Of a stretch of DNA of 64,000 nucleotides, positions 1 through 64,000 are shown piece after piece. A model generated the notes under the pieces. The model was given only the letters and a program-made list of their open reading frames with translations, was not told where the DNA came from and did no database searches. The stretch is from Anaerolineales bacterium (GTDB lineage: Bacteria > Chloroflexota > Anaerolineae > Anaerolineales > Villigracilaceae): assembly GCA_025056175.1 (NCBI GenBank), contig JANWWK010000033.1, positions 1 through 64,000 on the forward strand, given 5' to 3'. A program made the translations under genes and the position numbers. Positions within the stretch are counted from its first letter, which is position 1. The number at the start of each line of letters is the position of its first letter.

Positions 1-2
1 CG

Positions 3-262
3 GCTGCGCCCGAAGTCCCGCCGTCCGCGCCGACCGCCGCTCCCTCCGATGTGCCTGACTGGCTGAGCAGCCTGCAAACGGCTGCGCCCGAAGTCCCGCC
101 GTCCGCGCCGACCGCCGCTCCCTCGGAGGTGCCTGACTGGCTGAGCGGCCTGCAGGCGGCTGTGCCCGAAGCCCCGTCCTCCGCGCCGACCACCGCTCCC
201 TCGGAGGTGCCTGACTGGCTGAGCGGTCTGCAAACGGCTGCGCCCGAAACCCCGCCGTCTGT
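3..262 (+). repeat. 78-bp tandem repeats encoding PDWL units
   Basis: Equivalent GAA codons fall at 12, 90, 168 and 246, giving an exact 78-bp period (26 codons) through at least three full units. The array runs off the left edge, so the copy number is unknown. The units are in frame and differ by a few bases. The conserved core encodes PDWLS-LQ followed by an APE-PPSAP stretch. This is a coding minisatellite, not a CRISPR: there are no unique spacers. Confidence 0.9.
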
Positions 263-1814
263 TCCTCCTTCTGCTCCCTCACCCAAACCTTTCCCCACCG
301 GTACGTTGCGAGAACTGGGGGCGCTCTCTGAACCTGAATCGTCTGCCGAAGTCCCCGACTGGCTGGCAGGGTTGACGGGGGGGACCGCGTTTTCCTTTTC
401 ATCCGAAACTGCATCGGTGCAGGAAAAGCCGGCAGAACCGGTTGCAACACCACAACCGGAATTGCCAGACCTGTCAAACGCTTCTACGCCCTCGCCTTTT
501 TCCGCTTCAGAGACGCCTTCTATTGACAGCCTCTTGATGGATATTCCGGATTGGCTGGCTGGATTTACCCCCTCTCCTGAAACCAGTCCGTCCGAACCAG
601 CTGCACCAGAGCAGACTGACCTTCAGCCGGTCGAGTTACCCTCCTGGGTGCAGGCCATGCGTCCAGTTGAAACGATGCTTACCGGCGTCGATGCAGCGGA
701 AGCAGGCGAAGAGGCCGAACAGCAAGGACCGCTCGCAGGACTTCGCAGCGTTTTGCCCTCTGTACCGGGTGTGCTTGAAATTCGCAAGCCCAAACCTTAC
801 CCGCTCAAGCTACAAGCGGGCGAAACCCAGCGCACCCAGGCTGCTCTACTGGAACGATTGCTTTCTTCTGAAACCGAATCCAAACCCGTAGCGGCGCCTG
901 AAAAAGTTCCCTTACTGCGCCCTCTGCGCTGGGTATTATTTGGACTGCTGACCCTGGCTGTCTTACTTCCTGCAATTCTTGGCAGTCGTTTCTTATCCGT
1001 GCCTGAATTGCCAACCGACCCGAACGCCCCGTTCAATCGCTTCTACGATACCCTCTCCGCTACTGTTCCCAACGATGCGCTCGTCCTGGTCGTGACCGAC
1101 TATCCACCCGGTTTTGCTGGTGAGTTGGAACAGGCTGCCGTGCCTGTAGTGACCCATCTGATGCGCAAAAACGCACGACTGACCTTCCTGTCCACATCGC
1201 CGCTTAGCATGGAAATGGGAGAGCGGTTGCTCCAGAAAAGCCGTGCCGTGTATGCCAGAAACGGTCAGCAACCGCCTTCCTACGTCGTAGGGCAGCAGTA
1301 CCTGTTTCTTGGCTATTTGCCCGGTGGCGCGGCAGGCGTCAAAGGCTTTGCCGAACAGCCGCAGAAAATGACCGGAGTCGACTCGGTCAGCGGCGATTTG
1401 TGGCAAACCGACATGTTGCGTGACAAAGTGACCGACCTTTCCGGTTTCGATGTTGTTTTGGTCATCACCGATGACCCCGATAATGGCCGTCTGTGGATTG
1501 AACAGACCGCTGGTCGCATCGGAAATACTCCTCTTCTCATGGTGACCAGCGCCCAGGCCGGGCCACTCATTCAGCCTTATGCGGCTTCAGGGCAATTGGA
1601 TGGTCTGGTCATCGGCCTGGAAGGTGGTGCGCTCTACGAAAAACGGGACTCCCAGCCGGGGCAGGTCTATCCCGGTCATATCAAAGCCCTGTATTGGGAT
1701 GGTTTTGGTGCTGCCTGGAGCATTGCTCTCCTGGCGATTCTGTTTGGCGCGTTGTGGAGTCTTGTCGAGCGCTTCCGTGCACGCAACGACGCCGTTGAAC
1801 AGGACGAGGCATAG
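3..1814 (+). CDS. PDWL-repeat membrane protein, 5' end outside window
   Basis: The frame is open from base 3, so the true start lies upstream; a GTG at 51 is internal to a repeat. The visible protein of about 603 residues begins with 26-residue Pro/Ala-rich repeats, each carrying a PDWL motif. Looser PDWL copies follow near bases 352 and 547, and a related LPSW at about 637. A hydrophobic segment near bases 920-990 is followed by a roughly 240-residue soluble domain, then a second membrane segment near 1700-1760 and a short charged tail. The topology suggests a cytoplasmic repeat region and an extracytoplasmic domain held by two membrane helices. The stop is one base before the next ATG, so it starts a tight operon. 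I do not recognise a catalytic family. The PDWL motifs may be docking peptides, which is inference. Confidence 0.8.
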   Translation, partial: AAPEVPPSAPTAAPSDVPDWLSSLQTAAPEVPPSAPTAAPSEVPDWLSGLQAAVPEAPSSAPTTAPSEVPDWLSGLQTAAPETPPSVPPSAPSPKPFPTGTLRELGALSEPESSAEVPDWLAGLTGGTAFSFSSETASVQEKPAEPVATPQPELPDLSNASTPSPFSASETPSIDSLLMDIPDWLAGFTPSPETSPSEPAAPEQTDLQPVELPSWVQAMRPVETMLTGVDAAEAGEEAEQQGPLAGLRSVLPSVPGVLEIRKPKPYPLKLQAGETQRTQAALLERLLSSETESKPVAAPEKVPLLRPLRWVLFGLLTLAVLLPAILGSRFLSVPELPTDPNAPFNRFYDTLSATVPNDALVLVVTDYPPGFAGELEQAAVPVVTHLMRKNARLTFLSTSPLSMEMGERLLQKSRAVYARNGQQPPSYVVGQQYLFLGYLPGGAAGVKGFAEQPQKMTGVDSVSGDLWQTDMLRDKVTDLSGFDVVLVITDDPDNGRLWIEQTAGRIGNTPLLMVTSAQAGPLIQPYAASGQLDGLVIGLEGGALYEKRDSQPGQVYPGHIKALYWDGFGAAWSIALLAILFGALWSLVERFRARNDAVEQDEA

Positions 1815-1815
1815 C

Positions 1816-2466
1816 ATGGAAAGCAACGAACTCATCATCGGACTGCTCAGTTTCCTGTTTACTGTGCTAATCATGAGCTATCTCATCGGCGATAGCCCTG
1901 CATTTCGCCTGGCGGTTCATGCTTTTGTTGGCGTAGCCGCCGGCTACGTCACGGCAACGGTTTTTCGCCAGGTCGTTGTGGATAAACTCTTCCTGCCGTT
2001 ATTGGTGGGTTCTCCGCTTGACCGCGTTTTGATGTTGTTCCCACTGACCTTGAGCATCCTTTTGCTGGCAAAGCTATCGCCTGCACTTGAGTGGTTGGGC
2101 CGCCCAGTTGTGGCCTTTCTGGTTGGTGTTGGAACGGCAACTGCTGTCGCAGGCGCGGTGCTTGGCACTTTGTTTCCCCAAATTCAGGCATCGTCTGCAA
2201 TGTTTGGGCAAAGCGCGGGCGGCATCTTATCTGGCGCGTTCATCTTGTTTGGAACGGTAACCACCATTGCTTATTTTCAGTTTACGGTGGGAAAATCCAG
2301 CGCCGGCCGGCGCGGCAGAGTGATAACTCTCCTGGCGTGGATAGGCCAGGTGTTCATCGCAATCGCTTTGGGCGCCATCTTTGCCGGCGTATTGGCGGCA
2401 GCATTGACTGCCTTTGTTGACCGTATTCAATCTATCGTCCTCTTTTTGGATTCTCTTCTTCGATAA
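1816..2466 (+). CDS. polytopic membrane protein of unknown function
   Basis: A 216-residue, very hydrophobic protein with about six predicted membrane helices and short loops, ending in a hydrophobic helix with an Arg at the C-terminus. The frame is open upstream, but ATG 1816 lies one base after the preceding stop and gives a sensible first helix, so it was chosen. It sits between the PDWL-repeat protein and the MutL-like ATPase and is probably translationally coupled to both. No conserved motif allows a functional call. A partner membrane subunit for the PDWL protein is possible from context only. Confidence 0.8.
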   Translation: MESNELIIGLLSFLFTVLIMSYLIGDSPAFRLAVHAFVGVAAGYVTATVFRQVVVDKLFLPLLVGSPLDRVLMLFPLTLSILLLAKLSPALEWLGRPVVAFLVGVGTATAVAGAVLGTLFPQIQASSAMFGQSAGGILSGAFILFGTVTTIAYFQFTVGKSSAGRRGRVITLLAWIGQVFIAIALGAIFAGVLAAALTAFVDRIQSIVLFLDSLLR

Positions 2467-2473
2467 GACGATT

Positions 2474-4222
2474 ATGCCTGCCTCTCTCGTGGATGGTAAC
2501 TCTCTGCTGGCAGTGGATATTGGCGCAGTCACGACCCGCGCCGCGTACTTCGATGTGGTCGAAGGACAGTATCGTCTGATTGGAATGGGACAATGCCCCA
2601 CCACGAATGACGGCGGTGTCCGCAATCTGGTGCTGGGCGTGCAGTTAGCGGTCGAAAACCTGCAAAACTTGCTCGGAAAACAGTTTATGGATGAAGAAGG
2701 CCGCCTGCTCATCCCCTCTCAGCCGGATGGTGCCGGTGTGGATGGTATGGTGGCTACCCTCTCGGCTGGTGCACCGATCAAGACTCTGCTGGTTGGCTTG
2801 TTACCGGAGGTTTCGCTCAAATCGATTGAAAAACTGGTTCATGCGTCTTATGCTCGCGTCCTCGATACCATCAGTCTTAATGATTCGCGTCGCCTGGATG
2901 AACAGGTCAACGCGGTCATCCGTCAAAGCCCGGAATTGATACTGATTGCTGGTGGCGTGGATGGCGGTGCAACGCATTCTATTAACAGCATCATCGAAAC
3001 CATCGGCCTGGCTGCTTATCTCATGCCCGATGGACAACGCCCGGCTATGCTTTACGCAGGCAATCGCGCTTTGGCAGGAGGCATCCGCGCCACGCTGGGC
3101 AAAATCGCTTCGGAACTGGTCATTTGTCCGAATGTGCGCCCTTCGCTTGACGTAGAAGACCTGGCTCCGGCTCAACGCGAACTCGCCAAATTGACTATCA
3201 ATATTCGCCAGCGGCAAATGCCGGAAATCGAAGAATTGCGCGTTCTCACCGGAGGGGTTGTTTTGCCGACCGCCTATGCCCAGGGACGAATGACGCGCTT
3301 CCTTTCGGTAGATGGTGAAAACAAACACATCCTGAGCGTGGATGTTGGCGCTTCAGCGGTTTCGATGGCTGCTGCTTTTGGCGAGTCTCTTTACCTGAAT
3401 GTCTTCCCCCAATTTGGGCTGGGAGAACCGCTGGCCGGATTGCTCAAATACACCACGCTGGACGAGGTTGCCCGCTGGCTGCCGGTAGAAATGCCGCTCG
3501 AAAGTGTGCGCGACTTTCTCTACCAGAAATCGCTTTATCCGCAACACCTGCCCGCCACCCATGAAGAATTGTTCCTGGAGCAGGCGATTGCCCGCCAAAA
3601 TTTGCTTCTCGCTGCTCAAGCGATGACTCAACGTCTGCCGGGCAGGTATCGGCGCACCGGAAGTTTGTTTCCCAACTTTGAACTTATCCTGGCGAGCGGT
3701 TCGGTTTTGACCAACGCGCCCACCCTGGGGCAAAAGCTGCTCCTGCTTTTGGATGCCTTGCAGCCAGCAGGCATTACCACCCTGGCGATAGACCAGAATA
3801 ACCTGCTCCCTATGCTTGGCGCGGCGGCAGAAGTCAACAGTCTGCTCCCCGTTCAGGTTATTGCTTCGGGCGCATTGGCTTATCTGGCAACCGTCATCTC
3901 TCCGGTCAGCAATTCCGCCTATGGCACGCCCATCGTGCGCGCCAAACTCATCCGTGAAGATGGCACGACGCTGACCAGTGAAGTCAACATGGGCAATCTG
4001 CAAATTCTTCCGCTCGAAAACGGGCAAACCGCTCGCCTGGAATTGCGTCCCTTGCGAAATGCAGATGTCGGTCTGGGGCCAGGACGTGCCGGCGCGCTCG
4101 ATGTCATCGGTTCCTCCCTGGGCGTCGTAATTGATGCGCGTGGACGGCCGTTACGCCTGCCCTCCGATGCAGGCGGGCGTGTGAAACTGCTCAAAAAATG
4201 GCTCAAAACAGTGGGAGGCTGA
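2474..4222 (+). CDS. MutL-like (glutamate mutase L family) actin-fold ATPase
   Basis: 582 residues. The N-terminus has a phosphate-1 type motif of the actin/Hsp70/sugar-kinase fold (VDIGAVTTRA, Asp15). A second such element (LSVDVGASAVSMA) lies mid-protein, and a LILIAGGVDGGA segment lies between them, as in the MutL/GlmL family linked to adenosylcobalamin-dependent glutamate mutase. The last 100 residues form an extra conserved C-terminal domain rich in Gly. ATG 2474 was chosen over an upstream in-frame ATG at 2414 because the latter overlaps the previous gene by about 50 bases and adds a hydrophobic leader unlike the family. No mutase subunits are nearby, so the substrate or partner is unclear. 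A structural or envelope-assembly ATPase role is an alternative. Confidence 0.8.
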   Translation: MPASLVDGNSLLAVDIGAVTTRAAYFDVVEGQYRLIGMGQCPTTNDGGVRNLVLGVQLAVENLQNLLGKQFMDEEGRLLIPSQPDGAGVDGMVATLSAGAPIKTLLVGLLPEVSLKSIEKLVHASYARVLDTISLNDSRRLDEQVNAVIRQSPELILIAGGVDGGATHSINSIIETIGLAAYLMPDGQRPAMLYAGNRALAGGIRATLGKIASELVICPNVRPSLDVEDLAPAQRELAKLTINIRQRQMPEIEELRVLTGGVVLPTAYAQGRMTRFLSVDGENKHILSVDVGASAVSMAAAFGESLYLNVFPQFGLGEPLAGLLKYTTLDEVARWLPVEMPLESVRDFLYQKSLYPQHLPATHEELFLEQAIARQNLLLAAQAMTQRLPGRYRRTGSLFPNFELILASGSVLTNAPTLGQKLLLLLDALQPAGITTLAIDQNNLLPMLGAAAEVNSLLPVQVIASGALAYLATVISPVSNSAYGTPIVRAKLIREDGTTLTSEVNMGNLQILPLENGQTARLELRPLRNADVGLGPGRAGALDVIGSSLGVVIDARGRPLRLPSDAGGRVKLLKKWLKTVGG

Positions 4223-4224
4223 CC

Positions 4225-5298
4225 ATGTTTGCGCCGCTCATTCACATTCTCCCATTGGCAACCATTCTACGCACGCGCCTGCTGCCCGTCGAGGGAAAAA
4301 TCATCATCGGCATTGGACAAAAAGTCAACCCCACCGATACGGTGGCCGAAGCCGTTGTCGGGCGTAAACATCTGGTGGTTGATGTTGCCCAAAAACTGAA
4401 CATTCCCCAACGGGATGTCCCCCGCTTTATCAAGGTCAAGAAAGGCCAGCAGGTCTCCAAAGAAGAAGTCCTGGCCGAAACACCGGGCCTGTTTGGAAAG
4501 GACGTTCTCTCTCCGGCAGCAGGAACGATTGTTGCCATCGGAAGCGGAAAAATCGTGATTGAAACCGGTGGCGCTATTTTTGAACTTCGCGCTGGTATTC
4601 CTGGCGTCATCGCGCAAACGATAGGGACGCGCGGCGTGGTCATCCGCGCAACCGGCGGCCTGATACAGGGCGTGTGGGGCAACGGAAAACTCGATTACGG
4701 TACGATGCAAAGTTTGATGGAAGGCCCCGACGAACTGTTCGACCCGACGCGGATTGACGTCAGTCTGCGTGGCACGATTCTGCTTGGCGGCCATGTCGAA
4801 TCTCAAAAAGTCTTTCAAAACGCGACAGATTTGGCTGTTCGGGGGCTGATTGTGACGAGCATGAACCCGGCCCTGCTTCAAGCCGCGCTTCAAGTGCCGT
4901 TCCCGGTGCTGGTGCTGGAAGGCTTCGGACGGCGGCCTATGACACCGGCAACCTACAAACTGCTCAGCACCAACGTCAAACGCGATATTTCTTTGAATGC
5001 TGAAATGCCCAATCGGCATAGCCCGCTCGCGCGACAAGAAACCAGCCTTCGCCCCGAAGTCTTCATCCCTTTGCCTGTTTCGCAAGAACCACCCGAACCG
5101 CGCCAGGTTGAGACCTTTGCGCCTGGTCAACCCGTGCGTGTTATGTTTCTCTCGAAGCCTGCCCGCCATGGGACGATTGTCCAATTGCGCCCCATGGCGC
5201 TTTTGCCCAACGGCCTTCAGGCCAGCGCTGCCGAAGTCCGTCTCGAAACCGGAGAACAAATTCTGGCCCCGCTCACCAATCTGGAAGTGGTGGGGTAA
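4225..5298 (+). CDS. barrel-sandwich plus KOW-like protein of unknown function
   Basis: 357 residues from ATG 4225, which has a GGGAGG Shine-Dalgarno six bases upstream; the preceding stop is at 4222. Residues 60-140 resemble a barrel-sandwich (lipoyl/RnfC-like) hybrid: KVKKGQQV is followed by LSPAAGTIVAIGSGK. No lipoyl- or biotin-type lysine motif is evident. The middle third is alpha/beta. After a Pro-rich linker, the C-terminal 50 residues look like a small KOW/SH3 barrel. It is always one step from the MutL-like ATPase here and probably belongs to the same complex, which is inference. I know no assigned function. Confidence 0.75.
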   Translation: MFAPLIHILPLATILRTRLLPVEGKIIIGIGQKVNPTDTVAEAVVGRKHLVVDVAQKLNIPQRDVPRFIKVKKGQQVSKEEVLAETPGLFGKDVLSPAAGTIVAIGSGKIVIETGGAIFELRAGIPGVIAQTIGTRGVVIRATGGLIQGVWGNGKLDYGTMQSLMEGPDELFDPTRIDVSLRGTILLGGHVESQKVFQNATDLAVRGLIVTSMNPALLQAALQVPFPVLVLEGFGRRPMTPATYKLLSTNVKRDISLNAEMPNRHSPLARQETSLRPEVFIPLPVSQEPPEPRQVETFAPGQPVRVMFLSKPARHGTIVQLRPMALLPNGLQASAAEVRLETGEQILAPLTNLEVVG

Positions 5299-5328
5299 AA
5301 TATACCGACCTATGCGAGGAGAATGAAC

Positions 5329-5997
5329 ATGGCTAACGCATTTATTTTCGATGACGAGGAAGAACCAAAGCCCGGTCAATCGTCGCAAGAATTTGCCGCC
5401 GATGAAGTGGACGAGGAAGAGGCAGGCGAAGAAGAAGGTGAAGGGAGTAACCGCACCTTCCTGTTCATTGCCATTGCGCTGGGTGTTATCATCTTGCTGA
5501 CCCTGATTTGCGGCAGTATTTTGACCTTCACGGTTTTCCTGCCTGCACAGAACAACGCCCGCGCCACGCAAACCGAACAGGCCATGCTGGCACTCAACAT
5601 GACGCAGGCCGCCGAGCAGACTGCCATCGTTCAGGCGTTTACGCCCACGCCTACCTTCACGGAAACTCCCACACCAGCGCCAACGGCCACCCCTGTGATT
5701 CTCTTCCCCACAGAGACTCCCACCACCATCGCAGTAGACCCGGCCACTGCCACCGTGCAGGCATTGGAAACGCGGCGCGCGCAAGTCAACTTGACGGCAA
5801 CCGCGCAGGCAACGGCAGGGCTGACTGGCACGCCCCGCACGGCGGTGGCTGGCGCCCTCACGGCTTCTCCCACCGCGCTCTCGCAAACCGGCTTCGCCGA
5901 TGAAGTGGGCTTGCCTGGCCTGTTCATTGCAGCGGTGATTTTGCTGGCAATCATTCTGCTTGCGCGTCGTCTGCGACAAGCGCCGCTTTCGCGCTAA
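5329..5997 (+). CDS. acidic, Thr/Pro-rich two-helix membrane protein
   Basis: 222 residues. The N-terminal 45 residues are strongly acidic and cytoplasmic by prediction. A membrane helix follows at about 46-70, then a long Thr/Pro/Ala linker and a second helix near the C-terminus ending in an Arg-rich tail. ATG 5329 is seven bases after AGGAG (5317-5321); the ATG at 5323 is only one base after it and is less likely. It closes the five-gene cluster and is followed by a hairpin. Function unknown. The linker looks like an extracytoplasmic spacer or glycosylatable stalk. Confidence 0.75.
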   Translation: MANAFIFDDEEEPKPGQSSQEFAADEVDEEEAGEEEGEGSNRTFLFIAIALGVIILLTLICGSILTFTVFLPAQNNARATQTEQAMLALNMTQAAEQTAIVQAFTPTPTFTETPTPAPTATPVILFPTETPTTIAVDPATATVQALETRRAQVNLTATAQATAGLTGTPRTAVAGALTASPTALSQTGFADEVGLPGLFIAAVILLAIILLARRLRQAPLSR

Positions 5998-6031
5998 CGC
6001 ACTGTCTCCACCCTTCCTGGCTGCTTCTTAT

Positions 6032-6060
6032 CCTGGCGCGAGAGGCTCTCCCGCGCCAGG
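6032..6060. terminator. convergent-gene terminator hairpin
   Basis: CCTGGCGCG at 6032-6040 pairs perfectly with CGCGCCAGG at 6052-6060. It lies between the plus-strand gene ending at 5997 and the minus-strand kinase ending at 6096. U-tracts on either side are weak, so efficiency is uncertain. Confidence 0.6.
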
Positions 6061-6095
6061 ATTGCTTTGTTCCATCGGGCATTTACCAGGCCAGG

Positions 6096-9000
6096 TTATC
6101 GCTTTTCTGTTTTGCGTTCCGGCTGGCGGAGTGGCACTTGCAGGAAGAACGTACTGCCTTTTCCCAGCTGACTTTCCAGCCAGACCTTGCCCCCGTGGCG
6201 TTCGGCAATAGATTTAACGATAGCCAGCCCCAGGCCGGAACCTTTTTGCTCACGGGCTTCGCGCTGTCCACCGCGATAGAATTTTTCAAACAGGCGTGGC
6301 TGGTCAATCGGCGCAATCCCGATACCGGTATCTTCTACCTCGAACTGAATTGCATCCCCGATGATTTTTAGCCGCACGCTCACCCGTCCGTCTTTAGGGG
6401 TGTATTTGATGGCGTTTTCCACCAGGTTATACATGGCTTGTTCTAACAAGGCCGAATCAGCCTCGACCAGCGGCATGGTGTTTTCGGGCATTTGCGATGT
6501 GAGCGTGATGTTCTTCTGTGCTGCCTGAGGCTGCAACGTGCTGACCACCCGCTCCACCGTGTCGGTGACCGGCACCATTTGCAGGTTCAGCCCCACACCG
6601 GCTTCGATGCGTCCCAAATCCAGCAGGTTGTTGACCATTCTCGACATATTCTCGACGCCAATCACGATTTTCTTCACGTAACCCTGCTGCTGTTCGTTCA
6701 GCGAACCGACCATCTCCAGCATGGTTGCATATCCGCGCATCAGCGTCAGCGGGGAGCGCAAATCATGGCTGACGGTGCTGACGAATTCGGTCTTGAGCGT
6801 ATCCAGCTGTTTGAAGTGCGTAATATCGCGCAAGATACAGACCCGTCCCATCGGACGACCATCGGCAACGACCGGCGAAGCGGTTGCCAGATAGACCTGG
6901 TTGTTGAGCAAAGTCACTTCTGCCGAGAGTTTATCCGGTGGGGCGTTAACGCTTAAGATGTCAATCAATGTTTGCTGTGTGATAAGTTTCTCAATGGGCT
7001 GGCCTTCCCCAGTACCTACCGCCGGCCCGAAAGCCTGCCAGGCCGCCGGGTTGGAGAGCAAAAGACGGTTATACTGGTCAGTGACCAGCACCGGGTCAGG
7101 TGTGGAAGCCAGAATGGCCGCCAATCGTTGCCGGCCTACTTCGGCGGTGCGGAACAAGTGGTTATTCGATGCCGCCAGCGCCGCCTGTCCGGCCAGCGTG
7201 GTCATAAAGCGTACATCCGTTTCCGAAAACAGGCGTGGCTGGTCGAACCCGGCCCACAAGACGCCGTAATAGCGGTTTTCGTGGCGCAAGGACATTGCCA
7301 GCAAGGAGGCCGGCATAGGACGACCGGTGCTGAGTTCCAGGCCGCGTGCGCGGAAGACATTCGTCAGAACCAGCCGTTCTTGCTGTTGCACCAGGTGGGC
7401 AATCTGTTCATCCAGGTAGGCGTATTTTTCTTTGGAAGGACCAAGCGCGAAAACGCCTCCTTTTTCCGCTTCGGCTTCATCCTCCTGCGGCGTCATCACC
7501 ACACGCACCGAATTGGCGCCGATAGCCAGCACGGCCTCCATCACCGGCTGGATGGCGTCTTGCAAATCCAGGCTGGAGGCCACCCCCTGACTGACCAGCA
7601 GAAGGCGGTTCAACTCTTCCAGGCGTGATTGCAGGCTAATGCGCATTTGCTCAAAGGCGCGCCGCAGCTGACCAACTTCATCCACGCCTTCGACCGTCAT
7701 CGCATGGTCTAATTGTCCCTGGGCAATACGTACTGCCTCACTGGACAGACTTTGTAGAGAGGTGGTAACGGCTTTGAGGCCCAACCGTAGAGAGACCAGC
7801 GCAATCAGGGCTAGCGCAACAATCATGCCCGAAAGCGGCGCAGCAATATCCAGCGCGAGTTGTTGAGCTTGCTGGGCTGGTACGGTTAAGACCACCGACC
7901 ACGCTCGTCCAGCTACTGGCTGATAATACACCAGATTGCGCGTCCCGCCCCGTCCGGTATCGTCGAAGAATCCCGCTTGTGTTTCTATTCGTCCTGTGTA
8001 AGAGGTCATCACCTGTTGTTCAGCGGAGTGATACAGGATGCGCCCGTTCTCGTCGAGTAGAATCCCCTCTCCACCCAGTTCTTGCATGGCACGCAGATTG
8101 GTGAGAATCGGTTGGAAAAACGGATTGTTGGATAAATCGGTGCGCGCAATCAGTACCCGTCCCGCTTCCGCTGCTTCTGAACTGGCTGGAATGACCGCGA
8201 TGAAGGAAATGCGGGCGGGTCGTCCTGTTTGTGCGGGTGGAATGGGATACGTTTGGCTGAGAACGCCGTTGAGTGCCAGGTCAATGCCGTTCAATTCTTC
8301 GGGATAAAGCAGCAACGACGGGGCCGTCGCCGCAGGGTAGCTTCCCACAACTTGTTTTTGTCGGTCAAATACCAGCAACTGGTCGAAGAAAGGCACCGAC
8401 CGAATTTCTTCGCTCAGCAGAGAGGAAAGCGCCTGGCCCTGTGCGGTGGCGATGTTTGGAGTGTGCGCCATTTGCAGCGCCAGGTTCTGTCCGGTTTCGA
8501 GAAAGAACGGCACACTCTGGGCGGTGAGTTCCGCTGTTCCTTTCATGCGTTTGCTGAGCATTTCGCGTGCCGAATTGCCTGCCACTACCCAGTTGCCCAC
8601 CAGCAAAGCCAGCAGCAAAAGCACCGTCAGCGCACCGGTGCCGAACAGAAAACGCGCTTCAAGGCTGCGCTCGGTTGGAGAAGGCTGGAGCGGCAGACGA
8701 CGCCCAAACCAGGCTGGAAAAGCAATTGCCAATATCTGTGTAAACAGTCCACCTATCAAAAATTCTGCGCCGATGGCTGGCGCGGCGTTGGATGTGCTGG
8801 AAACTGCGTAAATCAGGCTGTCGGCAATGGAGAGGTTGGCCGGGTCGGCGATGGTAAAGAATGCTGTAGCAATGTGAAGGGGAACGTACACAAGCGCCAG
8901 GGCCGCCGCAGCAATCAGCGGTTCGCTCAACAGGCGAAACAGGCGCGTGCGGTATCGTTGGCGGACGGCGGTGCTGAACAGACCGGCCAGCAGGGCAAGT

Positions 9001-9407
9001 TCCAGCGGCGTGAACAGGCTGTGCGAATCCCATAACAGCCGCACGGCGCCGCCGAGAAACCCGGCAAGCGCCGCCGGAAACGGCCCGAACAAACCGCCCG
9101 CAACCATCCAGGGCAGGGCCGAGAATAGCATCAGCGCAGGGTTTTTAAGCTCTTGTGGTGAGTTTGGGACTGGCAAGGCGGTTTCTGCTGGCAGGCGCAA
9201 CCCGATGGACAGCGCAAATATGGCTTGCAACACGAGCAAAACCATTACAGCCAGGAGATTGCGTTCCTGCCAGGCGGGTTGTGTATGCCACCACGACCAT
9301 AGCTTCCAGGCAAGTAGTACCGCCAGCAAAAGCCAACCTGCAATGCCGATGGCTGAGGGGAACAGCAGGACGGGGTAGGAATCGGGCAGCCAGAAGAAAA
9401 TATCCAT
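6096..9407 (-). CDS. multi-domain membrane sensor histidine kinase
   Basis: 1103 residues. An N-terminal polytopic membrane region (about residues 1-240) is followed by another helix near 255-280, a Cache-like extracytoplasmic sensor (285-510), a helix, HAMP (545-600), GAF (600-750), PAS (765-860), HisKA and HATPase. The phospho-acceptor is His881 in SHDLRSPL, the N box has Asn998, the G1 box is DTGIGI at about 1026, and the G2 box is GSGLGLA at 1056-1062, so the kinase looks intact. It autophosphorylates and passes phosphate to a response regulator; none is adjacent, so it is an orphan. The multi-helix N-terminus may sense a membrane-linked or small-molecule signal. The start is the only ATG near an extended -10 promoter. 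Confidence 0.92.
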   Translation of the reverse strand: MDIFFWLPDSYPVLLFPSAIGIAGWLLLAVLLAWKLWSWWHTQPAWQERNLLAVMVLLVLQAIFALSIGLRLPAETALPVPNSPQELKNPALMLFSALPWMVAGGLFGPFPAALAGFLGGAVRLLWDSHSLFTPLELALLAGLFSTAVRQRYRTRLFRLLSEPLIAAAALALVYVPLHIATAFFTIADPANLSIADSLIYAVSSTSNAAPAIGAEFLIGGLFTQILAIAFPAWFGRRLPLQPSPTERSLEARFLFGTGALTVLLLLALLVGNWVVAGNSAREMLSKRMKGTAELTAQSVPFFLETGQNLALQMAHTPNIATAQGQALSSLLSEEIRSVPFFDQLLVFDRQKQVVGSYPAATAPSLLLYPEELNGIDLALNGVLSQTYPIPPAQTGRPARISFIAVIPASSEAAEAGRVLIARTDLSNNPFFQPILTNLRAMQELGGEGILLDENGRILYHSAEQQVMTSYTGRIETQAGFFDDTGRGGTRNLVYYQPVAGRAWSVVLTVPAQQAQQLALDIAAPLSGMIVALALIALVSLRLGLKAVTTSLQSLSSEAVRIAQGQLDHAMTVEGVDEVGQLRRAFEQMRISLQSRLEELNRLLLVSQGVASSLDLQDAIQPVMEAVLAIGANSVRVVMTPQEDEAEAEKGGVFALGPSKEKYAYLDEQIAHLVQQQERLVLTNVFRARGLELSTGRPMPASLLAMSLRHENRYYGVLWAGFDQPRLFSETDVRFMTTLAGQAALAASNNHLFRTAEVGRQRLAAILASTPDPVLVTDQYNRLLLSNPAAWQAFGPAVGTGEGQPIEKLITQQTLIDILSVNAPPDKLSAEVTLLNNQVYLATASPVVADGRPMGRVCILRDITHFKQLDTLKTEFVSTVSHDLRSPLTLMRGYATMLEMVGSLNEQQQGYVKKIVIGVENMSRMVNNLLDLGRIEAGVGLNLQMVPVTDTVERVVSTLQPQAAQKNITLTSQMPENTMPLVEADSALLEQAMYNLVENAIKYTPKDGRVSVRLKIIGDAIQFEVEDTGIGIAPIDQPRLFEKFYRGGQREAREQKGSGLGLAIVKSIAERHGGKVWLESQLGKGSTFFLQVPLRQPERKTEKR

Positions 9408-9445
9408 AGCCGGGAACGCTGCAAGAAATGTGCCGCAACGAAATG

Positions 9446-9454
9446 ATTATAGCA
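9446..9454 (-). promoter_or_regulatory. extended -10 promoter of the histidine kinase
   Basis: On the minus strand the sequence is TGCTATAAT, a perfect extended -10, 38 bases upstream of the kinase ATG. No good -35 is seen. Confidence 0.6.
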
Positions 9455-9517
9455 TGAGCGGGTTATTTTTCCTGTTTTCGGCGCGCGGGGCGATGGTTTT
9501 CATGGCGCGCAAAATCC

Positions 9518-9546
9518 TTGACTCTCTTGCGCCTTTGGGGTAAACT
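9518..9546 (+). promoter_or_regulatory. promoter of tRNA-fMet
   Basis: TTGACT (9518-9523), 17-base spacer, TAAACT (9541-9546), 20 bases before the mature tRNA 5' end. A near-consensus sigma-70 type promoter. Confidence 0.75.
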
Positions 9547-9566
9547 ACCGTGCCTGCAAATAGTGA

Positions 9567-9638
9567 CGCGGGGTAGAGCAGAGGCAGCTCGTCGGGCTCA
9601 TAACCCGGAGGTCGCAGGTTCGAGTCCTGCCCCCGCAA
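9567..9638 (+). tRNA. initiator tRNA-fMet (CAT)
   Basis: A full cloverleaf of 72 bases. The acceptor stem is CGCGGGG against CCCCGCA, leaving the C1-A72 mismatch that marks bacterial initiator tRNA. The anticodon loop is CTCATAA with anticodon CAT, and the anticodon stem carries the three G-C pairs typical of initiators. The T arm is GCAGG-TTCGAGT-CCTGC. CCA is not encoded (CT follows the discriminator A). It has its own promoter and terminator. Confidence 0.96.
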
Positions 9639-9641
9639 CTG

Positions 9642-9677
9642 AAAACCACAGCCGATACGGCTGTGGTTTTATTTTTT
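9642..9677 (+). terminator. terminator of tRNA-fMet
   Basis: A 13-bp perfect stem (9642-9654 with 9658-9670), loop ATA, followed by ATTTTTT. It overlaps the stop codon of the minus-strand gene that follows. Confidence 0.9.
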
Positions 9678-11805
9678 ACGCGGTTTCTGCAATTGTCGGT
9701 AGAGGCAAGGCTTCGATGAGGCCGCGCACGCGGAATTTTTCGATGTAATCTCGCGCTTCCCAGTAATCCAGGTCGAGTTCATCCGCAATCTCGAACACCG
9801 ATTGGCGGCCCTCAAAACGCATCATCATTTTCTCGATGGCACGGTTTAATTTCCAGTTCACCTGCCAGTCTACAAACAGGCCATGTCCCGAAAGGAACAC
9901 CGGCCCGCGGAACTTGCGCTTTGGCAGGTAGTCGGTCGCGTAGATGCGGATGATTTCCTCGATGACATCTGCCGCTTCTTGCAGTTTGTCCTCGTGCATG
10001 ATGTCCAGGTTGTCATCAGTGGTGTGATATTCGGGGTACGGGTAACGGCTGATGGAGAGACAGGGGACGTTAATACCCGGCCCGTTGAGAACACGCTCAT
10101 CGTTCGCGATGATGTCGGCAAAGGTGCCTTCGCGGAATTCTTTGCCGCGTTTTCGGAGAACGTATTGGCCGACCTTATCGAGTCGGGAGTTGTGTTGACG
10201 GCTGTGTTGCAGGGCCAGCGTATTGTCGTTGCCCGTCATCTCAATAAAAATGCCGCCTTTGAACCCTGGAATCAGGTCTTCATGATGAGCGAGGTAAGCA
10301 ATTGTGCCGATGGTTTCTGGCCCGAACCAGAAGCGAATGCTCATTGCGCCGGGCGGGAGCGGGTTGGCTGCCAGCCGCCGCGCCACTTCGATAGCCGTTA
10401 CCACACCTGCTGCGTCATCGTTGGCCTGGTTGGGGTGGCAGACGTGCGCCATGATGAACATCTCGCCGGCTTCGGGGTTCCTGCCGCCGCGCGGGTGTAA
10501 CACAGCTTCGGCCACCTTGAAGCCGCCCTGTGCCGGGTTCGTTTGGAACTCGGAACGGATGACCACGCGGTAGTTCACGTTGCGTGGCAGGGCGTCGAAC
10601 AGGTTTTTGCTCAGGCAGAATCCCCAGGAGCGGTCGTAATATTTGAATTTCCACGGGATGGCGTGCGGGCGTTTTTCGTTGTAATACAGGTGTGGCTCGA
10701 GCTCGTGGAACGGCATGACGGCTTCGATGGGCAGGGAATACGAGACGAGATGCAGGGGATTGTCCTTGAAATCCACAATCCGCTGACCATCTTCGGTCTC
10801 CAGATAGGCTTCGTGGACGACGTACCGCTCCGGCACATACCAGGTCCAGACCGGGGTCAGGGGGGTGTAGGTTTCGATTTTGTAGTTGGCTGTTTCTGGC
10901 AGGTATGTGCCGATAATTTCCAGCGCTGCATCTGTCCCGTCGGAAGCCAGCGTGCGGTGCAACGGCACAATTTCGGCAAGCACCTCTTTGAGGGAAGAAA
11001 TCGGTTTCATCGGCGGAATCCAGTCTCTGGCGCGTTCAGGTGTTTCAATGCGGTAGGTCAGACCCGGTCCGGGGTGTTCTTTCATGGCCTGCACGGCCAC
11101 GCGGAAGACGTCGTTGCACTTCATCAGGCGGCATTCGCCCAGCCCAATGGTGCGTTTGTTTACGACCTGGCTATCTAACAACGCACCGATTGGCTCGAAA
11201 TCCAGTACCACGCCGCGCTCTACATCACGCACGAACATGGTCACAGTCACTTCATGCGGCTTGCCTTGCATATCAATGGCCGTGCCTTTGAATTCCTTCA
11301 GGAAGCGGTAATCTACGCCTGCCATTTGCTCGCAATGATGCAGGAAGGTGATGGATTTGCTGTAAGGCAGGCCGATAATCAGAATTCTGGCATCCCACGC
11401 GCGGAATTTGCTGAAAATGGTGGTTTCGCCAAAGCAATCGTTGGAGCGATGGGCAGCGACTTCGTCGGCGCGCCTGCCGATGGCCGCCATTGAGTAGATG
11501 GGGTGGAACATCCGTTTTGCGCGTGGGTCGGTGCGTACCAGTTCGGTCAGGATACCCATCTGTGAAGGGGTGGTACGCATATCCCACGGGACGCCGCGCA
11601 GGAAGTCGTAGTTGAACGTAGGCATGATGAGTGTGCCTTCGGGGCCGAGGATGTCGAGCAACGCTTCGATGACCGTCTGTGGACCGCCTTCTACTCCACC
11701 TGGCGCGCGGGAGAGGGTGGAGTAGGCGCTGTGGACGAACAGGGTATCGCCTTCAGCCACGCCAAGAGCGCGGAATTCTTCGATAAGCAGGGAACGAGTA
11801 AGCAA
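9676..11805 (-). CDS. AAC(3)-like acetyltransferase / M28-like aminopeptidase fusion
   Basis: 709 residues from a TTG at 11805 placed seven bases after AGGAG; the longer open frame upstream has no such signal. Residues 1-245 match the aminoglycoside 3-N-acetyltransferase (YokD) family: a DTLFVHSAYSTL opening, an LGPEGTLIMPTF core and an HHCEQMAGVDYR segment. Residues 270-630 resemble the DUF4910 aminopeptidase-like group related to M28: HVCHPNQANDDAAG (454-467), PETIG with Glu497, and HTTDDNLD (594-601) as candidate zinc ligands. The last 65 residues look like a winged helix. Family members often act on surface-glycan or secondary-metabolite precursors rather than drugs. The combined substrate is unknown; resistance should not be assumed. 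Confidence 0.8.
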   Translation of the reverse strand: MLTRSLLIEEFRALGVAEGDTLFVHSAYSTLSRAPGGVEGGPQTVIEALLDILGPEGTLIMPTFNYDFLRGVPWDMRTTPSQMGILTELVRTDPRAKRMFHPIYSMAAIGRRADEVAAHRSNDCFGETTIFSKFRAWDARILIIGLPYSKSITFLHHCEQMAGVDYRFLKEFKGTAIDMQGKPHEVTVTMFVRDVERGVVLDFEPIGALLDSQVVNKRTIGLGECRLMKCNDVFRVAVQAMKEHPGPGLTYRIETPERARDWIPPMKPISSLKEVLAEIVPLHRTLASDGTDAALEIIGTYLPETANYKIETYTPLTPVWTWYVPERYVVHEAYLETEDGQRIVDFKDNPLHLVSYSLPIEAVMPFHELEPHLYYNEKRPHAIPWKFKYYDRSWGFCLSKNLFDALPRNVNYRVVIRSEFQTNPAQGGFKVAEAVLHPRGGRNPEAGEMFIMAHVCHPNQANDDAAGVVTAIEVARRLAANPLPPGAMSIRFWFGPETIGTIAYLAHHEDLIPGFKGGIFIEMTGNDNTLALQHSRQHNSRLDKVGQYVLRKRGKEFREGTFADIIANDERVLNGPGINVPCLSISRYPYPEYHTTDDNLDIMHEDKLQEAADVIEEIIRIYATDYLPKRKFRGPVFLSGHGLFVDWQVNWKLNRAIEKMMMRFEGRQSVFEIADELDLDYWEARDYIEKFRVRGLIEALPLPTIAETA

Positions 11806-11885
11806 GGTACAACTCCTGAAGAGAAAATGAGCGAGAAAAATACCCTCTGCGAGCGGTAAGGGTGTTGAAATCAGACTGGGAGGTG

Positions 11886-12503
11886 TCAACTGCCGTTGGC
11901 GAGCAGGCGTTTCAGGTCTGCCAGCACTTGTTCTGGTGATTGGAACAGGATACCGTGCATGCCCAGATGGCGGCAGGCTTGGATGTTTTCGCTGAAATCA
12001 TCTACGAAAACGGCTTCTTCAGGCCGAACGCCGAGCGCCTGCAGTGCATGATGGTAAATGCCGGGCATCGGTTTGACCATGCGCACTTCGGCAGAGATGG
12101 TCAGATGGTCAAAGGCATCTGTGAACTGTTGGCGCTGAATCCATGCTCGCAATCCCTCCCAGGCGTTGGAAATCAGCCCGGTCTTGTGGGTTTTGCGTGC
12201 TTCGCGCAGAAAGGCGATGAGATTCCAGTCAATGCTATCGCCGCCGAAGAATTGCTCCTGAATGCGCAGACGCTCGGAAAGTGGCAGGCCGAGCCGCCGC
12301 GTGATACTGACCCAGTGTGCTTCCTCGGTCAACGCGCCCAGCGACGCGCGGGCAGCGGTGCTGTAAATCCCACCGCCAAACACCACCTGGTCTATTTCTC
12401 TGTAATTCAGGCCGCATTCCTCGGCCAGGTGGGTGCGAGGGGTGCGGTCTTCGGTGCGGACGAGTACCCCACCCAGGTCGAAGTAGATGGCTCGGATAGG
12501 CAT
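11886..12503 (-). CDS. HAD-superfamily hydrolase
   Basis: 205 residues with a Rossmann HAD core. Motif I is YFDLGGVLV (nucleophile Asp8, with Gly in place of the second Asp, as in YihX-like members), motif II is LISNAW, the motif III Lys lies in MVKPMPGIY, and motif IV is FVDDFSEN. The helical cap sits after motif I, as in subfamily IA phosphatases and haloacid dehalogenases. A small-molecule phosphatase is most likely, with unknown substrate. The gene lies nine bases after the zinc-ribbon gene and upstream of the fusion gene, so these three are probably co-transcribed. Confidence 0.85.
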   Translation of the reverse strand: MPIRAIYFDLGGVLVRTEDRTPRTHLAEECGLNYREIDQVVFGGGIYSTAARASLGALTEEAHWVSITRRLGLPLSERLRIQEQFFGGDSIDWNLIAFLREARKTHKTGLISNAWEGLRAWIQRQQFTDAFDHLTISAEVRMVKPMPGIYHHALQALGVRPEEAVFVDDFSENIQACRHLGMHGILFQSPEQVLADLKRLLANGS

Positions 12504-12512
12504 GGGTAGCTT

Positions 12513-12707
12513 TCAGGCTGTGAGCAATTTTCTTGTAGATGGGTTCAACGCAAAGGCTTTGCGCGCCAGTTTGGTCACCCGGCGGCATTTGGGGCAGCGC
12601 GCGTCGTAGTGCGCGTGAGAATCTCTTTTGAGCAGTGCAATCGCTTCCATTACCTGTTCATTCGTTAGAGCAAAAGGCATAGCGCAAAATTGACATTTGA
12701 TTTGCAT
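12513..12707 (-). CDS. small zinc-ribbon protein
   Basis: 64 residues with paired Cys motifs CQFC (residues 5-8) and CPKC (38-41), which would bind one zinc. An AAGGAGA Shine-Dalgarno lies seven to eight bases before the ATG. It is the first gene of the minus-strand operon leading to the HAD hydrolase and fusion gene. No enzymatic residues are present; a nucleic-acid or protein-binding role is possible. Confidence 0.75.
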   Translation of the reverse strand: MQIKCQFCAMPFALTNEQVMEAIALLKRDSHAHYDARCPKCRRVTKLARKAFALNPSTRKLLTA

Positions 12708-12723
12708 ACCGTCTCCTTGTCCA

Positions 12724-12760
12724 CGGCGCTTTTTGCGCCGTCATAGCCTGAATTGTAGCA
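12724..12760 (-). promoter_or_regulatory. promoter and leader hairpin of the zinc-ribbon operon
   Basis: On the minus strand TGCTACAAT (12760-12752) is an extended -10. Downstream, CGGCGC-AAAAA-GCGCCG (12740-12724) forms a perfect hairpin just before the Shine-Dalgarno. It could modulate translation or mRNA stability. Confidence 0.5.
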
Positions 12761-12803
12761 CTTTCTGACACGAAAGCAGCAGGTTGTAGCGGCGCATCTC
12801 TGC

Positions 12804-12832
12804 TTGCCGGATTCGCCGAGATACGATAGGAT
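12804..12832 (+). promoter_or_regulatory. probable promoter of the first binding lipoprotein
   Basis: TTGCCG (12804-12809), 17 bases, TAGGAT (12827-12832), 40 bases upstream of ATG 12873. Confidence 0.45.
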
Positions 12833-12872
12833 TCATCCAATTGCCTGCTTTTTTGCTCTGGAGTAATTGCCG

Positions 12873-14837
12873 ATGAAGATTCGTCCCTGGCTGTTCCTGT
12901 GTGCAATGTCTGTGTGGGTGCTTTCGGCCTGTATCCCATCCGTTCCGCAGCCTTCCGTCTCTGCGCAAACACCCACTTCGCCTGTTGATTCACCAACCGA
13001 AGCGTTGCCCTCACCCACGCTTCCGCCAACCGCCACGCCCGTTCCCCGCGTTCTGACCATTTGTTTGGGACAGGAACCGAATAGCCTGTATCCGTTCGAT
13101 GTTTTGAATGCCGCGGCACGAGGGGTGTTGGAGGCTGTGTATGATGGGCCGATAGATTCGTTTGTTAAGGGCTATCAACCAGTCATCCTGGAACAGATTC
13201 CTTCCCTCCAGAATGGCGATGCCCAATTGACCAGTGTCGCCGTCAAGCGGGGGGATATGGTCGTCAACGCTGCCGGGCAGGTTGTGCCGCTCGATTTTGG
13301 CGTCTCTGTGTTGCCAGCGGGATGTTACGATGACTCATGCGCCGTCAAGTTCAGCAGCGCTTCCGAATTGCAGATGGACCAGGTTGTGGTCACTTTTCGT
13401 TTGCGCGCTGACCTGAAATGGTCAGATGGCACACCTCTTACGGCCAGAGATTCGCTCTATGCCTTTCAACTGGCTTCCGACCCGGCCACGCCTGGCTCAA
13501 AGTATCTGATAGACCGCACGCAATCTTACGAACTGCTCGATGACCTGACGGTGCAGTGGTGGGGATTACCCGGCTTTGTGGACCCTTCGTATGCCGATAA
13601 TTTTTGGGCGCCCCTGCCACAACATGCCTGGGGCGGTCTCTCTGCCGCCGAACTGGCAACCGCTACCCCCGCGACCCGCCCCCCGCTGGGGTGGGGACCT
13701 TATGTCTTCACCGAGTGGGCCTCGGGAGAATACATCCGCTTCGATAAAAACCCCAACTACTTCCGTGCCGAAGAGGGGCTGCCTTTCTTTGAGACGCTTG
13801 TCTTTCGCTTTATAGATAATCCGCCTGCTGCCATCAGCGCCCTGATTGCCGGACAGTGTGACATCCTGGATACCACTGTTCGGTTGGAGAATCACATTGA
13901 TTTGCTGACGGAACTGGAACGCAACAGCCAGGTCAAATTGTTTACTTCCACTACACCGGTGATGGAACGGCTGGATTTTGGCATTCGACCGGCAGCGTTC
14001 GATAGCGGCGTGACCGCCAGCGACCCCAAACGCCCCGACTTCTTTGGCGACGTGCGCACCCGGCAGGGACTTGCTTACTGCCTTGACCGCACAGGGGTAG
14101 TGAATGCTGTCCTCAAAGGTATGTCGCAGGTGCCAGATACGTTCCTTTCGCCTGCTCATGCGCTGTTTTCGGATAATACTGCCAAATATCCGTTCGATAT
14201 TTCCAAAGGCATTGCGTTACTGGAGGCTGCCGGATGGAGCGACCCGGATAATGACCCGGCAACCCCGCGTGTGGCTGCAACTGTTCGCGGCGTCCCCCCC
14301 GGCACGCCGCTCGTAGTGCGCTATTGGACCACCTCCGCGCTCCAGCGTCAACAAGTCAGCCTCCTCTTATCCAGGTCGCTGGCTCAGTGCGGCGTGGGTG
14401 TGCAGGTGGAATACTTCACCCAGGATTCGTTTTATGCCCCCGGCCCGGATGGCCCGCTGTTTGGCCGCAAGTTCGACCTGGCCGAGTACGCGGTTGCGGT
14501 GGTGGGCAGTGAACCGGTCTGCTCCTGGCTGACGGAAGCGCAAATCCCGCGTGCTTCCAACCGCTGGGTGGGGCTGAATGTGAGCGGTTACATTAACCCC
14601 GATTTCGATTTGCTCTGCCGCAAAGCCTCACGCACCCTGCCTGACCAGCCCGAACACGCCGCCGCTTATGCCCAGGCACAGACTTTGTTTGCCAACGATT
14701 TGCCGTTTGTTCCGCTATACATGCGCATCAAAATTGCTGCGGCCCGTCGTGACCTGTGTAACCTGCGCCTGGATCCCTTTGCACTGAACGACCTGTGGAA
14801 TCTGGAAGACCTGGATTACAAATCCTCGTGCGAGTGA
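12873..14837 (+). CDS. oligopeptide-type ABC transporter binding lipoprotein
   Basis: 654 residues. The signal peptide ends in the lipobox LSAC with Cys20, so it is a membrane-anchored lipoprotein. A Thr/Pro-rich linker (residues 22-60) precedes a family-5 solute-binding domain (the SBP_bac_5 group that includes DppA and OppA): QEPNSLYPFD opening and the LKWSDGTPLTARDSLYAFQLA signature near residue 175. ATG 12873 is nine bases after CTGGAG; a TTG at 12867 is too close to it. Monocistronic by context but placed just before a complete permease operon, so it may deliver a second ligand to that permease. Ligand unknown; peptides are typical of the family. Confidence 0.88.
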   Translation: MKIRPWLFLCAMSVWVLSACIPSVPQPSVSAQTPTSPVDSPTEALPSPTLPPTATPVPRVLTICLGQEPNSLYPFDVLNAAARGVLEAVYDGPIDSFVKGYQPVILEQIPSLQNGDAQLTSVAVKRGDMVVNAAGQVVPLDFGVSVLPAGCYDDSCAVKFSSASELQMDQVVVTFRLRADLKWSDGTPLTARDSLYAFQLASDPATPGSKYLIDRTQSYELLDDLTVQWWGLPGFVDPSYADNFWAPLPQHAWGGLSAAELATATPATRPPLGWGPYVFTEWASGEYIRFDKNPNYFRAEEGLPFFETLVFRFIDNPPAAISALIAGQCDILDTTVRLENHIDLLTELERNSQVKLFTSTTPVMERLDFGIRPAAFDSGVTASDPKRPDFFGDVRTRQGLAYCLDRTGVVNAVLKGMSQVPDTFLSPAHALFSDNTAKYPFDISKGIALLEAAGWSDPDNDPATPRVAATVRGVPPGTPLVVRYWTTSALQRQQVSLLLSRSLAQCGVGVQVEYFTQDSFYAPGPDGPLFGRKFDLAEYAVAVVGSEPVCSWLTEAQIPRASNRWVGLNVSGYINPDFDLLCRKASRTLPDQPEHAAAYAQAQTLFANDLPFVPLYMRIKIAAARRDLCNLRLDPFALNDLWNLEDLDYKSSCE

Positions 14838-15158
14838 CCAACGAGCCGTGTAATTCTCTGGCTGCCCTTTCCCCTGCCTGTTCTTCGACACGGTAGAAGG
14901 GAGAAATTGCCTGGACTTTTGCCGTTTTCTTCCGTCACTTGTTAAGACAATCTTAATCTTATCTGCAGATTGGCTTGACTGTGCAAAATCCTTATGCTAT
15001 AGTGTTGTGTGCGTGAATTTGATTTCCACTCAACACTCTCAATCTTCGATACGACGCGTTGAAAGGAGGTGATTCCTCTCCAGCGGTACCACCCCCCTTC
15101 TCTTTTCTGTTTTCCCCACCCATTCGTATCCTAAATTTCTCTCAGGAGGAGAAACACA
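14838..15158 (+). other. intergenic region and 5' leader of the ABC operon
   Basis: These 321 bases hold no convincing gene. They contain a small palindrome TTAAGA-CAA-TCTTAA (14942-14956), a strong promoter (14975-15003), a leader of about 150 bases with a perfect extended Shine-Dalgarno AAAGGAGGTGAT at 15062-15073 that does not serve the annotated start, and the true AGGAGGAG before ATG 15159. A short GTG-initiated leader peptide (15069 onward, about 20 codons) is possible but unproven. Confidence 0.6.
14975..15003 (+). promoter_or_regulatory. strong promoter of the peptide ABC operon
   Basis: TTGACT (14975-14980), 17-base spacer, TATAGT (14998-15003), with an extended TG at 14995-14996. 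A short palindrome, TTAAGA-CAA-TCTTAA, lies 19 bases upstream of the -35 and could bind a regulator. Confidence 0.8.
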
Positions 15159-17753
15159 ATGTTGCGAAATCGCTTGATGGCCGTTCTCGGTCTGGTTTTG
15201 GTCGCCAGCATGGTTCTGGCGGCGTGCGGAACCCCCACCCCCGCCCCCACGCAGCCCCCGGCTGAACCCACCAAGGCGCCCGAAAAACCCGCGGCGACTC
15301 CCACCGAAGTTCCGCCGACCCCCACCCCTGAACCGACCCCCATTCCGCGCACCACGCGCACTGGCGGTTGGCTCGATACCATCACGATGGTCAAAATTTC
15401 GCCCGATGCTGTGTTGACCCAGTTGCAGGCCGGCGAAATTGACATCTACGCTTCGGCTCTGGCGCGCGCCGAACAGTTTAAGGCCGCTCAGGATGCCAAA
15501 CTGGCTTACACCCAGAACTTTGGCGGCTCCTATGAGTTGACCTTCAACCCCTATGGTGGCGGCGACAATGGCGCCCTGTTCGACCAGTCCACCGGCAAAC
15601 TTAATCCCTTTGCCATTCCTGCCATCCGCGAAGCCATGAACATGCTCGTGGACCGCGATTACATCGTGCAGGAAATTTATGGCGGGCTGGCCTCGCCCAA
15701 GTTCTTCCCCATCACCGGCGCCTTCCCCGATTACGCTCGCCTTGCTGACGTGGCTCGTGAGCTCGAAGCCAAGTATGCGTACAACGAAGCCAAGGCCAAC
15801 GAAGTCATCACTGCCGAAATGGAGAAACTGGGTGCCACCAAAGTAGATGGAAAGTGGACCTACAATGGCGAACCGGTCACCCTCATCTTCATCATCCGCA
15901 ACGATGGCGACGGCACCCGCAAAGTGATTGGCGATTACGTCTCTGCGCAGCTGGAGAAAATCGGCTTCACAGTGGACCGCCAGTACAAGACTTCTTCGGA
16001 AGCCTCGCCCATCTGGATTCGCGGTAACCCCGCCGATGGCCTGTGGCATCTCTACACAGGCGGTTGGTTGACCACCGCTATCTCCCGCGACCAGGGCGGT
16101 AACTTCCTCTTCTACTACACCAAAGATGGTCTGGGTCAACCGCTCTGGCAGGCCTATAAACCCACCGAAGAGTTCTATCAGCTGGCACAGACGCTGAACA
16201 ACAACAACTTCAAGACCGTCGAAGAACGCCGCGAACTGTTCGCCAAAGCCCTGCGCCTGGCGATGCAGGATTCCGTGCGCGTCTGGCTGGTGGACCAGAA
16301 AGCCTTCAGCCCCTTCCGTCCGAATGTGAGCGTGACGGCTGACCTGGCTGGTGGTGTGCAAGGCTCCGTGTTGCAGGCCTTCACGTTGCGCTTTGCCGAT
16401 AAGGAAGGCGGTGAACTGAAGTATGCCATGTCCGACCTGCTGGTGGAACCCTGGAACCCGGTTGGCGGCTCCAACTGGGTGTTCGATACCGCTCCCAAGC
16501 GCTTCATCAACGACTACGGTGTCGTTCCTGACCCCTTCACCGGCTTGAGCTGGCCGCAGCGCATCGAGAGCGCTTCGGTGGAAGTCAAGGAAGGTTTGCC
16601 GGTTGCCAAGACTTTGGATTGGGTAGATTTCAAGTTCGCGCCTGAAATCAAAGTGCCGGCGGATGCCTTCATTGACTGGGATGCTGAAAAGCAGGTCTTC
16701 ATCACCGTCGGCGAAAAATTCCCCGATGGCCTGACTGCCAACCGCAAGAGCACGGTCGTCTATCCGAAGGACTTCTACCAGAAGACCAAGTGGCATGATG
16801 GCAGCAACTTCTCGGCCGCTGACTTCATGATGCTGTGGATTATGACCTTTGACCGCGCCAAAGAAGCCAGCAAGATTTACGACAAGGCTGCGGTGGCTTC
16901 CTTCCAGACCTTTGCGAAGGACTTCAAAGGCTTCCGTGTTGTCTCGACTGACCCCTTCACGGTTGAGTACTACTCAGACACCTTCGCGCTTGATGCCGAA
17001 TTGAACGTTTATACCAACTGGCCCGAATATGGCTATGGCAACGGTGCCTGGCACATGATTGCCATCGGCAACCTGGCTGAAGAGAACGGCGAACTTGCCT
17101 ACACGGCTGGTAAAGCTGATGAAAAGAAAATCGAGTGGATGTCGTACATTGATGGCCCAAGCCTGGAAATCCTGAAGAAATATCTGGACCAGGCTGCTGC
17201 CGAAAAGTACATCCCCTATGCGCCGACTCTGAGCAAGTACATCACGCCCGAAGAAGCCGCTGCCCGTTACCAGAACCTGGCGAACTGGTACGCCAAGCAG
17301 GGCCACTTCTGGGTCAGCACCGGCCCCTACTACCTGGATAAAGTCTTCAGTGTCGAGAAGACCCTGACCCTCAAGCGCAATCCCGATTTCCAGGATTTGG
17401 CGGATGAATGGGCGCGCTTTGCCGAACCCAAGATTGCCGAAGCCGAAGTGGATGGCGAAGGCCGCGTGACCATCGGCAAGGAAGCTTCCTTCGATGTCTT
17501 CGTGACCTTCAAAGACCAGCCTTACCCGGCCGAAGAAATTCAGGAAGTCAAGTACCTGCTCTTCGATGCTTCTGGTGCGCTGGTTGCCACTGGCGCTGCT
17601 GAAGCGGCTGGCGATGGGCAATACACCATCAAACTGGCGGCCGATGTGACCAGCAAACTGGCGGAAGGCTCCAACAAACTTGAAGTGATTGTCGTTTCCA
17701 AGCTTGTCAGCCTGCCGACCTTCACTTCCTTCCAGTTCGTCACTGCCAAGTAA
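15159..17753 (+). CDS. large peptide-type ABC binding lipoprotein
   Basis: 864 residues, about 300 longer than DppA/OppA. Lipobox LAAC with Cys23, then a Thr/Pro/Glu linker. The binding domain shows the family-5 pattern, with NMLVDRDYIVQEIYGG and KWHDGSNFSAADFMMLWIMTF, but the usual order appears stretched by extra lobes. The C-terminal 110 residues look like an Ig-like beta-sandwich. First gene of the operon with permeases and ATPases, with AGGAGGAG before the ATG and a terminator-like hairpin after it that should raise its level relative to the permease. It captures an extracellular substrate, probably a peptide or oligosaccharide, for import. Confidence 0.87.
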   Translation: MLRNRLMAVLGLVLVASMVLAACGTPTPAPTQPPAEPTKAPEKPAATPTEVPPTPTPEPTPIPRTTRTGGWLDTITMVKISPDAVLTQLQAGEIDIYASALARAEQFKAAQDAKLAYTQNFGGSYELTFNPYGGGDNGALFDQSTGKLNPFAIPAIREAMNMLVDRDYIVQEIYGGLASPKFFPITGAFPDYARLADVARELEAKYAYNEAKANEVITAEMEKLGATKVDGKWTYNGEPVTLIFIIRNDGDGTRKVIGDYVSAQLEKIGFTVDRQYKTSSEASPIWIRGNPADGLWHLYTGGWLTTAISRDQGGNFLFYYTKDGLGQPLWQAYKPTEEFYQLAQTLNNNNFKTVEERRELFAKALRLAMQDSVRVWLVDQKAFSPFRPNVSVTADLAGGVQGSVLQAFTLRFADKEGGELKYAMSDLLVEPWNPVGGSNWVFDTAPKRFINDYGVVPDPFTGLSWPQRIESASVEVKEGLPVAKTLDWVDFKFAPEIKVPADAFIDWDAEKQVFITVGEKFPDGLTANRKSTVVYPKDFYQKTKWHDGSNFSAADFMMLWIMTFDRAKEASKIYDKAAVASFQTFAKDFKGFRVVSTDPFTVEYYSDTFALDAELNVYTNWPEYGYGNGAWHMIAIGNLAEENGELAYTAGKADEKKIEWMSYIDGPSLEILKKYLDQAAAEKYIPYAPTLSKYITPEEAAARYQNLANWYAKQGHFWVSTGPYYLDKVFSVEKTLTLKRNPDFQDLADEWARFAEPKIAEAEVDGEGRVTIGKEASFDVFVTFKDQPYPAEEIQEVKYLLFDASGALVATGAAEAAGDGQYTIKLAADVTSKLAEGSNKLEVIVVSKLVSLPTFTSFQFVTAK

Positions 17754-17773
17754 CACCGAGCGTTTTCATCAAT

Positions 17774-17802
17774 CAGGGGCAAGGCGCAACACCTTGCCCC
17801 TG
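17774..17802 (+). terminator. partial terminator between binding protein and permease
   Basis: An 11-bp perfect stem CAGGGGCAAGG with CCTTGCCCCTG, seven-base loop, then AACTAACTTTTT. The permease gene starts 36 bases later, so this probably attenuates rather than ends transcription. Confidence 0.75.
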
Positions 17803-17837
17803 AACTAACTTTTTATACTCCGTAAAAAGAGAGCGCA

Positions 17838-18962
17838 ATGGCAGAAACAACACTTTCGTCGAACATTCAGGCGTACCAAAAAAAGACCGCTGCGAATACC
17901 CTGACGCGCTTGTTGCGTTATTCGGCAGTGCGGCTGGTTACCTTGTTCGTGACGGTGGTGGTAGGCGTCTACCTCACCATTCTGATTGCCAACATGGGCG
18001 GCTATGTGGATGAAATTCTGCGCGGTGAAATTCGGGAGCGGATTTCAGTTTCCATTTCGCAAAATCCGGCTTACCGCGATTACACAGTCGAACAACGCAA
18101 TCAACTCATCCAGGCAGAAATTGCTCAGGAAGAAGAGCGGCTGGGTCTGAATCAGCCGTTCTTGATTCGGAGTCTTTCTTTTCTGCGCAATGCTCTGACC
18201 CTGAACTTTGGCCGCGCGCTCAATATGACCAGCGACAGCGGCTCTCGTCAGGTCAGCCTGATTTTGCTGGAACGCCTGCCCTCTACGCTGGTTTTGTTTG
18301 GAACCTCGAATCTGTTGCTGTTTTTCATCAGCGTTTTTCTGGCGCTGGCGCTTTCGCGTCATTATGGCAGTTGGGCCGATAAAATCATCGTGGCGCTTTC
18401 CCCCACTTCTGCGGCGCCGCCCTGGTTTTACGGCATCTTCCTCATCCTGATTTTTGCTGCCTGGCTGCGCGTTTTGCCGTTTGGCGGCATGGTCAGCGCG
18501 CCGCCGCCCACCAACCGGCTGGAATATGCCCTCGATTTGCTCGTTCACATGATTTTGCCGGCTTCGGCGTTGTTTCTTTCGTCCATCTTTCTCAGCATCT
18601 ACAACTGGCGCACGTTCTTCCTGATTTACTCCAGCGAAGACTACGTTGAAATGGCCAAGGCCAAAGGCCTGACTGCCCGCGATATCGAACGCCGCTATAT
18701 CTTGCGCCCGACTTTGCCGACCATCGTCACCAGTTTTGCCCTTTTGCTGATTGGGTTGTGGACGGGCGCTATCATCACCGAGACGATTTTCAACTGGCCA
18801 GGGTTAGGCCGCACGCTTTATCGTGCGATTGGTTTGTATGATACCCCGGTCATCGTTGCTTCTACGATTATCTTTGCTTATCTTTTGGCGATTACCGTGT
18901 TCGTTCTCGACTTCATCTACGCGCTGCTCGATCCGCGCGTCAAAGTAGGGGGCGCTCAATGA
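17838..18962 (+). CDS. ABC transporter permease, DppB type
   Basis: 374 residues with a cytoplasmic N-terminal extension of about 30 residues, a first membrane helix, a soluble loop of about 100 residues, then five more helices. The coupling EAA motif is EMAKAKGLTARDIERRYILRPTLP near residues 271-294. It forms the inner-membrane channel with the next gene, which it overlaps by four bases (ATGA). AGAG precedes the ATG. DppB/OppB/GsiC family. Confidence 0.9.
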   Translation: MAETTLSSNIQAYQKKTAANTLTRLLRYSAVRLVTLFVTVVVGVYLTILIANMGGYVDEILRGEIRERISVSISQNPAYRDYTVEQRNQLIQAEIAQEEERLGLNQPFLIRSLSFLRNALTLNFGRALNMTSDSGSRQVSLILLERLPSTLVLFGTSNLLLFFISVFLALALSRHYGSWADKIIVALSPTSAAPPWFYGIFLILIFAAWLRVLPFGGMVSAPPPTNRLEYALDLLVHMILPASALFLSSIFLSIYNWRTFFLIYSSEDYVEMAKAKGLTARDIERRYILRPTLPTIVTSFALLLIGLWTGAIITETIFNWPGLGRTLYRAIGLYDTPVIVASTIIFAYLLAITVFVLDFIYALLDPRVKVGGAQ

Positions 18963-20323
18963 ATTCCGTGCGAAACCTGTTTCGGGACCTCTTACATTAT
19001 CCTTCAGCCATCCTTGGGTTGGTCATCATTGCCATTCTTGTTGCGGTGGGAGTCTATGCCGTAGTGACCATCCCGTATGCGGAAGCCATTCGTCTGTGGC
19101 GCGGCGGTGAAGATGTCTGGTATCAGAATCCCAAGAACGCTGCGCCGGCCTGGTTCAATTATTTCACCACTAAAGACCTGCCCTCCACCATTTTGATTAC
19201 CAGCCGGCAGGAAGAAGAAACCATTCTTTCCAAGATTCAGGCCGAAAAAGTGTACAAACCGCGTGAAAACGGCCAGGATATTACGATAACGTATACGTTT
19301 GAATATCCTTACGACGAATTTCCTAAAGACCTGATTTTCTACCTGTACGGCAAGTTTGACCAAAAAGCGCCATTTGCTGCGATTCGCTGGTACACGCCAG
19401 ATGGCCGTGAAATTCGCATCACTGATACTGCCGTTCAAACGCGCCTGACCTATCGCTTCTTGCAGGATGAAAAACTGAAGCGGCGGCTCAAGGGCGTTTC
19501 ACCAGAAATTGGTTTGCTGGCCGACCCGAACTCCGACCCACCGGTGCCGCTCAAGGGGACGTATAAAATCGTCATTGAAGCCACTACCTTCGAGCCGAAC
19601 TCCGATTTGGATGGCGAATTTGTTCTGCATGGCCAACTGCACGGCTGGGCCGGTACAGACCATCTGCGGCGTGATTTGTCCCTGCCGTTGTTGTGGGGCA
19701 TTCCGGTTGCCCTGGCGTTTGGTTTGCTCGCCTCGCTTGGCACCGGCACGTTGACGATGATTATTGCTGCGATTGGCGTATGGTTCGGTGGATGGGTGGA
19801 TGAACTCATTCAACGCATTACCGAAGTTAACCTGGTGCTGCCATTCCTTCCCATTCTCATCATGCTTGGCACACTCTATTCCCGCAGTATCTGGGTGATT
19901 TTGGGGGCAACCATTCTGCTGAATATCTTCACTGGCGGCATCAAGAGTTACCGCGCCATTTTCTTGCAAATCAAAGAGTCTACATACATCGAAGCGGCGC
20001 GTGCTTACGGTGCCAGCGACAGCCGAATCATTTTCCTGTATCTGGTGCCGCGCATCATCCCCTTGCTCATTCCCGGTCTGGTTTCCGGCATTCCCTCGTT
20101 CGTCTTCCTGGAGGCTTCGCTGGCCGTGCTGGGGCTGGGTGACCCGGTTTTGCCCACCTGGGGCAAAATCATCAACGATGCCCAATTCAACGGCGCCTTA
20201 TACGAAGGTTACTACTATTGGATTTTACAGCCCGCTGTTTTACTCATGATTACCGGCCTGGCGTTTGCTTCGCTTGGCTTCTCGCTCGACCGCATCTTCA
20301 ACCCGCGCCTGAGGGGGTTGTAA
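18959..20323 (+). CDS. ABC transporter permease, DppC type, with extra ectodomain
   Basis: 454 residues against about 300 for normal DppC. A membrane helix at 17-39 is followed by roughly 190 residues of beta-rich extracytoplasmic sequence before the usual permease core with five helices. The EAA motif is YIEAARAYGASDSRIIFLY, in the normal C-terminal half. The start overlaps the preceding stop by four bases. The insertion may contact the oversized binding lipoprotein, which is inference from matching size excess. Confidence 0.88.
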   Translation: MNSVRNLFRDLLHYPSAILGLVIIAILVAVGVYAVVTIPYAEAIRLWRGGEDVWYQNPKNAAPAWFNYFTTKDLPSTILITSRQEEETILSKIQAEKVYKPRENGQDITITYTFEYPYDEFPKDLIFYLYGKFDQKAPFAAIRWYTPDGREIRITDTAVQTRLTYRFLQDEKLKRRLKGVSPEIGLLADPNSDPPVPLKGTYKIVIEATTFEPNSDLDGEFVLHGQLHGWAGTDHLRRDLSLPLLWGIPVALAFGLLASLGTGTLTMIIAAIGVWFGGWVDELIQRITEVNLVLPFLPILIMLGTLYSRSIWVILGATILLNIFTGGIKSYRAIFLQIKESTYIEAARAYGASDSRIIFLYLVPRIIPLLIPGLVSGIPSFVFLEASLAVLGLGDPVLPTWGKIINDAQFNGALYEGYYYWILQPAVLLMITGLAFASLGFSLDRIFNPRLRGL

Positions 20324-20327
20324 CGAC

Positions 20328-21284
20328 ATGGACAACAAACAATTGCTTCGCGTCAAAGACCTGAAACTTTACTTTCGCACCCGCGCCGGAGAAGTGCAGG
20401 CCGTCGATGGCGTGGATTTTGAACTGAACTATAACCGCGCAGTGGTCATCCTGGGTGAATCGGGGTGCGGTAAAACCTCGCTGGCGAAAGCCATTTTGCG
20501 CCTGTTGCCGCGCAACATCTCACAATACTCTGGTAGTATCTTGCTCGAAAACCGCGATGTCATGACGCTGAACGAGGAAGATTTCCGCCGTTCGGTGCGC
20601 TGGGTGCAGATGTCACTCGTGCCGCAAGCCGCGATGAATGCTCTGAACCCGGTCATTCGCGTGGGTGAGCAGGTGGCCGAACCGGCTATCATCCACCTGG
20701 GCGTTAGCAAACAAGAAGCGATGGAAATGGCCGCCAAGATGTTCCAACACGTGGGCGTGCCGGTAGATTTCCTGACCCGTTATCCCTTTGAGTTGAGCGG
20801 TGGTATGCGTCAGCGGGTGGCGATTGCGATGGCGTTGGTCACTTCTCCCAACTTGATTGTGCTGGATGAACCGACCTCGGCCCTGGATGTACTCACCCAG
20901 GCGAATATTTTCAACGTCCTGAAGCGTTTGAAGAAGGAACTGGGCTTGAGCTTCATCCTCATCACCCACGATATTGCCACCTCGAGCGAACTGGCCGATG
21001 AAGTGGCCGTGATGTATGCCGGGCAGATTATCGAAACCGCCGACGCCGAACCGTTCTTCACCAACCCGCTGCACCCGTATTCGCAGAAGTTGATGGCAAG
21101 CGTACCGCGTCTGCACGAACAGAAGGAATTGGATTTCATTGTGGGACAGCCGCCCAGTCTCATCAACCCCCCGAAGGGCTGCCGGTTTGCTGCCCGCTGC
21201 CCGTTCCGTTTCGAGAAGTGCGCCGAAGAACCGCCTGTGTTCCAGAAAGATGGGCGCGAAGTTAAATGCTGGTTGTATGCCTAG
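20328..21284 (+). CDS. peptide ABC transporter ATPase, DppD type
   Basis: 318 residues. Walker A GESGCGKT at 43-50, signature LSGGMRQRVAIAM, Walker B LIVLDEPTSALD, switch His in LITHDIAT. The C-terminal oligopeptide-transporter region carries two Cys (CRFAARCPF) and CW near the end. It drives transport through the DppB/DppC pair, as a heterodimer with the next gene. Four-base gap from dppC. Confidence 0.92.
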   Translation: MDNKQLLRVKDLKLYFRTRAGEVQAVDGVDFELNYNRAVVILGESGCGKTSLAKAILRLLPRNISQYSGSILLENRDVMTLNEEDFRRSVRWVQMSLVPQAAMNALNPVIRVGEQVAEPAIIHLGVSKQEAMEMAAKMFQHVGVPVDFLTRYPFELSGGMRQRVAIAMALVTSPNLIVLDEPTSALDVLTQANIFNVLKRLKKELGLSFILITHDIATSSELADEVAVMYAGQIIETADAEPFFTNPLHPYSQKLMASVPRLHEQKELDFIVGQPPSLINPPKGCRFAARCPFRFEKCAEEPPVFQKDGREVKCWLYA

Positions 21285-21299
21285 CAGGAGCCAGAAAGA

Positions 21300-22325
21300 A
21301 TGTCACAGGTCAATTTAGCCCCTACTTTCTCAACCCAACAAGACGCGCGCCCGGTTTTGCTCTCCGTGCAGGAGTTGCGCGTGTGGTTCGAGTTGCGCCG
21401 TTTTGGTTTTGGTCATGCCGGCTATGTTCACGCTGTCGATGGGGTCAGCTTCGACCTGGCCGAAGGCGAAACGATTGCCATCGTCGGTGAGTCGGGATGT
21501 GGAAAATCGAGCCTGATGAAAGCCATTTTGGGCCTGAACAAGCCGACTGCCGGGCGCATTCTCTTTGAGGGACAGGATATCAACCAGTTCGATGCCGCCA
21601 AAAAACGCTGGTATCATTCCCGTGTCGGGTATGTTCAGCAAGACCCGTTTGGCGCGTTGCCGCCCTTCATGCCGGTTCGACGCATCCTCGAAGAGCCGCT
21701 CATCATTTCCGGCGTGAAAGACAAAGATGAGCGCATGGAACGCATTCGCAAGGGCATGGAGGAAGTCAAACTCAGCCCGGTTGAAGATTTCATGGAAAAA
21801 TATCCACACATGCTTAGCGGCGGTCAACAGCAGCGTGTGGTGATTGCCCGCGCAATGATTATGGAGCCGAAATTGCTGGTGGCCGATGAGCCGGTTTCGA
21901 TGCTCGATGCTTCAGTGCGCGTGGAAATTCTCAAACTGCTGCGCGCTTTGCAGGAGCGGCACAATCTCTCGGTCATTTACATCACCCACGACCTTTCGAC
22001 TGTGAGCTACTTCTCCGAGCGCATCTTCGTCATGTATGCCGGGCAGTTGATTGAAAAAGCTCCCGTCCGCGGCTTGATTGACCGTCCGGCGCATCCATAC
22101 ACCCAGGCGTTGCTCACCGGCACATCAGAACCAGATGCCCGCAACGCGTTGACGTACAAGGAAATTCCGCCGGGGGAACCGCCCAGCCTGGTTAAACCGC
22201 CGTCTGGCTGCCGCTTTCACCCCCGTTGCACGCGTATCATCAAGGGTGAATGCGATGTGAACGAACCGCTCGAGTTCACTATCGAAGACCGTCACTCGGT
22301 TTCGTGCTGGTTGTACAAAGGATGA
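21300..22325 (+). CDS. peptide ABC transporter ATPase, OppF/DppF type
   Basis: 341 residues. Walker A GESGCGKS at 63-70, signature LSGGQQQRVVIARAM, Walker B LLVADEPVSMLD, switch His in YITHDLST, and the C-terminal Cys-containing oligopeptide-transporter tail. A 20-residue N-terminal extension precedes the fold. Partner of the preceding ATPase. The stop overlaps the start of the next small gene (ATGA). Confidence 0.9.
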   Translation: MSQVNLAPTFSTQQDARPVLLSVQELRVWFELRRFGFGHAGYVHAVDGVSFDLAEGETIAIVGESGCGKSSLMKAILGLNKPTAGRILFEGQDINQFDAAKKRWYHSRVGYVQQDPFGALPPFMPVRRILEEPLIISGVKDKDERMERIRKGMEEVKLSPVEDFMEKYPHMLSGGQQQRVVIARAMIMEPKLLVADEPVSMLDASVRVEILKLLRALQERHNLSVIYITHDLSTVSYFSERIFVMYAGQLIEKAPVRGLIDRPAHPYTQALLTGTSEPDARNALTYKEIPPGEPPSLVKPPSGCRFHPRCTRIIKGECDVNEPLEFTIEDRHSVSCWLYKG

Positions 22326-22534
22326 ATCCGCGTTTTGCCTATCAACTGATTGCCGCGGCAGTCGTGATGCTCCTGCTGGGTTTCATCCTGCCCTTTTCGA
22401 TGATGATTGGCGTTTTGCCGTCCACTTTTCTGCTGAACTTCTTCTCATTTGCGGTGTCGGTGGCCGGTTTGTTCACCGGCATCATTGCGCTCTCGATGCT
22501 GGTTTCCAACTATCGCAACCGAAGGGATGAGTAA
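22322..22534 (+). CDS. small two-helix membrane protein
   Basis: 70 residues, two hydrophobic helices separated by a short turn and ending in a basic-acidic tail (NYRNRRDE). It starts inside the stop of the preceding ATPase (ATGA overlap) and is followed by a strong terminator, so it is the last gene of the ABC operon. Small membrane partners of ABC permeases are known in other systems, but no homologous family is recognised here. Confidence 0.7.
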   Translation: MNPRFAYQLIAAAVVMLLLGFILPFSMMIGVLPSTFLLNFFSFAVSVAGLFTGIIALSMLVSNYRNRRDE

Positions 22535-22546
22535 AGTGCAAATCAA

Positions 22547-22595
22547 CCAAACGCCAGGGAGTACTTCCTGGCGTTTGGCATTCTTAATCTTTTTG
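22547..22595 (+). terminator. terminator of the peptide ABC operon
   Basis: 12-bp perfect stem CCAAACGCCAGG (22547-22558) with CCTGGCGTTTGG (22567-22578), followed by a T-rich tract ending in TTTTT. Confidence 0.85.
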
Positions 22596-22653
22596 ACCTC
22601 GTGGCAAACAGGGTTGACCATCGTGTGAAAACCCACAGGGACAGGGATGGATC

Positions 22654-22683
22654 GTGACTCATTCGCTCAAATTTTGCTATAAT
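22654..22683 (+). promoter_or_regulatory. promoter of the second ATPase pair
   Basis: Extended -10 TGCTATAAT at 22675-22683, with a weak -35 GTGACT at 22654-22659 (18-base spacer). Confidence 0.6.
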
Positions 22684-22712
22684 CGAACCATCCTATTCTG
22701 CGGAGGCGAAGA

Positions 22713-23750
22713 TTGGCACAGCGAGATTCGGCGCAACCCCTGCTTGAAGTCAAAAACCTGAAAACCTACTTCTTCACCGAAGACGGTGTGGTGAAGGCGG
22801 TGGATGGCGTAGACTTTCACGTCTTCCCAGGCGAGGTGATGGGCCTGGTGGGTGAATCGGGGTGTGGCAAGAGTGTGACCTCGCTCTCTATCATGCGTCT
22901 GATTGCGCCCCCGGGCAAGGTGGTTGAAGGCCAAATCCTGTTCGATGGCAAAGACCTGCTCCAATACACCGAAGAGCAGATGGTTCACATTCGGGGCAAC
23001 CGAATTTCGATGATTTTCCAGCAGCCACAGACCGCCCTCAACCCGGTCTTCAAAGTGGGTGACCAGATTGCTGAAGTGCTGGATATTCACCAGTCGCTGG
23101 GGCGTCAGGCCGGACGCGCCCGCGCGGTGGAACTTCTCAAGATGGTGGGCATTCCCGATGCCGAACGCCGCGCCGAAGCCTATCCGCACGAACTCTCTGG
23201 CGGCATGGCGCAGCGGGTGATGATTGCAATGGCGTTGGCCTGCGTCCCCGACCTGTTGATTGCAGATGAGCCAACCACGGCCCTGGATGTCACCATTCAA
23301 GCGCAGATTCTGGATTTGATGCGCGACCTGCGCGAAAAAATTGGCACGTCCATCATCCTGATTACCCATGATTTGGGCGTGGTGGCTGAAATGTGTGAGC
23401 GTGTGGCGGTGATGTACGCCGGGCGCATTGTGGAACAGACGGATGTCAAAACCCTTTTTGCGCAGCCGCTTCATCCGTACACCCAGGGGTTGATTGGTTC
23501 TATCCCCATTCTGGGTAAACTGAAAGAACGCCTGGAAGTCATCCCCGGCACGGTGCCCAATCTCGTCAACCTGCCGCCCGGATGCCGCTTTGCACCACGT
23601 TGTAAAGCCCGTCAGGAACGCAATTTGACCATTTGCACCGAACAAGAGCCAGAATTGCTTGAAGTGAAGCCAGGTCATACCGTGCGTTGCTGGTTGTATG
23701 CCGATGCCGAAGGCCACACAGCCCCCTATGCCCGTCAAAACGCCGCCTGA
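22713..23750 (+). CDS. peptide ABC transporter ATPase, DppD type (second pair)
   Basis: 345 residues starting at TTG 22713, six bases after GGAGG. Walker A GESGCGKS at 47-54, signature [13 protein letters not shown], Walker [13 protein letters not shown], switch His in LITHDLGV, and an oligopeptide-transporter C-terminal region with CRFAPRC. It has its own promoter and no permease beside it, so it may power the upstream permeases alternatively or a permease elsewhere. Closer to classical DppD than the first pair. Confidence 0.9.
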
Positions 23751-23760
23751 GGAAACAATC

Positions 23761-24750
23761 ATGGAAAACACGACACCCTCTTTCCCGGCCTCGCTCGTTG
23801 AGGTCAAGAATTTGGTTAAGTACTTCCCTGTGCGCGCTGGTCTGCTTCAGCGCGTGGTGGCGTATGTCCAGGCGGTAGATAACGTCTCCTTCTCTATCCG
23901 GGAGGGTGAAACACTCGGTCTGGTGGGCGAATCGGGGTGCGGAAAGACCACCGTCGGGCGGACGATGCTCCGGCTCATCGAGGCTACCTCCGGCGAGGTG
24001 TATTTTCAGGGTCAGGATATTCTCAAACTCAAGGGCCGTGCGCTCAAAGAGATGCGTCGCAACATGCAAATTATCTTCCAGGACCCCTATGCCTCGCTCG
24101 ACCCACGCATGCCCATCGGCGAATCGGTCATGGAGGGCCTGCATATTCACAACATCGGCACGCGGCAAGAGCGTTTTGAAATCATGCTCGATATGCTCAA
24201 AAAAGTGGGGTTAGAAGACTACCACGCCCGCCGTTACCCGCATGAATTTTCTGGTGGACAGCGTCAGCGCATTGGCATTGCCCGCGCACTGGCTTTGCGC
24301 CCCAAGTTCATTGTGTGTGATGAACCGGTTTCTGCGCTGGATGTCTCGATTCAGTCTCAGGTACTGAACATTCTCAAAGATTTACAGGCCGAATTTGGCC
24401 TGACGTATCTTTTTATTGCCCACAATTTGAGCGTTGTAGAGCATATCTCGAACCGTGTGGCCGTGATGTATCTGGGTAAGATGGTTGAATTGACCGGGCG
24501 CGATGAACTCTTCCGCAATCCGCTACACCCTTACACCAAAGCCCTGATGTCGGCCATTCCCATTCCCGACCCCACCCTCAAGCGCGAGCGAATCATTCTG
24601 AAAGGGGATGTTCCCAGTCCGCTCAACCCGCCCAAAGGCTGTCGTTTCCATCCGCGCTGCCCCATTGCTGATAAAATTTGTGCTGAAAAAGAGCCGGAAT
24701 TCCGCGAAGTCTCTCCCGACCACTTCGTGGCTTGTTGGATGGCAAACTGA
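23761..24750 (+). CDS. peptide ABC transporter ATPase, DppF type (second pair)
   Basis: 329 residues from ATG 23761, ten bases after the preceding stop with GAGG overlapping it. Walker A GESGCGKT at 56-63, signature [15 protein letters not shown], Walker [13 protein letters not shown], switch His in FIAHNLSV, and a C-terminal CRFHPRCP tail. Heterodimer partner of the gene before it. An upstream in-frame start at 23698 lies within that gene and is not needed. Confidence 0.9.
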
Positions 24751-24768
24751 GTATTCTGGAGGAAGACT

Positions 24769-25821
24769 GTGGCTTACCGTGTTCTAATCGTAGATGACCA
24801 GCGAGAAGTCAGCCGCCTGCTCAAATCGGCGTTGGAGACGATTGAACAGGGGCTGGATGTGGCCGAAGCGCGCTCCGGCGAGGAGGCCATTCTGGAAGCG
24901 CGCCGCAAAGGGGTAGATTTGCTGGTGGCAGATTTTCGCCTGCCCGGCATGACAGGCGCGGAATTGATGAAGAAATTCCGCATCATCAACCCGCAAATCA
25001 AAATTATCATGATAACGGGGGTTTCCGACCCGCGTCTGCTTCAGGAAGCGCAATCGGCTGGGGCCGATGCCTTTTTTGCCAAACCGGTTTCCATTGCCGA
25101 TTTTCTTGATACGGTCGAACGGCTGTTGGGGATGGCACGCACTATCGTCAAGGCCGAAACCAGGCCGCCGTTTGAGCCGCCCATTGAGGAAGAAGTGAGC
25201 CTGAGCAGTATTCTGGTCGGTCTTCGCAAAGATTTGGATGCGCAGGCGGTGGTCTTTATTGATAACATGGGGCGTGTGCAGGCCGAAGCCGGGCAATTGC
25301 CCGACCCCAACAGCACCGTTTCGCTCATTTCCTCGCTGATGGGCATGTTCAATGCAGCACAAAAGGCGGCGCATTTGCTCCACCATTCCAGCAACCATCT
25401 GCATCTGTTTGATAGTCAGGATGTGGATGGGGTTTTTCTGCCGGTTGGTCCCACGCATGCGCTCTTCCTGGTGGGCCAGGGATTGGCCGACCCCGCTGCG
25501 CTGACCGGACGTCTGGAGCGCATTTTCGACGCACGCGCACAGTTGATCGAGGCCTTGAAGAGCATTGGCATTGCGGTCGAACCGGTCGGAGCGGAGGCTG
25601 CGCCGGCACAACGTTCTGCGTTGGAGGAAATTTTCACCCAGCCAGAAAACCTGCCGCGCGACTTTTTGGAGATTCTTAACCAGGTGGGCCAAAAGCCGCC
25701 CGTGGACCCGAATGCGTTTTGGGAGACGGTGGTCGAAAAAGGCACGACTTATACCGAACCCGATAAACTGACCTACGAACAGGCGCTCAAACTCGGTCTG
25801 GCGCCGGACTCGGCGCAATGA
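24769..25821 (+). CDS. response-regulator receiver fused to roadblock-like domain
   Basis: 350 residues from GTG 24769 after GGAGGAAG. Residues 1-125 are a receiver domain: VLIVDDQ with the acidic pocket, phospho-acceptor Asp in LLVADFRLPG (about 63), Thr in MITG and Lys in FAKPVS. After a Pro/Glu linker, residues 140-260 look like a roadblock/LC7 (Mgl-B type) domain (AQAVVFIDNMGRVQAEAG and a later ALFLVGQG). The C-terminus is charged. There is no DNA-binding domain. It may regulate a small GTPase or cell polarity as MglB-type proteins do, which is inference. It follows the ATPase genes by 18 bases. Confidence 0.75.
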   Translation: MAYRVLIVDDQREVSRLLKSALETIEQGLDVAEARSGEEAILEARRKGVDLLVADFRLPGMTGAELMKKFRIINPQIKIIMITGVSDPRLLQEAQSAGADAFFAKPVSIADFLDTVERLLGMARTIVKAETRPPFEPPIEEEVSLSSILVGLRKDLDAQAVVFIDNMGRVQAEAGQLPDPNSTVSLISSLMGMFNAAQKAAHLLHHSSNHLHLFDSQDVDGVFLPVGPTHALFLVGQGLADPAALTGRLERIFDARAQLIEALKSIGIAVEPVGAEAAPAQRSALEEIFTQPENLPRDFLEILNQVGQKPPVDPNAFWETVVEKGTTYTEPDKLTYEQALKLGLAPDSAQ

Positions 25822-25851
25822 AAAAATTGTGATACAATTCAGCCCGCTCTT

Positions 25852-25922
25852 TGGGGCGTGGTGCAACGGCAGCACACCAGACTTTGGATCTGTGGATCTT
25901 GGTTCGAGTCCAGGCGCCCCAG
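25852..25922 (+). tRNA. tRNA-Gln (TTG)
   Basis: 71-base cloverleaf. Acceptor TGGGGCG pairs with CGCCCCA, and G is the discriminator. The anticodon loop CTTTGGA contains anticodon TTG. The T loop is TTCGAGT. CCA is not encoded. A TACAAT box at 25833-25838 is the likely -10. Confidence 0.95.
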
Positions 25923-25928
25923 CCTCTT

Positions 25929-25963
25929 GAATGCAGAATGTAGAATGCGGAATGCAGAATGAC
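25929..25963 (+). repeat. heptameric tandem repeat, GAATGCA type
   Basis: Five consecutive 7-bp units: GAATGCA, GAATGTA, GAATGCG, GAATGCA, GAATGAC, then a degenerate GAATTTT. It lies between tRNA-Gln and glmU. Downstream, CTCGTTCTGCGTT can pair imperfectly with the last units. It resembles the short tandemly repeated heptamers known from cyanobacteria. Confidence 0.75.
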
Positions 25964-26020
25964 GAATTTTGCAAACTGCATCTCTCGTTCTGCGTTATTG
26001 TTTTCTGAGGGAGAATGCGT

Positions 26021-27385
26021 ATGACTAGAATTACTGCCGTTCTGCTGGCCGCCGGGCAGGGAACGCGCATGAAATCGAATCTGCCAAAAGTGTTGCATCC
26101 CGTGTGTGGCCGTCCGATGGTGTTGCACGCCCTGGAGGCCGCGCGCGCTGCCAGCACCGAGACGCCTGTGCTGGTGGTAGGAGTCGGCGCCGATGAAGTG
26201 CGCAGCCGGTTGGGTGAGAACGTCCGATATGCCGTGCAGGAAAGGCAACTCGGCACGGCGCATGCCGTGATGCAGGCCGAAGCCTTGCTGAAAGGTCAGA
26301 GTGATTACGTGCTGGTGACGTATGCCGATATGCCGCTTTTGCGCGCTGAAACGCTGCGCCGTCTGGTGGAAACCCAGCAGGCAAACCGTGGCCCGATGAC
26401 GATGCTGACTGTAGTTTACGAGGACCCGCGCGGCTTTGGGCGTGTGCTGCGTAAGCCGGATGGTACGGTCTCTGCGATTGTGGAAGAATACGTCGCCACG
26501 CCAGAGCAGTTGGCTGTCAAGGAATTGAACGTGGGTGCGTATTGCTTCCGTGCCGATTGGTTGTGGGATGCGTTGCATCGAATTCCAATGTCGCCAAAGG
26601 GCGAGTACTACCTCACGGATACGGTCGAACTGGCTGTGCGAGATGGTTTGCCCGTGCAGGCGATTGTTTTAGATGACCTCACTGAAACGATTGGAGTGAA
26701 TACCCGCGTTCACCTGGCCGAAGCCGAAGCCGCCATGCGCCGCCGCATTAACGAAATGCACATGCTCAACGGCGTGACGTTGATTGACCCGGACACGACC
26801 TATATCGAAGCCGGCGTGACCATCGGCGCAGATACGGTCATCTGGCCGAATACTTACATTCAGGGGCAAACATCAATCGGGCATGGATGTTCGATTGGGC
26901 CGAACACACACATCCGCGCGAGCAAAATTGGCGACCGATGCACGGTGTTCTTTTCGGTGATGGAGGGTGCCTGGCTCGAAAACGATGTGGAGATGGGGCC
27001 GTTTGCCCGTTTGCGAAAGGGCGCGCATTTGTGCGACCATGTTCACATGGGCAATTTCGGCGAGGTCAAAGATTCTACGCTGGGGCCGGGCGTCAAGATG
27101 GGGCATTTTTCCTATATCGGCAATGCACAGATTGGCCCGAACGTAAACATCGGGGCGGGGACGATTACGTGTAATTACGATGGCGAGAAGAAGCATCCTA
27201 CGGAGATTGGAGAAGGCGCGTTCATTGGTTCCGATACGATGCTGGTAGCGCCGGTAAGGGTGGGTGAATATGCCCGTACCGGCGCAGGGGCGGTGGTGAC
27301 GAAGGATATTCCGCCCGATTCGCTGGCTGTAGGCGTGCCAGCGCGGGTTATTCGCACCTTGCAACGAAACAATCGTGACGAGTGA
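26021..27385 (+). CDS. glmU: bifunctional GlmU
   Basis: 454 residues. The N-terminal pyrophosphorylase half has LAAGQGTRMKS (9-19) and Lys23 and makes UDP-GlcNAc from GlcNAc-1-P and UTP. The C-terminal half is a left-handed beta-helix of hexapeptide repeats with the acetyltransferase, including YIGNAQIG, GAGTITCNYDG and HPTEIGEGAFIGSD. Together they supply UDP-GlcNAc for peptidoglycan. ATG 26021 is seven bases after GAGGGAG; the ATG at 26015 is too close to it. Length matches the family. Confidence 0.96.
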   Translation: MTRITAVLLAAGQGTRMKSNLPKVLHPVCGRPMVLHALEAARAASTETPVLVVGVGADEVRSRLGENVRYAVQERQLGTAHAVMQAEALLKGQSDYVLVTYADMPLLRAETLRRLVETQQANRGPMTMLTVVYEDPRGFGRVLRKPDGTVSAIVEEYVATPEQLAVKELNVGAYCFRADWLWDALHRIPMSPKGEYYLTDTVELAVRDGLPVQAIVLDDLTETIGVNTRVHLAEAEAAMRRRINEMHMLNGVTLIDPDTTYIEAGVTIGADTVIWPNTYIQGQTSIGHGCSIGPNTHIRASKIGDRCTVFFSVMEGAWLENDVEMGPFARLRKGAHLCDHVHMGNFGEVKDSTLGPGVKMGHFSYIGNAQIGPNVNIGAGTITCNYDGEKKHPTEIGEGAFIGSDTMLVAPVRVGEYARTGAGAVVTKDIPPDSLAVGVPARVIRTLQRNNRDE

Positions 27386-27409
27386 GACATCACTCGTCAC
27401 GATTTCTTT
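27371..27409 (+). terminator. terminator of glmU
   Basis: 15-bp perfect stem (27371-27385 with 27390-27404), loop GACA, then TCTTT. The left arm includes the glmU stop codon. It lies between convergent glmU and tex and may act on both. Confidence 0.85.
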
Positions 27410-27415
27410 ACAGAT

Positions 27416-29539
27416 TCACTGTTTCACCCATCCCAGTCCGATTCGTCCTCGTTCGGGTTCGATTTTGAGAATTTCGACTTCTAAAATATCCCCTACTTTG
27501 AGCAGTGTGCCAGAAGGAATCTGGCTTTTGTGCAGCAGGCCATCTTGTTTGACGCCAATATCCACGAATGCGCCAAAATCTACCACGTTGCGGACAGTGC
27601 CTTTGAGGGTCATGCCAGGCAGCAGGTCTTCCATCTTGAGAACGTCGGAGCGCAAAATGGGCGGTGGTGCATCTTCGCGCGGGTCGCGGCCCGGGCGGAC
27701 GAGTTGCTCGAAAATATCCAGCAGGGTTGGCAGGCCGCAGCCGAGTTCGGCAGCGAGCGTTTCGGGGTGCAGTTTCTCCAGGGCGGCTTTCCGCTCCGAA
27801 ATGGGTGTGGCAGGCGTCAGTCCAGCCCGTTCGAGGACGGCCAGCGCAATTCGGTACGATTCCGGGTGAATGGCGGAGGCATCCAGCGGGTTGAGGCCAT
27901 CACGAATGCGCAAGAAACCGGCGCTCTGCTCGAAGGCTTTTGGCCCCAGGCCGGGAACTTTCTTGAGTTCTTCGCGGCTTTTGAAGGGGCCATTGGCATC
28001 GCGCCAGGCGACGATGGAAGCAGCCAGTTTGGGGCCAATGCCGGCAACATGCGTCAGCAGGGCGGGCGAGGCCGTGTTCACATCCACGCCAACGCTGTTG
28101 ACGACACTCTCGACGACACCATCCAGCGCATGACCGAGTGCGGTCTGGTCTACATCGTGCTGATAGAGGCCGACGCCGATGGATTTGGGGTCTATTTTGA
28201 CCAGTTCGGCCAGCGGGTCTTGCGCGCGCCGGGCGATGCTGACCGCTCCACGCAGGGAGACATCCAGGTCGGGAAATTCGGCGCGTGCCAGGGCGGAGGC
28301 GCTGTAGACCGAGGCGCCGGCTTCGTTGACAATCAGATATTTGGCGTGGGGCGCTTTTTTGCCGATGAGTTCGGCGGCGAGTTTTTCGGTTTCGCGCGAG
28401 GCCGTGCCGTTGCCGATGACCAGGAGCGTGACGTGGTGGCGGTTAATCAGCTCTTGCAGCGCCTCTATGGCTTCAGTCCAGCGATTATGGGGTTCGTGGG
28501 GGTAAATGGTGCCGGTATCGAGCAGTTTGCCGGTTGCGTCCACCACTGCGATTTTACAGCCGGTGCGATAGCCGGGGTCAATGCCCAGCACGGTGTGACC
28601 CGCCAGTGGGGGTTGACCAAGCAAAGCGCGCAGGTTGGAGGCAAAAACCTGAATGGCATGGCTATCAGCTTTTTCGGTCAGGGTGCGGCGCACATCACGT
28701 TCGATGGCTGGCAAGAGCAGGCGCTCGGCGGCGTCTTCGATGGCGAGCGTGAGCTGGTCGCTAAACGGGGAGAGAATGTCTTCCTGAAACACGGCTTCGA
28801 TGGCGGGGCGCCAATCGCGCTCTTCGATATGAACGCGCACTTTGAGAATGCCCTCTTTTTCGCCACGGTTGAGCGCCAGAATTTGATGCGGTTGGAGGCG
28901 GCTGACGAGGGCCGAGAAGTCGTAATACGATTCATACACGCGCCGCTCATCAAGGGCTGTTTCGACTCTGGTGGCTTCGAGCCTGGCAAATTTGAGCGCC
29001 TTTTCGCGCACGGCCTGGCGGACGCTGGCATTGTCGCTGATGCTTTCGGCCACAATGTCGCGTGCGCCTTCGAGGGCCTCCTGCCAGGTGGTGACCTGTT
29101 CATTGACGAAGGTGGCGGCAATTTCCTCTAACGGCCGGGGGTCTTTGGTCTGCGCCACAATCAGGTCGGCGAGCGGTTGCAGGCCTTTTTCTCTGGCGAT
29201 GCTGGCACGGGTGCGGCGTTTGGGTTTGTAGGGCGCGTACAGGTCCTCGAGCGCGGTCATCGAATCGGCGGCTTCAAGGGCGGCTTTGAGTTCGTCGGTC
29301 AGTTTGCCCTGTTCGGCAATGGATGCCAGGATGGTGGCGCGGCGCTCATCTATGGCGCGCAGGCGGGCAATTTCGTCGGCTACGATGCGCACCTGTTCGT
29401 CATCGAGTGCGCCGGTCATTTCCTTGCGGTAACGGGCAATGAAAGGGACGGTGTTGCCTTCATCCAGCAGCTGGATGGCGGCCTGGACCTGAGACGGTTT
29501 GACGTGGAGAAGGGTAGCAATGGTTTCGGCGTGAGACAT
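27416..29539 (-). CDS. tex: Tex-family S1 RNA-binding protein
   Basis: 707 residues. Tex N-terminal helical domain, YqgF-like RNase H fold (LGIDPGYRTGCKIAVVD), helix-hairpin-helix region (LLTHVAGIGPKLAASIV and VPGLGPKAFEQSAGFLR), and a C-terminal S1 domain (GTVRNVVDFGAFVDIGVKQDGLLH). A nucleic-acid-binding transcription accessory protein associated with RNA polymerase, conserved in bacteria. Length is slightly below E. coli YhgF. The ATG lies seven bases from a TAAAAT box and has no Shine-Dalgarno. Confidence 0.95.
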   Translation of the reverse strand: MSHAETIATLLHVKPSQVQAAIQLLDEGNTVPFIARYRKEMTGALDDEQVRIVADEIARLRAIDERRATILASIAEQGKLTDELKAALEAADSMTALEDLYAPYKPKRRTRASIAREKGLQPLADLIVAQTKDPRPLEEIAATFVNEQVTTWQEALEGARDIVAESISDNASVRQAVREKALKFARLEATRVETALDERRVYESYYDFSALVSRLQPHQILALNRGEKEGILKVRVHIEERDWRPAIEAVFQEDILSPFSDQLTLAIEDAAERLLLPAIERDVRRTLTEKADSHAIQVFASNLRALLGQPPLAGHTVLGIDPGYRTGCKIAVVDATGKLLDTGTIYPHEPHNRWTEAIEALQELINRHHVTLLVIGNGTASRETEKLAAELIGKKAPHAKYLIVNEAGASVYSASALARAEFPDLDVSLRGAVSIARRAQDPLAELVKIDPKSIGVGLYQHDVDQTALGHALDGVVESVVNSVGVDVNTASPALLTHVAGIGPKLAASIVAWRDANGPFKSREELKKVPGLGPKAFEQSAGFLRIRDGLNPLDASAIHPESYRIALAVLERAGLTPATPISERKAALEKLHPETLAAELGCGLPTLLDIFEQLVRPGRDPREDAPPPILRSDVLKMEDLLPGMTLKGTVRNVVDFGAFVDIGVKQDGLLHKSQIPSGTLLKVGDILEVEILKIEPERGRIGLGWVKQ

Positions 29540-29546
29540 GGGCGCG

Positions 29547-29552
29547 ATTTTA
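29547..29552 (-). promoter_or_regulatory. -10 box of tex, leaderless candidate
   Basis: TAAAAT on the minus strand is separated from the tex ATG (29539) by seven GC-rich bases with no Shine-Dalgarno, placing the likely transcript start on the ATG. Confidence 0.45.
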
Positions 29553-29584
29553 CCACTGTTGTCGAAATTGCTGGGTCAGTTTGC

Positions 29585-29613
29585 TTGACGTTTTCTGCGG
29601 TGCGTGTTATTAT
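29585..29613 (+). promoter_or_regulatory. promoter of the cold-shock gene
   Basis: TTGACG (29585-29590), 17-base spacer, TATTAT (29608-29613). The leader to ATG 29758 is about 138 bases, long as is typical of cold-shock mRNAs. Confidence 0.75.
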
Positions 29614-29654
29614 GAACGCCGAAGGATACCAGTTGGTTCGCGTTGTAATGATGT

Positions 29655-29684
29655 GGCTCACGGTTGACCTCCGTGAGCCTTTTT
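29655..29684 (+). promoter_or_regulatory. terminator-like hairpin in cold-shock mRNA leader
   Basis: GGCTCACGG (29655-29663) pairs perfectly with CCGTGAGCC (29671-29679) and is followed by TTTTT. Placed mid-leader, it looks like an intrinsic terminator that could attenuate transcription or restructure with temperature. Confidence 0.65.
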
Positions 29685-29757
29685 CATTCTTCCTTCTCGA
29701 ACAGGCTGGGCATCCCGAATCGAATTCCGTTTTTTTTTGCAACAAGGAGCAAACACA

Positions 29758-29970
29758 ATGTCTGAACGTATCACCGGCACCGTCAAATGGTTCAATGGGA
29801 GCAAGGGCTATGGCTTTATCTCCCGACAGGGCGGAGAAGATGTCTTCGTGCATTTCTCGGCCATTCAGGGCGAAGGCTTCCGTAACCTCGACGAGGGCCA
29901 GAAGGTCGAATTTTCGGTGGAGCGCGGCCCCAAAGGCTTGCAAGCCAGCAAAGTCGTCGTTGTACGCTAA
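29758..29970 (+). CDS. CspA-family cold-shock protein
   Basis: 70 residues, a single cold-shock domain. RNP1-type GYGFISRQ and RNP2-type DVFVHFSAI are intact, preceded by [11 protein letters not shown]. It binds single-stranded RNA and DNA and melts structure. ATG 29758 follows AAGGAG at eight bases. Monocistronic, with its own promoter, structured leader and terminator. Confidence 0.97.
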
Positions 29971-29994
29971 TCTGATTTCTACCTGAATTTACTC

Positions 29995-30031
29995 AAAGAC
30001 CTCCCGTTCCAGGCGAACGCGGAGGTCTTTT
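29995..30031 (+). terminator. terminator of the cold-shock gene
   Basis: AAAGACCTCC (29995-30004) pairs with GGAGGTCTTT (30021-30030), followed by a further T. Confidence 0.75.
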
Positions 30032-30033
30032 GA

Positions 30034-30039
30034 TACAAT
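30034..30039 (+). promoter_or_regulatory. -10 box of the Gfo/Idh gene, leaderless candidate
   Basis: TACAAT ends six bases before ATG 30046, with no Shine-Dalgarno between. The transcript would start at or next to the A of the ATG. Confidence 0.5.
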
Positions 30040-30045
30040 ACGGGC

Positions 30046-31041
30046 ATGAAAATTTTGATTGCCGGACTCGGCTCGATCGGACGCCGACATTTTCGTAACC
30101 TGATTGCCCTTGGCGAGCGTGACCTGGTGCTGTACCGCACCCGCAAAGCCACCCTGCCCGATGATGAATTGGCAGGCTACCCGGTGGAAACCGATTTGGC
30201 GGAGGCGCTCCGCAGGCATCGTCCACAGGCGGTGGTGGTTGCTAATCCCACCTCTCTGCACATGGAGGTTGCCATCCCGGCTGCGCAGGCCGGATGCGCC
30301 CTTTTGCTGGAAAAACCGATTGCCGAAGACCTGCATCGGGTGGATGAACTTCGTCGTGCTGCCGAAGCAAACGGTCACCGCATTCTGGTTGGCTTCCAGT
30401 TCCGCTATCATCCCACGCTGCGAAAGGCGCGTGAACTGCTCCAGGCAGGTGCGTTGGGCCAGGTGTTGACCGTTCACGCCCATTGGGGCGAGTATCTCCC
30501 GAACTGGCATCCCTGGGAAGACTATCGTGCCGGATATGCCGCGCGCGAAGAATTGGGCGGCGGGGTGATTCGCACGTTGACGCACCCGCTGGACTATTTA
30601 CGTTATCTGTTGGGAGAAATCGAAACGCTGCAGGCGCTGCATGGACATGTTTCTCCCCTGGAATTGCAGGGTGTGGAAGATGTCGCCGAAATCGGGTTGA
30701 AATTTGCCTGCGGCGCACTCGGTGGACTGCATTTGAATTATTTTCAGCGTCCGCCGGTTCACCGCCTGGAAGTGGTTGGCACCAACGGTACACTGCGCTG
30801 GGATAATGCTGATGGGGTGTTAATTCACCTGCATTTGCCCGATGCTTTTGGTGGCATTTATGCCCATCCCTCCCCGCCCGTGGAGAGCCGCTATGCGCCA
30901 CCGCCGGGATTTGAGCGCAATGATCTGTTCCTGGCCCAGACCAGGCATTTTCTCGAAGTAGCTGCCGGGCAGGCCTCCCCGCTTTGCACGCTGGAAGACG
31001 GTATCCGCGCGTTGGAGTTGGCGCTGGCGGCGCGAAAATGA
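30046..31041 (+). CDS. Gfo/Idh/MocA-family oxidoreductase
   Basis: 331 residues. N-terminal Rossmann fold with GLGSIGRRH (7-15) and the EKPIAEDL motif near residue 90 that carries the conserved Lys of the family. The C-terminal alpha/beta domain has GGGVIRTLTHPLDYLRYLLG, with a catalytic His candidate. NAD(P)-dependent sugar or inositol oxidoreductase; the substrate is not predictable. It heads a small operon with two envelope proteins, so a role in surface-sugar metabolism is plausible. Confidence 0.9.
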   Translation: MKILIAGLGSIGRRHFRNLIALGERDLVLYRTRKATLPDDELAGYPVETDLAEALRRHRPQAVVVANPTSLHMEVAIPAAQAGCALLLEKPIAEDLHRVDELRRAAEANGHRILVGFQFRYHPTLRKARELLQAGALGQVLTVHAHWGEYLPNWHPWEDYRAGYAAREELGGGVIRTLTHPLDYLRYLLGEIETLQALHGHVSPLELQGVEDVAEIGLKFACGALGGLHLNYFQRPPVHRLEVVGTNGTLRWDNADGVLIHLHLPDAFGGIYAHPSPPVESRYAPPPGFERNDLFLAQTRHFLEVAAGQASPLCTLEDGIRALELALAARK

Positions 31042-31045
31042 GCGT

Positions 31046-31615
31046 ATGAAGAACGTTTCGGTCGAAAAAGTTCTTCCGATTGCTTTCTATCTCGCGCTGA
31101 TTGCCTCACTGGGCATCATCGGCTATTTGGGACTGGCACGCCGCACGGATGTGTCACTCCTGGAGGGCGAGCCGACCGCATCGGTGGTGCCGGTCATTCC
31201 GCTAGGCGTATGTGGGCAATCCAACGAGCCGGTGTGTGTGCTTTCTACTGGTTACGATGCCGAGGGCAATTTGCTTATCAGTCTCAAAGCCGCGCTTCGG
31301 CCTTTACCGCCGGTGTATGGCCTGTTGCGTGCCGGCATGCTGGAAATCCGCTTCGATTGTCAGGCGGTCGAAGCGGCGCCGCGTGTACTCTATTGCCTGG
31401 GGCCGTTCGATGGCAACCTGGCTGCCGTGATGTTCGAGCTTTACCGCGCCGAAGATGGCGTTTTAATCTCTGCCGGGTTGCTGGTGCCGGAGGAACGAGC
31501 GTATATCACGCCGCCGCCTGTAGTTCCTGTACCGACCACAGTGCAAAACACGGCGACTCCCACGCGAACACCGGTCTCGTATCCCGCCTATCCTGTTTAT
31601 CCTGCCTATCCCTGA
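31046..31615 (+). CDS. single-helix secreted or anchored protein
   Basis: 189 residues. A hydrophobic helix at about 10-28 anchors or exports it. The following 130-residue domain is beta-rich with four Cys (GVCGQ, PVCVLS, DCQ, YCLG), which could form disulfides outside the cell. The tail is Thr/Pro-rich and ends in repeated YPxYP units (PAYPVYPAYP). Four bases after the oxidoreductase gene and six before the next, so it is operonic. Family not recognised. Confidence 0.7.
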   Translation: MKNVSVEKVLPIAFYLALIASLGIIGYLGLARRTDVSLLEGEPTASVVPVIPLGVCGQSNEPVCVLSTGYDAEGNLLISLKAALRPLPPVYGLLRAGMLEIRFDCQAVEAAPRVLYCLGPFDGNLAAVMFELYRAEDGVLISAGLLVPEERAYITPPPVVPVPTTVQNTATPTRTPVSYPAYPVYPAYP

Positions 31616-31621
31616 CCATCC

Positions 31622-33466
31622 ATGACCTGGGCCTGGGATTCTCTCACCGTTCTTTCTGAGCAGGGAGGCAATTTATTGCGCCTGTTGGCCGTTTTTACGC
31701 TCGGCGCTGTGCTGATGTTTGGTTTGTTGCGGCGCACGCTGGGCGAAACGCTCGATACTGCCGAAACGTTGCTCCTGGCACTCTTCGGCTGGCCGGTGAT
31801 GTGGGTTCTGGCTGCGCTGGTGGGGTTTTTACTGGCTCGCCAGACGGGTTTCGGCCCCGGCTGGGCGGTTTTCCTGTTTTCTCTGTTTGGGTTATTGCTC
31901 TTACCCGGTTGGAAGCGTTTGTCTGCACCCTTTGGCCGTGTTTCGTCGCTCGGTTGGGGGGTGGTGATGGCATTTTTGTTCTCGCTCTTTAGCCGTCTGG
32001 CCTTTCTGGATGGCTTGCTTGTTCCTTCATACTTTGATGGTGCGCTGCATTTTCAAATCATCCAAAATCTGATGACCGATTTTGGCCGCTGGCCGTGGGA
32101 GGTGCTTTCTGCGCCAGTAAGTGGGTATTATCACATTGGGTTTCATTTACTGACAGTTTCGCTGGCGTTTGCAACCCAATTGAAGGAATTGCCCACCCTC
32201 CTCTTGTTGGGACAGTTGATGCTGGCGGTATTGCCGTTTCCAGTTTTCTTTCTGGTGCGCAGAGAAACCGGCTCGATACTGGCAGCGGGGTTTGCCTTTC
32301 TGCTGGCCGGTTGGGGGTGGAATATGCCTGCGCATGCGATGAACTGGGGAAAGTACCCGGCGCTGAGCAGTTTGCTTCTCCTGCAATTTGCATTATGTCT
32401 GGCTCTGGTTGCAACTCGTCCCGTGCCTGACCGGATGAAGTGGGTTTTCTGGGGGGTGTTTATCGTCGGGGCCTTGTCTGCTGCGCTCATGCACACCCGC
32501 TCGGCGGCGGTGCTGTCGATGTGTGTGCTTGCTTATTGGATGGCCGGCTTCTGGCAACGTTTTTCTTTTACCTGGAGAATGTTTCTGCTGGCGTTTTTGC
32601 TCGGCGGGCTGACCGCTCTGGGGGCATATCTTGAAGCGCACAGTCTTCTGCGCCTGGTTTTTGACCCCTATCTGCGCGCCGGGCTGTGGATGACTTTGCT
32701 TGTTGTGGCGCTGTTGCCGTTTGGGGTGCGCCGATTCGGGCGGCTGACGGTCACCTGTCTGCTGGCGCTTCTTTTTCTGTTGGCTGCTTTGCTTTTGCCC
32801 GTTCCGCTGGAACGGTATCAGACTCTGCTCGACCGTCCTTTCGTGCAGATGACCCTGTATTTGCCGCTGGCCGTGCTGGCCGGATTGGGCCTGGCAGGGT
32901 TAAGCAAAGAGCCGTTTCCCCTCTGGCAAAGAGTGGGGGTAACGATGGCTGTTTTCAGCGCGGTGTTCGTCTCCATCGGACGGGAGTATCCGTTTTGGGC
33001 TTCTTCCTGTTGTATTTTGTTCCGCGCCGACGATGCTGTCGTTCTCGATTGGATGAAAGACCAGCTTCCAGCAGACGCGCACATTCTGATTGCCGGAAAT
33101 ACGCTGAATGTTTTGCCGGTTGAATCTTCTGTGGAACTGCGCGGTGTGGATGGCGGTGTGTGGATTGCTCCGCTGACCGGGCGGCGTGTTTCGATGGAGC
33201 ATCAGGGACTGGATTTTACGGCGTCAGAGACCCATCGTGCGCTGTGCGCGCGCGGAATCACGTACATTTACGTTGGCGACGGTGCGGAACGCTTTGACCT
33301 GACCGCTATTCAGGCCAGGCCGGAATGGTTTGCGCCGGTGTTATCACTGCCGGGCGCTCATCTCTTTCGGGTGGAGTTCTGTCAGCAAAATCCAGCATTA
33401 GGGCAACGCTGGCCGCAGAACAGGCATGATGGCTTCGCGCACGTTTGGAAAGAACAACGGCGGTAG
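31622..33466 (+). CDS. polytopic membrane protein, GT-C glycosyltransferase-like
   Basis: 614 residues with about 12 membrane helices in the first 450 and a soluble C-terminal domain of about 150. The first large extracytoplasmic loop carries PSYFDGALHFQII, with an Asp and His arrangement reminiscent of GT-C enzymes that use lipid-linked sugars. The soluble tail contains a SVELRGVDGG segment. The family assignment is tentative. The last 69 bases overlap the convergent kinase gene. Confidence 0.65.
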   Translation: MTWAWDSLTVLSEQGGNLLRLLAVFTLGAVLMFGLLRRTLGETLDTAETLLLALFGWPVMWVLAALVGFLLARQTGFGPGWAVFLFSLFGLLLLPGWKRLSAPFGRVSSLGWGVVMAFLFSLFSRLAFLDGLLVPSYFDGALHFQIIQNLMTDFGRWPWEVLSAPVSGYYHIGFHLLTVSLAFATQLKELPTLLLLGQLMLAVLPFPVFFLVRRETGSILAAGFAFLLAGWGWNMPAHAMNWGKYPALSSLLLLQFALCLALVATRPVPDRMKWVFWGVFIVGALSAALMHTRSAAVLSMCVLAYWMAGFWQRFSFTWRMFLLAFLLGGLTALGAYLEAHSLLRLVFDPYLRAGLWMTLLVVALLPFGVRRFGRLTVTCLLALLFLLAALLLPVPLERYQTLLDRPFVQMTLYLPLAVLAGLGLAGLSKEPFPLWQRVGVTMAVFSAVFVSIGREYPFWASSCCILFRADDAVVLDWMKDQLPADAHILIAGNTLNVLPVESSVELRGVDGGVWIAPLTGRRVSMEHQGLDFTASETHRALCARGITYIYVGDGAERFDLTAIQARPEWFAPVLSLPGAHLFRVEFCQQNPALGQRWPQNRHDGFAHVWKEQRR

Positions 33467-35422
33467 TTTGACTGGCCGAAATTTGACCCCCGAACCAATT
33501 TGTTCAACCGGAAGGTAATATATCTGTGTTTCACTTTCGGCTCCCTGGCGCACGTCCTGAAAGACGACCAGGATGTGGCTGCCGTCTGGGCTGAAGCGGG
33601 CATCGCGGTAACAGCAGGTGTTTTCGACCGGGTTGAGCAGGCGCGCTGTACCAGTATTGATGTCGTACAGGTATAAGTCACCGTAACCGCCGTTGCGAAC
33701 GAAAGTGTTGAAGAGGAACAATTCGCGTCCGTTCCAGTCATAGGCGGGCAGGGCAGGCGCATCTTCGTAGCCGGGGGGCGTAAAATTCTTATTTGGAAAT
33801 TCTTCCAATACGAGCGGGTCGGCGGCTTTACAGCGGCGAATATCCAGAACCCGTATCAGGTCGGCAAATCTTTGCCCGCGAATGGCCTGGTGCAGGATGG
33901 CAAGTTTGTTTCCATCGGCAGACCACAGGGCAAATTTGGCCGTGACGCCCGTGTAATCCAGGCAGGTTTCTGGAAGCGTTTGTAGCTCGAAGGCGTTTCG
34001 TGCGCGGGAGAGTGCTTCGCGGTCGAAAGGCAGGACGATGACGCGCCGCTGGATGGTCAGTGCGATTCGCTTGCCATCGGGAGAAAGGCGAAAACCACTG
34101 AAGTTCGTCCCTTCCAGGCAGGTGATGATGGAAGTCTCGAATGTTTCGATATTGACCGTTTTGACGCATTTGCCCTCGCCGTACAAAATCTCTTTGCCGC
34201 CTGGCAGCCATTGAATGTCAAATTTGGGCTGGTCGCTGTTCGTTAACTGAGTCAGATTGCTCCCGTCCACGTCCATCATCCAGATGTCTTTGTTGGTAAC
34301 GAGTGCAATTTTATCTGCGCCACCAATACCTGGCGCAGGCATAGAGGTCGGCGTGAAGGTGGCGGTTGGCGAGGGGGCTGGCGATGGAGAGGCGGTTGGT
34401 GGTGGAGAGGCAGTGGCAGTTGGAAAAATTACTGGTGAGAGGGGGGCAGTTTGCGTTGCGGCGAGACGGGTTGGGGTAGGCGGCGGCGCGGCGCGGCTGC
34501 CGAACCATCCCCAGCCGACCAGCACCAGAATTGCGACCAGAAAAATCACCCCTGGCAGCAACCAGCCGCGCTTGAAATCTGTCGGTTGCGGTTGAGGGGG
34601 ACGTACCTGTACCGGCATCTGGAGCAATGGCAACAGGTCGGCCACCAGTTCGGAGGCGGTGGCATAGCGCAGGGTGCGGTTTTTTGCCATCGCCTTCTCC
34701 AGCACCATTTCAATACCGGCGGGCAGGTTGGGGTTAATATCCAGAATGTGGGGGATGGGTTCGTTGGTATGCTTGACGACCATCGCCAGCGGGGTGGTGG
34801 CTTCGTAAGGCAGTTTGCCGCTTAACATCTCGAACAGGATGACGCCGAGCGAGTAAATATCGCTGCGGCCATCCACATTTTCACCAAGGGCCTGCTCTGG
34901 GCTCATATAGGAGGGGGTTCCGATGATACCCGATGAGGTCAGGCGGGTTTGTCCCGATGCCAGTTTGGCGATGCCGAAATCTGAAATGAAGGCGTTACCT
35001 TCGTCATCGAACAAGATGTTGCCAGGTTTCAGGTCACGGTGAATGACGCCCCGCGCGTGGGCGTAATCGAGCGCACCGGCAATGCGCTGAATGATGCGCG
35101 CAGCTTCCTCCAGAGTGAGCGGTTTGGCCATCCGTTCTGAAAGCGAGCCACCGGTCATGTAACGCATGACGTAGAACATCTGCTCGTTGTCTTTGCCGAC
35201 GTCATGTACCGGTACGATGGCCGGGTGTTCGAGTTTGGCGATGATTTTGGTCTCGCGTTCAAAACGTTCCCGTACTTGCGGGTCATCGAGAAGTTCGCGT
35301 TTGAGCAGTTTCAGAGCAACTTCGCGCTCAAAGAGCGGGTCGTAGGCGAGGTAAACCGTTGCCATGCCGCCCCGGCCAAGCTCGCGGATGATTTCATAAC
35401 GGCTGAACTTCTCTGGTTGCAT
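33398..35422 (-). CDS. membrane Ser/Thr protein kinase with beta-propeller
   Basis: 674 residues from ATG 35422; the frame runs 29 codons further up without a start signal. Kinase domain 1-265: glycine loop GRGGMATVY, Lys38, HRDLKPGN with Asp130, DFG Asp148, and an SGIIGTPSYMSPEQ activation segment. A membrane helix at about 290-310 is followed by a Thr/Pro linker and an extracytoplasmic TolB/WD40-like propeller with DVDGSNLTQLT and FSPDGSH blades. PknB-type topology with a propeller sensor in place of PASTA domains. It likely senses an envelope signal and phosphorylates cytoplasmic Ser/Thr targets. The start is seven bases from TATACT. Confidence 0.93.
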   Translation of the reverse strand: MQPEKFSRYEIIRELGRGGMATVYLAYDPLFEREVALKLLKRELLDDPQVRERFERETKIIAKLEHPAIVPVHDVGKDNEQMFYVMRYMTGGSLSERMAKPLTLEEAARIIQRIAGALDYAHARGVIHRDLKPGNILFDDEGNAFISDFGIAKLASGQTRLTSSGIIGTPSYMSPEQALGENVDGRSDIYSLGVILFEMLSGKLPYEATTPLAMVVKHTNEPIPHILDINPNLPAGIEMVLEKAMAKNRTLRYATASELVADLLPLLQMPVQVRPPQPQPTDFKRGWLLPGVIFLVAILVLVGWGWFGSRAAPPPTPTRLAATQTAPLSPVIFPTATASPPPTASPSPAPSPTATFTPTSMPAPGIGGADKIALVTNKDIWMMDVDGSNLTQLTNSDQPKFDIQWLPGGKEILYGEGKCVKTVNIETFETSIITCLEGTNFSGFRLSPDGKRIALTIQRRVIVLPFDREALSRARNAFELQTLPETCLDYTGVTAKFALWSADGNKLAILHQAIRGQRFADLIRVLDIRRCKAADPLVLEEFPNKNFTPPGYEDAPALPAYDWNGRELFLFNTFVRNGGYGDLYLYDINTGTARLLNPVENTCCYRDARFSPDGSHILVVFQDVRQGAESETQIYYLPVEQIGSGVKFRPVKLPPLFFPNVREAIMPVLRPALP

Positions 35423-35429
35423 AATGCCA

Positions 35430-35435
35430 AGTATA
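35430..35435 (-). promoter_or_regulatory. -10 box of the kinase gene, leaderless candidate
   Basis: TATACT on the minus strand is seven bases before ATG 35422, with no Shine-Dalgarno. TTTTCA at 35458-35453 is a possible -35 (17-base spacer). Confidence 0.5.
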
Positions 35436-35576
35436 ACGAGTGTTGAACGGGGTGAAAAGTGCATTTCGGTTGCAGATGTTGGCTTTCGCCTGTGGGTTTG
35501 CGGCTGCAAAGCGAGATTGACATGCTAGAATTGTATGTGTTGATTTGCAGATTCTTCTCTCACTGTGTGCTTATTT

Positions 35577-36647
35577 ATGCGCCGAATCTCTTTTCTCGAC
35601 TCGCACACCGGCGGGGAGCCGACCCGTCTCATTGAGACGCTGCCGTTTGCGCTGAAACCCGCTCCTGTTGCGGAACAGTTGGTTCAAATTCAGCGCGAAT
35701 TTGACCATTTCCGTACCGCCATTCTGAACGAGCCGCGCGGTTCCGATGTGCTGGTAGGAGCGTATCTGGTGCCGCCCGCTGACCCAACCTGTCAGTTGGG
35801 GGTCATTTTTTTCAACAATGTTGGCTATCTCGGCATGTGCGGACACGGTACGATTGGGCTGATGGCTTCGCTCTCGTATCGCGGCAGGATTGCGCCGGGG
35901 ACGTATCGCATCGAGACGCCAGTAGGTGTGGTGGAGGCGACGTTGTATCCCCTCACCCCCCGGCCCCCTCTCCCGCAGGGCGAGGGGGAGTCGGCCCTCA
36001 CCCCCTGGCCCCCTCTCCTGCGGGGCGAGGGGGAGTCGGCCCTCACCCCCCGGCCCCCTCTCCCGCGGGGCGAGGGGGAGAGGGAGGCATATCCGAATCG
36101 GGTGGCGATTCGGAATGTGCCGGCGTACCGTTGGCGCAAGGATGTTCCGGTGGAAGTGGATGGGCGTGTGATTCACGGCGACGTAGCCTGGGGGGGGAAC
36201 TGGTTCTTCTTGTGCCACGACCATGCTTTGGAAATTTCACCACGCAATCTCGAAGCGTTGACCGATTTTGCCTGGCGTGTGCGCGAGGCCTACACGCGCG
36301 CGGGCTTGCGGGCGCCCGATGGTCACGAAATTGACCATGTGGAACTCTTTGGGCCCTCTGACCAGGCCGATAGCCGCAGTTTTGTTTTGTGTCCGGGCAG
36401 GGCGTATGACCGTTCACCTTGCGGCACCGGTACAAGTGCCAAACTGGCCTGCCTGGCAGCGGAGGGCAAACTGGTGGCGGGACAGGTCTGGCGTCAGCAG
36501 TCGGTCATCGGCAGCATTTTTGAGGGTTCGGTTCAATTTCAGGACGGAAAGATTATCCCCACCATCACCGGCGAGGCATGGGTGATGGCAGAGGGTTGCT
36601 TGCTGATAGATGAGCGTGACCCGTTGGGATGGGGAGTGCGGGTTTAG
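35577..36647 (+). CDS. proline racemase family enzyme with in-frame repeat insertion
   Basis: 356 residues. Both catalytic Cys are present: Cys88 in MCGHGT and Cys282 in SPCGTGTSA (equivalent to about 237 without the insert). This fits proline racemase or 4-hydroxyproline 2-epimerase rather than the dehydratase, which has Thr at the second site. Residues 126-170 are three 15-residue LTPxPPLxxGEGE repeats not found in the family; without them the length is normal. Upstream sequence lacks a clear Shine-Dalgarno, and GTG 35565 is an alternative start. The enzyme interconverts proline-type stereoisomers in the cytoplasm. It is convergent with the MocR-like gene. Confidence 0.88.
   Translation: MRRISFLDSHTGGEPTRLIETLPFALKPAPVAEQLVQIQREFDHFRTAILNEPRGSDVLVGAYLVPPADPTCQLGVIFFNNVGYLGMCGHGTIGLMASLSYRGRIAPGTYRIETPVGVVEATLYPLTPRPPLPQGEGESALTPWPPLLRGEGESALTPRPPLPRGEGEREAYPNRVAIRNVPAYRWRKDVPVEVDGRVIHGDVAWGGNWFFLCHDHALEISPRNLEALTDFAWRVREAYTRAGLRAPDGHEIDHVELFGPSDQADSRSFVLCPGRAYDRSPCGTGTSAKLACLAAEGKLVAGQVWRQQSVIGSIFEGSVQFQDGKIIPTITGEAWVMAEGCLLIDERDPLGWGVRV
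35950..36084 (+). repeat. three 45-bp GC-rich repeats inserted in proline racemase
   Basis: Units begin CCCTCA at 35950, 35995 and 36040, an exact 45-bp period. Each contains a near-palindrome, CCCCTCTCCC then GGGCGAGGGG, able to form a hairpin. The same type of GC-rich palindrome is widely dispersed in bacterial intergenic regions. Here it stays in frame and adds 45 residues. Confidence 0.9.
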
Positions 36648-38167
36648 CGGCTTGCTGGTTTGCACGTTTCCTGGTTGGGGAGAGGAGAATCTCCCTTTTG
36701 TGCAGTCAGCATGCGCATGGCCTGGCCCAGTCTGGCGATTCCCGTTTCAATGATTTCTTCTGGCTGGGCAACGAAGTTGAGACGTATCCACTGTCGCCCT
36801 TCGGCAGGGTCGAGAAAAAATGCGCTGCCGGGCATGAAATCTACCCCGTGGCGGAGGGCGAGCGGAAGCAGGTCGTCGGCAGAAAGCCCGTTGGGCAGGT
36901 TGACCCACAAGAACAGCCCGCCTTGCGGTGTGTCGGCGTGCCAGCCGGCAGGCAAGTGACGCCGGAGCGCGGCGAGCATGGCATCGCGCCGTTTGCGGAA
37001 AATCTGTGCTGAGCGGTGCAGGTGGGCCTGGTAACGCCCAACGGTGACGTAATCGCGCAGGGCGCGCTGAAGCAGGCTGGAGGTTGCCAGGTCGTTGACT
37101 CGTTTTAAGCGCACCAGCGCATCGTATACCGGCCCTTCGGCAACGATGAATCCCACGCGCAGGCCGGGCATGAGCATTTTGGAGAAGGTGCCGATGTGGA
37201 TGACCCGTCCGCCGGGGTCGAGCGCTTTGAGCGCGGGCAAGGCACGGCCCTCGTAACGCAAATCGCCCACAAAATCGTCTTCGAGCAGAGGAATGTCGAA
37301 GCGGTCGGCCAGCAGGATAAGTTCGCGGCGGCGCGCTTCGCTCAGACAGGTGCCGGTTGGGTTATGAAAATTGGGGATGGTGTAGATGAGTTTGGGGCGA
37401 TGTTGTTGCAACAGCGTTTTGAGCCAATCTACCTGCATTCCGCCTGAGTCGAGCGGTACACCGATAAATCGGAAGTTCAGAGCGCGGAATAAATCGAGCG
37501 CGCCGTAGTAGGTTGGTGTTTCGACCAGGAGCAAATCACCGGGTTCAAGCAGGACTTGCGAAACCAGCGCCAGTGCCTGCTGCGAACCGGCAGTAATGAG
37601 GATATTTTCCGGGCTGGTTTGTAAGCCCTGGCTGGCGAGAACGTGCGCGATGGTCTCACGCAGAGGTGCATAGCCGCGCCGGTCACCGTATTCCAGCGCT
37701 TCGATGCCATCGCGGCGCATGACGGCTTGCAACACTTTGCGGAAGTCTTCGGCGGGGAACAGGCGCGGGTCGCTGATGCCGCCGGCAAAATGGATGGGGT
37801 CAGGGTGTGCGGCTTCCAGGCGCATTTGTTCCACCGCTGCGCGTGCGCCTAAACTGCGCTCCGGCAGGCTTTGCTGCCATTGCGGCCAGCAGGCATTGTG
37901 CGTGCGTGTGGGCAGGGGGGGAAGCACTGGCGGCGGCAGGACATACGTGCCGCTGCCAACCCGTGAAGCCACCAGGCCATCGGCTTCCAACGCGGCATAA
38001 GCGGTTTCGACGGTAATGCGGCTGACGCCTAAATCGCGCGCCAATTGTCGGCTGGCGGGCAGGCGCATGCCTGGCGCGAGACTGCCGGAAAGGATACCTT
38101 GCCGCAAATGATGCTCGATTTGCTCGTATAGCGGGATGGGAGAGCGGCGGTCGAGGGGGAGATGCAT
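36644..38167 (-). CDS. pdxR: MocR-family PLP-binding regulator, PdxR-like
   Basis: 507 residues. An N-terminal GntR winged helix (1-75: PLYEQIEHHLRQGIL, LPASRQLARDLGVSRITVETAY) is followed by an aminotransferase fold I domain with the PLP lysine in GTFSKML (Lys330) and NFHNPTG before it. MocR proteins sense PLP. PdxR members sit divergent to pdxST, exactly as here, and control PLP synthesis. ATG 38167 was chosen; a TTG at 38188 is an alternative. An aminotransferase activity is less likely given the DNA-binding domain. Confidence 0.85.
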   Translation of the reverse strand: MHLPLDRRSPIPLYEQIEHHLRQGILSGSLAPGMRLPASRQLARDLGVSRITVETAYAALEADGLVASRVGSGTYVLPPPVLPPLPTRTHNACWPQWQQSLPERSLGARAAVEQMRLEAAHPDPIHFAGGISDPRLFPAEDFRKVLQAVMRRDGIEALEYGDRRGYAPLRETIAHVLASQGLQTSPENILITAGSQQALALVSQVLLEPGDLLLVETPTYYGALDLFRALNFRFIGVPLDSGGMQVDWLKTLLQQHRPKLIYTIPNFHNPTGTCLSEARRRELILLADRFDIPLLEDDFVGDLRYEGRALPALKALDPGGRVIHIGTFSKMLMPGLRVGFIVAEGPVYDALVRLKRVNDLATSSLLQRALRDYVTVGRYQAHLHRSAQIFRKRRDAMLAALRRHLPAGWHADTPQGGLFLWVNLPNGLSADDLLPLALRHGVDFMPGSAFFLDPAEGRQWIRLNFVAQPEEIIETGIARLGQAMRMLTAQKGDSPLPNQETCKPASR

Positions 38168-38194
38168 AAGCGTTGCAGAAAAATGCAAAACGAG

Positions 38195-38258
38195 AAAATT
38201 GGTCCGATATATTTTTGAGATTATTGGCTCTTAACACAGGCCAATTTTGGGCTACAAT
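38195..38258 (+). promoter_or_regulatory. pdxST promoter and candidate PdxR operator
   Basis: TTAACA (38231-38236), 16 bases, TACAAT (38253-38258). AAAATTGG at 38195-38202 is inverted as CCAATTTT at 38241-38248, which sits between -35 and -10. A further ATTGG is at 38223-38227, 25 bases from the one at 38198. These are plausible binding sites for the divergent regulator. Confidence 0.55.
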
Positions 38259-38302
38259 TCAAATCCTCACCTATATTCTACCCGCAAGGAGGCAAATTTT
38301 TT

Positions 38303-39190
38303 ATGGAAACGATTACCGGCAGTTTCGCGGTCAAAAAAGGTCTGGCGCAAATGCTCAAAGGCGGCGTTATCATGGATGTGGTGACGCCCGAACATGCGAA
38401 AATTGCAGAAGACGCTGGCGCGTGCGCGGTCATGGCGCTGGAGCGCGTTCCGGCGGATATTCGTGCGACCGGTGGCGTGGCTCGTATGAGCGACCCGGGT
38501 CTTATCGAAGAAATCATGAAAGCTGTGACCATCCCCGTGATGGCAAAATGCCGCATCGGGCATTTCGTCGAAGCCCAGATTCTGGAAGCGATTGGGGTGG
38601 ATTATATTGATGAGTCCGAGGTGTTGACCCCTGCCGATGACGCACACCATGTGGACAAACACAAATTCAAAGTGCCGTTTGTGTGCGGCGCGCGCAACCT
38701 GGGTGAAGCCCTCCGACGTATTGCCGAAGGTGCGGCGATGATTCGCACCAAAGGTGAGGCCGGTACGGGGGATGTCGTGGAAGCGGTCAAACATGCCCGC
38801 GCAGTGATGGGCGAGATTCGCCGCGTGCAGAATATGGCTGAAGAGGAACTTTACACGTATGCCAAAGAAATCGGTGCGCCGATTGACCTGGTGCGCGAGG
38901 TGAAGCAGTTGGGCCGCCTGCCAGTGGTTAACTTTGCTGCCGGCGGCGTGGCAACCCCTGCCGATGCCGCGCTGATGATGCAACTGGGCATGGATGGCGT
39001 CTTCGTCGGCTCCGGCATTTTCAAGAGCGGTGACCCGGCCAAACGCGCGGCTGCCATTGTCAAAGCGGTGACCCATTACAACGACCCCGCCATTCTGGCC
39101 GAAGTCAGCCGCAACCTGGGCGAGCCGATGGTCGGACGCAACGTTTCTATCATGCCTGAAGTGGAACGGATTGCCGGCCGAGGCTGGTGA
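38303..39190 (+). CDS. pdxS: PLP synthase subunit PdxS
   Basis: 295 residues, the (beta/alpha)8 synthase of the DXP-independent pathway, which makes pyridoxal 5'-phosphate from ribose 5-phosphate, glyceraldehyde 3-phosphate and ammonia. Lys82 in [10 protein letters not shown] and Lys150 in [11 protein letters not shown] match the two catalytic lysines. An AAGGAGG site precedes the ATG. Forms the dodecameric complex with PdxT, encoded 12 bases downstream. Confidence 0.98.
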
Positions 39191-39202
39191 ACAGGAACGC
39201 GT

Positions 39203-39781
39203 ATGAAAATAGGTGTGCTTGCCCTTCAGGGTGACTTTGCCGAACATATTAGCACGCTCCGACGCCTGGGCGTGGAGACCGTAGAGGTGCGCCTGCCGGG
39301 GCATTTGGATGACCTGAACGGCCTCATCCTGCCCGGTGGGGAATCTACGACCATTGCCAGGCTGGCGGTTGCCTTTGGGCTGATGGAGCCTTTGCGCGAT
39401 TTCGGGCGTGAAAAGGCCATTTGGGGGACGTGCGCCGGTGCTATTTTCCTCTCGAAAGATGCCAAACGCGACCAACCTTTGCTGGGGCTGATGGACATTA
39501 CTGTGCAACGGAACGCTTTTGGCCGCCAGGTGGATTCGTTCGAGGTAGACCTGGATATTCCCGAGCTCAAAGCCGCTACCCGCACCGAGGCGCCCTACCA
39601 TGCCGTCTTCATCCGCGCTCCGCTCATCGAGTCCGTCTCTGGTGCGGCGCAGCCGATTGCCACCCTGCCCGATGGCCGCATTGTGGCCGCGCGACAGGGC
39701 AAACTGCTGGCAACTTCTTTTCATCCCGAACTGACGCCCGATACGCGTTTTCACGAGTACTTCCTGTCACTCGCAGAGTAA
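39203..39781 (+). CDS. pdxT: PLP synthase glutaminase subunit PdxT
   Basis: 192 residues, class I glutaminase. Nucleophile Cys77 in WGTCAGA, GGEST near 46-50 forming the oxyanion region, and His/Glu of the triad in SFHPELT. It supplies ammonia to PdxS. The start ATG directly follows a pdxS stop with a 12-base gap. Confidence 0.98.
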   Translation: MKIGVLALQGDFAEHISTLRRLGVETVEVRLPGHLDDLNGLILPGGESTTIARLAVAFGLMEPLRDFGREKAIWGTCAGAIFLSKDAKRDQPLLGLMDITVQRNAFGRQVDSFEVDLDIPELKAATRTEAPYHAVFIRAPLIESVSGAAQPIATLPDGRIVAARQGKLLATSFHPELTPDTRFHEYFLSLAE

Positions 39782-39783
39782 GG

Positions 39784-40716
39784 ATGAACATCCGCCCGCT
39801 TGACCTGCTTGACCTGCCCACGCTCTATCGTTATCGTGGCGAAGCCCTCAGCCTGGATACTGCCCGCCTGCTTACGCGCGGCAATCCGCTGGGGGCCATT
39901 GGGTTGATGGCCTATCTCAACCCGGACCGGCATATCTACTCTGCTGTTGCAAGTGATGATGGCGTCAAACTGTTAGGTGGCATTAGCCAGAGCAACGGTG
40001 AATCGTTTGCCAAATTGCTGTATCTGGCGCCCACCGCCCATCTCACTCATACCGCCCTGCCGGCGCTTATCGAACACCTGACGACTGAAGCCGGCGCTTG
40101 GGGCAGTTTTCACGTGCTGGCCGAAGTGGAGGAGACCAGTCAGGCGTTTGCGGCACTGCGTTTGGCGGGGTTTTCGGTCTATGCCTGGCAAAGAGTCTGG
40201 GATTTGAGCGCGGTCGAAGGCCAGGATATGGCTGACCACTGGCACAAGGTGTCGGGAGCGAATTTACCTGCTGTTCAGCTACTTCATCACCAAATTGTTC
40301 CGCCGCTTTTACAAGCGATTGAACCCGCGCCGCGCCGCACTGGCGGGTGGATTTGCCCGGAGGGGGGCCGTTGTTACGTTGGCGTGGCGAGCGGTGTTTA
40401 TGGTGTTTTGCTCACCCCGCTGATTCATCCTGAAGCATCTGATGTTGCCCAAAAATTTGTAAGCCTGCTCAAACATTTGCCCGAACGGCGTAACCGTCCG
40501 GTGTATGTATGTGTGCGTTCTTACCAGGCCTGGTTGGAGCCAGTGCTGGAAGATTTGGGAGCAAAGGCCAGCCCGCGCCAGGCAGTGATGGTCAAACACC
40601 TGACGCGGGTTATCAAAGAAGAAGAGGCGCTGACGCGCGCGGCCCAACCGGCAACGGCCATCCCGGCCTCGCGCGTCAGCCACATCGAGACCAAAGAACC
40701 CGGGGCAACGCCCTGA
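39784..40716 (+). CDS. GNAT-like protein of unknown function
   Basis: 310 residues from ATG 39784, two bases after the pdxT stop. The N-terminal half has the layout of a GNAT acetyltransferase (LLGGISQ, KLLYLAP, then an ALRLAGFSVYAWQRVWDL strand-helix-strand), though the acetyl-CoA loop is poorly conserved. The C-terminal half may be a second degenerate GNAT domain. The end is Ala/Thr-rich. Cotranscribed with pdxST by spacing, but a link to PLP is not evident. Confidence 0.7.
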   Translation: MNIRPLDLLDLPTLYRYRGEALSLDTARLLTRGNPLGAIGLMAYLNPDRHIYSAVASDDGVKLLGGISQSNGESFAKLLYLAPTAHLTHTALPALIEHLTTEAGAWGSFHVLAEVEETSQAFAALRLAGFSVYAWQRVWDLSAVEGQDMADHWHKVSGANLPAVQLLHHQIVPPLLQAIEPAPRRTGGWICPEGGRCYVGVASGVYGVLLTPLIHPEASDVAQKFVSLLKHLPERRNRPVYVCVRSYQAWLEPVLEDLGAKASPRQAVMVKHLTRVIKEEEALTRAAQPATAIPASRVSHIETKEPGATP

Positions 40717-40743
40717 ATACACAAAGCGCTGCCCGAGGGAATA

Positions 40744-41886
40744 TCACTGTGTCACCATCAACCCCAGTTTCTCCCCAATCAGGCGGGCAATCGTGCGGGA
40801 GGAATCGGGGCGGGCGGCTTTCTTGCAGGCTTCTACGAATTTCTGGCGTCGTTCCGGCTGTTCTATCCACTCGCGCAGGGTGCTGACCACCCGCTGCGGT
40901 GTAGGCGCCCATACGCCGGTGCCGGTTTCCCGTACATAGGTCACATTCCCGTCTTCCTGTCCGGGCAATTTGGCATACAGGATGATGGGCAGGTGTGCGT
41001 TTAAGGCTTCGGCAATGGTGCCTGGCCCGGCTTTGGTAATCAACACATCGGCAGCGCGCATAAAATCGGGCATGTCGCGTGTGAAGCCGTAAATGCGGGC
41101 TGGAATGTTCCAGAAATACTCTTCCAGGCTGTGTTTGAGCCGTTCGTTACGTCCGGCCACCACCGCCAGGAACAAATCTAACCCCGATTCGTTGATGGCG
41201 CGCGCTGTCTGTGCCAGTGGCCCCATGCCCTCGCCACCGCCTACCAGCACAGCGGTAAATTTGTCCAGCGGCCACCCCAGTTTTCGGCGTAATTCGCTCT
41301 TATCGCCTACCGGCACGCAGTAGCGGGCCGCAATGGGTTGACCTACCGTTACGACTTGCTCTGGTTCCATGCCATATTCAATTGCGCGGAAGCGTGCAAT
41401 ATCGGTGGGGACGCAAATCAGGTCGGCGCGCTGGTCGAACCATAGCGCGTGGGTTGTAACCATATCGGTAACGACCGTGATGAAGGGCGGTCGGTTTTTT
41501 CCCAGTGCGCGCAGAATGAACGAGGTTGCCAGTGGATGCACCGAGACAATCAAATCGCTGGGGTGCCGGTTGACGATGCCGCGCGCAAAACGGCTGACCG
41601 CCGGCCACAGGGTTGCGGTAATAGCGCGGGCGCGGGCGCGTCCATCGCTGATGCGGAAGCTTGCCCCCCATAGTTGCGGCAGTTTCACCATGTAAGGGTA
41701 CCATTGCGGCAGACGATTGATGGGTGTGGGCATGTGTTCTTTCAGAAAATCCACCATTTCGGTGGTCACTGTGTCACCAAATTCCAGGTGCAGGGCTTCG
41801 ATAATCGCTTCTGCCGCCGAGCGGTGTCCGCCGCCGGTATCTGAAAACAGGAACAGAATGTGTGGTTTTTGGGGGGGCTTCATCAT
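40744..41886 (-). CDS. MGDG-synthase-like GT28 glycosyltransferase
   Basis: 380 residues, GT-B fold. The N-terminal SDTGGGHRSAAEAI motif is the hallmark of monogalactosyl- and glucosyl-diacylglycerol synthases. The C-terminal half has VLVGGGEGMGP and LITKAGPGTIAEAL, the MurG-like nucleotide-sugar site. It probably transfers a sugar from a UDP-sugar to diacylglycerol at the inner membrane face. Two adjacent ATGs (41886, 41883) both follow AGGAG. Confidence 0.9.
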   Translation of the reverse strand: MMKPPQKPHILFLFSDTGGGHRSAAEAIIEALHLEFGDTVTTEMVDFLKEHMPTPINRLPQWYPYMVKLPQLWGASFRISDGRARARAITATLWPAVSRFARGIVNRHPSDLIVSVHPLATSFILRALGKNRPPFITVVTDMVTTHALWFDQRADLICVPTDIARFRAIEYGMEPEQVVTVGQPIAARYCVPVGDKSELRRKLGWPLDKFTAVLVGGGEGMGPLAQTARAINESGLDLFLAVVAGRNERLKHSLEEYFWNIPARIYGFTRDMPDFMRAADVLITKAGPGTIAEALNAHLPIILYAKLPGQEDGNVTYVRETGTGVWAPTPQRVVSTLREWIEQPERRQKFVEACKKAARPDSSRTIARLIGEKLGLMVTQ

Positions 41887-41910
41887 AACTCTCCTTTGAA
41901 AACTTAAAGA

Positions 41911-41933
41911 CGCCCGCAGTCCGTCTGCGGGCG
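41911..41933 (-). terminator. terminator of hutU; repeated hairpin family
   Basis: CGCCCGCAG (41911-41919) pairs with CTGCGGGCG (41925-41933), followed on the minus strand by TCTTTAAGTTTTC. A near-identical hairpin is at 57490-57514. Confidence 0.75.
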
Positions 41934-41944
41934 AAGGGGAACGT

Positions 41945-43597
41945 TCATTTCAGCATTGGCATTTTGATACCGTGTCGTTTGGCGGCGGCAATCGCAATTT
42001 CGTACCCGGCGTCGGCATGACGCACGACCCCCATACCGGGGTCGGTGGTCAGCACCCGCTCCAGCCGGCGGGCGGCTTCGGGCGTGCCATCGGCCACGAT
42101 GACCTGCCCGGCATGTTGGGAATATCCCATCCCCACGCCGCCGCCATGATGGAAGGAAACCCATGTTGCGCCCCCAACAGCGTTGATAAGCGCGTTGAGG
42201 ATAGCCCAGTCGGAGATGGCGTCGGACCCATCGCGCATGGCTTCGGTTTCGCGGTTGGGCGAGGCGACGGAGCCGCTGTCCAGATGGTCGCGGCCAATCA
42301 CGATAGGCGCTTTGAGCGCGCCGCTGGCTACCAGTTCGTTGAACTTGAGACCGGCGCGGGCGCGTTCGCCGTATCCCAGCCAGCAAATGCGCGCCGGAAG
42401 CCCCTGAAAAGGCACTTTCTCTCGTGCCATCCGCAGCCAGCGGTGCAAATGCGCATCTTCGGGGAAAAGTTCCATGATGGCCTGGTCGGTGGTGTAAATG
42501 TCTGCCGGGTCGCCCGAAAGCGCCACCCAGCGGAAGGGGCCTTTGCCCTCACAAAACAACGGACGGATATAGGCCGGGACGAAGCCGGGGAATTCAAAAG
42601 CGTCTTTCACGCCGTAATCGTAGGCTTGCTGGCGCAAATTGTTGCCATAATCGAACACTTCGGCACCGCGTCGCTGAAAGGTGAGCATGGCCTCCACATG
42701 CCGCGCCATTGAAGCCAGCGCCATCTCCTTGTATCTGGCCGGGTCGCTCACACGTAGCTGGTTGGCGGCCTCCACCGTCAGCCCGGAGGGGACGTACATC
42801 AGCGCCTCGTGCGCCGAGGTCTGGTCGGTGACCACATCCGGCGTAACGCCTTTGGCGGCCAGTTCGCTATACACATCGGCGGCGTTGCCAATCAATCCGA
42901 TGGAGATGGGTTTCCCGGCGGACAGGTTCTCCTCCACCAGCGTCATGGCTTCTTCCAGGTCGTCCACCACCGTGTCCACATATCCAATGGCGCGGCGGCG
43001 CTCGGCACGGTCTCTATCTACTTCGACGATGAGTCCTACCCCTTCGTTCATGGTGATGGCGAGCGGCTGCGCCCCGCCCATGCCGCCCAACCCGGCGGTG
43101 AGGCAGAATTTCCCCTTGAGCGACCCCCATCCCTTTTGCCGCGCCAGTGCGCCAAAGGTCTCATACGTCCCCTGTAAGATGCCCTGCGTGCCGATGTAAA
43201 TCCACGAACCGGCGGTCATCTGGCCATACATGATGAGTCCCTTGCGCGCCAGTTCGTCAAAGTGTTCCCAGGTAGCCCAGCGCGGCACCAGGTTGGAGTT
43301 GGCGAGCAGAACGCGCGGGGCATCGCGGTGGGTTTTGAAAATGGCGACCGGTTTGCCCGATTGCACCAGGAGCGTTTCATCTTCTTCCAGGTTTTTCAGG
43401 CTGTCGAGAATCGCATCGAAGGCTTCCCATGAGCGGGCGGCCTGTCCCCGTCCACCATACACCACCAGATGTTCGGGCTTTTCGGCCACTTCCGGGTCGA
43501 GGTTGTTCTGAATCATGCGGTAGGCGGCTTCAATGAGCCAGTTCTTGCACGTCAGTTGGGCGCCGCGCGGCGCGCGCACCACGCGAGGAACAGACAT
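41945..43597 (-). CDS. hutU: urocanate hydratase
   Basis: 550 residues, full length. NAD-dependent conversion of urocanate to imidazolonepropionate in histidine degradation. Recognisable segments are [25 protein letters not shown] (NAD site), [16 protein letters not shown] and [15 protein letters not shown]. No hutH, hutI or ftcD is nearby, so the rest of the pathway must be elsewhere. AAGGAGAA precedes the ATG, with a TATAAT box about 50 bases upstream. Confidence 0.97.
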
Positions 43598-43670
43598 AAG
43601 GATTCTCCTTGAGATGAGTTGGGTAGACGGACAGCAAATCTGTGTCTATTATACGTCACTCAAAAGCACA

Positions 43671-43703
43671 ACATCCCCCCGCCAGTCACGGACGGGGGGA
43701 TGT
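43671..43703 (-). terminator. terminator of the Rrf2 gene
   Basis: 11-bp stem ACATCCCCCCG with CGGGGGGATGT, followed on the minus strand by TTGTGCTTTTG. Confidence 0.7.
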
Positions 43704-43735
43704 TCGGTGGTGTCTCCCTCGCAAGGAGGATGTGT

Positions 43736-44140
43736 TCAGTTCATGTTGGCAAACTGTGCGAAATTCGTGGCTTTGAGCCGTCTCACCAGGTCTTCCTGTG
43801 CTTCACACCAGACCGGGCGCAGGGGACAGGTATCGCCGAATGTGCAGGCGCCCTGGTCGTTGACGCATTCGTTCAGGGCAATTGGCCCGTCAATGGCTTC
43901 AACGACTTCCAGCAGGGTAATTTCTTCGGCAGGTTTGGCAAGCGTCACCCCGCCGCGTGCGCCGCGCGAAGTCTGAAGCAGGCCGGCAATGGAGAGCTGT
44001 GAAATGATTTTTGCCAGAAATGAGGGTGGAATGTGCTGTTCCTGAGCAATCTGGCTGGTGGCTGCGCGCTGATTTGGTCCGAGTTTGGTGATATACAAGA
44101 CAGCGCGAATGGCATAGTCGGCCTGGCGGGTGATTTGCAT
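43736..44140 (-). CDS. Rrf2-family regulator with candidate Fe-S cysteines
   Basis: 134 residues from ATG 44140, preceded by GGAGA. Winged helix (MQITRQADYAIRAVLYI; ATSQIAQEQHIPPSFLAKI), GLLQTSRGARGGVTLAKP wing, then three Cys, spaced six and five residues apart (CVNDQGACTFGDTC), in the position where IscR and NsrR bind an iron-sulfur cluster. It likely senses redox state, NO or cluster status. Upstream codons to 44170 have no start signal. Confidence 0.88.
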   Translation of the reverse strand: MQITRQADYAIRAVLYITKLGPNQRAATSQIAQEQHIPPSFLAKIISQLSIAGLLQTSRGARGGVTLAKPAEEITLLEVVEAIDGPIALNECVNDQGACTFGDTCPLRPVWCEAQEDLVRRLKATNFAQFANMN

Positions 44141-44212
44141 GGTGTCTTCTCCAAAAACGGTAATTTTCACCTGGATATACCATATTTTGGGGGAAGACGC
44201 CTGTTTTCACAA

Positions 44213-44226
44213 GTGACCATCGTCAC
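44213..44226. promoter_or_regulatory. inverted repeat upstream of the Rrf2 gene
   Basis: GTGAC-CATC-GTCAC, about 75 bases upstream of the Rrf2 ATG and between it and hisS. Candidate operator; short enough to be chance. Confidence 0.3.
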
Positions 44227-44286
44227 AGATATATTATGACCTTTTACTCCGAAATTGGTCGAATTTGCGTGTTTCCCTGTCCCTGT

Positions 44287-45570
44287 TCAGTTTGTGGCCA
44301 ACATGCGACGGATGGCCGCAGAGACTTCGATGCGTGCCACACTCTCCTGGGTGGCGGTTGCCAGGTTTTTGACCGTTACCTTTCCGCTGGCGGCTTCTTC
44401 CGGGCCGAGAACCAGCGCCACCTTCACGCCCATTCGGTCGGCGAATTTGAATTGTTTGGGCAATTTGGCCGGCTCCGGGTAGGTGATGACGTTCCATCCT
44501 TCGGCGCGCAGTTCGGCGGCGAGAGAGTAACTTGCCATCCAGAGCGAGGCGTCGAAGACCGTCACCAGCACGGGGGCCGGACTGGGAATAAACGCAGGTA
44601 TCAGTCCCTTTTCTTTCAGCAGGATGCCGATGACGACATCACCCATCGCAAAGCCGACGCCGGAAAGCGGGTCGCCGCCCACATCGCGCAGCAGGTTATC
44701 GTAACGGCCTCCTCCCAAAATGGCGCGTCGTACCGAGCCGGAGACATCGAACGCCTCGAACACAGTGCCGGTGTAATACAGCAAACCCCGCATAATGTTG
44801 GGGTCGAAGCGGACGTAGTCTTTGACCCCAAGCGCCTCCAGTGCGTTGAACAGTCGAATCAGTTCCTCCGATTGTTGCCACAGGTCGTAATTGCCGAGGA
44901 TTTGTTTGAGTCCATCCAGTTGTTCGCGCTTTAAGCCCAGTTCAAGGACGTATTCGTCCCATTTGGCGGCTTCCATTTTGGCGCGGCGGTCTACCGCGTT
45001 GGAGACCTCCATTCGCTTTTCCGGCGAGATTTGGAGCGCGTCAAATTGGGCATCCATCAGCCGGCGGTTGTTGACGAAGATGGTGGCCTGCTCAGGGGTC
45101 AGCCCAACCAGTTTGAGGAAGGTGGCGGCAACAGCGATGAGTTCGGCATCGGCTTCGGGCGAGTTGACACCCAGCATATCCACATTCCACTGGAAGAATT
45201 CGCGCGTGCGTCCCCGTTGAGGACGTTCGTAACGCCAGAACGGTCCAAACGACCACCACCGCACCGGAAAGACCAGTTCGTTTTGTTTTTGGGCAATCAT
45301 GCGCGCCAGTGAGGGAGTCAGCTCAGGTCGCAGGGTAATCAAATCGCCGCCCCGGTCGGGGAAGACGAAGGATTGCTCTTTGACGAGTTCCTCGCCCGAT
45401 TTGGCAGCATACAGCTCGATGGTTTCCAGAAAGGGGGCGTCCCATTCCTGGTAGCCAAACAGGCGAGAGGCCTGGCGCGCCTTTTCATAGATGAAATTGC
45501 GCTGCGCCATCTCTTCGGGGTAGAACTCGCGCGTGCCTTTGACGGCTGGAATGAGTGTTTTGGAGGCCAT
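44287..45570 (-). CDS. hisS: histidyl-tRNA synthetase
   Basis: 427 residues, class II synthetase. Motif 2 region is PFWRYERPQRGRTREFFQWNVDMLG, the histidine-A motif is LLYYTGTVFEAF, and the motif 3 region follows GGGRYDNLL. A C-terminal anticodon-binding domain is present. Charges tRNA-His. Begins three bases after the cytochrome b561 stop, so the two share a transcript. Confidence 0.97.
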   Translation of the reverse strand: MASKTLIPAVKGTREFYPEEMAQRNFIYEKARQASRLFGYQEWDAPFLETIELYAAKSGEELVKEQSFVFPDRGGDLITLRPELTPSLARMIAQKQNELVFPVRWWSFGPFWRYERPQRGRTREFFQWNVDMLGVNSPEADAELIAVAATFLKLVGLTPEQATIFVNNRRLMDAQFDALQISPEKRMEVSNAVDRRAKMEAAKWDEYVLELGLKREQLDGLKQILGNYDLWQQSEELIRLFNALEALGVKDYVRFDPNIMRGLLYYTGTVFEAFDVSGSVRRAILGGGRYDNLLRDVGGDPLSGVGFAMGDVVIGILLKEKGLIPAFIPSPAPVLVTVFDASLWMASYSLAAELRAEGWNVITYPEPAKLPKQFKFADRMGVKVALVLGPEEAASGKVTVKNLATATQESVARIEVSAAIRRMLATN

Positions 45571-45573
45571 CTT

Positions 45574-46101
45574 TCACTTCCCAAACCACATGCGGCCGAG
45601 CAGACCATCTTTGCGGATGAATTGGTGGTAGAGTGCTGCGCCGATGTGCAGGGCAATCAGCGCGAGCAACAAACGCGCTACCAGGCCATGCCCGATGCGC
45701 GGCGGATAGATACTGAAATCTGCCGGCAGCGGAACGGTCTCTCCGCTCAGCAGAGGGAAAATCCCGGCTTGCGAGGCAATGCCCAACCCGCTGATGCCCA
45801 TGCCCAGCGCACCGAGATAGAGCAGCCAGTGCGTGGCGATGCCGATTTTGTCTAATAGCGGGTGTCCGGCGGTTGCCGGGGCGGGCTTCCTGGTGACGAA
45901 GCGGATGACCAGGCGTAATACGGTCAGGCCGAAAATCAGCAGCCCCATCGTCATGTGGGTTGCCAGCAAGGGCGCTTTTTCGGGCGTGTTGGGCAGGTCG
46001 TCCAGGGAGCTCAGCCCGGAGAGCAGGGTGAACAGGATGAGTATGGCTGAGAGCCAGTGTAAAACAACCAGAACAGGGTGATAGCGTTTTGGGGGTGTCA
46101 T
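45574..46101 (-). CDS. cytochrome b561-type membrane protein
   Basis: 175 residues from ATG 46101; upstream codons are not needed. Four membrane helices with His at heme-ligand positions: HPVLVVLHW, LLATHMTMG, ATHWLLYLG and LIALHIGAALYHQF. Bacterial cytochrome b561 / hydrogenase cytochrome b family, passing electrons to or from quinones. Partner unknown. Confidence 0.88.
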   Translation of the reverse strand: MTPPKRYHPVLVVLHWLSAILILFTLLSGLSSLDDLPNTPEKAPLLATHMTMGLLIFGLTVLRLVIRFVTRKPAPATAGHPLLDKIGIATHWLLYLGALGMGISGLGIASQAGIFPLLSGETVPLPADFSIYPPRIGHGLVARLLLALIALHIGAALYHQFIRKDGLLGRMWFGK

Positions 46102-46320
46102 GTGCGTTCTCTGATTGGTTTTTGAGCCAGCCGCGTCTGGAAGTCGGCAGTATGCACCCGTTGCAACCAGCCGTGCATTGAATTTCATCACCACCGAAAC
46201 CGGCTCGCTTTCAGGCGTGACCGCCTGTCGTGCGGCATTCACCTCGCCGTTGGGCCAAATTATAACCCAAACCGAAGCCTCACAAACAGCGGGATGCGCG
46301 CGCGCAATCCTTACGGCGTA

Positions 46321-46329
46321 TGCTATAAT
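46321..46329 (+). promoter_or_regulatory. extended -10 promoter
   Basis: TGCTATAAT, 41 bases before ATG 46371. No clear -35. Confidence 0.55.
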
Positions 46330-46370
46330 TTTCGCCAGGCAGCCAGCTTACGCGCTTTCAGGAGGATGCG

Positions 46371-46745
46371 ATGAAATCACGCTGGGTGATGCACCGAGGG
46401 GTGGATATTTTCATTGCAGATTTTTCGCACCACGGCAGCGACGCTGCGGCCATTGCAGCGGAGTGTGATGCGATTCGGCAAGAACTGCATGGGCGTCCGC
46501 CGCATTCGGTGCGCTCGCTTTCGTATGTTGAAGGCACGCTGGCAAACGAAGACATTATCCACCACCTGCTTGAACTGGTCAAAGAAACCAATCAATACGT
46601 CCAGAAACGGGCGGTGGTGGGGGTAAGCGGTTACCGGCGTTATTTGTTGTATGCCTTTTCCAAAGTGGTAGGTGACTTGAAGTTCAATGTGTTCGATACC
46701 CTCGAACAAGCTCTGGATTGGCTGGCAGAGTCCAAAGGAGCATAG
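46371..46745 (+). CDS. conserved small protein, possibly STAS-like
   Basis: 124 residues with GGAGG five bases before the ATG. Alternating strand-helix pattern (VDIFIADFSHHG, AAAIAAECDAIRQEL, SVRSLSYVEGT, EDIIHHLLELVK, RAVVGVSGYRRYLLY) compatible with a STAS/SpoIIAA-type fold, but no diagnostic phospho-serine motif. The stop is directly followed by the SDR start. Function unknown. Confidence 0.75.
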   Translation: MKSRWVMHRGVDIFIADFSHHGSDAAAIAAECDAIRQELHGRPPHSVRSLSYVEGTLANEDIIHHLLELVKETNQYVQKRAVVGVSGYRRYLLYAFSKVVGDLKFNVFDTLEQALDWLAESKGA

Positions 46746-47591
46746 ATGTCTGCTTCCATGCAAGGAAAAATTGTCCTGATAACTGGTGCTACTTCAGGCA
46801 TTGGCCTGGCGATGGCGCGCGAATTGGCCGCGCGAGGAGCGCATGTTACCCTGGTGGGGCGCAACGCGGCCAAACTGGCAACGGTTGCCGAGCAAATCCG
46901 CACTCAAACTGACAACCAGCACATTGAGACGATTCTGGCCGACCTTTCGACGCACGCAGGTGTGCAATTGACTGCTCACGAGTTCAAGCGGCGGCACACC
47001 CGGCTCGATGTTCTTATCAACAACGCTGGGGCAATTTACATGAGCCGACAGATTTCCGCCGATGGCCTGGAGATGACCTTTGCGCTCAACCACCTGAACT
47101 ACTTTCACCTGACCAATCTGCTGCTTGAAACGTTGAAGTCCAGCGCTCCGGCACGCATTATCAACGTCTCTTCTGACGCACATCGTGGTCACGTGATTGA
47201 GTTCGATAACTTGCAAGGTGAAAAATCATACAGCGGTTGGACGGCCTATGGGCGTTCCAAACTGATGAATCTCTTGTTTACCTACGAACTGGCGCGCCGG
47301 CTGGAAGGCAAAGGGGTGACCGTGAATGCGCTGCATCCGGGCTTTGTGGCGACCGGTTTTGGCAAGAACAATGGCGCGCTCATGCGCCTGGCAATGCGGC
47401 TTATCTCGCCGATTGCCCGCAGCGCCGAAGAGGGCGCCGCCACTGGCATTTACCTGGCCTGTTCGCTCGAAGTGGAGGGCGTGAGCGGAAAATACTTTGT
47501 AGATAAGCAGGCTGTGCCATCCGACCCGGCCTCTTACGATCAGCAGACGGCGCAGCGCCTGTGGGAAACCAGCCTGGAGCTGATTGCCTAG
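46746..47591 (+). CDS. short-chain dehydrogenase/reductase, retinol-dehydrogenase-like
   Basis: 281 residues. Classical SDR with TGATSGIG at 14-21, NNAG, catalytic Ser in INVSSDAHRG and YGRSK (Tyr/Lys). The long C-terminal region and overall pattern match the retinol dehydrogenase/WW-oxidoreductase-like subgroup, whose bacterial substrates are unclear. Starts immediately after the preceding stop. Confidence 0.9.
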   Translation: MSASMQGKIVLITGATSGIGLAMARELAARGAHVTLVGRNAAKLATVAEQIRTQTDNQHIETILADLSTHAGVQLTAHEFKRRHTRLDVLINNAGAIYMSRQISADGLEMTFALNHLNYFHLTNLLLETLKSSAPARIINVSSDAHRGHVIEFDNLQGEKSYSGWTAYGRSKLMNLLFTYELARRLEGKGVTVNALHPGFVATGFGKNNGALMRLAMRLISPIARSAEEGAATGIYLACSLEVEGVSGKYFVDKQAVPSDPASYDQQTAQRLWETSLELIA

Positions 47592-47607
47592 CGGCGGCAG
47601 GTGTGCT

Positions 47608-48327
47608 TTAGTGGGTGAGCCAAAAATATATCAGCACGATTGCCAGCAGGGTCAGCACGACCAGCATCAGCAGGCCGAGCGGCCAATCGCCTCGCAGGCC
47701 GAACAACACCGCTGCCAGGGCAAAAACCGCCGCCAATCGAAGCCCTCGCCGCAGGCTGATGGGTTTGCCGGAGTGTGGCGGTTGTTGTTCTAGAAGCCAC
47801 ATCCCGCCCAGCGTCAGCAGGATACTTGTGCCAAGCCAGAGCGCCAGCAGGGTTGTTCCATTCGGAAGAGGAACGTTGACAACCAGAATCCCGCAGGTAT
47901 CTTCAGCCAGGCGGGTGCGGTAATCGGGGTAGCGAAAGGCTTTGGCGAAGATAAAGCGCTCCAGGTCAATGTTCTCCTCAGAGAGCGGCCATTCCAGGGT
48001 AACGCTTTTGCCTGGTTGAATTGTGGGAGTTTTTTCGCGTTGAGAGGTGAGCAGCCCTGGCCCACTGATTTCGACCCGTATGAGGGGCGAAATCGGGCGG
48101 TCGGTCTGATTCCCCACCGTTACGCGCAGGCTCGCGGTTTCGGAACGAGTCATAAGGGGCGGACAAGAAAGCCCGCCAAAGGGTTCGTTCGTCAGGGTGG
48201 GAAACCCGTAGAACACGGCTTCGATGTCGGACCAAACCAGGCCGCCGGCCAGGAAAACGGCCAGCAGAATTCCTGCCACAGAGAGCAAATATCCGTTCAA
48301 AAAGGAAGAAGGGGTGTGAGTATTCAT
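47608..48327 (-). CDS. membrane protein with extracytoplasmic beta domain
   Basis: 239 residues from ATG 48327. An N-terminal helix (about 15-34) is followed by about 125 residues of beta-rich sequence resembling an Ig-like fold (ETASLRVTVGNQTDRPISP), then three helices in the C-terminal third. Two Cys outside the membrane (SCPPL, DTCGIL). No family recognised. A TACAAT box nine bases upstream overlaps a palindrome. Confidence 0.75.
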   Translation of the reverse strand: MNTHTPSSFLNGYLLSVAGILLAVFLAGGLVWSDIEAVFYGFPTLTNEPFGGLSCPPLMTRSETASLRVTVGNQTDRPISPLIRVEISGPGLLTSQREKTPTIQPGKSVTLEWPLSEENIDLERFIFAKAFRYPDYRTRLAEDTCGILVVNVPLPNGTTLLALWLGTSILLTLGGMWLLEQQPPHSGKPISLRRGLRLAAVFALAAVLFGLRGDWPLGLLMLVVLTLLAIVLIYFWLTH

Positions 48328-48336
48328 AGCGCAACG

Positions 48337-48355
48337 ATTGTACAACAATTTGTAC
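48337..48355 (-). promoter_or_regulatory. -10 box within a perfect palindrome
   Basis: GTACAA-CAAT-TTGTAC (48340-48355) overlaps TACAAT (48342-48337, minus strand), nine bases before the ATG. Candidate repressor site. Confidence 0.45.
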
Positions 48356-48443
48356 GTGTTTCGGGTCTCTTGGCTTTCTTTGTGCTCAGGTGTGACTGCC
48401 AGGTGGGGTAAAATACCCTTATCTCTTTCTTTCTCACGGGTTT

Positions 48444-49151
48444 ATGAGCGAAAACGCATCCAAACCGACTTACCGGATTACCGATTGGCACGAAGCTGAC
48501 CGCCCGCGTGAACGCCTGGCTGCGCTGGGCGCGCAGGCGCTCTCAAACGCTGAATTGATTGCCATTTTGTTGCGTGTGGGGGTGCCGGGAGAGAATGCTG
48601 TGCAGGTGGGGCAGCGTCTGCTTCAGACGTTTGGCGGGATTACCGGCCTGCATCGCGCACCTTTTGCCGATTTGACCCATCAACACGGGATTGGAGAAGC
48701 CAAAGCCGCACAACTCAAGGCAGCCATCGAGTTGGGCCGGCGGCTAACGCTTGAATCGCCTGAGGAGCGCCCTGCTATCAACTCCCCTGCTGATGCGGCA
48801 GCGCTGGTGATGTACGAGATGTCGGCGCTGGAGCAGGAACATCTGCGCGTGATGTTGTTGGACCGCCGCAACCGCCTGATGGACATCGTAGATTTGTATC
48901 GTGGCTCGGTCAGCTCGGCGCAGGTGCGGGTGGCTGAAGTCTTCCGTGATGCCATTCGCCGCAATGCGTCGGCCATCCTTCTCGTTCACAACCATCCCAG
49001 CGGTGACCCCACCCCCAGCCCGGATGATGTAACCTTGACGCGCGCCATCGCGCAGGCTGGCAAGATGCTGGATGTGGAGGTATTAGACCACCTGGTTATC
49101 GGCCAGGGACGATGGGTTTCGCTCAAAGAGCGCGGGCTGGGGTTCGGCTAA
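48444..49151 (+). CDS. radC: RadC-family JAB/MPN protein
   Basis: 235 residues. An N-terminal helix-hairpin-helix region is followed by the JAMM metal-binding motif [16 protein letters not shown], with an upstream Glu. Conserved but of uncertain role; early links to DNA repair are disputed. TAAAAT lies upstream at 48409-48414. Ends in a four-base convergent overlap with the DapA-like gene. Confidence 0.95.
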
Positions 49152-50068
49152 GAGGTGCTTTCCTGGCAGGTGTGCAGCTCCATGCAGCAACGCTCTTCGC
49201 TCTCTTCTGGCACGGGCAGGAGCGGCGGGCGCACAGCCCAGCGGGGAAAGCCGAACATACGCGCTAACATAGCCTTAAGAATGGACGGGAAGGGGGTGTA
49301 ATGGTCGAAGATGTTCCGGCAGCGGGTCAGTTCTTCTTGCGCTTCGATGGCGTCGCCGCCTTGTACGTAAATGTTCCACACCTGGCGCAAAAGCGGCGAA
49401 TACAGGTTGGCAATGGCAGTAATTGCACCGCCAGCGTGGTGTTCGAGCGCGTGCAGGAGCAGACTGTCGTTGCCGGTCAACACCAGCAGGTCGGGGCCGA
49501 AGCGGCCTCCGAGTGCAACGGCGTAATCGGGGTCCCCGGAAGAATCTTTGATGCCCGCAAATTTTTGGGGGTGGGCGTCTTTCAATCGTGCCAGCAAGTC
49601 AAGTGAAAGCCCCATGCCTGCCTGGTGCGGGATGTGATACCCCAGCAGGTAACCACCTTCCGGCACAGCCTGCCGGATGACCTGGTCGTACCACAGGAAC
49701 AAGCCGTCGTCTTTGGCTTTACGGTAATAGTAAGGCGGTAATACCACCACGCCCTGACATCCCAGCGCAAACGCCATGCGGGTTAATTCTATTGTTTCGG
49801 TCAGGCTGGGCGTGCCAGTGCCTGCGAGCAGGCGGAATTCCGGGAAAGTTTGGCGCACGCCTTGCGCCGCCTGAAGAATCTGTCTGCGTTCTTCGAAGTT
49901 GAAGGAAGGACCTTCGCCGGTCGTGCCGAAGAGCAAAGCGCCGTGACAATCTCGAGCGGCCAGGAAATTCAGGAATGGGACAATTGCATCTGGGTCAATC
50001 GAAGAATCGGGTTTGAGGGGGGTCAATGCAGCGGCGTAGACCCCGGCGAGAGGGTGGCGGGCTGTCAT
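49148..50068 (-). CDS. DapA/NAL-family aldolase
   Basis: 306 residues from ATG 50068 with AAAGGA upstream. (beta/alpha)8 lyase with [10 protein letters not shown] (pyruvate-binding) and the Schiff-base Lys in [10 protein letters not shown]. Family members include dihydrodipicolinate synthase, N-acetylneuraminate lyase and sugar-acid aldolases. Not beside lysine genes, so a sugar-acid or hydroxyproline-type aldolase is as likely as DapA. Confidence 0.85.
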
Positions 50069-50088
50069 GGGGAGTCCTTTCAATCTTT

Positions 50089-50709
50089 TTATTCAATGTT
50101 CATGATACGATACGGATACACATTCACCACCTGACAGCCGTAATAGGACGTGATGTGACTCTTCAGATTTTGGCGGTAGAAAATGGTATGACCGTGCAGA
50201 AAATAGCGCGGCCTGGCCCAGCGAATCAGAAAATTCAGCGCCCGCATGCCCTGATGAGCAGGGTCATCGTCATCGTGAATGCCGGCGGGCGGCGAATGTG
50301 CGATGAACAAATCCAGCGGGCGGCGGTAACGGAGTTTCTGAAGCAGGATTTTGGGGAGCAGGGCGTAAGCGCGCAAATACATTTCCCACTGCGAGTATTG
50401 ATTGGGGGTGTGCGACTGGTAACGGATACACCCGCCCAGCCCGGTCACCAGCAATCCTTTGGCGTACACCACCTCGCCGTCCACGTTATCGCCGCCTGCC
50501 ACGCGCGAAGCGGGATGATGGCTGTATTCCGGGTCGTGGTTGCCCGGCACATACAACAGGGGAACGTTGTAAACGGTTGTCAGGAACTCCAGGTAGGGGT
50601 AAGGCAGGTCACCACAGCCGATAATCATTTGAATATCGGGGTAAACTTCCCGCACCGAACTGGTGTACAGCCGGTCTATAATCTGGTCGCTGACGGCAAG
50701 GATTTTCAT
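50089..50709 (-). CDS. calcineurin-like metallophosphoesterase
   Basis: 206 residues. GCGDLP, PGNHDPE, AHSPP and HGHT supply most metal ligands. The first motif is SDQI, with Asp8 but no following His, a substitution seen in some clades. Probably hydrolyses phosphomonoesters or diesters in the cytoplasm. Twenty bases upstream of the DapA-like gene on the same strand. Confidence 0.85.
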   Translation of the reverse strand: MKILAVSDQIIDRLYTSSVREVYPDIQMIIGCGDLPYPYLEFLTTVYNVPLLYVPGNHDPEYSHHPASRVAGGDNVDGEVVYAKGLLVTGLGGCIRYQSHTPNQYSQWEMYLRAYALLPKILLQKLRYRRPLDLFIAHSPPAGIHDDDDPAHQGMRALNFLIRWARPRYFLHGHTIFYRQNLKSHITSYYGCQVVNVYPYRIMNIE

Positions 50710-50826
50710 TGCAGGGAGAATTTTGCCCTAAAATGGACGCGCAGGCAAGGGTAGCGCCAAGAAACGTGCGAACTTCGATACAAAATTTGGAATTATGGTA
50801 AGAATAGACTATAATTTCTAAATCGC

Positions 50827-50855
50827 TTTCATTCTCTGCATTGTTGTTCTATAAT
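50827..50855 (+). promoter_or_regulatory. promoter of the phospho-signalling cluster, leaderless candidate
   Basis: TATAAT (50850-50855) ends seven bases before ATG 50863 with no Shine-Dalgarno; TTTCAT at 50827-50832 is a weak -35 (17-base spacer). Confidence 0.6.
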
Positions 50856-50862
50856 AATTGGC

Positions 50863-52755
50863 ATGGAAACGCAGCGCATCGAATTATCTCCCAATTCTGG
50901 AGAGCGCCGTACCAATACCGGCCAGCTCAAACCAGGCACCAATCTCGTCAACCGCTATCTTATTCAAGAGGTGATTGGCGTAGGCGGCATGGGGTCGGTA
51001 TATCGCGCCCGCGATTTGCACTTCCCCAACGTCGTCAAATTGGTTGCGGTCAAGGAGATGATTAACCAGGCTCCAGACCCGCTCGTGCGCCAGACGATTG
51101 TCCAGAACTTTGAGCGCGAGGCCAACATTCTGGCGACGCTCAGCCATCCCTCCATTCCCCGCATTTATGATTATTTCACCTTGGACAATCGGTCGTACCT
51201 GGTTGAAGAGTTCATCAATGGCCGCGACCTGGAAGTGGTGCTGAACCAGACGGAGGGCTTTCTGCCCGAAGAACAGGTGCTGGATTGGGCCATTCAATTG
51301 TGCGATGTGTTATCGTATCTGCACAATCACAAGCCCGACCCCATCATCTTCCGCGATATGAAACCCTCCAACGTGATGGTGAATCAATACAATCATATTG
51401 TGCTGGTGGATTTCGGCATTGCCAAGCCGTTCCAGGCGGGACAAAAAGGCACGATGATTGGAACGGAAGGTTACTCCCCGCCGGAGCAGTATCGTGGTGA
51501 GGCCAGCATTCAGGCCGATATTTACGCGCTGGGAGCCACCCTGCATCACCTGCTCACGCGCCGCGACCCACGCCTGGAGCCGCCGTTTTCGTTTGGCGAA
51601 CGGCCCATCCGAAAAATCAATCCCAGCGTTTCGGTCGAGGTCGAAACGGTCATCAACACTGCCTTGCAATACAACGTGGAAGACCGTTTCAAAACGGTGG
51701 ATGACTTCAAACAGGCACTGATAAGCGCCGGGCGCAAGACCGGGTTGCTCAATCGCGTCAGCGCGCGCGCCACCGCGGCAGTGATGATACCCAGCGAAGG
51801 CATCAAGCCGGTATGGGCGTTTCAGTGCGAAGACGAAGTGCGCGGCACCCCGCTGGTGCATAAAGGGTTTGTGTACGTTGGCTGTTACGATAACAACCTG
51901 TATGCGCTGAATGCTTCTAATGGAGAATTTCAGTGGAAGTATGCCACCGAGGGCGGGATTGTCAGCCGTCCGGCAGTGGCCGACGATAACATTTTCTTTG
52001 GCTCTGCCGATAAGCGCATCTATGCCATCAGCGCGCGCTCTGGCAAACTCTCGTGGATATACTACACCGACGGTCCAATTCGCTCTTCCGGTCGCATTGC
52101 GGATGGACACCTGTTCATCGGTTCGGATGACCACCTTTTGCACGCCATCAACATTAACAGCGGGCGCGCGGCCTGGAAGTACGATACCGGCGATGAAATT
52201 CGCTCGACCCCTTTCATCGTCAATGACCTGGTTTACTTCGGCACCGAAGGCGGAGAGTTGTTTTGTCTGGACTTTCGCGGGCAGGTCAAATGGCGTTTCA
52301 AAGCCAAGCGCGCCATTACCTCGTCGCCCTGGGTGCATGAAAACGCTGTCTATGTCAACTCGATGGATGGCTTCCTCTATGCCGTAGATGCCAAATCGGG
52401 GTGGATGCTGTGGCGTTTTCGTATGGAAAAAGCTTCCATCGTCTCCCCGGCAATCGCTGATAATCTCGTCTTTACCGGTTCAGCCGATGGGCATGTGTAC
52501 GCGGTAGATATGAGAAGCGCCAAAGAAGTGTGGCGCTTCAAAACCAATCATCAGGTGAACAGTTCACCGGTCTTGTACAAAGATGCACTGTATATTGGCT
52601 CGGTAGATAACCATCTCTATTGTCTCGAATATCGTACCGGACGGTTGCGCTGGAAGTTCGAGACCAAAGGACCCATTACCGGTACGCCAACAGTTTTCGA
52701 CGACATTGTCTACGTTGGGTCCAATGACCATTTTGTTTACGCTCTGTTGGCCTGA
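50863..52755 (+). CDS. Ser/Thr protein kinase with PQQ-type propeller
   Basis: 630 residues. Kinase domain 30-300: glycine loop GVGGMGSVY, Lys64 in VAVKEM, catalytic FRDMKPSN (Asp165; Phe replaces the usual His), DFG Asp183, GTEGYSPPEQY activation segment. Residues 310-630 form an eight-bladed-type PQQ/quinoprotein repeat region with repeated YALNA, YAVDA and LYCLE units. No membrane helix is obvious, so it is probably cytoplasmic, with the propeller as sensor or scaffold. First gene of a cluster with a phosphatase, VWA/J and FHA proteins. Confidence 0.93.
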   Translation: METQRIELSPNSGERRTNTGQLKPGTNLVNRYLIQEVIGVGGMGSVYRARDLHFPNVVKLVAVKEMINQAPDPLVRQTIVQNFEREANILATLSHPSIPRIYDYFTLDNRSYLVEEFINGRDLEVVLNQTEGFLPEEQVLDWAIQLCDVLSYLHNHKPDPIIFRDMKPSNVMVNQYNHIVLVDFGIAKPFQAGQKGTMIGTEGYSPPEQYRGEASIQADIYALGATLHHLLTRRDPRLEPPFSFGERPIRKINPSVSVEVETVINTALQYNVEDRFKTVDDFKQALISAGRKTGLLNRVSARATAAVMIPSEGIKPVWAFQCEDEVRGTPLVHKGFVYVGCYDNNLYALNASNGEFQWKYATEGGIVSRPAVADDNIFFGSADKRIYAISARSGKLSWIYYTDGPIRSSGRIADGHLFIGSDDHLLHAININSGRAAWKYDTGDEIRSTPFIVNDLVYFGTEGGELFCLDFRGQVKWRFKAKRAITSSPWVHENAVYVNSMDGFLYAVDAKSGWMLWRFRMEKASIVSPAIADNLVFTGSADGHVYAVDMRSAKEVWRFKTNHQVNSSPVLYKDALYIGSVDNHLYCLEYRTGRLRWKFETKGPITGTPTVFDDIVYVGSNDHFVYALLA

Positions 52756-52776
52756 AGGCTTTATCCATCAAGGACA

Positions 52777-52790
52777 AGGAGATTTCTCCT
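52777..52790 (+). promoter_or_regulatory. hairpin covering the PP2C ribosome-binding site
   Basis: AGGAGA-TT-TCTCCT ends directly before ATG 52791. The Shine-Dalgarno lies in the left arm, so pairing would hide it. Confidence 0.55.
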
Positions 52791-53699
52791 ATGGATTTCT
52801 TCCGCAACCTGTTCGGCAAAAAAGAACCGAAAAAACCACCCGTCTCAAACGACAACGTGGTGACGGCACCGCTTTCTGAAATGCAGTTGCAAACGATAAA
52901 GGCGATGGCGCTTAATCGCCACGAGCCACCTCAATTGCTGGTAGCCAGTGGTCAGTCGGTCGGACGTCAGCGTGAACTGAACGAAGATAGCCTGTTTGCT
53001 CTAACCGCCACCATCGCAGGCAATACCAGCAATCCGCCATTTGGCCTTTTCATCATTGCAGACGGTATGGGTGGCCATCAGTACGGAGAAGTGGCCAGCA
53101 ACGTCGCTATTCGGACGATTTCTGGTTACATCATGAAAAAATTCCACAGCACGCTGTTTAACCTGCCGGCGTTGCCATTGGATGAATCTTTGCAAGAAAT
53201 TGCTCATGCAGCCGTGCAGGAGGCCCAACGTGCTGTTTTGCGCGAAGCACCCGGCTCTGGCACCACCGTAACGGCGGCGATTGTGCTTGGACAACAATTG
53301 ACGATTGCACACGTAGGTGATAGCCGCGCTTATCTCCTCTATAATGAACAGCGCATGGAAGCCATCACTCGTGACCATTCGCTGGTGCAACGGCTGGAGG
53401 AACTGGGTCAAATTACTGCCGCCGAGGCCGCGGTTCACCCCCAGCGGAATGTTCTGTATCGCGCACTGGGGCAAGGCGAGAACCTGGAACCCGATGTGGT
53501 AACCACGCCCTTCCCGGTGGGTGGTTACCTGCTGTTGTGCAGTGATGGTCTGTGGGGCGTCGTGCCAGAAGACGAAATTCGCAAAATCATCTATGAAGCG
53601 CCCACCATTCAGCGTGCCTGCCATAACCTGGTGGCAGCGGCCAACGAGGCTGGCGGCCCCGATAACATCAGCGCCGTGTTGGTGCAATTGCTCGCCTGA
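52791..53699 (+). CDS. PP2C-family protein phosphatase
   Basis: 302 residues. PPM motifs: RELNEDSL, IIADGMGGHQYGEVAS, SGTTVTAAIV, HVGDSRAYLL, LLLCSDGLWG and GGPDNISAVLV, providing metal-binding Asp residues. An N-terminal 60-residue extension begins with basic lysines. The enzyme dephosphorylates Ser/Thr, most likely countering the kinase encoded just upstream. Its start may be masked by a hairpin. Confidence 0.95.
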   Translation: MDFFRNLFGKKEPKKPPVSNDNVVTAPLSEMQLQTIKAMALNRHEPPQLLVASGQSVGRQRELNEDSLFALTATIAGNTSNPPFGLFIIADGMGGHQYGEVASNVAIRTISGYIMKKFHSTLFNLPALPLDESLQEIAHAAVQEAQRAVLREAPGSGTTVTAAIVLGQQLTIAHVGDSRAYLLYNEQRMEAITRDHSLVQRLEELGQITAAEAAVHPQRNVLYRALGQGENLEPDVVTTPFPVGGYLLLCSDGLWGVVPEDEIRKIIYEAPTIQRACHNLVAAANEAGGPDNISAVLVQLLA

Positions 53700-53704
53700 A
53701 CGGT

Positions 53705-55189
53705 ATGCCCCCCAAACGCCCTGATTTCTACGCCATGCTGGGTCTCCTGCGGTCAGCCACGCAGGAAGAAATCAAGCGCGCTTACTACAAAATTGCCAAG
53801 CGACTGCACCCCGATACGAACCAGGCGCCTGGCGAGACCGAATTGTTCCTGGAAGTGCAACAGGCCTATCAGGTGCTTTCAGACCCGGCAAGGCGCTCGG
53901 CTTATGATGCTACGCTCGGCCCCGAAGAAATGACGCTCCCCGAAGTGGTCGAAAAGCGCATCCTGCTGAGCCGAAAAGAAATTGCGCGCTTACCTGAATC
54001 TCAACTCCTGTATGTTCTCGTAGATGTTCTTCCCACCGAACAACAAAAGCAAGCGCTTTCTGGCGTGCCGTTGAATTTGTGCCTGGTGCTGGATTGTTCA
54101 ACCTCGATGAAAGGAGAACGCCTCGATACCGTTAAAGCCAGCGCGGTACAGATCATCCGCCAGCTCAAACCACAAGATATTTTCTCTGTAATTGCCTTCA
54201 ACGACCGTGCAGAAGTCATCATTCCGGCTACGCGGCATCAGGGCAACACGCATCGGCTGGAAACGCGCATCCAGATGTTGCAAACCGGTGGGGGAACGGA
54301 GATTTTCAAAGGCTTACAGGCCGGGTTTGACGAGATTCGCCGCTATGCCAACCCCAACACCGTCAGCCACATTATTTTGCTGACCGATGGCCGCACGTAT
54401 GGTGACGAACCCCAGTGCTACGAACTGGCAAAACAGTCCGCCGAAGCGGGCATCGGCATCAGCGGGCTGGGCATTGGCAGCGGCTGGAATGATATTTTCC
54501 TTGACCAGCTGGTCTCCTATACCGGTGGAACGGCAATGTACGTCTCCCAACCCAAAGACATCGAACGCCTGCTCAACGAAAAATTTGCCAACCTGACCCA
54601 GATTTTTGCTGAGAATGTCGTGCTGGATTTTCAATCCACGCCGGGCGTGTCGGTGAGTTACGCATTTCGATTACAGCCCGAAACGGCCCCGCTCAATAAA
54701 CAATCGCCCATTCCGCTCGGACCGATTCTGCGCGATTGGCCACTTTCGGTGCTGATGGAGTTTCTGATTCAGCCGGTCTCTGCAGGCCAGGACGAAGTCG
54801 AACTCATCAACGGAAAACTGGAAATTGCTTCGGCGGCGCTCCAGACCGCTTTTACGTCTGTACCTGTTCGTCTGACGGTGCCGGTGAAGGATACGATCAG
54901 TCCTGAACCGCCGCCTGCTTCGCTGGTGCAGGCGCTCTCGAAATTGACTCTTTATCGCCTGCAAGAAAAAGCGCGCGCTGAAGTAGAATCTGGAAACTAC
55001 GAAAAGGCCACGCAACACCTGCAAAAAATGGCAACGCACTTGCTGGCGCAAGGTGAGCGCAGCATGGCAAAAACCATTATGCTCGAAATTGAGAACATCG
55101 AACGGGAAAAGAAGTTTTCCGAAAGCGGAGACAAACAAATCAAATATGGAACGCGGGCGCTCTTGCTGCCCGGGGAGCGAAAACGATGA
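53705..55189 (+). CDS. J-domain and VWA-domain fusion protein
   Basis: 494 residues. Residues 5-70 are a DnaJ domain with the HPD motif at 35-37. Residues 122-300 are a von Willebrand A domain with an intact MIDAS, DCSTSMKG (Asp130, Ser132, Ser134), followed by a beta-rich domain (310-405) and a helical C-terminus. J domains stimulate Hsp70, while VWA domains bind metal-dependent partners. No DnaK is adjacent. Five bases after the phosphatase stop with no Shine-Dalgarno, so probably coupled; it overlaps the FHA gene. Confidence 0.92.
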   Translation: MPPKRPDFYAMLGLLRSATQEEIKRAYYKIAKRLHPDTNQAPGETELFLEVQQAYQVLSDPARRSAYDATLGPEEMTLPEVVEKRILLSRKEIARLPESQLLYVLVDVLPTEQQKQALSGVPLNLCLVLDCSTSMKGERLDTVKASAVQIIRQLKPQDIFSVIAFNDRAEVIIPATRHQGNTHRLETRIQMLQTGGGTEIFKGLQAGFDEIRRYANPNTVSHIILLTDGRTYGDEPQCYELAKQSAEAGIGISGLGIGSGWNDIFLDQLVSYTGGTAMYVSQPKDIERLLNEKFANLTQIFAENVVLDFQSTPGVSVSYAFRLQPETAPLNKQSPIPLGPILRDWPLSVLMEFLIQPVSAGQDEVELINGKLEIASAALQTAFTSVPVRLTVPVKDTISPEPPPASLVQALSKLTLYRLQEKARAEVESGNYEKATQHLQKMATHLLAQGERSMAKTIMLEIENIEREKKFSESGDKQIKYGTRALLLPGERKR

Positions 55190-55677
55190 TAGTGTGTCCG
55201 AATTGCAAACACCAGGAAGCCGATGGTGCAATTTTTTGTAGCGAGTGTGGGATGCAGTTGATTCAATATACGCCGGGAGATACCCATCGCTTCGATTCAG
55301 CGACCGGGCAACTGGACGAAGTTCCTGTGCCTGAGCCGCATGTTCAGGCGCCGGCCTGGATTTCTCTGCATCTGCTCGAAAGCGGCCAAATTTTACCGAT
55401 TTCTGACCGCATGGAATTTACCATGGGACGCGTCAGTGAAAATCAGCCTATCATGCCCGATATTGACCTCTCTCCGTTCAAAGCCTTCGATAACGGCGTT
55501 TCACGCCTGCATGCCGTCATCCGGAACAACGCAGGCAATATCGTCATCATGGATTTGGGCTCCTCCAACGGCACTTACATTAATGGCACGCGTATCGTGC
55601 CGAATATTGAACAGCCGTTGCGACATGGGGATATTGTGGCGTTGGGCAAACTCAAAATGCAGGTCGTCTTATCGTAG
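55186..55677 (+). CDS. zinc-ribbon and FHA-domain protein
   Basis: 163 residues. An N-terminal zinc ribbon (CPNC at 4-7, CSEC at 18-21) is followed by a linker and an FHA domain (residues 60-160) with MGRVSEN, GVSRLHAVI and LGSSNGTYINGTRI. It binds phospho-Thr peptides, so it is the likely reader of the cluster's kinase. Overlaps the VWA gene stop by four bases. Confidence 0.93.
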   Translation: MIVCPNCKHQEADGAIFCSECGMQLIQYTPGDTHRFDSATGQLDEVPVPEPHVQAPAWISLHLLESGQILPISDRMEFTMGRVSENQPIMPDIDLSPFKAFDNGVSRLHAVIRNNAGNIVIMDLGSSNGTYINGTRIVPNIEQPLRHGDIVALGKLKMQVVLS

Positions 55678-55686
55678 AGGTGCTTC

Positions 55687-55929
55687 ATGCCCACAATTTT
55701 GATTCACATCCTAAACGAAGACCCCATTTTGGGTGAAGTGAACGAATTGCCCGCTCCTACCGACCAGATTATCACCGTCAAGAACCCTCGCCGGCGAGAT
55801 GGCAAAGACCTGCATTATCTTCAGGCGAATGTCACCGAAGTCATCTGGCCGATGGCACGCATTGCTTTCATTGAGATTATCCCCGGTGAAGAGGAAGAAG
55901 AAATCATCGGCTTCGTGAGGGAGAAGTGA
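55687..55929 (+). CDS. 80-residue conserved-context protein of unknown function
   Basis: 80 residues, no membrane helix, beta-rich ([38 protein letters not shown]), with an acidic patch near the C-terminus. It sits nine bases after the FHA gene and one base before the response regulator, so it is firmly in the operon. No family recognised. A small adaptor is a guess from context. Confidence 0.75.
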
Positions 55930-55930
55930 C

Positions 55931-56656
55931 ATGCCCGAAGACCTGGAACGACGCCGAATTTTGGTCGTAGATGACGAAGAGCGCATGGTGCGCTTCATCC
56001 GGCTGAACCTGGAACATGATGGCTTTCAAGTCAGTGAAGCCTTCAATGGACGTCAGGCTATCCAGAAACTGCGCGATGTCAACCCGGATTTGATTCTGCT
56101 CGATGTGATGATGCCAGACCTGGACGGCTTCGAGGTGCTGGAGATGATTCGGGAAATCAGCAGTGTGCCGGTTATCATGCTCACGGCCAAAGGGGAAGAA
56201 GACGACCGTGTGCGTGGCCTGGAATTGGGGGCCGATGATTACGTCCCCAAGCCGTTCAGCCCGCGCGAACTCGTCAGCCGCATTCGTGCCGTCTTGCGTC
56301 GCACCGAAGCTGCCAGCGGTTCGATGCACGGCCTTATTGAAATAGACGAGCGCCTGAAAATTGATTTCGACCGCCGCGAAGTGTGGCTGGAAGGCAAAAT
56401 CGTCAAATTGCGCCCTACTGAGTATCGTCTCCTGTATCACCTGGTGCAAAATGCGGGTTGGGTCGTTTCTCACGACCAGCTGCTGGCAAAGGTATGGGGC
56501 TACGAGTATCGGGATGAGCCGCATTACGTTCGGTTGTATATCAACTATCTGCGCCAGAAGCTGGAAAAAGACCCTGCCAACCCCAAGTACATTCTCACCG
56601 AACGGGGTGTAGGCTACCGTTTCATAGACTTTCGGCGGCAAGCGCGCGAAAACTGA
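55931..56656 (+). CDS. OmpR/PhoB-type response regulator
   Basis: 241 residues. Receiver domain 8-125 with ILVVDDEE, phospho-acceptor Asp in [10 protein letters not shown] (about 59), Thr in MLTAKG and Lys in VPKPFS. C-terminal winged helix with [25 protein letters not shown] and the [12 protein letters not shown] end. It binds DNA. No histidine kinase is adjacent, so either the 6-9 kb kinase or Ser/Thr phosphorylation may drive it, which is inference. Confidence 0.95.
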
Positions 56657-56678
56657 CCGCCGCTTTTGACGAATCTTT

Positions 56679-56717
56679 TATACAGGGTTTGCGTTTTTTT
56701 AACGCAAACCCTGTATA
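56679..56717. promoter_or_regulatory. 17-bp perfect inverted repeat before hsp20
   Basis: TATACAGGGTTTGCGTT (56679-56695), loop TTTTT, perfect reverse complement at 56701-56717. No U-tract follows on the plus strand. TATAGT (56714-56719) may be the hsp20 -10, so the repeat could be an operator. It is not CIRCE. It could also end the upstream operon. Confidence 0.7.
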
Positions 56718-56767
56718 GTTCAGGCTGTAAAAATAAATTCCATCAGATAAGGAAAGGAGATGATACT

Positions 56768-57205
56768 ATGTCCAGTCTTATCCGTTGGGAACCCATGCGC
56801 GAAATGATGAGCCTGCGCGAGGCGATGGACCGCCTGTTCGACGATGCCTTCACTCGTCCGCTCAGCCTGAACAACTGGGGGATGCCTGCAATTGATATGT
56901 ATCAGACCGATGACAAAGTGGTCGTGAAGGCCGCGCTGCCCGGGTTATCGGCTGAAGATGTGCAGATTTCGGTCACGGGCGATGTTTTGACCATCAAAGG
57001 CGAGTTCCGCCAGGATGAAGATGTGAAAGATGCTGTCTATCAGGTCAAGGAACGCCGCTTTGGCTCCTTTGAACGCAGCATGTTGCTGCCCACACAGGTT
57101 GAAACCGATAAGGCTCGTGCGGAATTTCAAAACGGTGTGTTGACGATTACTCTGCCCAAAGCCGAGGCCGTCAAACCGCGCACCATTACCGTCAAAGCCA
57201 AATAG
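56768..57205 (+). CDS. Hsp20 small heat-shock protein
   Basis: 145 residues from ATG 56768, seven bases after AAAGGAG; the open frame further up has no start signal. Alpha-crystallin domain 45-135 with VVVKAALPGLSAEDVQIS and FQNGVLTITLPKAE, and a C-terminal VK-rich tail. An ATP-independent holdase that prevents aggregation. Lies directly after the signalling cluster and under its own palindromic region. Confidence 0.96.
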   Translation: MSSLIRWEPMREMMSLREAMDRLFDDAFTRPLSLNNWGMPAIDMYQTDDKVVVKAALPGLSAEDVQISVTGDVLTIKGEFRQDEDVKDAVYQVKERRFGSFERSMLLPTQVETDKARAEFQNGVLTITLPKAEAVKPRTITVKAK

Positions 57206-57217
57206 TCTCTCTCCGCT

Positions 57218-57248
57218 CGTCCCGAAGGTCTTCTCACCCTTCGGGACG
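57218..57248 (+). terminator. hairpin after hsp20
   Basis: CGTCCCGAAGG (57218-57228) pairs with CCTTCGGGACG (57238-57248). Only TTCTG follows, so termination may be partial into the FmdB-type gene. Confidence 0.5.
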
Positions 57249-57267
57249 TTCTGTAAAGGAAGTACGT

Positions 57268-57483
57268 ATGCCGCTCTACGATTTTACCTGCGCTCAATGC
57301 GGGGCGCGGTTTGAGAAACGCCTGCCCTTTTCGGGCAATTCTGACGATGTCATTTGCCCCCAGGGACACCGCGCTGTTCGGCGCATCTATGCTCCGCCGC
57401 AGGTGGTCTTCAAAGGCAACGGATGGTATAGCACCGACCACCGAAAGCCCGGCTCTTCGCCAGGTGCAGAAACACGAGAATAA
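57268..57483 (+). CDS. FmdB-family zinc ribbon protein
   Basis: 71 residues. MPLYDFTCAQCGARFEK with CxxC at residues 8-11, then a second site with Cys31 in VICPQGH followed by GHRAVRRI, and the conserved FKGNGWYSTD close. In the FmdB family the second site is usually CP-CG; here it is CPQGH, so Cys/His ligation is likely. Regulatory or accessory role, not well defined. Confidence 0.88.
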   Translation: MPLYDFTCAQCGARFEKRLPFSGNSDDVICPQGHRAVRRIYAPPQVVFKGNGWYSTDHRKPGSSPGAETRE

Positions 57484-57489
57484 CTTTAC

Positions 57490-57514
57490 GCGCCCGCAGT
57501 TCAACTGCGGGCGC
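57490..57514. repeat. second copy of the CGCCCGCAG hairpin
   Basis: GCGCCCGCAG (57490-57499), loop TTCAA, CTGCGGGCGC (57505-57514). It shares its nine-base arm with the hutU terminator at 41911-41933. No U-tract is present here. Confidence 0.6.
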
Positions 57515-57629
57515 AACGGTATATCCTGCCGTCTCATCTGACCGGATTGGTGCCATCGTTGCCTGTGGGCTGCCCTTGTCGTTTGAGAATCTCTCGACTA
57601 TACTCTTCACTAATCCATAAGAGGAGCGA

Positions 57630-58298
57630 ATGAAATCCATGACCAAACAACGAATTGTGCTGGTGGATGACCATGAAGTTGTGCGCTTGGGGTTGAAAGC
57701 CCTGCTAGAGCGTCACCCTAATTTTGATGTGGTGGGTGAGGCGGCCTCAGCGCGCGAAGCCATTGAGCTGGTTGCTTCGTTACAGCCGTCGGTTGTTGTC
57801 ATGGATATTCGCTTGCCTGGCACGTCGGGCATCGAAGCATGCGAAGAGATTGTGCAGCGCTTTCCGGATACTAAAGTGTTGATGCTGACCTCCTACGCGG
57901 AAGACGAAATGCTGTTTTCGGCCATTCGTGCCGGTGCATCGGGCTATGTCCTCAAGCAAATAGGAGGAGAAGAACTGGTGCGCGCCCTCGAAGCGGTTGG
58001 TCGAGGCGAAGCCCTGTTAGACCCGGCGGTGACCCAGCGTGTTTTTCAGGAAGTTCGCAAAGCTGTCAAAGAAGAAGAAGCTTCGGCCTTTTCGCACCTC
58101 AGCCAGCAAGAAAAACATGTTCTTTTGCTCGTTTCGGAAGGCAAAACCAACCGCGAAATTGCCAAAGCGCTCTTTTTGGGCGAAGGCACGGTGCGGAATT
58201 ACGTCAGCAGCATTCTTTCCAAGTTGGGGGTCAACAATCGCGCCGAAGCCGCTGCTTACGCCGTAGAACACAATTTGAAAGAATACATTCAGACGTGA
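57630..58298 (+). CDS. NarL/LuxR-type response regulator
   Basis: 222 residues. Receiver 5-125 with IVLVDDHEV, Asp in [10 protein letters not shown] (about 57), TSY and LKQ positions. C-terminal LuxR helix-turn-helix with [25 protein letters not shown] and [25 protein letters not shown] precedes ATG 57630; ATG 57639 is an alternative. Orphan regulator with unknown signal. Convergent with thrC. Confidence 0.94.
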
Positions 58299-58335
58299 GC
58301 CTGCCGCCTGCGTTGCGTCATTGCTTTGGCAGGTT

Positions 58336-59406
58336 TCATCGGGGGCGTTGTTCGCCCAGAAGGGCTTCCTCGAGCGCATCCAGCCGTGGTGGAACGACAA
58401 CCGGACGTTCCATGCTCCTGGTCACGATTTCGGGGTCTTTCAGGCCATGACCAGTGCAGATAGCGACAATCCGTTTTCCACGCGGGTTCAGGCTTCCGGC
58501 AGCGATTTCGCGCGCCAGTCCGGCCAGGCCGGCGGCAGAGGCGGGTTCGACCCAAATCCCCTCTCGTTGAGCAAGTATTTTTTGCATGTGCAGGATTTCA
58601 TCGTCGCTGACGGCAATGATGCGGCCATCTGATTCTTCAGCAGCCTCCAGCGCCTGTTCTCCCCGTGCTGGTTTGCCGATGCGGATGGCGGTCGCCACTG
58701 TTTCCGGTCGTTCCACCGGGTGACCCAGCACCAGTGGAGCCGCGCCCGCTGCCTGTACGCCCAAAATTCGTGGAAGCCCCGTCCACTTCAGGTCGTTGTA
58801 TTGCCGAAAACCGGCCCAATAAGCGGTGATGTTGCCCGCGTTGCCGACGGGAAGACATAGCCATTCGGGGGCGTGACCGAGCGCATCACAAATCTCGAAG
58901 GCGGAGGTTTTCTGCCCTTCAATGCGATACGGATTGATGGAGTTGACCAGCGCAATCGGGTGCTGCTTCGAGATTTCCACAACCATCGTCAGTGCGTCAT
59001 CGAAGGAGCCGTCAATTTGAACGACTTGCGCGCCATAGGCAACTGCTCCCGCCAGTTTGCCGGCGGCCACTTTGCCTTGCGGAATCAGAACGATGGATTT
59101 CATGCCGGCGCGTGAAGCATACGCCGCGGCGGAGGCCGCAGTGTTGCCCGTGCTGGCGCAGATGACGGTGGTCACGCCGCGTCCGGCGGCTTCGCTGATG
59201 GCGGCGGTCATACCCCGGTCTTTGAACGAGCCGGTAGGGTTGAGACCTTCATACTTGATGAATAGCTCGAAGCCGCCTCCCATCTCGTGCGCCAGATGGG
59301 CTGCCGGGATGAGCGGGGTGTTTCCTTCTAAAAGGGTGATGGGGCGGGTATGGGAGGGTAAATTGAGCAGGGCGCCGTATTTTTCGAGCAATCCATGATA
59401 CTGCAT
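58336..59406 (-). CDS. thrC: threonine synthase
   Basis: 356 residues from ATG 59406 with GGAG upstream. PLP enzyme with the lysine in GSFKDRGM (Lys62), ASTGNTAASAAAYA, PVGNAGNITAYW and a conserved EGIWVEPASAAGLAG. It converts O-phosphohomoserine to threonine. The shorter type II-like length fits many bacteria. Divergent from the glycine cleavage operon. Confidence 0.95.
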   Translation of the reverse strand: MQYHGLLEKYGALLNLPSHTRPITLLEGNTPLIPAAHLAHEMGGGFELFIKYEGLNPTGSFKDRGMTAAISEAAGRGVTTVICASTGNTAASAAAYASRAGMKSIVLIPQGKVAAGKLAGAVAYGAQVVQIDGSFDDALTMVVEISKQHPIALVNSINPYRIEGQKTSAFEICDALGHAPEWLCLPVGNAGNITAYWAGFRQYNDLKWTGLPRILGVQAAGAAPLVLGHPVERPETVATAIRIGKPARGEQALEAAEESDGRIIAVSDDEILHMQKILAQREGIWVEPASAAGLAGLAREIAAGSLNPRGKRIVAICTGHGLKDPEIVTRSMERPVVVPPRLDALEEALLGEQRPR

Positions 59407-59500
59407 GGCAAGACTCCGATTTCGTAGAAATTGCGCCGAGTCTATCACGAAAGCCGAAGCCTGCAGGCCAAAAATCGCCCGAATCGGTGAAAGTTTGCTC

Positions 59501-59529
59501 TTGACTTTTGCTTTCCTTGCCCATAGAAT
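59501..59529 (+). promoter_or_regulatory. promoter of the glycine cleavage operon
   Basis: TTGACT (59501-59506), 17-base spacer, TAGAAT (59524-59529), about 16 bases before the first riboswitch helix. The 449-base thrC-gcvH gap (59407-59855) holds this promoter and the riboswitch. Confidence 0.85.
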
Positions 59530-59545
59530 GAGCATGACAACCGAA

Positions 59546-59825
59546 CAGCGTCAGGGAAGAGACTTTCGCCCGGTTACAGACATAGCGCAAAGCGGGACGA
59601 AAGCGCCGAAGGGGCAAACCCGTTTCCGGCCGGAGCGGGTGAAACTCTCAGGCAAAAGGACTCTGCGCTGGAAAACTCTGGAAAATGCCGTAAGTGCGGC
59701 TGCCGACGGGGCAAGCCTGTCTGTTTGGGAAATGCAACCTTGCCGGTATTGTGTTATCCAAACGATAGGCGCATCTCTCAGGCGCGATTACAGAGGGCGC
59801 GCGATAGGATTCGCGTGCCTTTTTT
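59546..59825 (+). promoter_or_regulatory. tandem glycine riboswitch with terminator
   Basis: Aptamer 1 (about 59546-59670) has CGCCGAAGGGGCAAACCCG and GTGAAACTCTCAGGCAAAAGGACTCTG; CAGCG at 59546 pairs with CGCTG at 59666. Aptamer 2 (about 59676-59795) has GCCGACGGGGCAAGCC and CATCTCTCAGGCG, closed by CTCTG with CAGAG. Then GGCGCGCGA (59796-59804) pairs with TCGCGTGCC (59811-59819) followed by six T (59820-59825), an intrinsic terminator. Glycine binding should prevent termination and turn on gcvH and downstream genes. Confidence 0.95.
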
Positions 59826-59855
59826 GATTTATCTTATCCCAAAGGAGTAACCCGT

Positions 59856-60233
59856 ATGTCCAACACCCCTGCTTCTCTGAAATATGCCAAAACCGATGAA
59901 TGGTTCGACCCGGCCACTGGTAAAGTCGGCATCAGTGACTATGCCCAGGAGCAACTCTCTGACATCGTCTTCATGGAAATCACCGTCAGCGTTGGAGACG
60001 AAGTGCAGGCTGGAAGCCAGATTGCTTCGGTCGAGTCGGTTAAAGCGGCGTCTGAAGTGAATGCTCCTGTTAGCGGTCGAGTCGTGGCTGTGAACGAATC
60101 CCTGCCCAACAATCCCGAAGCCATTAACAGCGACCCATATGGCTCGTGGTTCATCCAAATCGAAGGGGGCGACCCCTCGGGTCTGCTCGATGCTGCAGAT
60201 TATGAAAAACATTGCCAGGAACGGGCGCATTAA
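59856..60233 (+). CDS. gcvH: glycine cleavage system H protein
   Basis: 125 residues. Lipoyl domain with the lipoylated Lys63 in SVESVKAASEV; it carries the aminomethyl group between P and T proteins. AAAGGAG precedes the ATG. Directly downstream of the glycine riboswitch. Confidence 0.98.
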   Translation: MSNTPASLKYAKTDEWFDPATGKVGISDYAQEQLSDIVFMEITVSVGDEVQAGSQIASVESVKAASEVNAPVSGRVVAVNESLPNNPEAINSDPYGSWFIQIEGGDPSGLLDAADYEKHCQERAH

Positions 60234-60237
60234 TAAT

Positions 60238-60297
60238 CAGTGAACAGTGAACACTACAAAACACTGATAACTGATGACCGATGACTGATAACTGATA
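60238..60297 (+). repeat. heptameric tandem repeats reaching the gcvPA start
   Basis: CAGTGAA twice (60238-60251), a degenerate stretch, then ACTGATA, ACTGATG, ACCGATG, ACTGATA, ACTGATA (60263-60297). The last base of the last unit is the A of the gcvPA ATG, and no Shine-Dalgarno is visible. Confidence 0.8.
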
Positions 60298-61649
60298 TGA
60301 CCTACATTCCCATCTCCCCTCAAGAACGGGATGCGATGCTGAAGACCATCGGCGTAGAGAGCCTGGATGCGCTCTTCGAGGCTGTGCCGTCTGAATATCG
60401 CTTTCCGAAACTTAACCTACCGCCGGCGCTGACGGAAATGGAAGCGTCCACGCTGCTGGCTGAAATTGCCGCCAGCAACGAAAATGTGCGTGGCGATTTG
60501 ATTTCCTTTCTCGGTGCGGGCATGTACAACCACTACATTCCCGCAGTGGTTGACCATATTCTGCGGCGCGGCGAGTTCTACACCGCCTACACCCCTTATC
60601 AGCCTGAAATTTCGCAAGGCACGTTGCAAGCCATTTTTGAGTATCAGAGCCTGATGACAGCCCTGACGGGCATGGAACTCTCGAATGCCAGCCACTATGA
60701 CGGTGCTACTGCCGCTGCCGAAGCGGTCAACATGGCGTTTGCGGTCTTTCGCGGCAAACGGCGCAAAGTGGTCATCTCGCCCACCGTTCATCCGCAGTAT
60801 CGCGCTGTGATTCGTACCTACACCCAGGGCATGGAACTGGAATTGGCCGGAGACGACCCCACTGCCGATTTGCAGGCCAGTCCGGAGGCCCTCACGCCGC
60901 TGATTGACGTGAATACCGCGCTTGTCATTGTGCAATATCCCGATTTCTTCGGACGCATTTTCGATTACACGCGGTTCATCGAAGCAGCCCATGCACAAGG
61001 TGCGCTGGTGTGTGTGGTTGCCAACCCGATTGCTCTTGCCCTGCTCAAGACCCCCGGGGCGATGGGCGCCGATATTGTGGTTGGCGAAGGTCAGCCGCTT
61101 GGGATTCCGATGTGGTATGGCGGCCCTTCGCTGGGCTTCTTTACCACCCGCAAACAATACGTTCACAAAATGGCGGGGCGCCTGGTCGGTGAAACGGTGG
61201 ATTCGCGCGGTCAACGTGGTTATGTGCTAACCCTGACCGCCCGCGAACAACACATCAAACGCGAAAAGGCTACCTCCAACATCTGTACCAATCAGGGCTT
61301 GCTGGCGCTGGCCTCGGCAGTGTATCTGGCAGTGGTTGGTAAGAGCGGTCTCCGCCAGGTAGCCAATCTTTGTTACCAAAAGGCGCATTATGCTGCTGCC
61401 GAATTGAGCAAAATTCCGGGCGTGGGACTGTGTTTCAGTCAACCGTTTTTCCACGAGTTTGCGGTTTGCTTCCCCAAACCGGTCTCCGAAATCAATGAAC
61501 ATTTGCTCGAACACGGAATTTTGGGTGGTTACGATTTGGGGCAAGACTATCCTGCCCTGACAGACCATGCTCTGATTGCCGTAACCGAAATGAACACGCG
61601 CGACGAAATTGATACGCTGGTCGAAGTGGTGAAGGAGGTGCTGTCATGA
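60297..61649 (+). CDS. gcvPA: glycine dehydrogenase (decarboxylating) subunit 1
   Basis: 450 residues, the N-terminal half of the split P protein, with DLISFLGAGMYNHYIP, YTPYQPEISQGTLQAIFEYQ and SNASHYDGATAAAEA near the N-terminus. Works with GcvPB to decarboxylate glycine and load H protein. The start follows a heptameric repeat instead of a Shine-Dalgarno. Confidence 0.97.
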   Translation: MTYIPISPQERDAMLKTIGVESLDALFEAVPSEYRFPKLNLPPALTEMEASTLLAEIAASNENVRGDLISFLGAGMYNHYIPAVVDHILRRGEFYTAYTPYQPEISQGTLQAIFEYQSLMTALTGMELSNASHYDGATAAAEAVNMAFAVFRGKRRKVVISPTVHPQYRAVIRTYTQGMELELAGDDPTADLQASPEALTPLIDVNTALVIVQYPDFFGRIFDYTRFIEAAHAQGALVCVVANPIALALLKTPGAMGADIVVGEGQPLGIPMWYGGPSLGFFTTRKQYVHKMAGRLVGETVDSRGQRGYVLTLTAREQHIKREKATSNICTNQGLLALASAVYLAVVGKSGLRQVANLCYQKAHYAAAELSKIPGVGLCFSQPFFHEFAVCFPKPVSEINEHLLEHGILGGYDLGQDYPALTDHALIAVTEMNTRDEIDTLVEVVKEVLS

Positions 61650-63124
61650 CCGAACCGACCCTGTTCGAGTTATCCTCACCAGGCCGCACCGGCGTCACGT
61701 TCCCAGAAGCGGACGTGCCTCGTTTCGAGCTGCCCGACTCCAGCCTGCTGCGCGATGACCTGCCCTTGCCCGAACTGGCCGAAGTAGATGTGGTGCGTCA
61801 TTACATGGCGCTCTCACGCTATAACTACAGCGTGGATGGCGGTTTCTATCCGCTGGGCTCCTGTACCATGAAGTACAACCCCAAAATCAACGAAGATACC
61901 TGCCGTTTGCCGGGTTTTCTTTACACTCATCCGCTTCAGCCCATCGAAACCGTGCAGGGCAACCTGATGTTGATGTACCAATTGCAGGAATGGCTCAAAG
62001 AAATCAGCGGTTTTGCGGCGGTCACGCTGCAGCCGGCAGCGGGTGCGCATGGCGAGTTTACGGGCGTCTTGATGATGCGCGCCTATCACAAAGCGCGCGG
62101 CGACCATCGGCGAGTCAAGATGCTCGTCCCCGATTCGGCGCATGGCACCAATCCCGCCTCGGCGGGTATGTTGGGAATGACTGTCAAAGTCATCCCCTCT
62201 GATGCGCGCGGCAACGTGGATTTGGAAGCGCTGAAGGCCGAATGTGATGATACGGTGGTGGGTCTCATGCTCACCAATCCCAACACGCTGGGCTTGTTTG
62301 ATGAACATATTCAGGAAGTTGTGCGCCTGATTCACGAATGCGGCGGCCTGATGTACGGTGATGGCGCCAATCTAAACGCTTTGCTTGGCATTGTCCGCCC
62401 GGGCGATTTAGGCTTCGATGTCATGCACTTCAACCTGCACAAGACCTTCTCTGTGCCGCATGGCGGCGGCGGACCCGGCTCCGGCCCGGTAGGTGTGAGC
62501 GCACGCCTGGCCGATTTTCTCCCCGCTCCGCAGGTGGGCATCCTGGAACCGGCCGAAGGGGACACCCCACCCTTATATGGCTTTGTGACGCCCAAACACA
62601 GCATTGGACGCATGAAGGCCTTTCACGGTCACTTTGGCGGCGGCCTGGTGCGTGCTTATACTTATATTGCCATGCACGGCGCTGAGGGCCTGCGGGACGT
62701 TTCGCAGTATGCCGTCTTAAACGCCAATTACCTGGCAGCGCGTTTACGCGGAACCTACAAAATCCCCTACGACCGGGTTTGCATGCACGAATTCGTCATG
62801 GAAGGGCGCATCGAAGGCTCGGACGTGCGCGCTTTGGATATTTCCAAGCGGCTGATGGATTACAACTTCCACCCGCCCACCAATTACTTCCCGCTCATTG
62901 TTCACGAAGCCTTGATGATTGAGCCGACCGAAACCGAAAACAAAGATACGCTCGACCGCTTCGCTGATGCACTGCTCAAAATTGCCGAAGAAGCGCGCAC
63001 CAATCCTGACGTGGTCAAAAGCGCTCCGCACAGCACCCCATTTGGCCGTATGGACGAAGTGAAAGCCGCGCGTGAACTTGTTTTGTGCTGCTGGCTGCCA
63101 GAAGGATACGACAGTAACCGCTAG
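61646..63124 (+). CDS. gcvPB: glycine dehydrogenase (decarboxylating) subunit 2
   Basis: 492 residues, the PLP-binding half of the split P protein. Schiff-base Lys266 in HFNLHKTFSVPHGGGGPGSG; SAHGTNPASA and YGDGANLNA bind the cofactor. Overlaps gcvPA by four bases. gcvT and lpd are not in the window. Confidence 0.98.
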   Translation: MTEPTLFELSSPGRTGVTFPEADVPRFELPDSSLLRDDLPLPELAEVDVVRHYMALSRYNYSVDGGFYPLGSCTMKYNPKINEDTCRLPGFLYTHPLQPIETVQGNLMLMYQLQEWLKEISGFAAVTLQPAAGAHGEFTGVLMMRAYHKARGDHRRVKMLVPDSAHGTNPASAGMLGMTVKVIPSDARGNVDLEALKAECDDTVVGLMLTNPNTLGLFDEHIQEVVRLIHECGGLMYGDGANLNALLGIVRPGDLGFDVMHFNLHKTFSVPHGGGGPGSGPVGVSARLADFLPAPQVGILEPAEGDTPPLYGFVTPKHSIGRMKAFHGHFGGGLVRAYTYIAMHGAEGLRDVSQYAVLNANYLAARLRGTYKIPYDRVCMHEFVMEGRIEGSDVRALDISKRLMDYNFHPPTNYFPLIVHEALMIEPTETENKDTLDRFADALLKIAEEARTNPDVVKSAPHSTPFGRMDEVKAARELVLCCWLPEGYDSNR

Positions 63125-63149
63125 CCAGAGTTCGGAAAACCATAACAGA

Positions 63150-63182
63150 AGGTGACAGTCATTGGTTGTATGACTGTCACCT
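63150..63182 (+). terminator. hairpin after gcvPB
   Basis: 13-bp perfect stem AGGTGACAGTCAT with ATGACTGTCACCT, loop TGGTTGT, then CGTTTCTATC. Weak U-tract. It lies 16 bases before the next start. Confidence 0.6.
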
Positions 63183-63198
63183 CGTTTCTATCTTCAAC

Positions 63199-63981
63199 AT
63201 GAATCTCCCCTTTCGTCTCGGTGCGACTTCTTACGTCATCCCAGCGGATATTCTTCCCAATCTCCATTACCTGGCCGGAAAGGTGCAGGATGTGGAACTC
63301 GTTCTATTCGAGGTGGATGACGGTCCGAACAATTTGCCTGCGCCCGCACAACTGGACGAGATGAACGCAATTGCGCGCGAACATGGCCTGACGTTCACCG
63401 TTCATCTTCCGCTCGACTTGCGCCTGGCCGATAATGGCTCACTCCGGCACATCTCTTTGGAGAAAGCCCGCCGGGTGATTGAATGCGTGCATTCCCTCGA
63501 CCCTGTGGCCTGGGTTTTGCATTTGGATGGCAAAGCCGTGCGCGGCAACCCCTCGCCCGAAGCCTATGACCGGTGGTTAGAGCAGGCAGAAGCCTCTCTG
63601 CGACAGGTAGGCATGTGGGCTGGCGGCCTGGAACGGCTGGCGGTTGAAAATCTGGAAGGCTATCCGCTCGATTTTTACGAACCGGTCTTTGCGCGCTTGC
63701 CGGTCAGCCGCTGTGTAGACATCGGCCACCTGTGGTTGGATGGACATGCTCCCTTGTCGTATCTGCGCCGCGCCCTGCCGCGCACGCGCGTTATTCACAT
63801 TCACGGCCTGGCTGAACGCGACCATCGTTCCCTGGCCTTTGTCCCGCCGGAATCTCTGCGGGTGGTGTTACAGGAACTGATCCATGCACAATATCGCGGC
63901 GTATTGACGGTGGAAGTGTTCTCGGAAGAAGATTTCGTTTCTTCGCTTGAAGCAATCTGGCGCGTGCTGCAAGATGCCTGA
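63199..63981 (+). CDS. CbiR-like TIM-barrel phosphodiesterase
   Basis: 260 residues from ATG 63199; the frame continues upstream through the hairpin without a likely start. AP-endonuclease-2/xylose-isomerase-type barrel: RLGATSYVIPADILPN, VELVLFEVDDGPNNLP, FTVHLPLDLRLAD, LAVENLEG, RCVDIGHLWLDGH and VIHIHG, with His/Glu/Asp metal ligands. The N-terminal pattern resembles CbiR, which removes the lower ligand of cobamides for remodelling. A generic sugar-phosphate isomerase-type enzyme is the alternative. No Shine-Dalgarno is obvious. Confidence 0.7.
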   Translation: MNLPFRLGATSYVIPADILPNLHYLAGKVQDVELVLFEVDDGPNNLPAPAQLDEMNAIAREHGLTFTVHLPLDLRLADNGSLRHISLEKARRVIECVHSLDPVAWVLHLDGKAVRGNPSPEAYDRWLEQAEASLRQVGMWAGGLERLAVENLEGYPLDFYEPVFARLPVSRCVDIGHLWLDGHAPLSYLRRALPRTRVIHIHGLAERDHRSLAFVPPESLRVVLQELIHAQYRGVLTVEVFSEEDFVSSLEAIWRVLQDA

Positions 63982-64000
63982 AATTCCTGCCTCCGGTCTG

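Follow-up and report, generated by a model that had tools for sequence, protein, structure and literature searches.

In-frame triplex-motif repeats in a proline racemase gene of an Anaerolineales bacterium and their linkage to DUF559 nuclease genes

The window, the whole stretch of 64,000 nucleotides that was analyzed, is part of contig C74 of a draft genome (G000, 3.57 Mb in 95 contigs) of an Anaerolineales bacterium. A gene for a 356-residue protein of the 4-hydroxyproline epimerase/proline racemase family occupies positions 35577 to 36647 of the forward strand; its start was taken as the ATG at 35577, with the GTG at 35565 as a possible alternative. The gene product matched PF05544 in the Pfam scan (8.7e-83), proline racemases of the PDB (2.5e-105), and NF010577 (2.1e-115, though under the curated cut-off of that model). 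Two TGC codons, at 35838 to 35840 within the motif MCGHGT and at 36420 to 36422 within SPCGTGTS, encode cysteines which we take to be the catalytic pair of the family, and they lie on the 5' and the 3' side, respectively, of a repetitive insert. A separate tandem repeat at the window edge (positions 1 to 259, 78 bp in 3.3 copies with 90% matches) is Pro/Ala-rich when translated and has no relation to the repeat units in the racemase gene.

The insert at 35950 to 36084 consists of three 45-bp units on the forward strand, all in the reading frame of the gene: unit 1 at 35950 to 35994 (sense, codon phase 1, peptide LTPRPPLPQGEGESA), unit 2 at 35995 to 36039 (LTPWPPLLRGEGESA), and unit 3 at 36040 to 36084 (LTPRPPLPRGEGERE). 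Units 2 and 3 are direct copies in exact register, each 93% identical to unit 1, and TRF reported a score of 241, period 45, and 94% matches. Translation gives three 15-residue repeats with the frame open throughout. The sequence-only reading of three 45-bp units that preserve the frame and both cysteines was thus borne out. It had also proposed that each unit forms a hairpin, and here the outcome was mixed. Arms of 10 to 11 nucleotides with one mismatch are present in unit 1 (hairpin 35964 to 35988, arms 35964 to 35974 and 35978 to 35988) and in unit 2 (36009 to 36033, arms 36009 to 36018 and 36024 to 36033); the unit 3 hairpin, 36054 to 36078, was positioned from the repeat register that it shares with the other two units and is not listed as a separate pair by the tool. 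Single-unit DNA folds (n = 4) were no better than dinucleotide shuffles (z from −0.5 to −1.1), so the support for the structure comes from its conservation among dispersed copies and not from energy. Folded as RNA, the whole array gave a z of −2.3. A G-rich tract of unit 1, read from the letters on the reverse strand at 35950 to 35960 (GGGGGTGAGGG), recurs at 35995 to 36005 and 36040 to 36050 and, judged by its sequence, could serve as the third strand of a fold-back triplex.

Homologs place the array as an insertion. Racemase family members were found in 24 of the 61 genomes searched, own genome included, and the segment was absent from all 14 close homologs aligned (L010 to L023) and from three distant homologs in the same alignment. 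The nearest homolog (L011, same genus, 85 to 87% identical) has 7 residues in place of the 48 of the window, a net gain of about 41 residues. Among 17 PDB matches, the two with alignments shown, 4q60 and 4k7x, align to racemase residues 1 to 117 and 169 to 347 with 4 residues between. An ancestral loop, which the sequence-only reading had named as the finding that would speak against an insertion if all homologs carried the segment, is ruled out by its presence in 0 of 14 close relatives and its absence from the PDB homologs shown. The racemase insert of this repeat type was observed in one draft genome, and no convincing target-site duplication was found at its borders. A different in-frame insertion was present in the same loop of L010 (genus g9, genome G018), an 80-bp palindrome-like sequence of the GTCATTGCGAG type at 1853 to 1932 (G018:C1:1014064-1014143); this type was found at 19 places in G018 at E ≤ 0.001, the L010 insertion included. 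The loop has therefore been entered at least twice by unrelated repeats.

The unit was dispersed through the genome when searched for inside and outside genes, as the sequence-only reading had suggested doing, which excludes a chance origin of the racemase array. BLAST gave 35 places for the racemase unit in G000. A covariance model, R1, was built from 33 own-genome units, those of the window among them, and gave 128 matches at E ≤ 0.01, a rough count since antisense shadows are included and 150 of 3,001 candidates were scored. The window units, being training members, scored 53.1, 48.0, and 50.1 bits for units 1 to 3. Judged by its sequence, the repeat is one of the intrastrand triplex motifs (TM repeats) that Holder et al. 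2015 described (PMC4666352), and CCCTCTCCCTGTGGGAGAGGGCCGGGGTGAGGGC on contig C24 is identical to TM_ECO No. 1 in Table 1 of that report. The hairpin CCCTCnCCC/GGGnGAGGG is present, and CCCTCACCC was almost invariant across the 33 aligned copies. In a sequence test on the 30 of 33 copies that could be parsed, 264 of 270 class II triads were of the allowed kind, with a mean of 8.8 of 9 per unit compared to 5.8 when the third strand was shuffled. A regular expression applied to the fetched G000 stretches found 107 units in 54 clusters, and the 38 same-strand spacings were 39 bp (25), 42 (4), 41 (4), 37 (2), 45 (2), and 43 (1). The family is patchy among relatives, with a match in 51 of 61 genomes, own included, and from 0 to at least 116 matches each, with about 113 candidates scored per genome. 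Rfam families were rejected as an identity; 13 matches at E ≤ 1 were obtained in two of three loci, none at the gathering score, and 10 of the 13 were microRNA models that fit a GC-rich hairpin. In PMC4666352, TMs are described from more than 260 genomes, with triplex folding in vitro and a link with instability, and the 23 TM_ECO copies of E. coli MG1655 are all intergenic with no mobile-element association found.

In-frame insertion into a gene, which the sequence-only reading had described for the racemase, was correct and more general, affecting at least 15 genes of this genome. Crossing of a TM cluster with at least 35 residues on both sides was observed in 27 G000 open reading frames (longest frame per cluster). 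Pfam was run on 23 of the 27 (four were left out, MetH L136 among them), and in 14 the insert lay inside one domain or between domains of one protein. These hosts were the racemase, a pyridine-nucleotide oxidoreductase (downstream domain below the curated cut-off), a MOFRL-domain protein, a pyruvate formate-lyase (PFL)-activating-enzyme-like radical SAM protein, a xanthine-dehydrogenase-like protein, an apiosidase, a phage-type integrase, MutS domain II, an FGE-sulfatase-like protein, two glutamine amidotransferases (by eye PurQ-like and HisH-like), an aconitase-family protein, GH31, and an alpha-amylase. Together with MetH L136, which carries three separate inserts and was identified via homology to the scanned MetH L219, this gives 15 recognizable genes and at least 17 of the 54 clusters in frame. 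Pfam support for a host gene was absent in 9 of the 23 scanned frames, where L044 and L051 looked gene-like by eye, L130 and L133 had a domain only downstream, and five had nothing. In a second genome, G003 (20 fetched stretches), 15 frames ran through TM units, and 5 of the 8 scanned were supported (GH52, rhamnosidase, amine oxidase, CHAT, and PFL). Four G003 places and a partial G000 match on contig C70 were left out of the fetched stretches. Across 30 genomes, the MutS insert of G000 was missing from the nearest relatives; the tract in G022 was clearly similar, and those in G014 and G017 were ambiguous.

The 55 units in supported hosts of G000 and G003, a few G003 hosts being counted by orthology, were distributed over the reading frames as 13/10/1 sense and 15/16/0 antisense. 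The unused antisense frame (0 of 55) is the one with a TGA stop. Since five frames are used, no single peptide is favored and the stop is avoided. A ten-unit TM array at L044 184 to 569 (G000:C24) encodes about 130 residues inside an open reading frame, and its counterpart in G003 by eye (L169) has two units, which implies in-frame expansion or contraction between species. A short peptide repeat of another kind, PPSPIGTGVTDQY in tandem, lies at L171 1778 to 2200 (G003:C125), at a contig end and immediately after a TM unit.

A DUF559 domain was found between two TM tracts inside MetH. DUF559 (PF04480) was detected in 45 of 61 genomes, counts that may be underestimates because the control E. coli was unmatched although K-12 MG1655 has the DUF559 gene ycjD, and in G000 one detected DUF559 gene stands against 54 TM clusters. 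TM matches at E ≤ 0.01 were present at 13 of the 30 best-per-genome DUF559 loci, almost all within a few hundred bases, and were absent at that threshold from the other 17; no TM was found at 21 control racemase-family loci from the same genome set (72.6 kb). At least 10 TM matches were recorded in 28 of 45 genomes with DUF559 and in 2 of 16 without, counts that ignore kinship. Many TMs were also found where DUF559 was undetected, namely in G007 (40 matches) and likewise in G025.

A set of 84,980 species genomes was then scanned using eight aligned DUF559 domains that are associated with TMs. Of the 321 relatives obtained, the best 80 were kept, a biased sample because the patterns used came from TM-associated DUF559; they span Chloroflexota, Pseudomonadota, relatives of Geobacter and Desulfuromonas, Bacteroidota, Chlorobiota, Ignavibacteriota, Zixibacteria, and others. 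MetH loci, which share descent, make up 20 of the 80. With TM hits counted at 32.3 bits or more (181 of 251 model hits), a TM lay within 250 bp of DUF559 in 65 of the 80 loci, on both sides in 39, and in 59 of 73 when the 7 loci seen before were removed; the other 15 of 80 had no hit of that score within 250 bp. The density of TMs fell from 6.85/kb at 0 to 100 bp and 3.52/kb below 300 bp to 0.11/kb at 500 bp or more, a 32-fold difference. Distances among DUF559 and MetH sequences were weakly correlated (Spearman 0.29, 57 of 2,000 permutations as high), so inheritance is partly vertical.

Other DUF559 clades adjoin other C-rich hairpins, such as CCTCCCC...GGGGAGG and CCCTCTCC...GGAGAGGG. Hairpins of any sequence occurred within 220 bp of DUF559 in 23 of 30 and 56 of 74 loci (3.7 and 3.75/kb over 12.7 and 31.8 kb) and at 700 to 920 bp in 1 of 30 and 4 of 74 of the same loci (0.09 and 0.14/kb over 11.0 and 29.0 kb), 6 duplicates being dropped. 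The hairpin class tracked the DUF559 tree (99 rows, 106 columns; four stop-containing rows and L291 left out), with 21 changes compared to a shuffled mean of 36.7 and 0 of 200 shuffles as low, a clustering that near-copies inflate. The class without a hairpin was not clustered in the tree (108 of 500 shuffles as low). A second DUF559 clade with an FC...SQH motif (L188, L189, L191, L196, L199, L202, and L205) has next to it long CCTCCCC...GGGGAGG or CCTTCCCC...GGGGAAGG hairpins, and the pairing of nuclease and palindrome thus extends beyond TM. On a Synechocystis plasmid, TM-like hits precede and follow the DUF559 domain (32.4 and 27.1 bits, the second falling inside the annotated end of the coding sequence), and weak hairpin hits only, of 12 to 13 bits on each side, were seen at the DUF559 gene of a Deinococcus plasmid. 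A DUF559 match was found in 2 of 50,697 phage records.

The DUF559 gene is frequently embedded in another gene. Of 103 loci with a readable frame (L291, with an unreadable frame, excluded and 6 duplicates dropped), 45 were embedded, defined as having 100 or more open codons to either side, 48 were free-standing small open reading frames, and 10 were unclear. Embedded cassettes, in the order TM-DUF559-TM, are open in frame through the TM peptides into host sequence. Pfam scans of ten embedded loci revealed host domains on both sides in 5 (MetH L219, a HrpA-like helicase at two sites, L236 and L250, MmeI L268, and radical-SAM-N protein L269), one host domain matched as two stretches in 3 (Eco57I L239 and L217 and lipoate ligase L282), and host domains on one side only in 2 (HsdM L265 and Eco57I-type L280). 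The MetH loop motif was found in 26 of 30 loci. Eight of these loops were short (44 to 46 residues), at least 3 held TM peptides only (G007, G015, and G035), 5 held TM-DUF559-TM (G000, G002, G003, G014, and, by eye, G017), and 10 had other linkers; short and occupied loops coexist within one genus. In L265, L272, and L281, from Chlorobiota, Ignavibacteriota, and Bacteroidota records, a cassette enters an HsdM-like open reading frame at the same position, LPCTLWFFDR (L265 being the one scanned with Pfam), which could mean either that the cassettes have a target site in common or that the methylase gene was transferred in its entirety. Locus L237 of Thiohalocapsa sp. ML1, a record with no metagenome-assembly label, has 13 TM hits of at least 32 bits around a DUF559 gene situated in a frame that is methylase-like by eye.

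An AlphaFold model of DUF559 from 51 aligned sequences had a pLDDT of 92. Its first Foldseek match was 3hrl (E 3.1e-7), a Neisseria gonorrhoeae protein that resembles endonucleases, and the second was the homing endonuclease I-Bth0305I (E 3.1e-4, TM scores of 0.69 and 0.75); Vsr matched more weakly (rank 13, E 0.14). The protein is predicted to adopt a Vsr-like fold close to that of I-Bth0305I. Loose motifs persist among the 103 loci (T..E in 98, I.DF in 102, and E-x-DG..H in 103), with the fourth motif, F[RK].Q, being a selection criterion for the loci. In two reports, a DUF559 gene is assigned to the EDxHD homing-endonuclease family (PMC9403480), and a Caulobacter DUF559 protein is described as Vsr-like and DNA-damage-linked, with a role in mismatch repair proposed (PMC12907096).

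In E. coli K-12 MG1655, the DUF559 gene ycjD is located at 1351407 to 1351760, and TM_ECO No. 9, also detected by R1, is present letter for letter at 1351204 to 1351239, 167 bases from it; the stretch from TM_ECO No. 9 through ycjD corresponds to L363 1305 to 1861 (1351204 to 1351760). By arithmetic from 23 TMs in 4.64 Mb, the chance of a TM within 250 bp of one given gene is about 0.4%. In another strain (L367), one TM overlaps the 3' end of ycjD and a further copy matches TM_ECO No. 9. Two E. coli strains without ycjD (L365 and L366) have other genes after sapF and no readable boundary of an empty site.

Taken with the linkage of DUF559 to TM repeats in several phyla, these findings make it probable that the repeats are the footprint of a protein-invading element with a DUF559 nuclease and that the racemase insert is a nuclease-less copy. 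The repeats would be part of a larger element, in which an endonuclease gene of the DUF559 type (EDxHD/Vsr fold) lies between TM hairpins. The nuclease most likely recognizes or cuts DNA at the hairpin, and this action would cause the repeat, or the complete TM-DUF559-TM cassette, to be copied in the manner of homing endonucleases. The cassette is probably translated within the host protein and not spliced out, unlike introns or inteins, and loss of the nuclease would leave TM peptides behind, which is the state of several MetH genes and probably of the racemase. In the latter, a nuclease-less tract, now of three units, would have landed in a permissive loop, grown via tandem duplication in steps of 15 codons, and been tolerated by what may be a working enzyme; it could have been retained because five of the six frames are stop-free and the peptides are small and hydrophilic.

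The repeats could instead have spread and expanded via replication slippage and recombination at non-B structure, with DUF559 genes only inserting at TM sites or being attracted to them, much as fragile sites pick up hitchhiking nuclease genes, without moving the repeats. Tandem arrays with predominant 39-bp steps, the many TMs of G007 and G025, and the instability of TMs reported for E. coli in PMC4666352 are in line with this, but dispersal to new genes is left unexplained, the hairpin class covaries with the DUF559 clade, and TMs stand on both sides of DUF559 in nearly half of the 80 loci; we regard it as unlikely, though the strongest of the alternatives. Mobilization by a RAYT/TnpA-REP tyrosine transposase, as for classical REPs, which are short high-copy palindromes with a partner enzyme (PMC2817692 and PMC8266576), appears the least credible explanation. 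One Y1_Tnp match (PF01797) exists in G000, but it lies on contig C76, which holds none of the 128 TM matches listed, and a RAYT partner was rejected for this genome on that ground.

The papers of Ogata reportedly describe Rickettsia palindromic elements (RPEs) as inserted in frame in unrelated genes, and the sequence-only reading had likened the racemase repeat to them. The likeness in habit is real, with in-frame palindromes in unrelated, here metabolic, genes, as also outlined in the review PMC10969869, and it would fit inserts that were kept for a benefit which their peptide brings to the host protein. The comparison did not hold for the repeat itself, which is a TM with units of 39 to 45 bp against about 150 bp for RPEs as described there, and the TM side is further set apart by the use of several frames with no single peptide favored, an associated nuclease, and presence in several phyla; retention of RPE-like inserts for a useful peptide is accordingly very improbable. 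Slightly less probable again is an assembly or binning artifact in which repeat-collapsed contigs were joined in the racemase. The genome is a draft, and the assembler probably struggled with TM arrays because 13 of the 54 clusters lie within 150 bp of contig ends, but both flanks belong to one full-length racemase gene in frame, in-gene TMs recur in G003, and DUF559-TM cassettes occur in records from other phyla.

The element that we favor, with a DUF559 nuclease and TM ends, shares features with several known systems. The closest are TM_ECO (PMC4666352), with the same hairpin plus third-strand tract in dispersed, high-copy, closely paired or arrayed units, and the palindrome of Enterobacter sp. 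638 (PMC2869309), grouped here with the TM repeats. TM_ECO copies are intergenic in E. coli MG1655, whereas many copies here are in frame within genes, and no mobile-element association was reported for them, in contrast to the DUF559 neighbor found here, E. coli ycjD included. As with REP/RAYT, high-copy palindromes bracket a low-copy gene for a partner enzyme, but the partner is a DUF559 protein of the EDxHD/Vsr fold and not a Y1 transposase, and the repeats enter coding sequence in frame. The EDxHD homing endonuclease I-Bth0305I (PMC3943268) resembles the element in predicted fold, location within host genes, and patchy empty and occupied sites, here at the MetH loop; it differs in that the cassette found here ends in TM hairpins, no intron or intein was noticed around it, and its reading frame continues without a stop into the domains of the host.

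Palindrome-plus-enzyme systems and homing endonucleases are already known, and the literature searched, which covered few subscription journals, yielded no report tying DUF559 to palindromic repeats and no match for the protein-invading habit. A broader proposal, which we hold to be as plausible as its negation, takes TM palindromes to be the termini of a widespread selfish element, as yet undescribed, that consists of a DUF559/EDxHD nuclease gene together with its cognate palindromes. Such an element would home into the conserved loops of essential proteins, be translated along with them unspliced, and leave scars in the form of palindromic peptides that lack the nuclease. A distinct palindrome would belong to each DUF559 clade, and the E. 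coli triplex repeats would be the scars that the ycjD branch left.

PMC4666352, which described the widespread CCCTCTCCC triplex repeats, leaves open what they do and where they come from. A nuclease gene physically linked to these repeats and represented in E. coli K-12 by ycjD would allow direct tests with a laboratory strain. The TM peptides add low-complexity tracts to annotated proteins, and the in-frame inserts indicate that the invasion of proteins by repeats, familiar chiefly from Rickettsia, extends to core enzymes of other bacteria. The empty loop, the nuclease cassette, and the scar form a natural series for how proteins absorb selfish sequence.
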